In this document: positions 1-36,134 of the stretch, in pieces
Layout of the letters: every line of letters begins with the position of its first letter
Position numbering within the stretch: position 1 is the stretch's first letter
DNA from: a virus
Reading direction: 5' to 3' (one strand)
IMG/VR virus record: IMGVR_UViG_3300030108_001372
Location: 1 to 36,134 of that record
Length of the DNA stretch: 36,134 bases
Notes under the pieces: generated by a model
What the model was told of the DNA's origin: nothing
Database searches by the model: none
The model's input: only the letters and a program-made list of their open reading frames with translations
Program-made: the position numbers and the translations under genes

Positions 1-363
1 TCATCCCCATCGCAGAATGACTACGGCGATCTGATCCGTTGGAACGCTGACGTTGACTGGGGAAGTGAGAAGTGGCCCGGCTCGTTCCACATCGCACGAT
101 TTACCGGACCTGACTACTTTGCTTCTGGCGGTGTGGTGCGGTTTGCTTGTGGCAACGGGCACCCTTGCGAGCCAGCAATCTACTCAGTCAACTACTACCC
201 CGACAACTCTTGCCCATCAGATTTGAACGAGGATGGCATGGTTGGATACGAAGATTTGTTGAGAGTTCTTTCCGACGTTGCTGGTTTTAAGTACCACCCC
301 CAGACCAACAACGGGTTCAATGCGATAATCAAGGTTCTCGCTGAGTGGGGTGAGTGCAACTAA
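1..363 (+). CDS. C-terminal part of a dockerin-like / EF-hand protein (5' truncated)
   Basis: The frame is open from base 1, so the start lies outside the window; 120 residues are visible. The last 50 or so residues carry a calcium-loop pattern D-L-N-E-D-G-M-V-G-Y-E-D-L followed by L-x-V-L, flanked by cysteines (NSCPSDLN at the front, WGECN at the very end). This is the arrangement of the dockerin-like tails that are frequent in Planctomycetes and in some marine phage structural proteins. The upstream visible part is rich in aromatic residues and glycine, consistent with a beta-rich structural or carbohydrate-binding domain. The second half of the module lacks a full second DxNxDG loop. The gene precedes a run of small genes and the packaging genes on the same strand. 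Role not known; a virion adhesin or tail-fibre end is one possibility. Confidence 0.75.
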   Translation, partial: SSPSQNDYGDLIRWNADVDWGSEKWPGSFHIARFTGPDYFASGGVVRFACGNGHPCEPAIYSVNYYPDNSCPSDLNEDGMVGYEDLLRVLSDVAGFKYHPQTNNGFNAIIKVLAEWGECN

Positions 364-373
364 GGAATCAGCC

Positions 374-514
374 ATGGAAAAAATGGGCAAGAAAAATGGT
401 AAGAAAAGATTAAAGATGGCTCTGCAAAACCTCAAAAAGCGTCGCTCTAAAGGTGCAGGGAAAGAGACAATGCAAGATCGTTTGAAACGACTGCAAATGA
501 TGAAGAAAAAATAA
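374..514 (+). CDS. Small lysine-rich protein (46 aa)
   Basis: ATG at 374, ten bases after the preceding stop, runs to TAA at 512-514; the last A of that stop is the first base of the next start (TAATG). The 46-residue product is almost entirely Lys, Arg, Met and Leu with an amphipathic helical look (KRLKMALQNLKKRR). A GGAATCAGCC stretch before the start offers a weak ribosome site. I do not recognise a family. The strong charge suggests binding to nucleic acid or to an acidic partner. The tight coupling to the next gene supports it being real despite its size. Confidence 0.55.
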   Translation: MEKMGKKNGKKRLKMALQNLKKRRSKGAGKETMQDRLKRLQMMKKK

Positions 515-762
515 TGGCTAGGATGGCAAACACTGGTGGTGGCCTAAAGCAGTGGTTTGCGCAGAACAAAGGCAAGGGCTGGGTCGATTGTAAGACCGGC
601 AAACCATGTGGACGCAAGTCGGCAAAGGGTGGCAGCAAACGCCCGTACCCGGCTTGCCGTCCAACCATGGCCCAGTGCAATGCGTCCAAGCGCAAAAAGA
701 CTGGACCGGGTAGGATCAGTTGGAAGAAAGCGTCAAAGACCGCAGCAGGAAGAAAGCGATGA
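514..762 (+). CDS. Small basic Cys-containing phage protein (82 aa)
   Basis: ATG at 514 overlaps the previous stop by one base; the stop overlaps the next start. The 82-residue product is highly basic, with a central block GWVDCKTGKPCGRK followed by PACRPTMAQC. These four cysteines could bind a metal. The GWVDCKTGKPCGR signature is one I associate with small conserved proteins in marine and cyanobacterial phage genomes, of unknown function, but I cannot check this by search. A position just upstream of the packaging genes and the basic charge fit a DNA-associated role, which is inference. Confidence 0.75.
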   Translation: MARMANTGGGLKQWFAQNKGKGWVDCKTGKPCGRKSAKGGSKRPYPACRPTMAQCNASKRKKTGPGRISWKKASKTAAGRKR

Positions 763-899
763 TAAGAAAAGAAGGCCGTCAGTTTGTGCTTTTCAGTAAA
801 GATGGCAACCGCCGTCTAGGCACGTTCAAAACACGAGCGGAGGCAGAAGCACGAGAACGCCAGATTCTTGCGGTCAAAACGCTTCGTCGCAGCCAGTGA
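759..899 (+). CDS. Small conserved phage-type protein (46 aa)
   Basis: ATG at 759 overlaps the preceding gene's TGA (ATGATAA context), and the frame closes with TGA at 897-899, which overlaps the GTG of the next gene. The 46 residues contain an F-V-L-F-S-K-D-G-N-R-R-L-G-T-F half followed by a charged helix (TRAEAEARERQI). This beta-strand pair plus a helix of Ala, Glu and Arg is a pattern seen in many tiny phage proteins of the 'LGTFKSKEEAEKRERQI' type. No function is known to me. Confidence 0.65.
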   Translation: MIRKEGRQFVLFSKDGNRRLGTFKTRAEAEARERQILAVKTLRRSQ

Positions 900-1558
900 A
901 TCAAGAAACAAAATCAAGGTTGGTTGCTGCTGGCAAGTGGGAGCAGTACAACGACCTGAAATACAAGTACATCAACGAGGGTTTGGACAAAAAAGTGGCC
1001 GAACAGAAGGCGTTGATGGACGTAGATCGGCCACACGCGAAGGGTGGCGACCCGTACAAACGACTGGTGCAGGCTGTGCCGCAGGGGCATTGCTCTGAGC
1101 GTGAGGCCGCACAGTTTGTTTTTGAGCATGTGTCTGTACCAGCAGCAGAGATAGAGGCGTCAGCGGTCCCTAGCCGTGGCGCTGTTGGCTTGCTGAAGTG
1201 GGTACAGTCATCTCCCGCAAACCAAACTGCTTTCTACGCCACCATTTGGATGAAACTTATGCCGACCAAGAGCCAACTCGATGCAGAGGCTCGCTACTCC
1301 GATGATGGTATTAGGTCAATCGAACTACTCGACCGTCTGGAGCAAATGCTTGGCGACGAAGAGGAAGACATGCAGGGTGTGCGGGAAGAATCTGGGCCTA
1401 GCCAAGTTCAACAAGAACAAGGCAGGACGCCGGACGGAATGCAAATCATGTCAAGCGATGCTGCAACTCAAGAGGAAATACGGCCTGACCCCTCTGGAGT
1501 TCATGGAGATGTACGAACAACAGTTAGGGTTAGACCCGATTACACTGACACCACTTGA
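896..1558 (+). CDS. Candidate terminase small subunit (220 aa; last third questionable)
   Basis: GTG at 896 overlaps the previous TGA (GTGA). About the first 155 residues look like a genuine soluble protein: a helical start (KSRLVAAGKWEQYNDLKYKY), a middle domain, and an acidic end near MLGDEEEDMQ. Position directly before endonuclease VII and the large terminase suggests the small terminase, which recognises phage DNA for packaging; sequence alone does not prove this. From about 1350 the same bases also encode the endonuclease VII in the +1 frame, and the last 65 or so residues here (rich in Q, P, R, T) look like an out-of-frame reading. Either the true protein ends earlier and a base error extends it, or the two genes really overlap by about 200 bases, or a frameshift joins them. 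Confidence 0.65.
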   Translation: MNQETKSRLVAAGKWEQYNDLKYKYINEGLDKKVAEQKALMDVDRPHAKGGDPYKRLVQAVPQGHCSEREAAQFVFEHVSVPAAEIEASAVPSRGAVGLLKWVQSSPANQTAFYATIWMKLMPTKSQLDAEARYSDDGIRSIELLDRLEQMLGDEEEDMQGVREESGPSQVQQEQGRTPDGMQIMSSDAATQEEIRPDPSGVHGDVRTTVRVRPDYTDTT

Positions 1559-1730
1559 ACTAGGCAAGATTTGTGTAGATCATTGCCACAGAACTGGTCG
1601 TATACGCGGTTTGTTGTCCCGATCGACCAACGCAGCAATAGGACAACTGATGGATTCGCAGCACGTGATGTACCGTGCAATGCAATACTTAAGCAATGAC
1701 AGCCCTTTTGGGAAGAAAAGTACCAACTGA
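1350..1730 (+). CDS. Endonuclease VII-type (His-Me finger) nuclease
   Basis: Start inferred as TTG at 1350, with GGAG about eight bases upstream; no in-frame ATG gives a sensible N-terminus. The 126-residue product has CRVC (8-11) and CKSC (31-34), the KYGLTPLEF helix start (43-51), the catalytic motif VDHCHRTGRIRGLL (76-89) and N94, all hallmarks of the recombination endonuclease VII family, which cuts branched DNA. The second CxxC pair of the family, one before the DH motif and one after RGLL, is replaced (LGLDPITL and SRSTN). A position between small and large terminase fits the HNH-type nucleases that assist cutting during packaging. It overlaps the upstream gene by about 209 bases and the large terminase by 35. 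Confidence 0.8.
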   Translation: MATKRKTCRVCGKNLGLAKFNKNKAGRRTECKSCQAMLQLKRKYGLTPLEFMEMYEQQLGLDPITLTPLELGKICVDHCHRTGRIRGLLSRSTNAAIGQLMDSQHVMYRAMQYLSNDSPFGKKSTN

Positions 1731-3408
1731 TCCGGTTGAAAACGTCAAGTTCCGCAGGGAACTGGCAAAAATGGCCGCAGCCAGTCCAGAAGTGCAGGCA
1801 GACTTGTGGGCGCTGTGCAATCGTGACATATTTTTCTACATCAACGTGTTTGGCTACACGCTTGACCCCCGTCTTGAGCCATCGATCCGCCCATTTATTC
1901 TGTATCCGTTCCAAGTTGAAGCAATTTCCGAAATGTGCGCCAGCATTGACACTGGTTATGACTTGGGTGTGGTCAAATCACGGGACATGGGCGCTTCTTG
2001 GCTGACTACCACCGTGTTTGCGTGGTACTGGCACTTCAAACCCATGAAATCTTTGCTGTTGGTTAGCCGCAAAGAGGGTTTGGTTGACTCACCCGGCAAC
2101 TCTGCCAGTCTGTTTAGCAAAATAGACTTCTTCTTAAAGTATCTGCCGGGCTGGCTAATGCCAAACTTTACCCGCACCAAGTTGAGACTAACAAATGAAG
2201 ACAATGGTTCCGCTATTACGGGCGAATCTACTACTGGCGACGTTGCTCGGGGCGACCGTAAGACTTGCATTGCCCTTGACGAGTTTGCCTCCGTGGAGAA
2301 CTCGGAGTCTGTACTCGCCGCAACCGCCGACGCGACCAACTGTCGTTGGTTTGTAAGCACGCCCAAGGGCACAGGCAACTCTTTTTACGACATTGTTCAC
2401 TCTGGTCGCACCAAGATCATCAAGTTTCACTGGACACAAGACCCACGCAAGAATGTCGGCATGTACCGAGACAGCGACGGCAACTTGTCAAGTCCGTGGT
2501 ACGAGGGCGAAAAGAAACGGCGTACCCACCCAGTCGAAATCGCGCAGGAATTGGACCTTGACTTTGGTGGGTCAGACTATCTGTACTTCCCACCTGATTT
2601 GATTGACCGGCTAGAGCGCGAGTGTGTGCCCTCGACCAAACGTGGGGTGCTTGAGTTTGATGAAGCGTGTCACCCCATGGGTTTTACAGAACTGGGCATG
2701 TCTGGAGAGTTGCGAATTTGGGGAGACAACCACCCAAACGACAAGACCTACTACGTGGTTGGCGTGGACGTGGCCACCGGCACTGGTTCAAGCAACAGCG
2801 TTGCAGTCGTGGCAACTGCCGAGGGACAAAAGGTTGCGGAGTTTGTGACTTCCACCATGCGTCCGGACATCCTCGCCAAGAACGTGGCAGCGATGTGCCG
2901 GTACTTCAAGGGCTTGAGTGATACTGGGGCGTTTCTTGTTTGGGAAGCCAATGGGCCGGGGCGGGTGTTTGGCGACGCAATGCGCGATGCGGGCTATGGG
3001 AATGTGTTTTATCGGACCAATGAGAAATCAATACGCCCCGGTTTTGGCACTGTGCCGGGCTGGTTCAGCACAAAAGAAGAAAAAATTGCACTGCTGGGCC
3101 AATACAGAAAGATGTTATCGGACGGAACTTTTGTTAATCTAAGCCGCGATGCAGTACGCGAATGCAGAGAATACGTCTTTTCGCAGGCTGGAGGGCTGGT
3201 GCATGCTCGGTCAAGGTCTTCCGTTGACCCTTCTGGTGCCAGAGACAACCACGGTGACAGAGTTATCGCAGATGCCTTGGCAGCCAAACTTTGCAAAAAC
3301 AGCGCCAATCCGAAGATAGATGTGAGGGATGTTGCCAAACCGGGGACTCTGGCGTTTCGGAGAATCCAGATGGCAGACAAGAAACGTAAGGCTAGACAAG
3401 ACTGGTGA
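1696..3408 (+). CDS. terL: Terminase large subunit
   Basis: The product (570 aa) is the packaging motor: an N-terminal ATPase plus a C-terminal nuclease that cuts concatemeric DNA. Visible are a Walker A-type loop VKSRDMGASW (about 93-102, a deviant form typical of terminases), Walker B CIALDE (191-196, catalytic E196), the coupling motif VSTPKGTGN (about 220), and an RNase H-like nuclease with D358 in VVGVDVATG, E417 in VWEANGPGR and the D517-D521 cluster in RDNHGDR. Length is normal. ATG at 1696 overlaps the endonuclease VII end by 35 bases; the stop overlaps the portal's GTG. It acts at the portal vertex of the prohead. Confidence 0.95.
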   Translation: MTALLGRKVPTDPVENVKFRRELAKMAAASPEVQADLWALCNRDIFFYINVFGYTLDPRLEPSIRPFILYPFQVEAISEMCASIDTGYDLGVVKSRDMGASWLTTTVFAWYWHFKPMKSLLLVSRKEGLVDSPGNSASLFSKIDFFLKYLPGWLMPNFTRTKLRLTNEDNGSAITGESTTGDVARGDRKTCIALDEFASVENSESVLAATADATNCRWFVSTPKGTGNSFYDIVHSGRTKIIKFHWTQDPRKNVGMYRDSDGNLSSPWYEGEKKRRTHPVEIAQELDLDFGGSDYLYFPPDLIDRLERECVPSTKRGVLEFDEACHPMGFTELGMSGELRIWGDNHPNDKTYYVVGVDVATGTGSSNSVAVVATAEGQKVAEFVTSTMRPDILAKNVAAMCRYFKGLSDTGAFLVWEANGPGRVFGDAMRDAGYGNVFYRTNEKSIRPGFGTVPGWFSTKEEKIALLGQYRKMLSDGTFVNLSRDAVRECREYVFSQAGGLVHARSRSSVDPSGARDNHGDRVIADALAAKLCKNSANPKIDVRDVAKPGTLAFRRIQMADKKRKARQDW

Positions 3409-5162
3409 GATACAAAGATATTAACTACCAAGGCTTACGTAAGGCCATTGAACACAGCCGTCGCCGTCTCCAGCCGTACCGCGAGAAGCGTGTAGCAGCG
3501 GTGCGGGAGTTTGTTGGGCGGAACTACTCCGATACTGGCTCTCGTGACCGTGTGCCAGTCAACATGTTGGAGTTGTTTATTTCGACCTACGCAAGGCAAC
3601 TGATTGCCAACCGGCCACAGGTCCGGATTACTCCGCGCGTCAAGCGTCTTGCAGCCCCGTCAAGCGAACTGGCTTTGGCTACGAACCACGTTTTACAGGA
3701 GATGGACATTGAATCCACCCTACGAGTGGCAGTTGTCGATGCACTATTCTCCATTGGAATTGTCAAAGTTGGTGTCACGGAGCCTGCTTACGAACCCATG
3801 CGCGGTTACTTACATGAGGCTGGGCAACCGTTTGCCGAATGTGTGGGGCTGGACGATTGGGTGCATGATATGTCCGCGCGCTCAATGGAAGAGTGTGGAT
3901 ACATGGGCCACCGTTATCGGGTTCCGACTAATCTGCTTAGAGAGTCCGACCTTTTTTCCAACAGCGCAGATGTCCCGTCTGTAACCAAGTCGCTCTACAA
4001 CGAAAGCGGTGACATCAGAGCAGATGCTATTGGTCAAAGCGACATCTACCACGGTGGCTTTGACGAAGAGTATTCAGAGTTGTGGGAGATTTGGCTGCCT
4101 GATGTCAGGCGTATTGTCACATTTGTGGCAGGCGAGAACGGCATGCCGCACAAGAAAGTGCGCGAAATTGACTGGGATGGCCCAGCCTCTGGCCCATACC
4201 ACTTCCTCAAGTTCACAGATGTGCCCGGCAACACAATGCCACTGCCCCCTGTTGCCACTCTGATCGACATGCACGATCTTGCAAACCGTGTGTTCCGCAA
4301 GTTGGGCCGACAGGCAGAGCGTCAGAAAGACGTTGTTGGCTATCGGGGGTCGGCCGAGCAGGATGCTAAGAACGTACAAACCAGTGCTGATGGTGAAGTT
4401 ATCCGCATGGATGATCCGCAAAACATCAACACCTACAAGTTTGGCGGCATTGATGACAAAAATCTTGCGTTCCTGCTGCAAGTCAAAAACCTGTTTAACT
4501 ACTACGGTGGCAACATTGACACGCTTGGTGGCCTTGGGCCGCAGTCAGGCACTGTTGGCCAAGACAAACTTATTGCAGAGTCGGCATCGCGCAGGCTTGC
4601 AGACATGCAAGAGTCAGCCAAAACTTTTGCAAAAAACGTGTGTTCTGCGGTAGCACACCACATTTTCCACGATGACACGAACATTATTGAGTTGGAAAAA
4701 GAGGTGCCAAACACTGACATCAAGGTGCCGTTTGTCTACGACAAGAGCCGCAAAGACGCGGATTTCTTCGACTTTAACTTTGACATCGAGCCGTACAGCA
4801 TGGCATCACAAACACCGGGCGAAAAGATGCAGGCGCTGCGAGAACTGGTAAATACTTTTATCAGCCCCCTACTGCCATCTTTGCAACAGCAGGGCATCTC
4901 AATTGACGGACGAGAGATCATTAGACTTGCAAGCGAACTCAGTCAGTTGCCAGAACTTGCAAATATTTTTACAGGCATAGAGCCACAGCAAGGTGAGCAG
5001 ATGGCACAGCCTCAAAACCGGCAGACTGAAATTGTAAGAACCAACCGTCCCGGCGCTACGCCCCGTGGTCAGGACGATGCAATGGCACGCATGATGATGA
5101 GCGGGGATGGACCCGGCGTGCAGCCAAGTGAGGCTGCTGCCGTACAGAGGCCAGTTGGATAA
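3405..5162 (+). CDS. Portal protein
   Basis: GTG at 3405 overlaps the terminase stop (GTGA); TAA overlaps the next ATG (TAATG). The 585-residue protein follows the large terminase, the standard place for the portal, the dodecameric ring through which DNA is packed and released. The features fit: a basic helical N-terminus (HSRRRLQPYREKR), an alpha/beta wing, a stem and crown region with long helices (SASRRLADMQESAKTFAKNV), then a low-complexity Q/P/R/M-rich tail from about residue 525. Length is in the range of portals of short-tailed phages. No residue-level catalytic motif exists for this family, so the call rests on position, length and overall character. Confidence 0.85.
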   Translation: MRYKDINYQGLRKAIEHSRRRLQPYREKRVAAVREFVGRNYSDTGSRDRVPVNMLELFISTYARQLIANRPQVRITPRVKRLAAPSSELALATNHVLQEMDIESTLRVAVVDALFSIGIVKVGVTEPAYEPMRGYLHEAGQPFAECVGLDDWVHDMSARSMEECGYMGHRYRVPTNLLRESDLFSNSADVPSVTKSLYNESGDIRADAIGQSDIYHGGFDEEYSELWEIWLPDVRRIVTFVAGENGMPHKKVREIDWDGPASGPYHFLKFTDVPGNTMPLPPVATLIDMHDLANRVFRKLGRQAERQKDVVGYRGSAEQDAKNVQTSADGEVIRMDDPQNINTYKFGGIDDKNLAFLLQVKNLFNYYGGNIDTLGGLGPQSGTVGQDKLIAESASRRLADMQESAKTFAKNVCSAVAHHIFHDDTNIIELEKEVPNTDIKVPFVYDKSRKDADFFDFNFDIEPYSMASQTPGEKMQALRELVNTFISPLLPSLQQQGISIDGREIIRLASELSQLPELANIFTGIEPQQGEQMAQPQNRQTEIVRTNRPGATPRGQDDAMARMMMSGDGPGVQPSEAAAVQRPVG

Positions 5163-5524
5163 TGCCTACCTATTGCTACGAAAAGCCTGACGGATCGATT
5201 GTCGAACTTGTGATGACTATTTCTGAAATGGAAAAGTTTGACAAAGAGCCAGTAGTTGACGGTGAAACCTACAAAAGGCGTATAGACGTTGAGATGTCTG
5301 GGTTCAACATGGCCAACGATGTGTGGCGCGCAGGGCTGGTGTCGGAGTCAGCCGCCTGCCACCCATCGAACATTCCCGAGTACAGGGCTATGGCAGAAAA
5401 AAAAGGCGTTCCAACAAACTACGACAAATGGGGTCGCCCGTCCTTTACTAGCAGAGGCCACAGGGCCAAGTACCTCAAGGCTTTTGGTCTAAACGACCGT
5501 AACGGGGGCTACGGCGATGGCTGA
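5162..5524 (+). CDS. Small protein with FmdB-like start (120 aa)
   Basis: ATG at 5162 shares a base with the portal stop. The 120-residue product begins MPTYCYEKPDGS, which resembles the opening strand of FmdB-type zinc-ribbon proteins (MPTYEYxCxxC), but the zinc ligands are absent: the expected CxxC is replaced by KPDG. The rest is polar and ends GLNDRNGGYGDG. It lies between portal and scaffold, coupled to both sides. A similar gene is, in my memory, common at this place in marine phages, with no known role. It may be a small structural or assembly protein. Confidence 0.7.
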   Translation: MPTYCYEKPDGSIVELVMTISEMEKFDKEPVVDGETYKRRIDVEMSGFNMANDVWRAGLVSESAACHPSNIPEYRAMAEKKGVPTNYDKWGRPSFTSRGHRAKYLKAFGLNDRNGGYGDG

Positions 5525-5756
5525 AAAGAAAAAGAGCAAGCCGCTCAATAAGATCATCCGTACGCCGGGTGAGCGTAAAAAATTTGTGGTCTACGTCAAA
5601 GATGGGGACAAAGTAAAAACTGTCCGCTTCGGCGACCCAAACATGAAGATCAAGAAAAATAACCCCGGACGGCGCAAAAACTTTCGTGCCCGTCACAACT
5701 GCGACAATCCCGGTCCCAAAACAAAAGCAAGATATTGGTCTTGTAAGAACTGGTAA
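5517..5756 (+). CDS. Conserved basic phage protein, DUF5754-like (79 aa)
   Basis: ATG at 5517 overlaps the upstream stop by eight bases. The 79-residue product is strongly basic and contains VYVKDGDKVKTVRFGDPNMK, then RRKNFRARHNCDNPG and the end KARYWSCKNW. This string of motifs is the signature I recall for the DUF5754 family of small phage proteins that sit near head genes. The family's function is unknown to me. Two cysteines and one histidine in the C-terminal half might bind metal. The gap to the scaffold gene is 22 bases. Confidence 0.8.
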   Translation: MAEKKKSKPLNKIIRTPGERKKFVVYVKDGDKVKTVRFGDPNMKIKKNNPGRRKNFRARHNCDNPGPKTKARYWSCKNW

Positions 5757-5778
5757 ATCCGAGGATTAGAAAGGCAAA

Positions 5779-6693
5779 ATGTCTGACGAAAACACCCAAC
5801 CAGAAGTAGAAGAAACCCAAGAGCCATTTGAGGTCTTGGAGCCTGAAGACACCATGTTGTCCGATCAGGTTGATGCGTACATTGCAGAGCGTATTAAGGC
5901 TCAAGCAGAAGAGGGTGAAGAAGAAGAAGAGGAAGAATCTGATTGTCCAGACGGTGACTGCGACGAAGAAGATGACGAGTACGACGAGGATCTTGAAGCA
6001 CTCGGCGAACGCGCAGCAAATGTTGGTCTGGACGCAGAGGACATTGAGCGAATAGGAAGTGTCGAAGCGCTAGAGCGCATGGTTCTTATCTTAGAGGCGC
6101 GCAATGAGGCTGAAAGCAAAGAGCCTGCCGAAGAACCAGAAGACAGCAAGACTGACTTTGCTGACGTGCCGGACGAGTTGCGTCCTGCACTTGAGCAAAT
6201 CACAAAGGCGTACGAGGAACGTATTGAGGCTCTGGAATCACAGTTGGGCCAATACAACGAGTACGTCGATGGACAAGCAGAGAAGGCCGCCAAATCGGAA
6301 TTTGATGGCTATGTTGGAGAACTAGGATCGGACTACGAGTCGCTGTTCGGCACCGGTTCTACTGATAATCTGCGCGACGGTTCCACAGAATTGTCTAATA
6401 GAGTTTTACTTCTCGAAGAGATGAATGCGATGGCGGCGGGCTACGAGGCTATGGGTCGGGAGGTTCCTGACGAAAAGACCTTGTTTAACAAAGCATTGTC
6501 ATCTGTCTTCAGTGAAGAAGTGATGTCTATTAAGCAGGACTCACGGGAATCGCAAATTGCTGAGCGCCGAAGCAAGTTTGTTGGCCGACCCTCGCAACGG
6601 CATGGAAAGCAAAAGTCGCCGGAGGCGGCTGCCATTGCTTCTGTGCGGCAGTACATGGAAGAGGCTGGCATCGGATTGGGCGCACAAGAGTAA
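5779..6693 (+). CDS. Capsid scaffolding protein
   Basis: ATG at 5779 follows an AAGG ribosome site. The 304-residue product sits directly before the major capsid gene and has scaffold character: an acidic, disordered N-terminal third (residues about 44-70 are nearly all D and E), a middle coiled coil (ITKAYEERIEALESQLGQY) and a basic, polar C-terminal part (AERRSKFVGRPSQRHGKQK) before a short helix. Scaffolds line the inside of the prohead and bind coat protein through a basic C-terminal helix; this charge layout fits. No protease motif is visible. A DCPDGDC cysteine pair lies inside the acidic block. The antisense open frame opposite it is a serine-rich mirror. Confidence 0.85.
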   Translation: MSDENTQPEVEETQEPFEVLEPEDTMLSDQVDAYIAERIKAQAEEGEEEEEEESDCPDGDCDEEDDEYDEDLEALGERAANVGLDAEDIERIGSVEALERMVLILEARNEAESKEPAEEPEDSKTDFADVPDELRPALEQITKAYEERIEALESQLGQYNEYVDGQAEKAAKSEFDGYVGELGSDYESLFGTGSTDNLRDGSTELSNRVLLLEEMNAMAAGYEAMGREVPDEKTLFNKALSSVFSEEVMSIKQDSRESQIAERRSKFVGRPSQRHGKQKSPEAAAIASVRQYMEEAGIGLGAQE

Positions 6694-6726
6694 GCGACTC
6701 TGGTTCTCTCCTAAAGGATTCACACA

Positions 6727-7797
6727 ATGGCACTACAAGCCGATCAGATTCAAGATTTGATTACCGTGACCCTCAAGGATTTGGGGCGGCTCAAGTTCGT
6801 TGAACTTGCGTCTACGCTTCAGGAGTACCACGCTCTCGGAAAACTGATCGACCAATACAAGGTTCAGTATCAGTCCGGCACCGCGATTCAGTGGAACATC
6901 ATGCTGAATCAATCTGGTGCTGCCAAGAACGTGGGACTGTTTGAAAGCGATAACGTCAACATTTCTGACGTTATGACCACCGCTTCCATCCCTTGGCGTC
7001 ACTGCACCACCAACTACGCTTTTGAGCGTCGTGAGGTGCAATTCAACGCAACGCCCGCCCGCATCGTCGAACTCGTCAAGATTCGTCGTACGGACGCCAT
7101 GATCTCTCTCGCAGAGTTGATGGAGAAAAACTTCTGGCAAGCACCCCCCACCACCTCTGACACCACCCACCCATACGGTTTGGCTTATCAAATTGTTCGT
7201 GGGCAGGCCGACGAAGAGGGCTTCCTTGGTAAGCGTCCATACGCGCAGGACGGCACTCAGTTCTCCGACCACTCCGGTCTGGACCCTGACTTGTCAGCCA
7301 ACGCACAATGGCGTAACTACTTCGCGGATTACAGTGAAGTCAACAAGACTGACCTTGTTCGCAAGTGGCGTAAGGCAAGCGTGTTTACTAACTTTAAGCC
7401 AGTGCCACAAGTTGCAGTCAATGACTACAACACTGGTAACAACTACGCTTACTACACCAACTACAATGTTATCGGTCGTTTGGAAGAGGCTCTTGAGGCT
7501 CAGAATGACAACCTTGGAAACGACATTGCATCGAAGGACGGACAACTTGTGTTCCGTCAAGTTCCTGTGATGTGGGTTCCACACCTTGAGACTGATACCA
7601 CCAATGGCACCGACCCAATCTACGGCGTCAACTGGGGTACTCTCAAGCCCGTGTTCCTCTCTGGTGAGTACATGCGAGAAGAAGGTCCGACCCAAGTTCC
7701 GGGTCAGCACACCACTATGCAGGTGTTCGTGGACTCCACTCTCAACTTCAAGTGTACTGACCGTCGCCGCAACTTCTTGCTGAGTAAGGTGTCCTGA
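6727..7797 (+). CDS. Major capsid protein
   Basis: ATG at 6727 has a good AAAGGA ribosome site ten bases upstream, one of the clearest in the window and fitting for a highly expressed gene. The 356-residue product follows the scaffold. It has an N-terminal helix (LADQIQDL-type), an extended region, FERREVQFNATPARIVELVK in the middle, and YGVNWGTLKPVFLSGEYMRE near residue 300, a pattern I associate with marine phage capsid proteins of the HK97 fold. There is no long N-terminal delta domain and no prohead protease gene nearby, so maturation cleavage by a dedicated protease is not evident. Confidence 0.87.
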   Translation: MALQADQIQDLITVTLKDLGRLKFVELASTLQEYHALGKLIDQYKVQYQSGTAIQWNIMLNQSGAAKNVGLFESDNVNISDVMTTASIPWRHCTTNYAFERREVQFNATPARIVELVKIRRTDAMISLAELMEKNFWQAPPTTSDTTHPYGLAYQIVRGQADEEGFLGKRPYAQDGTQFSDHSGLDPDLSANAQWRNYFADYSEVNKTDLVRKWRKASVFTNFKPVPQVAVNDYNTGNNYAYYTNYNVIGRLEEALEAQNDNLGNDIASKDGQLVFRQVPVMWVPHLETDTTNGTDPIYGVNWGTLKPVFLSGEYMREEGPTQVPGQHTTMQVFVDSTLNFKCTDRRRNFLLSKVS

Positions 7798-7798
7798 C

Positions 7799-8542
7799 AT
7801 GGCAGTTAAGTACGACGGTGGTGCTATCGGCGATGCACCAATTTTGGATGGAATCTCTAACCCGGGACGCCGATTTACCCGGTTTGATGATTTCCTTGAA
7901 ACCAACCCTGTTGACAACGGCTACCAGTTGGTCGAACTCAATGACGGTGGTAGTGAAGCAGACCCAACTGCTGCTGGCGCTGATGAGCGTGGCGGTGTTG
8001 TGCTTCTTAGCACCGTAAGTACCAACGCTGATGACGGCGGCCAACTGGGTTCTGACACTGAGTTTGTCAAGTTGGACAAAGAAGTTTACTTCGAGACTCG
8101 CATCCGGTTTGCAAGTTCATCGGCCACTACGCCAGCAGGCGCAGCGTTCGTTGGGTTGTCAATTACTCCGGGTTCTGCTGCGTTGACGGCTGCTTCGGTT
8201 CACGCCTTGACTGACATGATCGGGTTCCAAATTGATCCCGATGACTCTGACTCTTTGGATTTCGTGTGCGTCAAGAACGACACCGAATCAAAGTTGTCTG
8301 ACATTGCAGTCATCGACACCACCGCCAACAGTGGCAAGGGTGTTTCGGACTTTATGAAGATTGGCTTCCGAGTCCGCAACGGCGAAGCGACAGTGTTTAT
8401 CGACGGTGAAAACGCCGGTACTCTCGACACTAACATTCCTGATGACGAAATGCTCGGGTCTGTTATTGCGATTAGTAACGGCAACACCGCTGCTGCATGT
8501 GTCACGGCTGTTGATTACGTGATGATCTCTTCGGAGCGGTAA
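7799..8542 (+). CDS. LamG/lectin-like head decoration protein candidate
   Basis: ATG at 7799 lies one base after the capsid stop. The 247-residue product is beta-rich. It has FTRFDDFLE near the front, VYFETRIRFASSSA in the middle, then FMKIGFRVRNGEATVFIDGE and a closing VDYVMISSE strand. This progression (cargo strand, ETRIRF, then FIDGE) is that of concanavalin/LamG jelly-roll domains. Directly after the capsid gene, such proteins are commonly capsid decoration proteins on the outer head surface. The decoration role is inferred from position, the fold from the strand pattern. Confidence 0.72.
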   Translation: MAVKYDGGAIGDAPILDGISNPGRRFTRFDDFLETNPVDNGYQLVELNDGGSEADPTAAGADERGGVVLLSTVSTNADDGGQLGSDTEFVKLDKEVYFETRIRFASSSATTPAGAAFVGLSITPGSAALTAASVHALTDMIGFQIDPDDSDSLDFVCVKNDTESKLSDIAVIDTTANSGKGVSDFMKIGFRVRNGEATVFIDGENAGTLDTNIPDDEMLGSVIAISNGNTAAACVTAVDYVMISSER

Positions 8543-8761
8543 ATGGACTGGCAGATCCCGTTGGCTGTAGGCAACATAGTTGTTGTGGTTGGCGGGGTGG
8601 TATGGGCATTTGCGCGACTTTCGGCAAGTATGGCAACATTGACTAGGAGCATTGAGCGCCTTGACAGTACAGTCGAAAAACTTGCCAAGCACAGTGTGGA
8701 ACACGAAATCCGCATTGCTGCTCTTGAGTCTCGCAGCGTGCAAGACCAGTCCGTTAAGTAA
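8543..8761 (+). CDS. Single-pass membrane protein with coiled coil (i-spanin/holin-like, 72 aa)
   Basis: ATG at 8543 follows the previous stop directly. Residues 5-24 (IPLAVGNIVVVVGGVVWAFA) form one transmembrane segment at the N-terminus. Residues 26-68 form a coiled coil with heptad spacing (LTRSIERLDSTVEKLAKH, then EIRIAALESR). This is the layout of an inner-membrane spanin subunit (Rz-like: membrane anchor plus periplasmic coil), though shorter than most Rz proteins. XhlA-type holin partners have the reverse order. A lipoprotein gene starts inside it in the +1 frame, as Rz1 does inside Rz. Membrane placement is well supported; the lysis role is inferred. Confidence 0.75.
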   Translation: MDWQIPLAVGNIVVVVGGVVWAFARLSASMATLTRSIERLDSTVEKLAKHSVEHEIRIAALESRSVQDQSVK

Positions 8762-9137
8762 TTTGGCGAAAGCCCCGGAGGTTTTTACGCCTCCCCCTTT
8801 ACAAACTCCCCTCGACCCACTCGTTTGGGTCGGGGGGATTTCCATACTGGGCGGCCTGATTTTGATGACGGTGACACGATTCATTGGTCTACCGGTCAAG
8901 GGGGCTGTTCCGATGATTACAGGGGTAGCCCTGATTTTGCTGGCGTTCATTGTGGAGCGCTACGCGGACTACATCCTGCTCCCCACGGCGATAGCCAGCG
9001 GCGTGGTGGCAACAGCAACGGTTCTTGGTTCTGGCTGGAAGTTATGGAAACACCGATGGATTTTATTTCCTCATGGCTCGACTCGTTCTTCGCCAGCACC
9101 GGAGCGTTCTTCTTCTTCTACGTCCTCGGCGGAGTGA
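8694..9137 (+). CDS. Nested lipoprotein with transmembrane segments (o-spanin-like?)
   Basis: The frame from 8762 to 9043 is the only protein-like one, so a start must lie inside the preceding gene. GTG at 8694 gives a textbook lipoprotein signal: K5, a leucine-rich core (ALLLLSLAAC, 7-16) and lipobox LAAC with lipidated C16. A proline-rich stretch follows (28-42), then three hydrophobic segments at about 43-61, 71-87 and 94-114, and a basic, serine-rich tail. Length is 147 aa. The nested +1 start, lipobox and prolines match o-spanins (Rz1), but the extra membrane segments do not. It could be a new spanin type or a lipid-anchored holin. In-frame TTG at 8652 and 8763 are other possible starts; no clear ribosome site is seen. 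Confidence 0.65.
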   Translation: MWNTKSALLLLSLAACKTSPLSNLAKAPEVFTPPPLQTPLDPLVWVGGISILGGLILMTVTRFIGLPVKGAVPMITGVALILLAFIVERYADYILLPTAIASGVVATATVLGSGWKLWKHRWILFPHGSTRSSPAPERSSSSTSSAE

Positions 9138-9181
9138 CTGGTCGCCCGCTTTATGATTGGGTAATTAGCAAGGTCCGCTAA
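9044..9181 (+). CDS. Small membrane peptide (45 aa)
   Basis: ATG at 9044 (or 9056) opens a 45-residue frame ending at TAA 9179-9181, whose last base starts the next gene (TAATG). It overlaps the lipoprotein's 3' end by 94 bases in another frame. GGAAG lies just before the start. The peptide has an amphipathic start (FISSWLDSFF), one strongly hydrophobic segment (ASTGAFFFFYVLGGV) and a short basic end (VISKVR). Size, one membrane segment and position after two membrane proteins suggest a holin-like or accessory lysis peptide. The part of this frame before 9044 is not protein-like, so the short form is preferred. Confidence 0.55.
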   Translation: METPMDFISSWLDSFFASTGAFFFFYVLGGVTGRPLYDWVISKVR

Positions 9182-9957
9182 TGGTTGCAGTTTCCGGTCT
9201 CCCATGTAGTTACGGCAAGGCATGGTCGCCCAGCGATCTAGTTGCCCCGCTCACGGCTTGGCAAAAAGCCGGAAGCACTGTTGGCGTAAGCACTTGGACG
9301 GACTCTTCAGGAAACGGTAATGACTTGGTTCAACCTTCCAGTGGAGATCAGCCGTCAACAACAACCCTAAATGGGCTGACTATTTTGGACTTCGATGACA
9401 GTGAAAATGACCACATGGATTATGGCGATCTTGACGCAATGGATGTTGGGACCGGCGATTTCTATTGTTTCATTGTAATCAATCCCGGCAAGTTTAATTC
9501 AAATATGGCCCTCCTCGCCAAACACAGTGGCGCAGACGATTACTTACTTCGGCTTGCAAGCACTAACAAAGTCCAGCAATACATTGGCAGCACTTCTTCT
9601 GGAGTTGTGACAGGATCGACTACTGTTTCACCCGCAACCACTTATGTGATTGCGGGATACAGAGCGTCCTCCACTTCTTTTATTCGTGTTGACGGTTCGC
9701 AGGATGGATCAAATACTAACACTGAGTCCTTCAGCAACGCTCGTACGTTTCACATTGCAGGCCAAGCGACCCAAGGAACCGCCGCTAACTACGGCGGGAA
9801 GATTGCGGAAGTTGTGCTAGGCGGTGGGACGATTAGCCAAGGGGAAATTCTTGCAATTGAAGGTTATCTTGCGGACAGATTTGGCACCGTGTCCAGTCTT
9901 CCAGCGACGCACAAATACAAAAAAGGAAAGCCTTGGGGCTTAGGTAAAGTGACATGA
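9181..9957 (+). CDS. LamG / concanavalin-like surface protein (258 aa)
   Basis: ATG at 9181 overlaps the previous stop by one base. The product reads as a jelly-roll lectin-like domain: SPSDLVAPLTAWQKAGS, then WTDSSGNGNDLVQ, central strands, FIRVDGSQDG, and the final IAEVVLGGGTISQGEILAIEG helix leading to YLADRFG and LPATHKYKKG. This last part is the typical end of LamG-like domains found in marine bacterial and phage proteins. Such proteins bind sugars or decorate virions. With tail-connector genes following, it may sit on the head or tail surface. No signal peptide is seen. Confidence 0.78.
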   Translation: MVAVSGLPCSYGKAWSPSDLVAPLTAWQKAGSTVGVSTWTDSSGNGNDLVQPSSGDQPSTTTLNGLTILDFDDSENDHMDYGDLDAMDVGTGDFYCFIVINPGKFNSNMALLAKHSGADDYLLRLASTNKVQQYIGSTSSGVVTGSTTVSPATTYVIAGYRASSTSFIRVDGSQDGSNTNTESFSNARTFHIAGQATQGTAANYGGKIAEVVLGGGTISQGEILAIEGYLADRFGTVSSLPATHKYKKGKPWGLGKVT

Positions 9958-10280
9958 GTTCAGAAGTTTACGCAGTAAAAATACCTGTGCCTGCAAGCAC
10001 ACAAACCTTTACCACATCCGACGAGCATTTCGGCGCAGTCGTTTCGATTTTGCTTGTTAACAATCGTGGTGCAAGTCTTACTCTCGCTTCGATCAAAGAT
10101 GCGAACGGTCTGGACATTGTTGGCAACCACAACCCGTCTGCATTGAGTAATGGTAGCACTGCGCAAATTGTGCAAACCGAGATGGGTGGCACTGCTGTTG
10201 CAGGCACACTGACTGTAGATGTCGGCGGTACAGGCGGGTCATCAGGAACCTTTGACGTTTACGTCTACATTGCACCATGA
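9954..10280 (+). CDS. Small beta-rich virion protein (108 aa)
   Basis: ATGA overlap joins it to the gene before and another ATGA to the one after. The 108 residues are rich in Thr, Val, Ser and Gly with alternating hydrophobic strands (VVSILLVNNRGASLTLASI; GTFDVYVYIAP) and no charged clusters. This is typical of small beta-sandwich structural proteins. I do not recognise a family. Position between a LamG-type protein and the connector suggests a head or neck accessory protein. Confidence 0.65.
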   Translation: MSSEVYAVKIPVPASTQTFTTSDEHFGAVVSILLVNNRGASLTLASIKDANGLDIVGNHNPSALSNGSTAQIVQTEMGGTAVAGTLTVDVGGTGGSSGTFDVYVYIAP

Positions 10281-11302
10281 GCCTTGGAGTAACCTACGAC
10301 GAACTGCATGACGAAGTTGGGCGAGCGCTCGGCTACGGACGCGATGCGACTGGCGATGCCAATGTCGATGTGGTGGCCTGCGTCAAGCGTGGTCTGCGGC
10401 AGTTCTATACTCCTGAGCCGCTGCCGGGCGAGCGCGTGTCGCACCGCTGGTCATTTATGCGGACGGTCGAAACGCTTGACACTATTGTTCCGTCTGAGTC
10501 AGGTACAGCCTCTACGTTTGGTGCAGTTTTGACTAGCGTTAGTATCGACCTTAGCACAGAAGATGCTGAGTCTATCTCTCACGTATCAGTGACCCGAAGC
10601 AACGGTGCGACCACCAAACATCTGGTTACTGCCGTCAGCAACAGTGGCAACACAATCACGGTGTCTGCTGCATTTGGCTACGCAGAATCTGTATCTTTTA
10701 CTGTCTTCTACAACGGCTCTTACGCTCTTCCAGCAGCCTTTGCTGGCATTGACGGGCCAATGACTTACGACACGTTTTACGGTTCAGACCCAAACGTGGC
10801 TGACCTGACGATTGAAATTACCACTGAGTCCAAGTTGCGTGACATGGCCCAGTATCTTGAAGACCGAGATGACAAACCACGGGTCGCAGCAGTCACGCAG
10901 ACCGGGGCCACCGGTACAGCCGGGACATCGCAACGCATCAACTTTTATCCAATTCCGGATGCGGTCTACCGACTCAAGTACACACAAATCAACGAGCCTG
11001 CAAACCTAACCTCGGACTCCCACGTCCCTTTGGGCGGAGCATTGCACGGCGAAACAATCCTTGCCTCTTGCTTGGCTATTGCCGAGCAGTTCTTTATTCC
11101 TAACTCTCCGCACGGGTATGTGGAGTCTTACATCCGCAGACTCGCGGCAAGCGTGGAGATGGATAGGCAAGTAACTAGATCAGAAACTCTTGGGTACAAC
11201 GCGGACCCCTCGGAGTTTGGAAGTGTCACCGGGTTTACAGACGCGCGTCTGTCTCGGTATTTGCATGACAACCGCGTTACCGTTAATGGAGTTCAATACT
11301 AA
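10277..11302 (+). CDS. Head-tail connector / adaptor protein candidate (341 aa)
   Basis: ATGA overlap with the gene before; TAATG with the gene after. The N-terminus is helical (TYDELHDEVGRALGYG, then VVACVKRGLRQFYTP), the middle is a beta-rich insert of about 100 residues (TASTFGAVLTSVSIDLST onward), then comes INFYPIPDAVYRLKYT, a strand pair common in tail adaptor proteins, followed by a helical end (GETILASCLAIAEQFF; YIRRLAASVEMDRQVT). A helical bundle interrupted by a beta domain is the shape of the adaptor ring (T7 gp11-like, P22 gp4-like) that docks on the portal. Call based on this layout and position; no catalytic motif applies. Confidence 0.55.
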   Translation: MSLGVTYDELHDEVGRALGYGRDATGDANVDVVACVKRGLRQFYTPEPLPGERVSHRWSFMRTVETLDTIVPSESGTASTFGAVLTSVSIDLSTEDAESISHVSVTRSNGATTKHLVTAVSNSGNTITVSAAFGYAESVSFTVFYNGSYALPAAFAGIDGPMTYDTFYGSDPNVADLTIEITTESKLRDMAQYLEDRDDKPRVAAVTQTGATGTAGTSQRINFYPIPDAVYRLKYTQINEPANLTSDSHVPLGGALHGETILASCLAIAEQFFIPNSPHGYVESYIRRLAASVEMDRQVTRSETLGYNADPSEFGSVTGFTDARLSRYLHDNRVTVNGVQY

Positions 11303-11532
11303 TGTCTGGACATAACATCGCAGAGCAACTGCGTCAGTCTGATTTTGCCTACACCGAAGGTATCAAAGAGCCTTTGATTACCTGTGGCTCTGGCGCGCCA
11401 ACCCTCACGACCCCCGGCTATTTGTACATTCGCACCGACACCACCAGCGAAGACACCCGGCTCTATCTGTGTGCTGACCCCGATGAGGCAACCACGTTGA
11501 GCAGCCGCTGGAAGCCAATCGTCATTTCCTAA
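11302..11532 (+). CDS. Small virion-associated protein (76 aa)
   Basis: ATG at 11302 shares its A with the preceding TAA. The product is small and soluble: a polar helix (NIAEQLRQSDFAYTEGI), a Gly/Pro turn, then strands GYLYIRTDTT and RLYLCADPD ending SRWKPIVIS. Short proteins of this kind, which read as a single strand-rich domain, occur near neck genes in marine phages. Function unknown. The following gene is only ten bases away with its own ribosome site. Confidence 0.65.
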   Translation: MSGHNIAEQLRQSDFAYTEGIKEPLITCGSGAPTLTTPGYLYIRTDTTSEDTRLYLCADPDEATTLSSRWKPIVIS

Positions 11533-11542
11533 GGAGTAACCA

Positions 11543-12031
11543 ATGGCATTTGCACCAGCACGTCCCGGGACCGCACTAACTTCTGCCAGTATTACTGGTG
11601 CGGTCATTTCTTCTGATCCTGATACTGATACCTCTGCTAAGTTTTACATTAAAGTCACATCCGCTACTTTTAACGGATCTGTGCCTGTTGTAGAAACTAC
11701 CGGCAGTGGAGATACGACCGTCCGCTACGACCACGGCGATAAACCTTACTACGACATTACGTTGCAAGGTGTGATGCTTGGTGATAAGGGCATCCAATTG
11801 CATAACTTGACTCAGCAAATCCACCCGGCCACTGATAGCCTTGATGTCCGCCTGAGTTTCAAGTTTAGTAACGTAGCCGGTGATGAACACAATTTTACTG
11901 ACATGCCGGTAATCGTAACTCAGTGTCAAATGCAGTTTGACCCTAAATTGCCTGTTATCGGTGTTGCACTGCAAATGAAGTCAATGCTTGCCGCAGACAA
12001 GGGCTTGCAAGGCGGAGACATCTCGGCATAA
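11543..12031 (+). CDS. Beta-rich structural protein, tail-tube-like candidate (162 aa)
   Basis: ATG at 11543 follows a clear AAGGAG site. The 162-residue product is mostly beta strands: SAKFYIKVTSATFNGSVPVV, PYYDITLQGVMLGDKGI, SLDVRLSFKFSN, VIVTQCQMQFDP and GVALQMKSML. This strand pattern recalls tail-tube or minor tail proteins, and its good ribosome site suggests higher expression than its neighbours. I cannot assign a family. If the virion is short-tailed, a tube-like fold could form the tail nozzle or a head decoration instead. Confidence 0.6.
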   Translation: MAFAPARPGTALTSASITGAVISSDPDTDTSAKFYIKVTSATFNGSVPVVETTGSGDTTVRYDHGDKPYYDITLQGVMLGDKGIQLHNLTQQIHPATDSLDVRLSFKFSNVAGDEHNFTDMPVIVTQCQMQFDPKLPVIGVALQMKSMLAADKGLQGGDISA

Positions 12032-12047
12032 AGGTTAGGATCTGCTT

Positions 12048-12962
12048 ATGGCAAAACGACCTAACCCAATTAGTCCGATAGATGACGCAGAAGTTGTACG
12101 TCAGATGGATCTACTGAAAGATGTAGATCCGTCTGACGTTACATTGCCTAACCAAGACAATCTCACTCCTGAAGACCGTGAAATGCTTCAGCGGCATGAA
12201 GCAATGATGGCACGGCTCGATGCTACTCAAGGCAAAGAGCAAGAGACTGTTGAGGAAATGCTCACTCGCGTCAGGCAGCGACATAAAGAAATCCAAGAGT
12301 TTGCTGCAACCAGCATGCCAGATTCTCAAGCAGGTCTGTCTTTTTCTGGGGCAGTCAAAACCGGCGGAAAAATTTTCTCTGGGATATTTGAAGGTGCAGG
12401 AGCAATCGGGACTGCTTTCAAAGAATTAGGCACAGGTCTATTCAACGCTATTACTGACAAACCAATCGGCGACCAGCCAACTGTGTTCGACCTACCTCGC
12501 ATGACAGACGAGGAACGGCTTGGCAGCATGGATTTGTCAGGTGTTGAAGTACCAGAACTTAAAGATGACCAACAACCTGTCCAAGCAGAACAGCAGCCCA
12601 CACCTCCTGCACCTTCAGAGTTGCCAGACACTGCTCCTTTGGAGTTTCCAGACACAAGAATCCCAAAGACTAAGTTTTCAGACCCAACAAGCAATGAGGT
12701 TGTAAGGCAACAAAAACTTATCAATCAAGCCCTAAAGCAAACGCCAGCGCCACAGATGCCAAGTGTTGAGCAGGCAAAGCCAGACATTGCAGAGATGGCT
12801 GAACAGGCTGCTGTAGAATCTGGCAAGCAAGTTCTGATGCCGTCAGACGCGCCAGAACTGTTTGCACAATCTTCGTTTAGCACAGACAACGACCAGCAAA
12901 GCCGAATAGTTGAACTGCTAGAAAATTTGCCGAGGCGGATTTCAGAGGAACTTAGATCGTGA
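12048..12962 (+). CDS. Proline/glutamine-rich virion protein of unknown function (304 aa)
   Basis: ATG at 12048 is preceded by TAGGA. The product has three parts: a charged helical first third (MLQRHEAMMARLDATQ; VEEMLTRVRQRHKEIQE), a short glycine-rich hydrophobic stretch at about 98-140 (SGAVKTGGKIFSGIFEGAGA, then TAFKELGTGLF) that could contact membrane, and a long disordered part rich in Pro, Gln, Glu and Asp ending with a helix (IVELLENLPRRISEEL). This make-up resembles internal or ejected virion proteins. No known domain is recognised. It couples to the next gene by GTGA. Confidence 0.6.
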   Translation: MAKRPNPISPIDDAEVVRQMDLLKDVDPSDVTLPNQDNLTPEDREMLQRHEAMMARLDATQGKEQETVEEMLTRVRQRHKEIQEFAATSMPDSQAGLSFSGAVKTGGKIFSGIFEGAGAIGTAFKELGTGLFNAITDKPIGDQPTVFDLPRMTDEERLGSMDLSGVEVPELKDDQQPVQAEQQPTPPAPSELPDTAPLEFPDTRIPKTKFSDPTSNEVVRQQKLINQALKQTPAPQMPSVEQAKPDIAEMAEQAAVESGKQVLMPSDAPELFAQSSFSTDNDQQSRIVELLENLPRRISEELRS

Positions 12963-13897
12963 CATACAGGTTTCGTGACCAAATTTACCAAGGCACACAG
13001 GGGGTCTACAGCGCTGATGGTCTAGGCGACCGCATGACAGTACGCGCCATGGTTGTCATTGACCATAGAAAAGAAGAGGGTGCTGATGACGGTGCCGCTC
13101 TGTTGCAGAGTGCTGTCAACAATTATTTTGCAGATGACTCTGAAGGCAATAGGTTCTTTTCTCCGGGCCACCAACAACTCCCCCTCCAAAAAGTCAACGC
13201 AAAGCAGATAGCCAGAAATCTAGTTGAGTTGCAGGTCCAATACGGAGGTCGCGGCGTAGTTGGCAACGGCACACAGTTGGCTAAATTTGAGTCAGCAACC
13301 TACCCCACAGTGATCTTTACCAAAGCATTGTCCGATGAAGACCCGACTTCTGGATCTGGTTCGGAGGGCGTATACAAAAGGGGTCTACCCTTCAAAGAGT
13401 TTCTTGACGGCCTTCCCGTAAACAAAATTTTAAGTCCAGAACAAATTAGAAAACTGCGGACTATCTCGTTTCCACGTACATGCGTTCGTATTTATCTGCA
13501 AAAAGTGGCTTATGGTTTTAACCCTATGAGGGTATACGCTTCAGTAATTCGCAAAGTAAACGCATTTACACAAAATGTTTCAGGGTTTACTTGTGCCCCC
13601 GGCACCTTGTTGCTGGAAGGCATTCGCTCAGACGCAACAACAATCGGCACGATTGACCAAACCGGGCAAACTCCGCCAGAGTTGCTTCGCTATGACTACG
13701 ACTTGACGATGCTGTATGACCCAAACGGGTTTCCGGTCCAAGGGTTCAGGGAGGCTACTCTTTCTGAAAGAATTGCTGATGACACGGTTCCTGCCATTCC
13801 GCCTTCAGACCCAGACAACCCACCTGACCCCAATGATGTTGTCAGTAAAATTCTTGACGTAACTAGCGAGTACGAAGTCGCTGACTGGAGGGTGTGA
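12959..13897 (+). CDS. Structural protein of unknown function (312 aa)
   Basis: GTG at 12959 overlaps the preceding TGA (GTGA). The product is a soluble alpha/beta protein of even composition, with YRFRDQIYQGTQGVYSADG at the front, a middle with KAFTQNVSGF-type strands, YDYDLTMLYDPNGFPVQGF near residue 250, and a proline/aspartate-rich tail (PPSDPDNPPDPND). The placement between a disordered virion protein and fibre-like genes suggests a tail or baseplate-like component. No homologue is recognised. Confidence 0.65.
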   Translation: MTYRFRDQIYQGTQGVYSADGLGDRMTVRAMVVIDHRKEEGADDGAALLQSAVNNYFADDSEGNRFFSPGHQQLPLQKVNAKQIARNLVELQVQYGGRGVVGNGTQLAKFESATYPTVIFTKALSDEDPTSGSGSEGVYKRGLPFKEFLDGLPVNKILSPEQIRKLRTISFPRTCVRIYLQKVAYGFNPMRVYASVIRKVNAFTQNVSGFTCAPGTLLLEGIRSDATTIGTIDQTGQTPPELLRYDYDLTMLYDPNGFPVQGFREATLSERIADDTVPAIPPSDPDNPPDPNDVVSKILDVTSEYEVADWRV

Positions 13898-14475
13898 TGG
13901 CTATACCCTTTGCTTTGTCGGATGATTTCAGCCGACTCATACAGTCAATGCAAGACGAGATTCGCACTTTGCGGTCTGAACTCAACGACACCCGTGCAAA
14001 CTTGGGCCAGTTGACAGATAGAAATTCTGGCACTGGTAAGTTGCTTGGCTTGTCTACCTTCATGTTGCCAGCAAAAGTGGTAAATGGTGGCAGATTCACA
14101 GCGCAGGTGCAATTTCCCGGCAACTTCAACCCAAACAACTGGGGGGTTGACCTTCTCGGTACAGAATTAGAATTCTTGACTGAAATTGAGGAGGACGAAA
14201 CATACACGGTGTTCAATATCTTGAACGGATTTGGCGAACGTGACCAAACAAACGCAAGAATATTTCACGGGTTGCTTGTGGAGCAAGAAAACGGTGATCT
14301 TGTGGAGGAACAAGCATCTAACAGTTGCATACCCATTTACTTTTACCCCGGTCTGCGTGGCGTAGATGCGTGGTCTGGTCTTCAGGAGGGTACAACAGAC
14401 CCATCAATAAATCTGATTGCTGGCATTCCGGTCTTGACGTACTTCAAACCAGATGTACAGGCGGTTTGCGATTGA
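13897..14475 (+). CDS. Short coiled-coil-headed structural protein (192 aa)
   Basis: Start at ATG 13897 is preferred to the adjacent GTG at 13894; both overlap the previous TGA. The N-terminus is a coiled coil (DDFSRLIQSMQDEIRTLRSE, residues about 9-35), a common trimerising head in phage fibre proteins, followed by a globular beta-rich part (FTAQVQFPGNFNPNNWG; LEFLTEIEEDETYTVFNI). The stop overlaps the TTG start of the next gene (TTGA). Together with that gene it may form a fibre or spike. The role is inferred from the coil plus beta layout. Confidence 0.65.
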   Translation: MAIPFALSDDFSRLIQSMQDEIRTLRSELNDTRANLGQLTDRNSGTGKLLGLSTFMLPAKVVNGGRFTAQVQFPGNFNPNNWGVDLLGTELEFLTEIEEDETYTVFNILNGFGERDQTNARIFHGLLVEQENGDLVEEQASNSCIPIYFYPGLRGVDAWSGLQEGTTDPSINLIAGIPVLTYFKPDVQAVCD

Positions 14476-15860
14476 GCGAAGGGGTTCCCGCTGTTCTTTG
14501 TTGTTGCGTCGAACCAGCAGGAGGCTGGTACGAGGTTTTTCCTACCTACTGCGCTGAAGAATTTGTTGAGCATTGCTTTCCAGCAATTGATACGGCTGGT
14601 GAAAAAATTCAGTTTGCAATGCGGCTTACGCTGTCAGATGTTGAGTCATTATCGGAACGTGATCTCAAGCCTGCTGGCGAAGGAGATTGGGGGACGCACG
14701 ACGGTATACAGATGTGGACTTTAGGAGACTACCTTGGGCCTGATGACGGGTTTCAAGGGAGGCTTAGCACGAGTTTAGGTTTGTACTCGCCGCCAAACGG
14801 CAACTGGTTGATTGTCCCATTCAACGGCACCGAGGCAAGCACAGTTCCTACGTTTGGTCTTGGAAGTCCTAGAGGTCTATGGACAACTATTCCGCCACCT
14901 CGCTTTTCTCTGGTCGGGCCGGGTACTCCCCAAGGTGACGTGCAAACCCTTGACGTAATGCACATGGTCGGGCATCTTTTTTACAACCCTCAACTTCAAG
15001 TTCGCGCTGAATGGAACGCTGAAGCACCCACAGGCTTTAACAGTATTAATCAAGATTCGGCTTGGACTAATTGGTACAACCCAATGTATAGGGTTAGCAA
15101 CCGTTCTTACACAGCACAATTTATTGGCGGTGGAATTTGTGTCATCAATAAATTGTACGAGTCAACTTTTCCCTTTAATGGCAATTGGGAAGTGAAAGGA
15201 ATTGTGCAGTTGCCCGGCTACTCAGCAACAGGCAACCTAGATCCTAATTTCCAAATAGTCATTTTCCCCGGTCAAGCAGTGGGGCAGTTACCAAATCTTC
15301 CCCCGGAAGAACCCTTCAATGGGCGTATTTATACAGCCAACAACGGCGGTGTGAGCCTTGGCCCTCCTTTTGTTGCTGAATTTGAGACTATTGCAATAGA
15401 CAGCGGATGCCCGACCGTGCTGTCAAATCCACTGCCCGAAGTCCTTGCTAGATGGTTTTCGGCTGGTGGAGGGCCAGAGGAACCAGCGTTTCACACCCCA
15501 GTCGTACGTAACGATGACTACTTGAGCAACCCATGTGACGCCACAGGGGTCGATCCATGCCCTACTTGCGAAGCGCCATCCTTTCCCCCCGGCCCGCCCG
15601 GAAGCCAGTTGAGTTCGTTGGGTGCTACAAGTTGCCCAAACGCGCTGGAATGCAACGAGGGCGCATGTGATGTGTTGGCTGGGCAATATTCAGCAGATAC
15701 ATATTTTGCTAATGACCAAACGGTTGTCTTTAATCCTTTTGGCGACCCACCACATTGGTGCAGGATAACGGTTTTCACACAGCAGTTTGAAGGGTTTCCA
15801 CTCGACCCGTTTGATTTTTCAGGTTACAACTACAGCGCAGCATTAGGGAGTTTTGGATGA
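14472..15860 (+). CDS. Large beta-rich surface protein with Cys-rich end (462 aa)
   Basis: An open frame begins further upstream, but bases before 14472 belong to the previous gene. TTG at 14472 overlaps that gene's TGA in the TTGA arrangement used as GTGA/ATGA elsewhere here, so it is the likely start. The 462-residue product is rich in Gly, Pro, Asn, Phe and Trp with many short strands. From about residue 350 it becomes cysteine-rich (CDATGVDPCPTCEAP, SCPNALECNEGACD), with a Pro/Gly stretch between. This looks like a receptor-binding or spike protein stabilised by disulfides or metal. No family recognised. The use of TTG may keep it at low level. Confidence 0.65.
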   Translation: MSEGVPAVLCCCVEPAGGWYEVFPTYCAEEFVEHCFPAIDTAGEKIQFAMRLTLSDVESLSERDLKPAGEGDWGTHDGIQMWTLGDYLGPDDGFQGRLSTSLGLYSPPNGNWLIVPFNGTEASTVPTFGLGSPRGLWTTIPPPRFSLVGPGTPQGDVQTLDVMHMVGHLFYNPQLQVRAEWNAEAPTGFNSINQDSAWTNWYNPMYRVSNRSYTAQFIGGGICVINKLYESTFPFNGNWEVKGIVQLPGYSATGNLDPNFQIVIFPGQAVGQLPNLPPEEPFNGRIYTANNGGVSLGPPFVAEFETIAIDSGCPTVLSNPLPEVLARWFSAGGGPEEPAFHTPVVRNDDYLSNPCDATGVDPCPTCEAPSFPPGPPGSQLSSLGATSCPNALECNEGACDVLAGQYSADTYFANDQTVVFNPFGDPPHWCRITVFTQQFEGFPLDPFDFSGYNYSAALGSFG

Positions 15861-16123
15861 AATTAGTTGACTGTAAATATTGGGAAGAAGGTCGGTGCCT
15901 TTTGAACAGGCATGATATGCCTAGTGGAGAGGATTGTTTCCGCTGCATTCTCGAAGGTCAGAACGTACAAACTGGGCTTGGAGATACAATCGCGGTCACA
16001 ATCAACAAGACCCCATTCCGAAGATTGAAGAAGAAGGGATGTGGTTGCAAGCGCAGGCAAGAGAAACTTAACAGGGTAATTAAGTATGGGACTTCAGGAA
16101 ACTCTGATAATAAATCTGACTGA
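15857..16123 (+). CDS. Small Cys-rich protein (88 aa)
   Basis: ATGA overlap with the gene before. Two cysteine groups stand out: C6, C14, C27 and C30 (DCKYW ... GRCLL ... DCFRC), which could form one zinc site, and GCGCKRR at about 61-67 followed by a basic helix (RRQEKLNRVIKYG). The second motif, a GCGC followed by basic residues and LN, recurs in small phage proteins near tail genes as I recall. The next gene starts inside it, 38 bases before its end. Function unknown. Confidence 0.65.
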   Translation: MKLVDCKYWEEGRCLLNRHDMPSGEDCFRCILEGQNVQTGLGDTIAVTINKTPFRRLKKKGCGCKRRQEKLNRVIKYGTSGNSDNKSD

Positions 16124-16406
16124 TTCATTGGCAGTTTCCGCTCCGGTGAAATCAAGCGCTTACAAGTTTCTTGGGGCTGTGCTTTTCACTGACCCAGATC
16201 AGTCATACAGCCTTGGCTCTGGTGTTGTCACTTTGCAGTTTTCAGCAGATGGCACAAACTTCGTAAACTCAAACAAGACCTTTAGCAACAGCGATGCTGG
16301 AGAGTTTTCAGTTGACATTACCGGTGTTCAATCAATCCGGTTTTCTACAACTACCGCAGATGGGGCCGCTGATCCGTCCGCGCATATTTCGGTGTACCTT
16401 CAGTAA
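16086..16406 (+). CDS. Small beta-rich virion protein (106 aa)
   Basis: ATG at 16086 lies within the 3' end of the preceding gene; TAATG links it to the next. The 106-residue product alternates short strands (YKFLGAVLFTDPDQSYSL; VVTLQFSADGTNFVNS; SIRFSTTTADG) and ends with AHISVYLQ. The phrase LQFSADGTNFV is common in beta-sandwich phage and bacterial surface domains. It resembles the 108-residue protein at 9954 in size, composition and ending strand, so the two may be related accessory proteins. No firm function. Confidence 0.65.
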   Translation: MGLQETLIINLTDSLAVSAPVKSSAYKFLGAVLFTDPDQSYSLGSGVVTLQFSADGTNFVNSNKTFSNSDAGEFSVDITGVQSIRFSTTTADGAADPSAHISVYLQ

Positions 16407-17650
16407 TGGCTTTTAGACGATGGAATGGTGGAGCCACAGCAGTGGCTCAAGTCAAAACAATCAGGTTTACTACATCAGCAGCCAGCGATGTGGTGACTAT
16501 TACTATGACCGGAGAAGACGGTAGCACGCAGGCGGTAACGCATACTGTTGCTGACACCAACAACAATACCACTGCTGCCGCAGTACAGGCCGCTTGCAGC
16601 AGCAGCAGTCTAAGCCTGTTCCAGCAAGTCACGTTTACCGTGTCTACTGACACAGTCACAGTGACTGCTGACTTGGCCGGTAGACCGTTTACTTTGGCTG
16701 TGACAGATGATGGGTCAACCGCCTATACGGTTGCAGACCCAACAGCCAACGCTGGCCCGAACGACTGGAACACCGCCGCAAATTGGAGCGGCAGTGCTGT
16801 GCCGATTGACGAAGATTTGGTCAACTTTACAGACGGTGCATTTGATGTGCTGTATGGACTTGACCAGTCTGCAATCCAACTGAGGCAGATGACTGTTGCC
16901 TCTGGCTATAGAGGTAACATTGGGACAAACACAGCAGCGCTCAGAATTGACACGGACCCCGGATCCGGTTCAGGCGCAGAAACCCTTGACTTGGCGGGTT
17001 CGGGCTACTACTACAACTTTGAAGGTGCTTTTCCAATTGTCAACGTTACTAAAAACAATGGCACGCTCAAGATCAAAGGCACCATTGGGAAGACCTCATT
17101 TGTTGGGTCAGCAGTAGCAGGAACTATTACTCTTGACTCTTCTAGTGCTACGACCAACGGCAACGCAATCACTGTTACGCAGGTCAGTCCAGCATGTTTG
17201 ATTAGGATTCCGTCAACTGCAACAAACACTGGTGCGATTGTGCAAGACAGTGGCAAGATCGAACTGTCTGCTGTAACCAAGGCAGACAAATCTCCATTGC
17301 TTCTCGCAGGGTCTGCAAAGTTTACAACCAAAGATTCTGGGCAGGTGTCTGGAGCCGGTTCTGGCACACTTGGAGAGATCAGGGTGCTGAGTGGACTGTA
17401 CTCACACGAAAGTGACGCAAACTTTGGCGGCTCATCTCCCAACCTTGTGTTGTATGGTGGACGTGTAGACATGACTAAGGCAAGAGCATCAACGGGAGCA
17501 GAGTTCGTGGACTTGGGGGTAGTCGAAGTTTACGGCGGAGACTTAGACCTGAGCGCTGCTGGTAACATTGCCTCCGTGACCACACTGACCAAGTATGGCG
17601 GCGTTGTGCTGCAATCTGCGTCTACACTTTCAGTGAGTAAGTTCACATGA
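16406..17650 (+). CDS. Adhesin / fibre-like beta-repeat protein (414 aa)
   Basis: ATG at 16406 overlaps the preceding stop by one base. The protein is dominated by Thr, Ser, Gly, Ala and Val. It begins with a beta-sandwich domain (IRFTTSAASDVVTITMTG), then DWNTAANWSGSAVPIDEDLV near residue 115, a motif found in autotransporter-like and PEP-CTERM surface proteins (W-x2-A-x-N-W-S ... P ... D), and then a run of short strands consistent with a beta-helix (LAGSAKFTTKDSGQVSGAGS; VVEVYGGDLDLSAAGN). A tail fibre or other host-contact protein is likely. It may vary fast between related phages. Confidence 0.72.
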   Translation: MAFRRWNGGATAVAQVKTIRFTTSAASDVVTITMTGEDGSTQAVTHTVADTNNNTTAAAVQAACSSSSLSLFQQVTFTVSTDTVTVTADLAGRPFTLAVTDDGSTAYTVADPTANAGPNDWNTAANWSGSAVPIDEDLVNFTDGAFDVLYGLDQSAIQLRQMTVASGYRGNIGTNTAALRIDTDPGSGSGAETLDLAGSGYYYNFEGAFPIVNVTKNNGTLKIKGTIGKTSFVGSAVAGTITLDSSSATTNGNAITVTQVSPACLIRIPSTATNTGAIVQDSGKIELSAVTKADKSPLLLAGSAKFTTKDSGQVSGAGSGTLGEIRVLSGLYSHESDANFGGSSPNLVLYGGRVDMTKARASTGAEFVDLGVVEVYGGDLDLSAAGNIASVTTLTKYGGVVLQSASTLSVSKFT

Positions 17651-18996
17651 GCAGGGTTATACGTCCTGAGAAATTGGACTACAACACGTTTGGCACATCA
17701 CGTCCAGCCAGTAACACAGAAATGCCAATGGATCTCCCTAGTGATATGGGAAGTCTTATTGACAACCAAGTGTATCGGACAGAAGCGGGTAAGTTCGGAC
17801 GCTTCAGCGCTGAAACTGGGCAGGTAGTCCCATCGATTTTCGATATCGATAGAGACAGGTTTGTTGCCGAAGAGTACAAGACACCTGCGGGTTTTGCTGC
17901 AATTGGCAGACGTTTAATTAGCGGTGTTGCAGACCTCAATAAATACGCTTTGGATACCGGCGACCAGAACGTGCTTGCCGAAGCACAAAAGATGCAGCGT
18001 GACATCGACGCAATCGACGCTTCAGACCTGCGTCCGGAAGAACGGGATCGCGCGCTGATTGCCGTGTACGAAAGAAGCAGGGGCTTCTTTGACTTGATTG
18101 ATACTGCTCGCGTTCAAACCGCACAAGACAGGTTGGTGCAGGAGGCACAGAAAGCAGATCAAGAACTACAGGTTGCTGAGTACAAAATGCAAGAGGCAAT
18201 CACACAGGCAAACGAAAGCCTCTTCAAACAAGAAGACGGTGCCCCGTTGTTTGGAGATGCGGTTGACTACACCATCCCAGACGAAGACATTGAAAACGCT
18301 TACAGGGCAATGATGTCCAAAGAGGACGCATACACCAAGGCTTTTGATGAGTCGTACGCAGAAAGCGATGACCCGATAGCAGCCCACGCCGATGCGTTTG
18401 TGAAAGCAGGATTGGGCACAAGGCAAGAAGCCATGACCAAAACGCGAGGCGAGTTGTTTCTTGACCGACAAAGTTTTGAGGAAAACTATCGGGCAAGAAA
18501 CGGAATGTCTCGTCGTAATGCTCACGCTATGGCACAGATCGGTAAGGCCATTGCATTGACAGAGGCGCGAATTGATGCTGTGGCCCAAGGCCCGCTATCT
18601 GAAGACTCGCATCGTAAGTATGTAGACACATTGGTGAATGCTGGAGTGGCACCGGACGTGGCCAATGCAATGTACTTTGAAAGAACCTTGTACCACCAGT
18701 CAATTATGTTCCGCGAACACAAGAACCTTTCTACCTTGCGACAGCAACGGAATTCAATTGCGTTCTTAGAGGAGCGAGTGGTTGGCGACATTACCAACGC
18801 AGAAGTTATGCAGTTTGCGCAGGCAAGAAACCTTACTCCTGCCGCTGCTTTGGCTATGGTCAAACGCATGTATCTCGATGATCTTCTTGGCACAACGCCG
18901 TACAAGGTTAGAAACAAAAAGAAATTAGAGCAGCGCGTTAGGGAGGGTCAGACCCGAGACTTTACGGGTGGTGGCAACGTACGCGGAGGATTCTGA
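17647..18996 (+). CDS. Helical internal virion protein candidate (449 aa)
   Basis: ATGA overlap with the gene before, TGATG with the giant gene after. The 449 residues are almost entirely charged helices (RDRFVAEEYKTPAGFAAIGR; QDRLVQEAQKADQELQVAEY; RKYVDTLVNAGVAPDVANAM) with no strand-rich domain, no membrane segment and no enzyme motif. It ends in a basic, glycine-rich tail (RDFTGGGNVRGGF). A long helical protein placed immediately before a giant multidomain protein matches the internal (ejection) proteins of short-tailed phages, which leave the head with the DNA. This role is inferred from layout only. Confidence 0.65.
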   Translation: MSRVIRPEKLDYNTFGTSRPASNTEMPMDLPSDMGSLIDNQVYRTEAGKFGRFSAETGQVVPSIFDIDRDRFVAEEYKTPAGFAAIGRRLISGVADLNKYALDTGDQNVLAEAQKMQRDIDAIDASDLRPEERDRALIAVYERSRGFFDLIDTARVQTAQDRLVQEAQKADQELQVAEYKMQEAITQANESLFKQEDGAPLFGDAVDYTIPDEDIENAYRAMMSKEDAYTKAFDESYAESDDPIAAHADAFVKAGLGTRQEAMTKTRGELFLDRQSFEENYRARNGMSRRNAHAMAQIGKAIALTEARIDAVAQGPLSEDSHRKYVDTLVNAGVAPDVANAMYFERTLYHQSIMFREHKNLSTLRQQRNSIAFLEERVVGDITNAEVMQFAQARNLTPAAALAMVKRMYLDDLLGTTPYKVRNKKKLEQRVREGQTRDFTGGGNVRGGF

Positions 18997-21900
18997 TGGC
19001 TGAACCAGAAATTGGTAAAAAGACAGTACAGAAACAAAGAGCGGACGAGGCTGCCCAAGCCATACTTGACAGCGTTCCCGACACCAATTACCAACAGGTA
19101 ATGGAGGCTGCCAACCAAGCGTTTGCGGGTGCTATGAATATGGGTGATGTCCGAGACATTGCACCCAACCTTGCGCAGATGAGAGAGAACTCAATGCGTC
19201 GAGGAATTCTTGACGCACAAGAGGGTTCAGAATATCGCGCTGGTGTTACCAACACTACTGGCAGTTATACCATTGACTACTTTCTCTCAAAGTTGCCCGA
19301 CGTGTTTGGTGGCGACAATGACGAAAACTCGCTAAAAGATCCAGACAGGGCGTACTTTGGCAAAACAGGTACATACTTCCTTGACTCTTTGTTGACTCCA
19401 AGTATCGATGCCCACCCACACCTGTTCCAACTTGGTGGCGCGAGCAGGTACCGACCAGTGCCAGTCAAAGATGAAGAGGGCAATATTGTTCGTGTGGTCA
19501 ACATGCCCCACCGTAAAAAGGTGCTTGCTCAAAACTTTACGGACGGTAAAGAGTCTTTAACACAGGATGAGTATGAGTTACTTGCGGCTGAAGTAAAAAG
19601 CCGTGGTGAAAATATTGAAGACTATCTCGGCGAAGACGTGTTCCGTATGGACGTGCCTTTGGCTGGAGAAGTAAGCGCTCCCCTCAAGATGTTTGACCCA
19701 GATGTTGTGGTAAAGTTTCTTAAGGCTGGCGCTCAAGAAAACCAAGACTTTGTTGATTCTGTAGCCGCTGGCAACCTGCGCCGCAGAATTATCGGTGGAC
19801 AACTAGAAGGTGAAGACGCTCGACGCCTTGAAATGCAAGGCGGGCTGACCGGCCTGCTCGCAGTAAGCCTTAACAAAAATTTACGACCGGCTGCACAGAA
19901 TGTGCAGGCATTCTTTGAAGCAGCAGAACACGGCTTTCACCAAGGCTGGGCTGCGCCACTTGACTTCTTAGGCGACTTGGCTGGCTTTGGGGAACGGTGG
20001 GAGGAACATTCTTTGTTTGCTGGTCTGGATGATGACTGGCACAAGTCCTACCCGGAACTTGTTGATTTTATGGAAGGAACTGACGTTGAGTTTTCTTCTA
20101 TGCTCGGTTCTGCCGCAGGACAAATTGGCGTGCAGGTCTTGGGCGCGAGAGCCTTGCAAGCCTTGCAACTTCCCTCTCGCCTTTCTTTTTACGGACTTGG
20201 CGCAGGATATGCAGGCGGCATTACAAACATCCAGCGAGAGCGTAGATACTTGGCGCAGGGCTTCTCAGCAGAAGATGCAGACCGCATGGCGCAGTACGAC
20301 GGCGTACGTGTTGGCATGTACACCCTTCTGTCTGAATACGTTGTGGGTGGCATGGGCCGGTTTGCAGGAACTCGCTTTGGCGGCAACGTAGGCAAACTCG
20401 TTGACTCTACTGCTGCGTCACGGTTCCTTGGGGCAGGCGTACGTGAAGCCGGTCAGGAAAGTCTCGAAGAAATCTTGCAGCGCGCTTACTTTATGACTGA
20501 GCGTGACGATGCAGAACTGCGCGAGGAGGCTTTCTTTAGTCCAGAGTTTATGGAACAACTGAAGCAAGTTGCTTTGGTTAGTTCTATCGCTGGTGGCGCT
20601 TCTAACGTAGTTACTGATGTGGGCATGGCCGTGAGTGTCAAGCCGCCGAACATTGGTGAGCGTGTAACTTTTTATCAGAATGGTGAGTTGGTTGAGACAA
20701 CTGTCACCAATGATAACCAAGAAGAAATCAGGCAGGGCATTCTCAATGACATGCGCCGAGAGGCTCGGGCCGCACACTACGCACAGCCAATCGGTGGCGA
20801 CTTGGCCGCGCTGGCTATTGACGGCCTCGCCAACGTCACCGCACGTCGCACTCGCAACGGTCTGCGCAAGCGCCTCGAAGCACTGGGCGTACCCGAAAAT
20901 CAGATTGATGGTTATCTCAACACGATGGTCAACCAAGACTCTCCTCGTGTTGCAAGCCTGTTTGGCAACCCAGATGAAGTCATAGCACAACGTCAAGAGG
21001 AGTTCATCGAAGGCGAATCCAAACTTGAGATGCAAACTACATCTCCATTGCTTACAGACTTCTTCAGGTCTTTGCGGTCAAACAACAAGGATGACGCAAT
21101 CAACGTCGCTAAGTCGATGGAGGCTGGACTTGGCAAGAGAGTGCAATTGGCAAACCTGTTGTCACTCATGGACGAGACAGATATCCAGCAGATGCGTGAC
21201 GCCGCAGAAGAATCTGTCTTGCGACATGAAGCAAAAATTCAAGCAGGGGTTGAGGCTTTAATTACACCGCAGGCTGTACCGGAGTTTGCCCAGACCGCTG
21301 TCTTTGATGGCAACTACTCCGATGCCTTTGTGGATCGTATGATTGATGAAATCATTCAGGTGCGCACCGCAGAAGGTGCAGAACTTGAAGCGGCGCAAGC
21401 AGAAGCAGACACCATTCTTGAGCAACTGCTTGCTGGTGAACAAATCAGCAGCCTTGATATGGCAAAGATTGACAAGGCGCTTGGCAATCGGGCCAACACC
21501 GAGCGTGCGCTCGCTCTTATCAAGAATCATTTCAACCCAGAACCGGAGCCGGAAACTGAACAAGAGGGAGAAGAAGCGGATGTGGCCGACGATACGGATG
21601 CGCCACCTTTTTCGAGAAATGCTGCAATCGAAGAGAACCGCCAAACAGTTGCGGAACTTGAAGAAGGCGTAGAGGGTGAGACAACCGAAGAGACGGCGCA
21701 AGAGGCTACGCCGCTTGGATTCCTAACACGCACAAAAAATTACTTGGTGGCCCAAAGTGCAAAGGCTGTGCAAAAGGGTGCCCAAGCCTTTTTCTTACCG
21801 ACTGACACAATCGAATTTGTAAAGAGTGATGGGCTTACTCAAGAGCAGCGTCTCTACAGAGATCGTTTGCGTGAGCAGGGTATCGAAGTTGCATTTGTTG

Positions 21901-24900
21901 CAGGTCGTGCCGAGGATGGGAGCCGAAGGCGGCTTGTTTTCGACGGTTCGATCAATGACGATAATGGCATTATTGTTCTAAACGCAGACGAGGCTATTGG
22001 CACACGACAGTACGACAGCATTGTAAGTCACGAGGTGTATCACGGTGTGATGCAAACTGACAAGTCTTCGGGCATGCGCTTTATGCAGGCTGCACTTGAG
22101 CATGACCGAGACGGCTTGCTTCGATCTTTCGCCAAGGCTTACGGCTTGGAGATGTCTGCGCAGACTGGGCAGAAAGTACGGCTTACAGAAAACGAACTGA
22201 CAAGCCAACTGGTAGACGTACTCAAACTATCTTCTGATCCAGAGTTGCGGACTGGAGAAATCATTGAGGCACGTCGTATTGCAGAAGAGGCGTTTGCCTA
22301 CTACGTCCAAGACATGGCCATGTCTGATCCTGCCAAGACACGGCGGGTTATTGACAGCCTGAACAAAGACAGTCGCAACATCCCGCTTGTTGAGTCGATC
22401 AGCAACACCATTGGCTCTTGGCTTGGCTATATGGATGCCTCGGTAACTGAAGATTCTTGGCAAACCCGTGACCGGTGGGACGCTCTGCACCGTTTGATGA
22501 AGGGCTACGTTAAGTCACAGGGTCAGTTCATGGCACCGGACCCAAACAATCGTGGGTTCTTTGAGCCGTATACCCCGACGCCAACACCTGTTGGTGACTC
22601 ATTTAGTGATGCAATTAGAGAGTTGTTTGACCGCTCTGACCTTGGCATGACCGACATCGAGAAGAGAAGCATGGCCTTGCGAGACGCCATGTACAACCGC
22701 CAGCGCTCCTTGGAACTGACTGCGGCAGAACCTGATGACAGTTTTGACTTGTTGTTCGAGGACATCTTTGGCGAGCCGCGCGGCTATCGAATGCGGCACC
22801 GTCGTATCTCTGACCAGTTTGGCGTCAAGACACCCATGGGTCTTTACAACAATGGGGCCGAGTTGGCTCAGGGCTTTGACCAGAAGATGCGTGAAGACGG
22901 CATCCTTGTTGCACCGTTGTCAGGTGAAGAGATCCGCAAGTACAGAGCAAGAGAGATGGAGTTCTCCGAGGCACTGTATAAAGGCGTTCGGTTCCCGTTT
23001 GGCGAAGACCCCTCGGGCAGCCCAATGTTCTCTCGTGATCCGCTTTCGTTTGAATATCTTGAGGGTGGCGAACGTGGTGCGATTAGGTTTGCTGGCGGTG
23101 AGCCTGTTGATTCAAACGTCAGGGGTATGAACCAGCAGTCTACGCAGCGCACCCAACTACGAAAGTTGGGCTACCGATCTGGTATGGCGATGCTTGGACA
23201 GAAAAAACTTGCAAGTGATATCCTCAAAAATTTTGCAGATCAGGTCATCGAAGATACACCAGATGATGTCTTCCCAAACATTATGGGGAAGGTACGCAAA
23301 GAAAACCAAAGAAGGGGTGTCAGCCTTGATGTTGCCGAAAACGTAATCAAACGATCAACCAACGCACTTATTGACAAGCAAGTCGAATTGGCAAATGGCC
23401 TTTACATGCAGGGGATTGTTGACGCTCAAGAGGCACAAAGAATTGTTTCAGATTCTCTTGATGGCTTCAGGAGATATGAACAGCAGGCTTTGGCTTCGGC
23501 TAAAAACTACATTGGCTTCATTGAGGAAGGTCTTAAAAGAGGGGGGGGAGGCACAGGTGTGACGGCTGAAATGTCAGACTTAAGAAATATTATCAGAGAT
23601 ACCTTTAAAAATTATGGTCAAGACTACGTTGGGGTCACAATGCACGCCCCATTCTTACTTAAGCGGATAGCAGACTCAAAGCAAGTAGATCCCGTCAACA
23701 GGGCAATCGCCTCCACACTGCTCAAGACTTCATCTACGCAACTTGGCGGGGAGATGCAGTACCTTGTTCCAGACCTTATCGGGTCAATCACAACTAGGTT
23801 CTCAGGCATTGGGGGTTATCACGCTCCCCAACTGACTGCGCAGGGTGTTGGTTTTGGTGTAAGTAAATTTAAAGGCGATGGAAAAGAATTTCTTAATGTT
23901 GTACTGCATGAACTTTCGCATGCGAATACATCTCAAACTCTAGCGTCCACTGTCGAGCAAGCGATTGGCGTAAGCGGCATTCTTTCTGACATAGTTTTCT
24001 TCCAAGGTGCGGGCCGAAATGGTCTAAGCGCTGCGTACAGACAAACGCAGGAGTATGCCAACATTGACTCTGTCGAGGAAGCCAAGGCTATAACTCACGA
24101 AGAGCCATCAATTGCATTGGTGAGTGAATTTGACAAAAGATACAAGTCCTCTGGAACATCAGATCAGCAGAAACTTGCACTGTTCAAAATGCGAAACGCT
24201 GCTGCATCTGCAATTGTCGGAGACTTTTTGGCTGTACATTTTGCGGGCGCTTACCTAGATGGCAATACAGAGCAGAAGCAATCCGTTCGGGACTTCATAG
24301 ACGGCATTGATGATTTGTCTGAAATGACACTACGTGACCTTGCTGCGGATTACTTTGCTCAGGATTACGACGACTACCGAGTGTTGGACACCCCTACCTA
24401 CGGACGGGGTGCCACAGGCGTACATAATAGTTACGGCGCTTACACACCTTTTGAACACATCGCTGAATACTTTACAAGTCCCGCGTACGCAAAGCAGGTA
24501 GATAGCACTTTTGCAGCGGTGAACGATCGTCTTGGACTCAAGCCGATAGAGTCTGTAGAGGGTGTGACAGACGTGGCTTCGGCGAGAGATGCTCTGGCTG
24601 CTGTTGATCCTGCCGCACCAGATTTGGTTGCTCCCAAAAAACTTGGTGCCAACTCAAGGCGAATGCAGGAAATCATGGGGCTTATGGCTGCGACCCACCC
24701 GGTTCACCGTGTGTATTTCTCACGCCGCCTAATGGCAGAAACTACACCGGGTGATGCTCTTAAACAGCAGAAGCATTTCATGCTTGGTCTTGGCTACTCC
24801 ACACGTCGCCAGCACGAGATCGAGATGGTCGAGGCAATCAAAGAGGGCTGGTCAAAGATTGGCCGCATGCTTCAGACACCGATTGAATCAACGCGCATGG

Positions 24901-27900
24901 TGCGCGGCTGGTACGAAGGTGACGCAAGCCCCGGCTTCCAAGTATTTGTTGACTCTGAAAACGAGCAGGCTTTGGCAGAGGCAGCAGAGATTATTGGCTA
25001 CGCACTTGACCAAGACGGCGTAGGTATAGTCAAGAGTATTCGTGAATTGGATGAGGATGAAACACCCAGTGGCTTGGTTATCGAGGGTCCAATGTCACGT
25101 CGTGATTTTGAGCGTGTTACTGAAGCAATGAATGATTCCTTCAAAGAGGGCGGGTACAATGACATGACCTCGTTCTCATTCCCCATGGACATTCAGCAGA
25201 AGAAGATGGGTCTTGCCGTCTTCGATCCCGAAATGCGCCAAGCACTCACACCAGAATTGGTGCAAGCAATACAGGAGAAACTAGGAGATGGATACACCGT
25301 CAGACAAGCAGTCATTGAAACCGACTACAAGCCCTCGGGCAAGTTCAACGAGGCCGAGGCATCTGATGCCACACGGCTTGCAGATGATCTACGGTCGAGC
25401 CTCCGGCGGAAGCGGAACGACTTCCTCAAATCCAAAGGCTACGAAGGCCCGTTCTTCTCGCGGAACCACCGGCACTACACCGACATCGGACACTACATCA
25501 ACGACTCCGACCCAGAAGTAGACCTCTACATCTACACCAGAGATACGGACAGGCCACTGAGCGAGGGTGGTGAACTTGATGTTGTTCCGCACGAACAGTT
25601 GAAGATGGCGGATCCACTCTCCATTGACACTATCAAGACAGGGTTCCAACGAGGTAGCCGATTCGACCCCGTAAAGAATGAAGATGCTTACAGATTCCAA
25701 ACACACGCAGACGTGTTTGGCCCCCCGGTCGTGTCTCGCAACGTGTTCTACGCACAAGGTCGGGTCGATCATGGCTCTCGCGAGATCAGCATTTACCCGA
25801 TGTTGACAACTGAGTCCGGCACATTCCAAGGTGAAGATGTTCTGACGCACCACGGTGGTCGTGCTTACCACTTCAGCGCACAGCAACTCGAAGACAAGTT
25901 GACTGCGCGCTATCCGGGCTACACCACCATCTTCTTCTCACGTGGCATTGATGAGGCTGCGGACTTGCAAGGGGATGAGATTTTCTTCTCGCGCAAGGGC
26001 GACGGCTTGGTTGACAAGGTGATGCCATCACTTAAGAAACAGGGTGACAACATCCGCAAGATGTTCCAAAAGTATTTCACTACAGGCCGTGGACTACCGC
26101 AGGGTGCGTTCCGTAGGTACATGCAGCGCAAGGGAACCATCGAAGCCGAGCAGGACCGCGCGGCCAAACGACTCATCGACCTTCGAGATATTGCTGCGCG
26201 AGATGCAGCCAATAGTAAGTTTACGCAACAGGAATTGTTTGACCGCGCGAACACTCTTCTAGGTATCCCGCCTGACATTGTTGATGGCACGTCTATCCAT
26301 GTGACAAGACCACACCCATTAACGTCTGGCATGAGCGCAGAGTTCTTGGCTACTGTTCGATCCATGCGGGAAAGCATTGATGGAATCAGTAGCCGTTTGC
26401 AAACAGAACTCGACCTGCCACCGGGACTCAAGGCAACCATTAAAGACAACCTTGGTCTTTACGTGAACCGATCTTACAAAGCCTTCACAGAACCAGACTG
26501 GTCTGATCGTGTTGAGCCAGAGGTAAGAGACAGGTTCATTGAAGTTGTTGTCTCTGAGATGCGGGGCTTCTTCGAGGCGCAGATTGCCAAAGGCGAGTTG
26601 ACTGAAGACCAGTTGTATTCAAAAGCGAACGTGCTTGTCAACGACATTTTGTACCGTGCCGGTTCAACTAAGTCCCCGATTGCAATGCTTGCAACTATCA
26701 GTGACAAGAGTCCAGAGTCGGCAGCCATCTTCAAGAAGAGGCGACTGAGCAACGACGAGTTCAGCATGGCGTTGAGGTCTTTGCTTGGTGAAGAACTCGA
26801 TGTATTCAAGAACTACACAAACACAATCACCAAGATGTCTTCCGTCTTGGCAAACCATAAGTTGGTACACGATCTAATTACCATCGGAACGGACCCTGAC
26901 CAAGCCGGTGGTGCTTGGATCCGTAAGGTAGAGGACTTGACACCAGAAGAGTCAGCAGAGTATGTACACCTGCACAACAACAACGCATACGAGGCTGCTT
27001 ATCAATTGAACGGATGGGCAGTCAAGCCTGATGTCAAAGATGCGCTTGAGTTCTTGCTTGAGCCAAAGACTGACAACGTCGATGGTTTGATGAAACTTAT
27101 CTACCAAGCCAACTCGCTTACCAAGTATGGCAAGACCATCTTGTCTCCAATCACGCATGTCCGCAACACGGTTGGCAATATCCCGTTCATGGTGTCTGCT
27201 GGTTACTTCACTGGCAACGCAGTTGACATGGACTTCCGTGAGTTTTTCAAGACTGCGGCAGCAGGCAACGACTTGTTTAGTAGCCTGCCACGAAACGCAA
27301 GCGAGGCAGACGTTGCCACTCGTGAGCGTCGGCGAGAAAGATATCGAAGGCTTGTCGAACTTGGGGTTGTGAACTACGGCTTTGAAGTTGAGATCGAGTC
27401 AATGCTTCAAGAGTCGGGAGCCAACGAAACTCTCGGCAACATGCTGACTCGTGTAGGCCGTATTGCAACTGGCCCACAGAGTGTGCTTGGCAAGGTCACT
27501 GAGAAGGCACAGAAAGCGTATTCGTTTGAAGATGACCTGTACAAAGTCATTGCATTTGAGTTGGAGATGGGCAGGCTCAAGCGTGCTTACCCCGGCAGGG
27601 ATGTTGATTCGTTGGAGGCGGAAGCCGCTGAGATCGTTGGCGCTATCTTGCCTAACTACGAAATGGTTCCGGAGGTTATTACCAAACTCCGAAGGATCCC
27701 CTTGCTCGGCACGTTCCCCTCATTTACCGCTGAACTTATCCGGACTCGTGTCGGCTTGATGAAGTTGACTGCCAAAGAACTCAAGAGCAGCAACCCTGAG
27801 ATCCGTGCGGCGGGCAGGTCACGTCTTGCTGGTCAGGCTTTGATGTTTACCTTGCCAACCGCCATGGCTCTAGCGTTCAAGTCAATGGCTGGTATCACGG

Positions 27901-28877
27901 ATGAGGAAGAGAAAGCAGTTCGTAAGATGCTGCCTTTCTGGAACAAGAACTCTACGTTGCTGTTTACCCGTGACGAGAACGGGGAGATCGGATTCATTGA
28001 CTATTCCTACGTTGATCCGTTGGGGTATTTCCGCAAGCCATTCATTGCTTTGCTCAGTGGATCAGAGGAGGGATTCCAGAACTCCCTGCGCAGCGCGATG
28101 CACGCTATCTTTGAGCCGTTCATTGGAGAAGAAGTGTTCTTCGGAGCCGCTTACCAAGCGGTCAAGAACCGTGATTTGAACGGGCGAGTCATTGTTGAAC
28201 CGGGATCCACAACTCTTCAAGCGGTCGCTGCTTTGACTAACCACGTATTCAGTGGTATCGAACCGGGCTTTGTGTCGCAGGGCAAGGAGTTCATCTCTGC
28301 TCTCAACGGTCACGTAAATGACTTTGGCAAGAAGTATCGTTTGGGTGATGTGCTGTTCCAACAACTGACTGGATTCAAGAAGCAAACCATGAACCCCATG
28401 CAGGGTTATATGTTCCGCGTCTACGAGTTCAACCGCAAGGATAGGGAGTTGCGAAGTAGGCTCAACGCTTCTGTTAGACGGGCGGGAACTGTGTCAGAAG
28501 ATGAACTGCGTAGCGCATACACCCGATACAACGACTCCCGTGCCAACTTGCAGGCGGACTTGTTGTCTCTCACATCGGGCATCCGCGCCTTGGGTTACAG
28601 TGAAAAGCAAATCCGTCAGGCATTGAAGTTTGGTTACGTCAATGATGAACTCACCGACAACCTCATCGACGGCAAGTTCACACCGTTTGACATTCCCATG
28701 TCTGCGGTCGAAGGGGCGGTGGACAAGTACATGTTCACCACCCAAGACGTGCCGCTTGGAGAGCCGGGAGAAGCCGAACGCAGAATCCGAGTTCTTGTTG
28801 AAGAGGCGGCAAGTCAGGTCGGATCGCCTCGGGAAATAGGCAAGCCGATTGGCCGTCGAGCAAATCTGGGTAAGTAA
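18996..28877 (+). CDS. Giant multidomain (polyvalent-type) virion protein, 3293 aa
   Basis: One uninterrupted frame of 3293 codons. The N-terminal part (about 1-600) is helical, with hydrophobic Gly/Ala-rich stretches near 395-412 and 528-550 and EAGQESLEEI near 485, as in internal virion proteins. An acidic linker leads to a first zinc-peptidase motif, H1012-E-V-Y-H1016, with E1097/E1098 in AEEAFAYY as a likely third ligand. A second one is H1638-E-L-S-H1642, with E1824 in IAEYFTSP. A mixed region (1900-2330) follows. The C-terminal 800 or so residues (NLGLYVNRSYKAF near 2484, HVRNTVGNIPF near 2720, a hydrophobic helix near 2946-2966, YVDPLGYFRKP near 3005) match what I recall of large polyvalent protein-associated domains (LPD38-like). 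FSR motifs lie between the parts. It is probably packaged in the head and injected, where it may act against host defences; that is inference. Confidence 0.85.
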   Translation: MAEPEIGKKTVQKQRADEAAQAILDSVPDTNYQQVMEAANQAFAGAMNMGDVRDIAPNLAQMRENSMRRGILDAQEGSEYRAGVTNTTGSYTIDYFLSKLPDVFGGDNDENSLKDPDRAYFGKTGTYFLDSLLTPSIDAHPHLFQLGGASRYRPVPVKDEEGNIVRVVNMPHRKKVLAQNFTDGKESLTQDEYELLAAEVKSRGENIEDYLGEDVFRMDVPLAGEVSAPLKMFDPDVVVKFLKAGAQENQDFVDSVAAGNLRRRIIGGQLEGEDARRLEMQGGLTGLLAVSLNKNLRPAAQNVQAFFEAAEHGFHQGWAAPLDFLGDLAGFGERWEEHSLFAGLDDDWHKSYPELVDFMEGTDVEFSSMLGSAAGQIGVQVLGARALQALQLPSRLSFYGLGAGYAGGITNIQRERRYLAQGFSAEDADRMAQYDGVRVGMYTLLSEYVVGGMGRFAGTRFGGNVGKLVDSTAASRFLGAGVREAGQESLEEILQRAYFMTERDDAELREEAFFSPEFMEQLKQVALVSSIAGGASNVVTDVGMAVSVKPPNIGERVTFYQNGELVETTVTNDNQEEIRQGILNDMRREARAAHYAQPIGGDLAALAIDGLANVTARRTRNGLRKRLEALGVPENQIDGYLNTMVNQDSPRVASLFGNPDEVIAQRQEEFIEGESKLEMQTTSPLLTDFFRSLRSNNKDDAINVAKSMEAGLGKRVQLANLLSLMDETDIQQMRDAAEESVLRHEAKIQAGVEALITPQAVPEFAQTAVFDGNYSDAFVDRMIDEIIQVRTAEGAELEAAQAEADTILEQLLAGEQISSLDMAKIDKALGNRANTERALALIKNHFNPEPEPETEQEGEEADVADDTDAPPFSRNAAIEENRQTVAELEEGVEGETTEETAQEATPLGFLTRTKNYLVAQSAKAVQKGAQAFFLPTDTIEFVKSDGLTQEQRLYRDRLREQGIEVAFVAGRAEDGSRRRLVFDGSINDDNGIIVLNADEAIGTRQYDSIVSHEVYHGVMQTDKSSGMRFMQAALEHDRDGLLRSFAKAYGLEMSAQTGQKVRLTENELTSQLVDVLKLSSDPELRTGEIIEARRIAEEAFAYYVQDMAMSDPAKTRRVIDSLNKDSRNIPLVESISNTIGSWLGYMDASVTEDSWQTRDRWDALHRLMKGYVKSQGQFMAPDPNNRGFFEPYTPTPTPVGDSFSDAIRELFDRSDLGMTDIEKRSMALRDAMYNRQRSLELTAAEPDDSFDLLFEDIFGEPRGYRMRHRRISDQFGVKTPMGLYNNGAELAQGFDQKMREDGILVAPLSGEEIRKYRAREMEFSEALYKGVRFPFGEDPSGSPMFSRDPLSFEYLEGGERGAIRFAGGEPVDSNVRGMNQQSTQRTQLRKLGYRSGMAMLGQKKLASDILKNFADQVIEDTPDDVFPNIMGKVRKENQRRGVSLDVAENVIKRSTNALIDKQVELANGLYMQGIVDAQEAQRIVSDSLDGFRRYEQQALASAKNYIGFIEEGLKRGGGGTGVTAEMSDLRNIIRDTFKNYGQDYVGVTMHAPFLLKRIADSKQVDPVNRAIASTLLKTSSTQLGGEMQYLVPDLIGSITTRFSGIGGYHAPQLTAQGVGFGVSKFKGDGKEFLNVVLHELSHANTSQTLASTVEQAIGVSGILSDIVFFQGAGRNGLSAAYRQTQEYANIDSVEEAKAITHEEPSIALVSEFDKRYKSSGTSDQQKLALFKMRNAAASAIVGDFLAVHFAGAYLDGNTEQKQSVRDFIDGIDDLSEMTLRDLAADYFAQDYDDYRVLDTPTYGRGATGVHNSYGAYTPFEHIAEYFTSPAYAKQVDSTFAAVNDRLGLKPIESVEGVTDVASARDALAAVDPAAPDLVAPKKLGANSRRMQEIMGLMAATHPVHRVYFSRRLMAETTPGDALKQQKHFMLGLGYSTRRQHEIEMVEAIKEGWSKIGRMLQTPIESTRMVRGWYEGDASPGFQVFVDSENEQALAEAAEIIGYALDQDGVGIVKSIRELDEDETPSGLVIEGPMSRRDFERVTEAMNDSFKEGGYNDMTSFSFPMDIQQKKMGLAVFDPEMRQALTPELVQAIQEKLGDGYTVRQAVIETDYKPSGKFNEAEASDATRLADDLRSSLRRKRNDFLKSKGYEGPFFSRNHRHYTDIGHYINDSDPEVDLYIYTRDTDRPLSEGGELDVVPHEQLKMADPLSIDTIKTGFQRGSRFDPVKNEDAYRFQTHADVFGPPVVSRNVFYAQGRVDHGSREISIYPMLTTESGTFQGEDVLTHHGGRAYHFSAQQLEDKLTARYPGYTTIFFSRGIDEAADLQGDEIFFSRKGDGLVDKVMPSLKKQGDNIRKMFQKYFTTGRGLPQGAFRRYMQRKGTIEAEQDRAAKRLIDLRDIAARDAANSKFTQQELFDRANTLLGIPPDIVDGTSIHVTRPHPLTSGMSAEFLATVRSMRESIDGISSRLQTELDLPPGLKATIKDNLGLYVNRSYKAFTEPDWSDRVEPEVRDRFIEVVVSEMRGFFEAQIAKGELTEDQLYSKANVLVNDILYRAGSTKSPIAMLATISDKSPESAAIFKKRRLSNDEFSMALRSLLGEELDVFKNYTNTITKMSSVLANHKLVHDLITIGTDPDQAGGAWIRKVEDLTPEESAEYVHLHNNNAYEAAYQLNGWAVKPDVKDALEFLLEPKTDNVDGLMKLIYQANSLTKYGKTILSPITHVRNTVGNIPFMVSAGYFTGNAVDMDFREFFKTAAAGNDLFSSLPRNASEADVATRERRRERYRRLVELGVVNYGFEVEIESMLQESGANETLGNMLTRVGRIATGPQSVLGKVTEKAQKAYSFEDDLYKVIAFELEMGRLKRAYPGRDVDSLEAEAAEIVGAILPNYEMVPEVITKLRRIPLLGTFPSFTAELIRTRVGLMKLTAKELKSSNPEIRAAGRSRLAGQALMFTLPTAMALAFKSMAGITDEEEKAVRKMLPFWNKNSTLLFTRDENGEIGFIDYSYVDPLGYFRKPFIALLSGSEEGFQNSLRSAMHAIFEPFIGEEVFFGAAYQAVKNRDLNGRVIVEPGSTTLQAVAALTNHVFSGIEPGFVSQGKEFISALNGHVNDFGKKYRLGDVLFQQLTGFKKQTMNPMQGYMFRVYEFNRKDRELRSRLNASVRRAGTVSEDELRSAYTRYNDSRANLQADLLSLTSGIRALGYSEKQIRQALKFGYVNDELTDNLIDGKFTPFDIPMSAVEGAVDKYMFTTQDVPLGEPGEAERRIRVLVEEAASQVGSPREIGKPIGRRANLGK
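21600..25994 (+). repeat. Six F-S-R motifs punctuating the giant protein
   Basis: The tripeptide F-S-R, each time after a hydrophobic or proline residue, occurs at residues 872 (APPFSRN), 1345 (SPMFSRD), 1908 (RVYFSRR), 2154 (GPFFSRN), 2314 (TIFFSRG) and 2331 (EIFFSRK). All six are at apparent domain edges, several right after acidic or Gly/Pro-rich linkers. Chance occurrence at this rate with this shared context is unlikely. They may be leftovers of module exchange, protease sites or docking peptides. See findings. Confidence 0.7.
23541..23548 (+). repeat. Eight-G homopolymer inside the giant gene
   Basis: A run of eight G residues follows AAAAGA and codes for part of a four-glycine stretch (G1516-G1519) between helices before the second zinc-peptidase motif. 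Such runs are prone to slippage during replication, transcription, translation and sequencing. A one-base slip would end the protein shortly after residue 1516 and remove the second peptidase and the whole C-terminal half. The frame is intact here. Confidence 0.8.
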
Positions 28878-28886
28878 TCAAAGGAA

Positions 28887-28917
28887 CCAGCCCCCCGGCG
28901 CGAAGTCGAGGGGCTGG
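28887..28917. terminator. Hairpin after the giant gene
   Basis: CCAGCCCC (28887-28894) pairs perfectly with GGGGCTGG (28910-28917) across a 15-base loop, ten bases after the giant gene's stop. There is no run of T on the + side (AAGGAGGG follows); on the - side the flank reads TTCCTTTGATT, a weak T-rich tract. It could end the leftward or the rightward transcript, or protect the 3' end of the long message. Confidence 0.6.
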
Positions 28918-28950
28918 AAGGAGGGTGGATTGTCGCCCGAAGGCAAAGGC

Positions 28951-28978
28951 CGAGGGTAGCGGTGGAATGCCACCCTCG
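28951..28978. terminator. Second hairpin in the converging gap
   Basis: CGAGGGT (28951-28957) pairs with ACCCTCG (28972-28978). A competing smaller stem is GGTGG/CCACC (28961-28965 with 28970-28974, loop AATG), and a longer-range one is GAGGGTGG (28921-28928) with CCACCCTC (28970-28977). No T-run follows on either strand. The three pairings exclude each other. Confidence 0.5.
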
Positions 28979-28998
28979 ACGCAACAAGAAAGGACACA

Positions 28999-29379
28999 TC
29001 AGAACGGAATGTTTCCATCCGATGTATCAGTTTGCGGAGCCACCGGGGGGGAGGCCGGAGCAGTGGGAGCAACTGCACCAGAAGGTTGGCGGCACCGGAT
29101 GCTGTCAACGGTGCGGCCTTGGAACTCCGCAAAATCTTTGTACAACTCAAGCCGTTGATTGGCCCAAGTGTTTGTGTCCGATCCGAACATGGCTTCACAC
29201 CTGTTGGCGTTGGTCTTGTTCAGTACGAACATCTGTTCGGTTTCGTGAAATGCGATAGCAGGTTTTTGTGTGCCGTCAAGCATGCGCTCCATTGAGACAG
29301 TGCGAACGGTAAATGTTTGAGGCTCAGGAAGGTCTGCGGCTTTCATGTATTTGGAAGGGAATGCTGATCGAATGTCCAT
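28999..29379 (-). CDS. Small conserved phage protein with SSB-type C-terminal tip (126 aa)
   Basis: Start at 29379 is chosen for its AAAGGA ribosome site eight bases upstream and the sequence MDIRSAFPSKYMKAADL; a longer frame upstream overlaps the nuclease gene. The protein reads as a small OB-like beta domain: AFPSKYMKAADL, a strand pair, MFVLNKTNANRCEAMFG, RLELYKDFAEFQGRTVDSIR, then an Ala/Pro-rich tail ending SDGNIPF. The final residues resemble the D-D-D-I-P-F tip by which bacterial single-stranded DNA-binding proteins recruit partners. The LNKTNAN family is widespread in phages beside recombination genes and usually unnamed. With a nuclease directly upstream in the operon, a role in single-strand binding during recombination is likely but unproven. 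Confidence 0.8.
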   Translation of the reverse strand: MDIRSAFPSKYMKAADLPEPQTFTVRTVSMERMLDGTQKPAIAFHETEQMFVLNKTNANRCEAMFGSDTNTWANQRLELYKDFAEFQGRTVDSIRCRQPSGAVAPTAPASPPVAPQTDTSDGNIPF

Positions 29380-29395
29380 AGCGATGTCCTTTGAG

Positions 29396-30217
29396 TTAGA
29401 GAATAAGATCGGAAGAAGAGACAGCCCAGCCGGGTAACTCAATCTCTTGGATCGAGTCTCCATACCCAACTGCATGATTCGATTGTACCGAGTCCCGCCA
29501 TCTTGTCAAGACATCCTTGTACATTTTTCTTCCCAACTCTTCCGCATCCCCGGTCAGGGTGTAAACACCCACGGCGTACGGCGGCTCTTTTTCAACCGCG
29601 ATGAAGACGAATTGAGCGTGTCGTTTTTTGATTGACTTGACTGCATCAACGTAAAAGGCTTGCTGCAAATGGTAGTTGAACTTGGCAACCGATCGCGCAA
29701 AGCCATCCGGTGAAGCATCCATTGTAGTCTTGAGATCCAAGATGATTGGCTTGGCTTTGCCTCTGGGTGCGATGTACCCATCCAGCCTTGCCTTGCAGTC
29801 AGTTCCCTCGTGATTCCAAGTTGCAGTCACCTCTGTCATGCGGTCACGAATCAGCAAGGCTTTGGCTGCTGGGTGTTGCATAACAGAATCACGCATAGCC
29901 AATGCTTTCTCGTAGTCCTCTTTCTTGACAACCACTTTGTCTTCGTGAACACGGGTGAAGTCTTCCCACTCTTGTTTTCCAGCCTTGGTCCTACGATCAA
30001 CACTCGGTGCGATTGCATATTCCATAGATAAAAGATCAGGTTCAAGAACCGCTGTGTGAACCAACTGGCCGAAGCGGAGTGCATCTGTTTCTTTTCTGTT
30101 CTCACCCTCGATGGCAGACTTGAGGTGCTGCATAGACCGAAGCCCTTGCTTCAGTGTTGATTGGTTCATGTGCGGCAGAGCAGCATAAGAATCCATATCC
30201 ATTTGAATCATCGACAT
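29396..30217 (-). CDS. RecB/PD-(D/E)XK-type exonuclease (DUF3799-like)
   Basis: Start at 30217 has the best ribosome site in the window, AGGAGG five bases upstream. The 273-residue product carries the order of motifs of the RecB/RecE-type nuclease fold: FGQLVHTAVLEP (G50, H54), D146 in ARLDGY, D161-L-K163 in ILDLKTT, and Q185-x3-Y189 in QQAFYVDAV. Phage enzymes of this kind digest one strand at DNA ends to feed a single-strand annealing protein. No annealing protein of the RecT or Red-beta kind is seen in this window; the next gene in the operon may be a functional partner. Expected to be cytoplasmic and early. Confidence 0.9.
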   Translation of the reverse strand: MSMIQMDMDSYAALPHMNQSTLKQGLRSMQHLKSAIEGENRKETDALRFGQLVHTAVLEPDLLSMEYAIAPSVDRRTKAGKQEWEDFTRVHEDKVVVKKEDYEKALAMRDSVMQHPAAKALLIRDRMTEVTATWNHEGTDCKARLDGYIAPRGKAKPIILDLKTTMDASPDGFARSVAKFNYHLQQAFYVDAVKSIKKRHAQFVFIAVEKEPPYAVGVYTLTGDAEELGRKMYKDVLTRWRDSVQSNHAVGYGDSIQEIELPGWAVSSSDLIL

Positions 30218-30222
30218 CTAAA

Positions 30223-30228
30223 CCTCCT
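30223..30228 (-). promoter_or_regulatory. Strong Shine-Dalgarno site of the exonuclease
   Basis: On the - strand the sequence reads AGGAGG, five bases from the ATG at 30217. This is a full consensus site; most other genes here have weak or coupled starts, so this gene leads a transcript. Confidence 0.85.
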
Positions 30229-30250
30229 TAGTTACTTGGTGCTGTTAGGG

Positions 30251-30281
30251 ATTGTAATGGTGTGGGTGCATTGTTTGTCAA
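30251..30281 (-). promoter_or_regulatory. Leftward sigma70-type promoter
   Basis: On the - strand, TTGACA (30281-30276) is a perfect -35 box, followed after 19 bases by TACAAT (30256-30251), one mismatch from the consensus -10. The spacing is two longer than ideal. Transcription would begin near 30244 and give a leader of about 26 bases with the AGGAGG site. It would serve the exonuclease and the SSB-tipped protein. Confidence 0.6.
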
Positions 30282-30286
30282 GACAA
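30275..30286. promoter_or_regulatory. Short inverted repeat overlapping the -35 box
   Basis: TTGTC (30275-30279) and GACAA (30282-30286) are inverted around AA. The repeat covers the -35 box of the leftward promoter and lies upstream of the rightward operon, so a repressor bound here could act on both. The arms are only five bases, so chance is possible. Confidence 0.4.
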
Positions 30287-30344
30287 AAGTGCAAAGATTT
30301 TGAGATTTGGTACACACAATTATCAGACGTGGTATGTTGCACGC

Positions 30345-30632
30345 ATGAAGTACGACAACAAGAAAGCACAACGGGTTGTTGATGACAGCGTAAACCACTT
30401 GCTTGACTGCACTAAAGACTTGATGTGGCTGCATGAAGAGGCTGAAGATTTGTTTACAGCAGATGACCACCACGAGTTCTTGGTGTGTCGCAGCAGGATG
30501 ATTCAGATACTTATGCAAGCAAGACCCGATCACCAATGCAAGTTCTGCGGCGGTGCAGGATGCAGGGCGTGTGGTGAAACAGGCTGGTCAAATCATCACC
30601 GAGATCAGTTCGTGCCGGACGAACTCAAGTGA
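30345..30632 (+). CDS. Small zinc-finger protein, first gene of the rightward operon (95 aa)
   Basis: ATG at 30345 (MKYDNKKAQR) is preferred to an in-frame start at 30300, which would lie in the promoter region. The first 60 residues are helical and charged. The end has CKFCGGAGCRACGETGW, the CxxCxGxGxCxxCxGxG-like pattern of DnaJ-type zinc fingers, giving four ligands in one site. The stop overlaps the helicase GTG (GTGA). As the first gene after a divergent promoter region it might be a regulator or a DNA-binding helper. No ribosome site is obvious. Confidence 0.7.
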   Translation: MKYDNKKAQRVVDDSVNHLLDCTKDLMWLHEEAEDLFTADDHHEFLVCRSRMIQILMQARPDHQCKFCGGAGCRACGETGWSNHHRDQFVPDELK

Positions 30633-32272
30633 TTCTCAGGGACTACCAAGAAGAGTCGATTAAGAATGCACGGCTGGCCCTTGGCAAGGTGCAATCCACT
30701 TTGATTGTCATGGCAACGGGGCTTGGCAAAACAGTTGTGATGATCGACATGATCCGATCTTGTCTATCAAAGGGTGGCCGGGCCATGCTTGTGGCCCACC
30801 GTGAGGAGTTGATCGAGCAGCCCCGTGGCCGGATCGTCACCACGCTTGGGGTCATGCCGGGCGTAGAAAAGGCTGAGAGGCGTGCCAACCAGAAAGATGG
30901 GGTAGTTATCGCCAGCATCCAGACGCTCGTGTCGGGGGTGCTGGGCACTCGCAGGTATCAAAAGTTTGACCCCGAAGATTACAACCTTCTCTTGATTGAC
31001 GAGGCTCACCATGCAGCCAGCCCTTCTTACCGAGAGTTTGTTGACTACATGAAGCAGAACAAAAGGCTGAAGGTTGTGGGCGTGACAGCCACCCCAGACC
31101 GTGGCGATGAGATTGGTTTGTCGTGTGTCTTTGAGTCTTGCTCTTACCAGTACAGCATCCTTGACGGCATCACAAACGGTTGGCTTGTGCCAATCAAACA
31201 GATGTTCGTGAGAGTTGGCACGCTTGACTATTCCAACATCAAGACCGTCGCAGGCGACTTGTGTGGCAAGGAGTTGGCTGATGTCTTGGAAGAGGAAAAG
31301 AATCTGCACGGCATGATCCACCCAACGCTTGAGATGGCAGGGGACAGACCAACAATAATTTTTGCAGCAACAGTAAGGCAAGCAGAGTTGATTGCCGAAA
31401 TCATCAACAGACACAAGCCGGAGAAAGCATCATGGGTATCAGGAAAGACACCGAAGAACGAACGGAAACAAATGCTGAAAGACTTCGCAAGTGGCAACTT
31501 GCAATACGTGGCCAATGTGGGAGTCTTAGTCGAGGGGTTCGATCAGCCGTCCGTCGCATGTGTTGCGATGTTCACAGCCACGAAATCGAGAGCGAAATAC
31601 ACTCAGTGCATAGGCAGGGGGACACGCCCGCTGACCCCGCCCCAATCAGATTCGTCTGCGATGACCCGTCGCCAAGTGATAGATCAATCGAGTAAGCCGG
31701 AACTGTTGGTGCTGGACTTCCGAGGCAATGCAGGTCGGCACAGGTTGGTGACCACGTTCGATGTTCTTGCAGGTAAGCAGCCACCGGACATGATTGACCG
31801 AGCAGCCAAGGCAGCCAAACTGCTGAAGCCACTTGATCCAGTTGAGGAGTTGGCAAAGGCAGAGGCACGCGAGCAGTTGTCTATCGAACGTGAGCAGATG
31901 GCAACAGAGAACAGGCTGCGCAAGGCAAAGATCAAACTGAAATCACAATACATGGGTCGTTCAGTTGACCCATTCAAAGACATGGGGTTTGCCCCAACGG
32001 TGGTGGACAATCCAAAGGAGAAACCAACAGACAAACAGATCATCATGCTTGCCAACAACGGGATCGAATCCGAAGGACTCACCCGAAAACAGGCGGGCAG
32101 CCTTGTCTATCAGATAATGCTTCGGCGCAAGATGGGCAAGGCGTCATTCAAACAAGAAGCCGTGCTGAGAGAGTATGGTTTGCCAACAGATGTGACAGCA
32201 TCCAAGGCAAAGAGTTTGATACAAGGTTTAGCAGATGCAGGATGGCCAAAGCCAGACCCACCCATTGGATGA
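30629..32272 (+). CDS. Superfamily 2 DNA helicase (SSL2/DEAH type)
   Basis: GTG at 30629 in a GTGA overlap. The 547-residue protein unwinds or translocates on DNA using ATP. Motif Q-like RDYQEESI at 4-11, Walker A MATGLGKT (28-35), DEAH D124-H127 in LLIDEAHH, TATP (153-156), and motif VI QCIGRGTRPL (326-335) are in the right order for a two-lobed SF2 helicase of the UvrB/SSL2/RecG-like branch. From about 400 there is a charged, helical C-terminal extension (REQLSIEREQMATENRLRKA) and an end with GLTRKQAGSLVYQ. It leads the replication genes and probably acts in the replication start or in recombination. Confidence 0.92.
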   Translation: MILRDYQEESIKNARLALGKVQSTLIVMATGLGKTVVMIDMIRSCLSKGGRAMLVAHREELIEQPRGRIVTTLGVMPGVEKAERRANQKDGVVIASIQTLVSGVLGTRRYQKFDPEDYNLLLIDEAHHAASPSYREFVDYMKQNKRLKVVGVTATPDRGDEIGLSCVFESCSYQYSILDGITNGWLVPIKQMFVRVGTLDYSNIKTVAGDLCGKELADVLEEEKNLHGMIHPTLEMAGDRPTIIFAATVRQAELIAEIINRHKPEKASWVSGKTPKNERKQMLKDFASGNLQYVANVGVLVEGFDQPSVACVAMFTATKSRAKYTQCIGRGTRPLTPPQSDSSAMTRRQVIDQSSKPELLVLDFRGNAGRHRLVTTFDVLAGKQPPDMIDRAAKAAKLLKPLDPVEELAKAEAREQLSIEREQMATENRLRKAKIKLKSQYMGRSVDPFKDMGFAPTVVDNPKEKPTDKQIIMLANNGIESEGLTRKQAGSLVYQIMLRRKMGKASFKQEAVLREYGLPTDVTASKAKSLIQGLADAGWPKPDPPIG

Positions 32273-32561
32273 ACACCTTGGCTTGTTGTACTTCTTGGCC
32301 AAGAGGTACAGGGTCAATGGCCGGTTCGCTCGCTGGGATGAGGACGAGTTGGTTGGCGAATTCTATGTCATCGCACGTAAAGCATACGACCGAAGGTTTG
32401 ATTCCAACAAAGGTTCACTCTCTCGGTTTCTCACTCTGGTCTTGACTCAAGATGTTTTCTACAAATACAGGAGGATGCACGGTGCAGTGCGAAGAAGGAT
32501 CGACGGCAAGAACAAATGGATTCAATTAGAAAGAGGTTTCACAGATGACCACGACATCTAG
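32235..32561 (+). CDS. Sigma-70 region 2-like small protein (108 aa)
   Basis: ATG at 32235 lies 38 bases inside the helicase end. The 108-residue product contains LGLLYFLAKRYRVNGRFARW, EDELVGEFYVIARKAYDRRF and GSLSRFLTLVLTQDVFYKYR. This is the rhythm of sigma factor region 2 (DLxxEFxxxxxxAxxxFDxxKGSxxxFL), which binds core RNA polymerase and the -10 box. Region 4, which reads the -35 box, is missing; the C-terminal end is short and basic. Such a stand-alone domain might redirect the host polymerase, or be a DNA-binding replication protein that borrowed the fold. Confidence 0.65.
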   Translation: MQDGQSQTHPLDEHLGLLYFLAKRYRVNGRFARWDEDELVGEFYVIARKAYDRRFDSNKGSLSRFLTLVLTQDVFYKYRRMHGAVRRRIDGKNKWIQLERGFTDDHDI

Positions 32562-32796
32562 TTTGACCACTGGTCAGGTCGCAAAACTGGTAAGACTTTC
32601 ACAGCAAACAATCATTCGGGCCATTGACCGTGGCCACTTGGTTGGTTACAAAATTCCTATGAGCGGACACCGACGTGTGATGCTCAGTGATTTGCGAAAA
32701 TGGATGCGAGCAACAGGCATACCGGAGGATTTGGTGGATGAGCAATTCGGAATGGATCAGAGTAAGCAAGCAGAACCCTTGTCCGATTTGCGGTAA
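32545..32796 (+). CDS. MerR/excisionase-type helix-turn-helix protein (83 aa)
   Basis: ATG at 32545 overlaps the previous gene by 17 bases. The 83 residues contain a winged helix-turn-helix: LTTGQVAKLVRLSQQTIIRA, then IDRGHLVGYKIPMSGHRRVM and SDLRKWMRATG. This matches the DNA-binding domain of excisionases and BldC/MerR regulators. The size fits an excisionase or a small repressor. The serine recombinase encoded nearby on the other strand could be its partner, as a directionality factor, or it may act at the divergent promoter at 30260. Its last 59 bases overlap the primase-like gene. Confidence 0.85.
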   Translation: MTTTSSLTTGQVAKLVRLSQQTIIRAIDRGHLVGYKIPMSGHRRVMLSDLRKWMRATGIPEDLVDEQFGMDQSKQAEPLSDLR

Positions 32797-33553
32797 GCCC
32801 GATTGGTGCCTCGTTGCATCAGATGGTTCGGTGGCAATATGCCCACGCACACCCAGTGATCGCATGGCTGGGAGTGCTGGATACATACATGACATCAATC
32901 CACTGATTGCAGCGACGGCACCAATTCCGAAGATGCCGGAGCCAGAGCCGCACCTTGACATTGACTGGCAGTCAGGTGCGGACCAAGCAGTTGCCAGAAT
33001 GGAGTCGTTCATGTACGACGAACTAACCAAACAGACGGGTTTGTCGAAAGACGAATTGGTTTGTATGCAGGTTGGCTGGTCAAGCAAGAAGTCGGCGTAC
33101 ACGTTTCCCATGCGTGACCATGAAGGCAGGGCCATTGGCATCAGGCTTCGCACCCCAGACGGCAACAAGTACGCGGTTAAGGGAAGCAGGTCTGGTCTGT
33201 TTTATGCGGGCGACCCACCGTCCCGAGGTCAGGTGTTGGTTGCTGAAGGCCCGACAGATACAGCCTGCTTGGTTGGCAGAGGATTCAGTGCAGTGGGCCG
33301 CCCATCCTGCAATGGAGGGGGTCTGTACTTGCTGAAGATGTTGAACTGGAAACACGAGGTTGTGTTGGTTGCGGACAACGACAAGCCGGGCCGAGATGGG
33401 GCAGCGTCAATAGCCAAACTTATCAAAGACAGGGTGAGCAGTGTTCGTATTATGACTCCACCCCGTGGCAACGACATCAAAGACTGGGTGGTCGGGCATT
33501 CGGCTACACCAAGTACGATACAGGCGGTTATAGATCAATCGAGGTTCGCATGA
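32738..33553 (+). CDS. Zinc-ribbon / TOPRIM primase-like protein (271 aa)
   Basis: ATG at 32738 is chosen for GGAGG nine bases upstream; a longer frame from 32687 lacks one. The N-terminus has CPICGKPDWC, then ICPRTPSD, a zinc-binding site like that of DnaG/T7-type primases. The C-terminal half is a TOPRIM fold: E in VLVAEGPTDT, GRPSCNGGG, and D-x-D in LVADNDKPGRDG. The enzyme probably makes primers or acts in DNA repair. It has no helicase domain, unlike T7 gp4; the SF2 helicase upstream in the same operon might serve instead. The stop overlaps the next ATG (ATGA). Confidence 0.85.
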   Translation: MSNSEWIRVSKQNPCPICGKPDWCLVASDGSVAICPRTPSDRMAGSAGYIHDINPLIAATAPIPKMPEPEPHLDIDWQSGADQAVARMESFMYDELTKQTGLSKDELVCMQVGWSSKKSAYTFPMRDHEGRAIGIRLRTPDGNKYAVKGSRSGLFYAGDPPSRGQVLVAEGPTDTACLVGRGFSAVGRPSCNGGGLYLLKMLNWKHEVVLVADNDKPGRDGAASIAKLIKDRVSSVRIMTPPRGNDIKDWVVGHSATPSTIQAVIDQSRFA

Positions 33554-33723
33554 TTACACCACCCGACAAGTTGAAAGAAGAGGTACACCGTAAGGTGACC
33601 CACTGGGCGGTCGAATTCGACATGGACATTTACCACGTCGTTGGCGTGCTGATGGTGGTGGCCATGGAGATGTGGTTCAAGAGCGATGAAGTTGATGACT
33701 GGGATGAGGACGAAGATGAGTAG
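33550..33723 (+). CDS. Small acidic protein (57 aa)
   Basis: ATG at 33550 overlaps the primase TGA, and TAG at 33721-33723 lies inside the start of the next gene. The 57 residues begin with a basic helix (DKLKEEVHRKVTHWAVEFD), continue with a hydrophobic helix (IYHVVGVLMVVAMEMWF) and end acidic (DDWDEDEDE). The amphipathic middle could dimerise or contact membrane. No family recognised. Coupled position on both sides supports it. Confidence 0.6.
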   Translation: MITPPDKLKEEVHRKVTHWAVEFDMDIYHVVGVLMVVAMEMWFKSDEVDDWDEDEDE

Positions 33724-34153
33724 ACCAATGTATGAGAACGATGGCGACCGAGGCAATGAACATGAAATAATGTCATCGGTGGCCAGTCAATGGGGCGTGC
33801 AGTTTTACAAGTTGCCTATTGCCTATCGCATGGATTACATCCTCATGTCAGCAGAAAAGGCAAAGGCATTTGTGGAGTGCAAACATCGCAACATTACATG
33901 GGGCGACTACCCAGACGTGATGCTGTCGTTGTCCAAAGTGCAACAGGCCCAGTCATTGCTCGATGCGTCAGGCTTGCGATCGCTGTTTGTGGTGCGTGCA
34001 ACCGATCGGATTTTTTATACCTGCCTCAACGATTGTGCAGGCCAGATCAACTGGGTCACGTTCGGAGGCAGGACATACAACACAAGGGATGCGGCAGACG
34101 TGGAGCCGGTCATGCACATTCCAACCAACCAGTTTGCCGAGGTGAAATTATGA
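33716..34153 (+). CDS. PD-(D/E)XK nuclease-like protein (145 aa)
   Basis: ATG at 33716 overlaps the small acidic gene; ATGA overlap on the other side. Residues of the PD-(D/E)XK fold are visible: E17 in NEHEIMSSVA, D40 in YRMDYIL, and E54-C-K56 in FVECKHR. A helix SLSKVQQAQSLLDASG follows, then LFVVRATDRIFY, typical of the core beta sheet. Proteins like this are VRR-NUC or Hjc-like structure-specific nucleases, or restriction-type. The catalytic set is complete. A second, unrelated nuclease of the same fold follows at 34373. Confidence 0.72.
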   Translation: MSRPMYENDGDRGNEHEIMSSVASQWGVQFYKLPIAYRMDYILMSAEKAKAFVECKHRNITWGDYPDVMLSLSKVQQAQSLLDASGLRSLFVVRATDRIFYTCLNDCAGQINWVTFGGRTYNTRDAADVEPVMHIPTNQFAEVKL

Positions 34154-34371
34154 AGAAAAGAATTCACATCAACCAGCACAAGATCAGGCAGAACATAGGC
34201 AAGTCCGACACTGAGCCAGTCATCACGGTCAAGACTTACAAGTCAAACACATACTGCAAAGAGGTTTTGATTGATGGCCCATGCCGGGTTATCTATTCCC
34301 CGGACAAGCCGCTGAGTTGCGGCGCAAGGGTTTGGATCGAGACAGATGGCGAGGTCGATTGCGTTGGGTAA
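34150..34371 (+). CDS. Small basic protein (73 aa)
   Basis: ATGA overlap with the nuclease before. The 73-residue product starts with a basic stretch (MKKRIHINQHKIRQN) and continues as a small strand-rich domain with two central cysteines (YCKEVLIDGPCRVIY; GARVWIETDGEVDCVG). I recognise the general look of small phage proteins of unknown function found between replication genes. No motif identifies it. Confidence 0.65.
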   Translation: MKKRIHINQHKIRQNIGKSDTEPVITVKTYKSNTYCKEVLIDGPCRVIYSPDKPLSCGARVWIETDGEVDCVG

Positions 34372-34372
34372 G

Positions 34373-34774
34373 ATGCAGAGAGACAAAGGCAAGCGGGGAG
34401 AACGAGAGGTTGTCCAGATCATGCAGTCTATTGGTTGGATGGAGGCACGCCGTGCCCGCCAATCAGATGGTGCGGTAGATCCAGACGTGGCAGGCTGCGA
34501 CCCCTTGTGGATCGAGGTCAAACGGCGCAAGGGTATTGCAGCGTGCCGGTTCATGGATCAGGCAGAGACAGACGGAAACGAAAAAAAAGATCCCCACCGA
34601 CTCCCGCTTGTGTTTATGCGGGAAGACGGTGGGGAATGGTTGGTCATGCTCAAGGCAGACCAGTTGATTGCTGTTGCTAAACAGTTGATAGATGTCGCTG
34701 ACAAATCTTGCGGACAGTTGAGGGATGCCAGTAGTCACCACGACGAGGGTATCCAGCAGACTCACACTGATTAG
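34373..34774 (+). CDS. PD-(D/E)XK Holliday-junction-resolvase-like nuclease (133 aa)
   Basis: ATG at 34373 is preferred to 34346, which would overlap the previous gene more. The start KGKRGEREVVQIM (G9, E12), D38 in DPDVAGC, and E48-V-K50 in WIEVKRRKG give the complete active site of small resolvases such as Hjc and phage counterparts, which cut four-way junctions made during replication or packaging. The core strand pair EWLVMLKADQLIAVAKQ follows. The last 98 bases overlap, on the opposite strand, the 3' end of the serine recombinase gene; the end region (SSHHDEGIQQTHTD) is not needed for the fold. Confidence 0.78.
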   Translation: MQRDKGKRGEREVVQIMQSIGWMEARRARQSDGAVDPDVAGCDPLWIEVKRRKGIAACRFMDQAETDGNEKKDPHRLPLVFMREDGGEWLVMLKADQLIAVAKQLIDVADKSCGQLRDASSHHDEGIQQTHTD

Positions 34775-35354
34775 CGATGGTCCGATAACCCATGCCATTG
34801 GCACGCATCTGGATGATCGCCTCGATTGCTTGCTGTTCATCAGGGTTGGCAATCGTTTTCTTGGGATTGTCAGGGTCAATCATCAAACCGTACAAGGGCT
34901 GGCGGCTCATCAGTCGCCCGTTGTTTTGGTGTGACTTCATGGCAACGGACGTACGCTTGCCAATGACTCGCCGCTCATACTCAGCAGCAACGTCGAGGAT
35001 CTGCCGGATCATTCGACCTTCAGGTGTGTCATCGACGGCACCACTCTGGACGGCGTGGACATGCGCACCTTTCTTTCGGATTTGACGATGGAAAGATTCA
35101 GCGAGATACACATCACGGGCCAAACGATCGAGGCGATAGACAACCAACGTGTCGCCAGCACGCAAGCAGTCGATGGCTGACCACAACTCGGGCCGGTCAT
35201 CGGATGCGCCGCTCACGTCTGTCTCATAGAACGCACCACGAACGGCGTGTCCATGCTGCTCGCACCACTCAGTGCATTGGGAGATTTGGGTTTCAATAGA
35301 ATCATCCCCGCTGTCAGGGCGGGGAGATACGCGGGCGTAGATCACGGCAGACAT
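34677..35354 (-). CDS. Small serine recombinase (225 aa)
   Basis: ATG at 35354 overlaps the upstream stop (TGATG). The N-terminal catalytic domain is complete: YARVS with R8 and nucleophile S10, ETQISQCTEW (Q23), YRLDRLARD (R74, D76, R77) and the long E helix (MIRQILDVAAEYERRV). The C-terminal 70 residues hold a short form of the Recombinase DNA-binding domain (PLYGLMIDPD; NGMGYRTIANQCESAG; HPSTVRKIC). It is much shorter than large serine integrases but longer than simple invertases, and lacks the zinc ribbon and coiled coil of the former. It may integrate, invert or resolve phage DNA. Its end overlaps the convergent nuclease gene by 98 bases. Confidence 0.9.
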   Translation of the reverse strand: MSAVIYARVSPRPDSGDDSIETQISQCTEWCEQHGHAVRGAFYETDVSGASDDRPELWSAIDCLRAGDTLVVYRLDRLARDVYLAESFHRQIRKKGAHVHAVQSGAVDDTPEGRMIRQILDVAAEYERRVIGKRTSVAMKSHQNNGRLMSRQPLYGLMIDPDNPKKTIANPDEQQAIEAIIQMRANGMGYRTIANQCESAGYPRRGDYWHPSTVRKICQRHLSTV

Positions 35355-35728
35355 CAGTCAATGTCCACCATGCGGACCTCAAAGCCAGCCTGTGGGCGAA
35401 GCGTCGTTGGCAGTTGAGACAAGACCTCATCGGATAGGTCACGGATCTCACCGTTTGGATCGGTGTCACCGAACATAAACACTGGGCCAACCAGAGGTTG
35501 GTTGATACCAAACTCAGGCAGAAGAACAATGGACCAGATGTTGACTGGGTTGTCTTCTTTCAGCAAGCCTTCATCATCTACGAAGATGGTGACGGGGTGG
35601 TCAGTGCGAACAATGTCGAAGTAGTCAAAGTCAATGTGTTCACGAAGATCATCAAACGATCCCGGCTCACAATGAACTGTCTTTCGAGTGCCGTTGGGGA
35701 GGAGAAGTTGGCCAGATACCTTAGTCAT
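35354..35728 (-). CDS. DUF3846 protein (124 aa)
   Basis: Start at 35728 has AAAGGA upstream and overlaps the lysozyme stop by eight bases. The 124-residue product carries the marks of DUF3846: a first strand-rich part (VSGQLLLPNGTRKTVHCEPG), then VDDEGLLKEDNPVNIWSIVL and QPLVGPVFMFGDTDPNGEIR. The family occurs in phages and plasmids and is often linked with nucleotide or DNA-related genes; its role is unknown. It is the middle gene of a three-gene leftward operon. Confidence 0.85.
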   Translation of the reverse strand: MTKVSGQLLLPNGTRKTVHCEPGSFDDLREHIDFDYFDIVRTDHPVTIFVDDEGLLKEDNPVNIWSIVLLPEFGINQPLVGPVFMFGDTDPNGEIRDLSDEVLSQLPTTLRPQAGFEVRMVDID

Positions 35729-36134
35729 TTTCAATTCCTTTCTTGATTGCTTGGACCTTGGTCCAGTAGGGTTTGCTTGACTCACGCCACGGGCCACGCG
35801 GCCCGCCGACTTGAGTGCGTGCAGTGAACTCGTCGATGCACATGACATCGGGAACCAGTTCGTTGTAACGGTAGGGCACAACGTACCGGTCCATGTATTT
35901 GCGGAAGACAATCAGAGCATGCTCAAGATCGTCAACCTTTTCGTAGGCAAACTCGCAACCCGAGTCTTGAAAAAAGGGTTTGCTTATTTGCAGGGGGCCA
36001 CGACTAGCCCCACCATCACCGATGATGGGACCAGTCTTCCAGTTGGTTTCAACGCCGTGGATTGCGTACTCCAAAGCATTACGATATGGAGGCTCGATCG
36101 TGGTGATGGCGGGGCCAGTCGCAACCAGCCCCAC
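35721..36134 (-). CDS. Lysozyme-like endolysin (possibly 5' truncated)
   Basis: The frame reaches the window's last base; GTG at 36134 could be the start but the gene may extend beyond. The 137 visible residues show E29 in AIHGVETNW as the likely catalytic acid, then GDGGASRGPLQIS (39-51), and near the end TQVGGPRGPWRESSKPYWTKV. This trio (V-E-T/S, G-D-G-x-S-x-G-P-x-Q-I, G-G-P-x-G ... P-Y-W) is typical of a lysozyme/destabilase-like group with homologues in Planctomycetes, Verrucomicrobia and their phages. It would cleave peptidoglycan glycan strands. No signal peptide or membrane anchor is visible, so it needs a holin for export; the membrane genes at 8543-9181 are candidates. Confidence 0.78.
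   Translation of the reverse strand: MGLVATGPAITTIEPPYRNALEYAIHGVETNWKTGPIIGDGGASRGPLQISKPFFQDSGCEFAYEKVDDLEHALIVFRKYMDRYVVPYRYNELVPDVMCIDEFTARTQVGGPRGPWRESSKPYWTKVQAIKKGIEND

Follow-up and report, generated by a model that had tools for sequence, protein, structure and literature searches.

Polyvalent proteins of phages and conjugative elements were described by Iyer et al. in 2017 (PMC5512222). The sections of that paper drawn on here describe giant, multidomain, virion-associated chains in which zincin-like motifs accompany a virion region at the C-terminus, include HEXXXH peptidases among their domains, and already propose processing by zincins. Unlike the analysis that follows, those sections give no cleavage site or junction motif; they mention P1 DdrB as reported to be processed to 76 kDa. 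The N4 virion RNA polymerase, of 3500 aa, is likewise a giant injected multidomain virion protein, and its inter-domain linkers are flexible (PMC12633501). In P1 the MCP is cut between E120 and S121 (PMC9024508). Such prohead proteolysis, known for P1 (Pro acting on MCP and DarA) and for SPN3US (gp245), resembles the proposal made below in that internal head proteins are processed during assembly, but differs in that a separate protease acts on capsid and scaffold.

Polyproteins of eukaryotic RNA viruses have short repeated sites at their joints, uniform in any one polyprotein but not from lineage to lineage, and the protease is part of the same chain. For the protein considered here they provide an analogy only, with no homology, and cleavage in our case is a proposal.

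The giant gene and its FSR sites

The stretch of DNA analysed (the window, 36,134 nucleotides of IMG/VR record IMGVR_UViG_3300030108_001372) derives from a 44.4 kb virus record. Genes for terminase, portal and major head protein are followed by the giant gene and then by exonuclease, helicase and serine-recombinase-type integrase genes. The product is a single chain of 3293 aa, a trait of polyvalent proteins, and its gene lies among those for terminase, portal and capsid. The chain matches phrog_22602, a virion structural protein, over its last 700-odd residues (E 6.6e-45). No Pfam family was matched by the window protein itself; its relatives carry LPD1, LPD5, ART-PolyVal and ddrB-ParB domains, in common with the polyvalent proteins.

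Two other frames in the window are noted. A small serine recombinase (34677-35354, minus strand; phrog_95/phrog_125) suggests a temperate or inverting phage. A 149-aa frame adjoining the terminase gene (1281-1730, plus strand), with two C-x2-C pairs plus VDHCHRTGRIRGLL, resembles by eye recombination endonuclease VII (HNH). A scan of ten genes in the window showed no prohead protease gene; another 8 kb of the record fall beyond the window.

The initial annotation had noted six FSR tripeptides and two HExxH motifs in the giant frame and read it as a possible self-processing polyprotein. All eight are present, FSR at residues 872, 1345, 1908, 2154, 2314 and 2331, preceded in that order by P, M, Y, F, F and F, with HEVYH at 1012 and HELSH at 1638. 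The features of the gene, with reference to two homologues (L007 and L090), are as follows.

18996-28877, plus strand: giant polyvalent-type virion protein gene, an open frame of 3293 aa with a C-terminal match to phrog_22602
18996-21608, plus strand: N-terminal part, residues 1-871, 5′ of the first FSR; about 29% identity to L007
21609-21617, plus strand: FSR site 1, residue 872; FSR at the aligned place in L007 and L090; coil of low pLDDT in the model
21843-22565, plus strand: first zincin-like peptidase region, residues 950-1190, with HEVYH at 22029-22043
23028-23036, plus strand: FSR site 2, residue 1345; FSR in L007; coil in the model
23907-23921, plus strand: second HExxH motif, HELSH, residues 1638-1642; HEYTH in L007 and HELTH in L090 at the equivalent place
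24717-24725, plus strand: FSR site 3, residue 1908; FSR in L007, FSK in L090; coil in the model
24726-25454, plus strand: conserved module bounded by FSR sites 3 and 4 (residues 1911-2153), with 43% identity to L007
25455-25463, plus strand: FSR site 4, residue 2154; FSR in L007; directly past the last helix of the module in the model
25464-25985, plus strand: exchanged module, residues 2157-2330; its place in L007 is taken by about 650 aa that include an ART-PolyVal-like domain
25935-25943, plus strand: FSR site 5, residue 2314; absent at the aligned place of L007
25986-25994, plus strand: FSR site 6, residue 2331, at the start of the conserved C-terminal region; FSR in L007
25986-28877, plus strand: virion region of LPD type at the C-terminus; 54% identity to L007; phrog_22602 match

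Is the recurrence of FSR in one long chain worthy of attention? Composition predicts 0.70 occurrences against the six found (Poisson P 9e-5), but once all [FYW]xx tripeptides are allowed about two of 61 shuffles equal the FSR count (p ~0.03), so that the count in the window protein alone is only moderate evidence and insufficient to carry the claim. Conservation of the sites is much stronger evidence. The homologue L007/P0002 (3752 aa, open 5′ end) shares 54% of the final 944 residues and 29% of those that precede them. It keeps FSR at five of the six aligned places, whereas only 4.3% of aligned tripeptides overall are retained (P 8e-7), or 6.5% if only those that begin with F or Y are counted (P 7e-6). 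The permuted tripeptides SFR, RSF, FRS, RFS and SRF display neither excess nor conservation in the window protein. L090, a third and more remote relative, carries FSR or FSK close to 872, 1345, 1908 and the C-terminal junction. In the first peptidase region the H, E and H together with a downstream EE..AYY are invariant in three homologues; a search for further homologues of the peptidase and of the 1908-2154 module matched only the two known contigs. The single-protein value of only ~0.03 is the point in favour of a functionless recurrence by chance, an explanation that is refuted by the conservation in L007 (P 8e-7), by the within-protein concordance and by all the population tests given below, and that we find scarcely credible.

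Exchange of modules between relatives, known from polyvalent proteins, is also seen here. L007 swaps the 177-residue module between 2154 and 2331 for about 650 residues, FSR flanks both versions and the exchange falls exactly between two FSR sites. The L007 replacement gives a sub-threshold match to ART-PolyVal (E 3.4e-5, 25 bits against 31.2). In Pseudoalteromonas phage Y3 the counterpart of the C-terminal region is a separate gene, 3′ of that for a 3421-aa ddrB-ParB/LPD/ART polyvalent protein. A swap at FSR, and alignments that end at FSR, are in keeping with a linker signature of module shuffling, whereby modules would recombine together with a tail peptide and the tripeptide would be a by-product of the module pool circulating in a lineage. 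Such a signature does not explain why the sites stay conserved as their flanks diverge.

AlphaFold models of residues 860-1360 (pLDDT 44.5) and 1895-2420 (pLDDT 49.5) are both poor. Every FSR lies in coil, with pLDDT below 50, beside folded parts, a placement weakly consistent with exposed linkers. The model of 860-1360, of the same low confidence, presents a helix, three strands, the HEVYH helix and a long helix, which is the zincin order, and Foldseek with this zincin-like region found no significant fold match. The module at 1911-2153 was modelled as an alpha/beta domain, for which Foldseek returned no significant match in the PDB.

A tripeptide code at module joints

Polyvalent-type relatives were gathered by scans of viral contigs, for which the LPD1/peptidase region, C-terminal region and ART domain served as queries, and of genomes, queried with the ART domain. 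FSR stands at 3.8 times expectation in the LPD1 set and at 0.73 times in the remaining large frames of those loci. After dereplication it occurs 101 times against 30.6 expected (3.3-fold) in the HExxH-bearing relatives and nine times against 10.5 in relatives without HExxH, which have fewer modules and hence are not a clean control. The tripeptide is enriched at module boundaries, with 50% of occurrences within five residues of a local-alignment end compared with a baseline of 10.6% and 0-20% for permuted tripeptides. In proteins with Pfam domains it is placed about ten residues past the LPD1 and ART ends. FSR is not confined to joints, being found also inside some ART domains (L103 residue 2191, L171).

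The peptidase upstream of LPD1 (in L028, L030, L084 and others) often has HEWWHALDNYFSR, with FSR in or directly after the active-site helix and away from any joint. The FSR of HEWWHALDNYFSR inflates simple FSR counts and was left out of the boundary, codon and own-code tests.

The serine of FSR is encoded in the relatives by TCN 42 times and by AGY 43 times. The use of both codon families indicates selection on protein, not DNA: no conserved DNA word underlies the motif, and recombination at such a word is ruled out as the origin of FSR. In L219 the six FAPR sites likewise show scrambled synonymous codons, and the lack of any DNA homology kept at the sites also tells against a linker signature. 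The punctuation by FSR that had been proposed from the window protein is real, conserved and located at module boundaries, but both processing sites and a linker signature predict as much.

FSR proves to be a single form of a wider tripeptide code, which is alike within a protein and differs between proteins. The tripeptide past the ART domain may be FSR, YSR, YSL, FSL, FSV, FAR, FRR, FAPR, HQS, KSA, FQT or others, and YSK is also among the versions in other proteins. The same version is found at unrelated joints, for example six FAPR in L219, four FARG in L062, three FSLK in L246 and four YS[GA]R in L299. Away from the anchors and their homologues, proteins contain their own tripeptide 73 times against 33.8 when permuted, with a maximum of 53 and none as high in 5000 permutations; leaving out the FSR/FSK proteins the values are 48 and 19.3. 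An anchor-free scan, a method of little power, detected a significant repeated [FYW]xx tripeptide in only 18 of 162 proteins, with no link to zincin motifs (16/136 against 2/26).

Two ends that are not homologous allow a more direct comparison. In 16 dereplicated proteins that have both ends, placed by profiles whose last position precedes the tripeptide, the LPD1-end and ART-end tripeptides are exactly the same in six against 1.2 expected (P 2e-4), and their summed similarity is 37/48 against 20.9 (maximum 31 in 10000). With 17 proteins, including one pair added by hand, agreement is restricted to offsets 0, +1 and +2 (P 0.002, 0.027 and below 1/3000), with none at the next nine positions. 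A footprint of three residues fits recognition of those residues and not copying of a linker; the lack of identity extending into the linker is thus a further difficulty for a signature of shuffling. Since the tripeptide varies between proteins and is concordant across non-homologous modules within one, a dedicated recognising factor is favoured. The candidate sites of the relatives in this respect show a polyprotein-like trait, and those of the window protein are all FSR.

Cutting by a host enzyme after injection, also suggested in the initial annotation, would suit sites that the models place in linkers and that have an aromatic-small-basic sequence. The code varies by protein rather than by host, however, and elements from one host genus, Comamonas, carry FSR, YSL and YSR. 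We regard a host protease as very unlikely.

Several other joints are of note. L183 (Cupriavidus pampae) has 13 ART ends in three adjoining frames, all [FY][RAS]R, the third residue constant and the middle one loose, possibly a natural saturation of the code. In L276 and L306 the ART-end tripeptide (RSA and EAR, respectively) is common to separate adjoining frames of one element, as if the code held across genes. The ART joints of L237, L239, L250, L256, L296 and L340 are ILFQ in place of a basic tripeptide. These joints, one or two copies per protein, occur in Treponema, Spirochaetaceae, Bacteroidetes and some viral contigs, and look like the Q-type sites of 3C-like proteases.

The candidate recogniser

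HExxH or HExxxH is present in 77 of the 89 code-bearing proteins, against 6.6 in shuffled sequences. Proteins with similar HExxxH domains tend to have similar codes (r 0.26, P 5e-4), and the correlation holds when the ART, LPD1 or HExxH domain is taken into account; over all proteins there is no correlation with LPD1 or ART similarity. When dereplication is stricter and ranks are correlated, the signal of the HExxxH domain persists at r 0.15-0.18 (P 0.008-0.017), a weaker signal is evident immediately downstream, and N- and C-terminal similarity give none. In 21 proteins with an LPD1-linked HExxH domain and ART, the HExxH-domain similarity also correlates with code (P 0.03). The correlations are modest and, because nine regions were examined, we take them as suggesting that the code is tied to the metallopeptidase. 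That neither LPD1, ART, N-terminal nor C-terminal similarity predicts the code again disfavours the linker signature, which on balance we judge unlikely.

The idea that the code needs HExxH in the same ORF is rejected as stated, for concordance is equally strong in ORFs without the motif (22 against 9.1) and with it (51 against 22). HExxxH is carried by 17 of the 29 concordance-tested ORFs that lack HExxH. No HExxxH domain is found in the window protein, which has two HExxH domains instead, and for that reason we infer its recogniser.

In the HExxxH alignment the column 34 aligned positions before HE holds acidic or long residues with R/K codes and small ones (A, S, T) in others (family-wise P 0.008 for 52 sequences, with no tree correction). 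It may be a specificity residue and is offered as a lead only.

Zincins commonly prefer to cut before an aromatic residue. The free-standing ART proteins of L188 and L195 stop short of the tripeptide, L188 ending ...NPDITK, and such ends would agree with cleavage ahead of the aromatic residue. Concordance is strongest at the third residue, which would suit cleavage past the tripeptide.

The tripeptide might instead be a non-proteolytic tag, a module-end mark bound without cutting by a co-evolving packaging, unfolding or ejection factor or by an intramolecular docking site. Concordance, the three-residue footprint and the linker position are accounted for equally well by such a tag, large phage proteins need packaging and threading out, and P1 DarB has an N-terminal capsid-targeting sequence (PMC9024508). 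It leaves unexplained the tracking of the code with the metallopeptidase domain and the frequency of zincin motifs in code-bearing proteins, and packaging needs no copy at each joint. We consider a tag rather unlikely, if the strongest of the alternatives.

We prefer the explanation that the sites are read by one cognate factor, most likely a metallopeptidase in the chain that would split the modules, and give it an even chance of being correct. A phage polyvalent protein would consist of exchangeable modules on short flexible linkers, every joint would bear a tripeptide of an element-specific code, FSR in the window phage, and one cognate recogniser would read all joints of a protein. That recogniser would most likely be a zincin-like metallopeptidase carried by the polyvalent chain (in the window protein one of its HExxH pair, in many relatives the HExxxH domain), which would cut at the tripeptides and separate the modules during assembly or after injection. 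Equating recognition with cleavage, including which bond is cut and when, is the step that we infer. The N4 virion RNA polymerase is a point against it, having an MPTase domain and yet being packaged as an unprocessed protein according to the sections of Iyer et al. cited here (PMC5512222). Within-protein concordance, the footprint and the HExxxH link all favour a dedicated factor, and to that extent the processing sites first proposed for the window protein gain ground, with the caveat that FSR also occurs off the joints.

Implications for polyvalent proteins

Searches of the literature for FSR in polyvalent proteins and for the strings DIRFSR and PDIRFS were unmatched, an 'FSR motif' in phage appearing only in an unrelated paper. 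As far as the literature searched shows, the junction code and its concordance within proteins have not been described, whilst polyvalent proteins and their proposed processing by zincins were already known. P1 is no help as an experimental anchor because a recurring tripeptide at the joints is missing from its DdrB, DarA and DarB.

Polyvalent proteins may be true self-processing polyproteins, with a three-residue code read by a co-evolving metallopeptidase in the chain and several effectors released from one injected chain. We hold this broader view tentatively, at somewhat less than an even chance. If it is true, the code at the joints permits exchange of modules between elements once the tripeptide has been adapted. 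The open proposal of zincin processing becomes testable in any case, as candidate sites are named, their agreement within a protein is predicted and a peptidase is indicated. If right, module borders could be found in giant phage proteins that domain libraries do not recognise, and the family would provide a large natural set of peptidases paired with their substrates.
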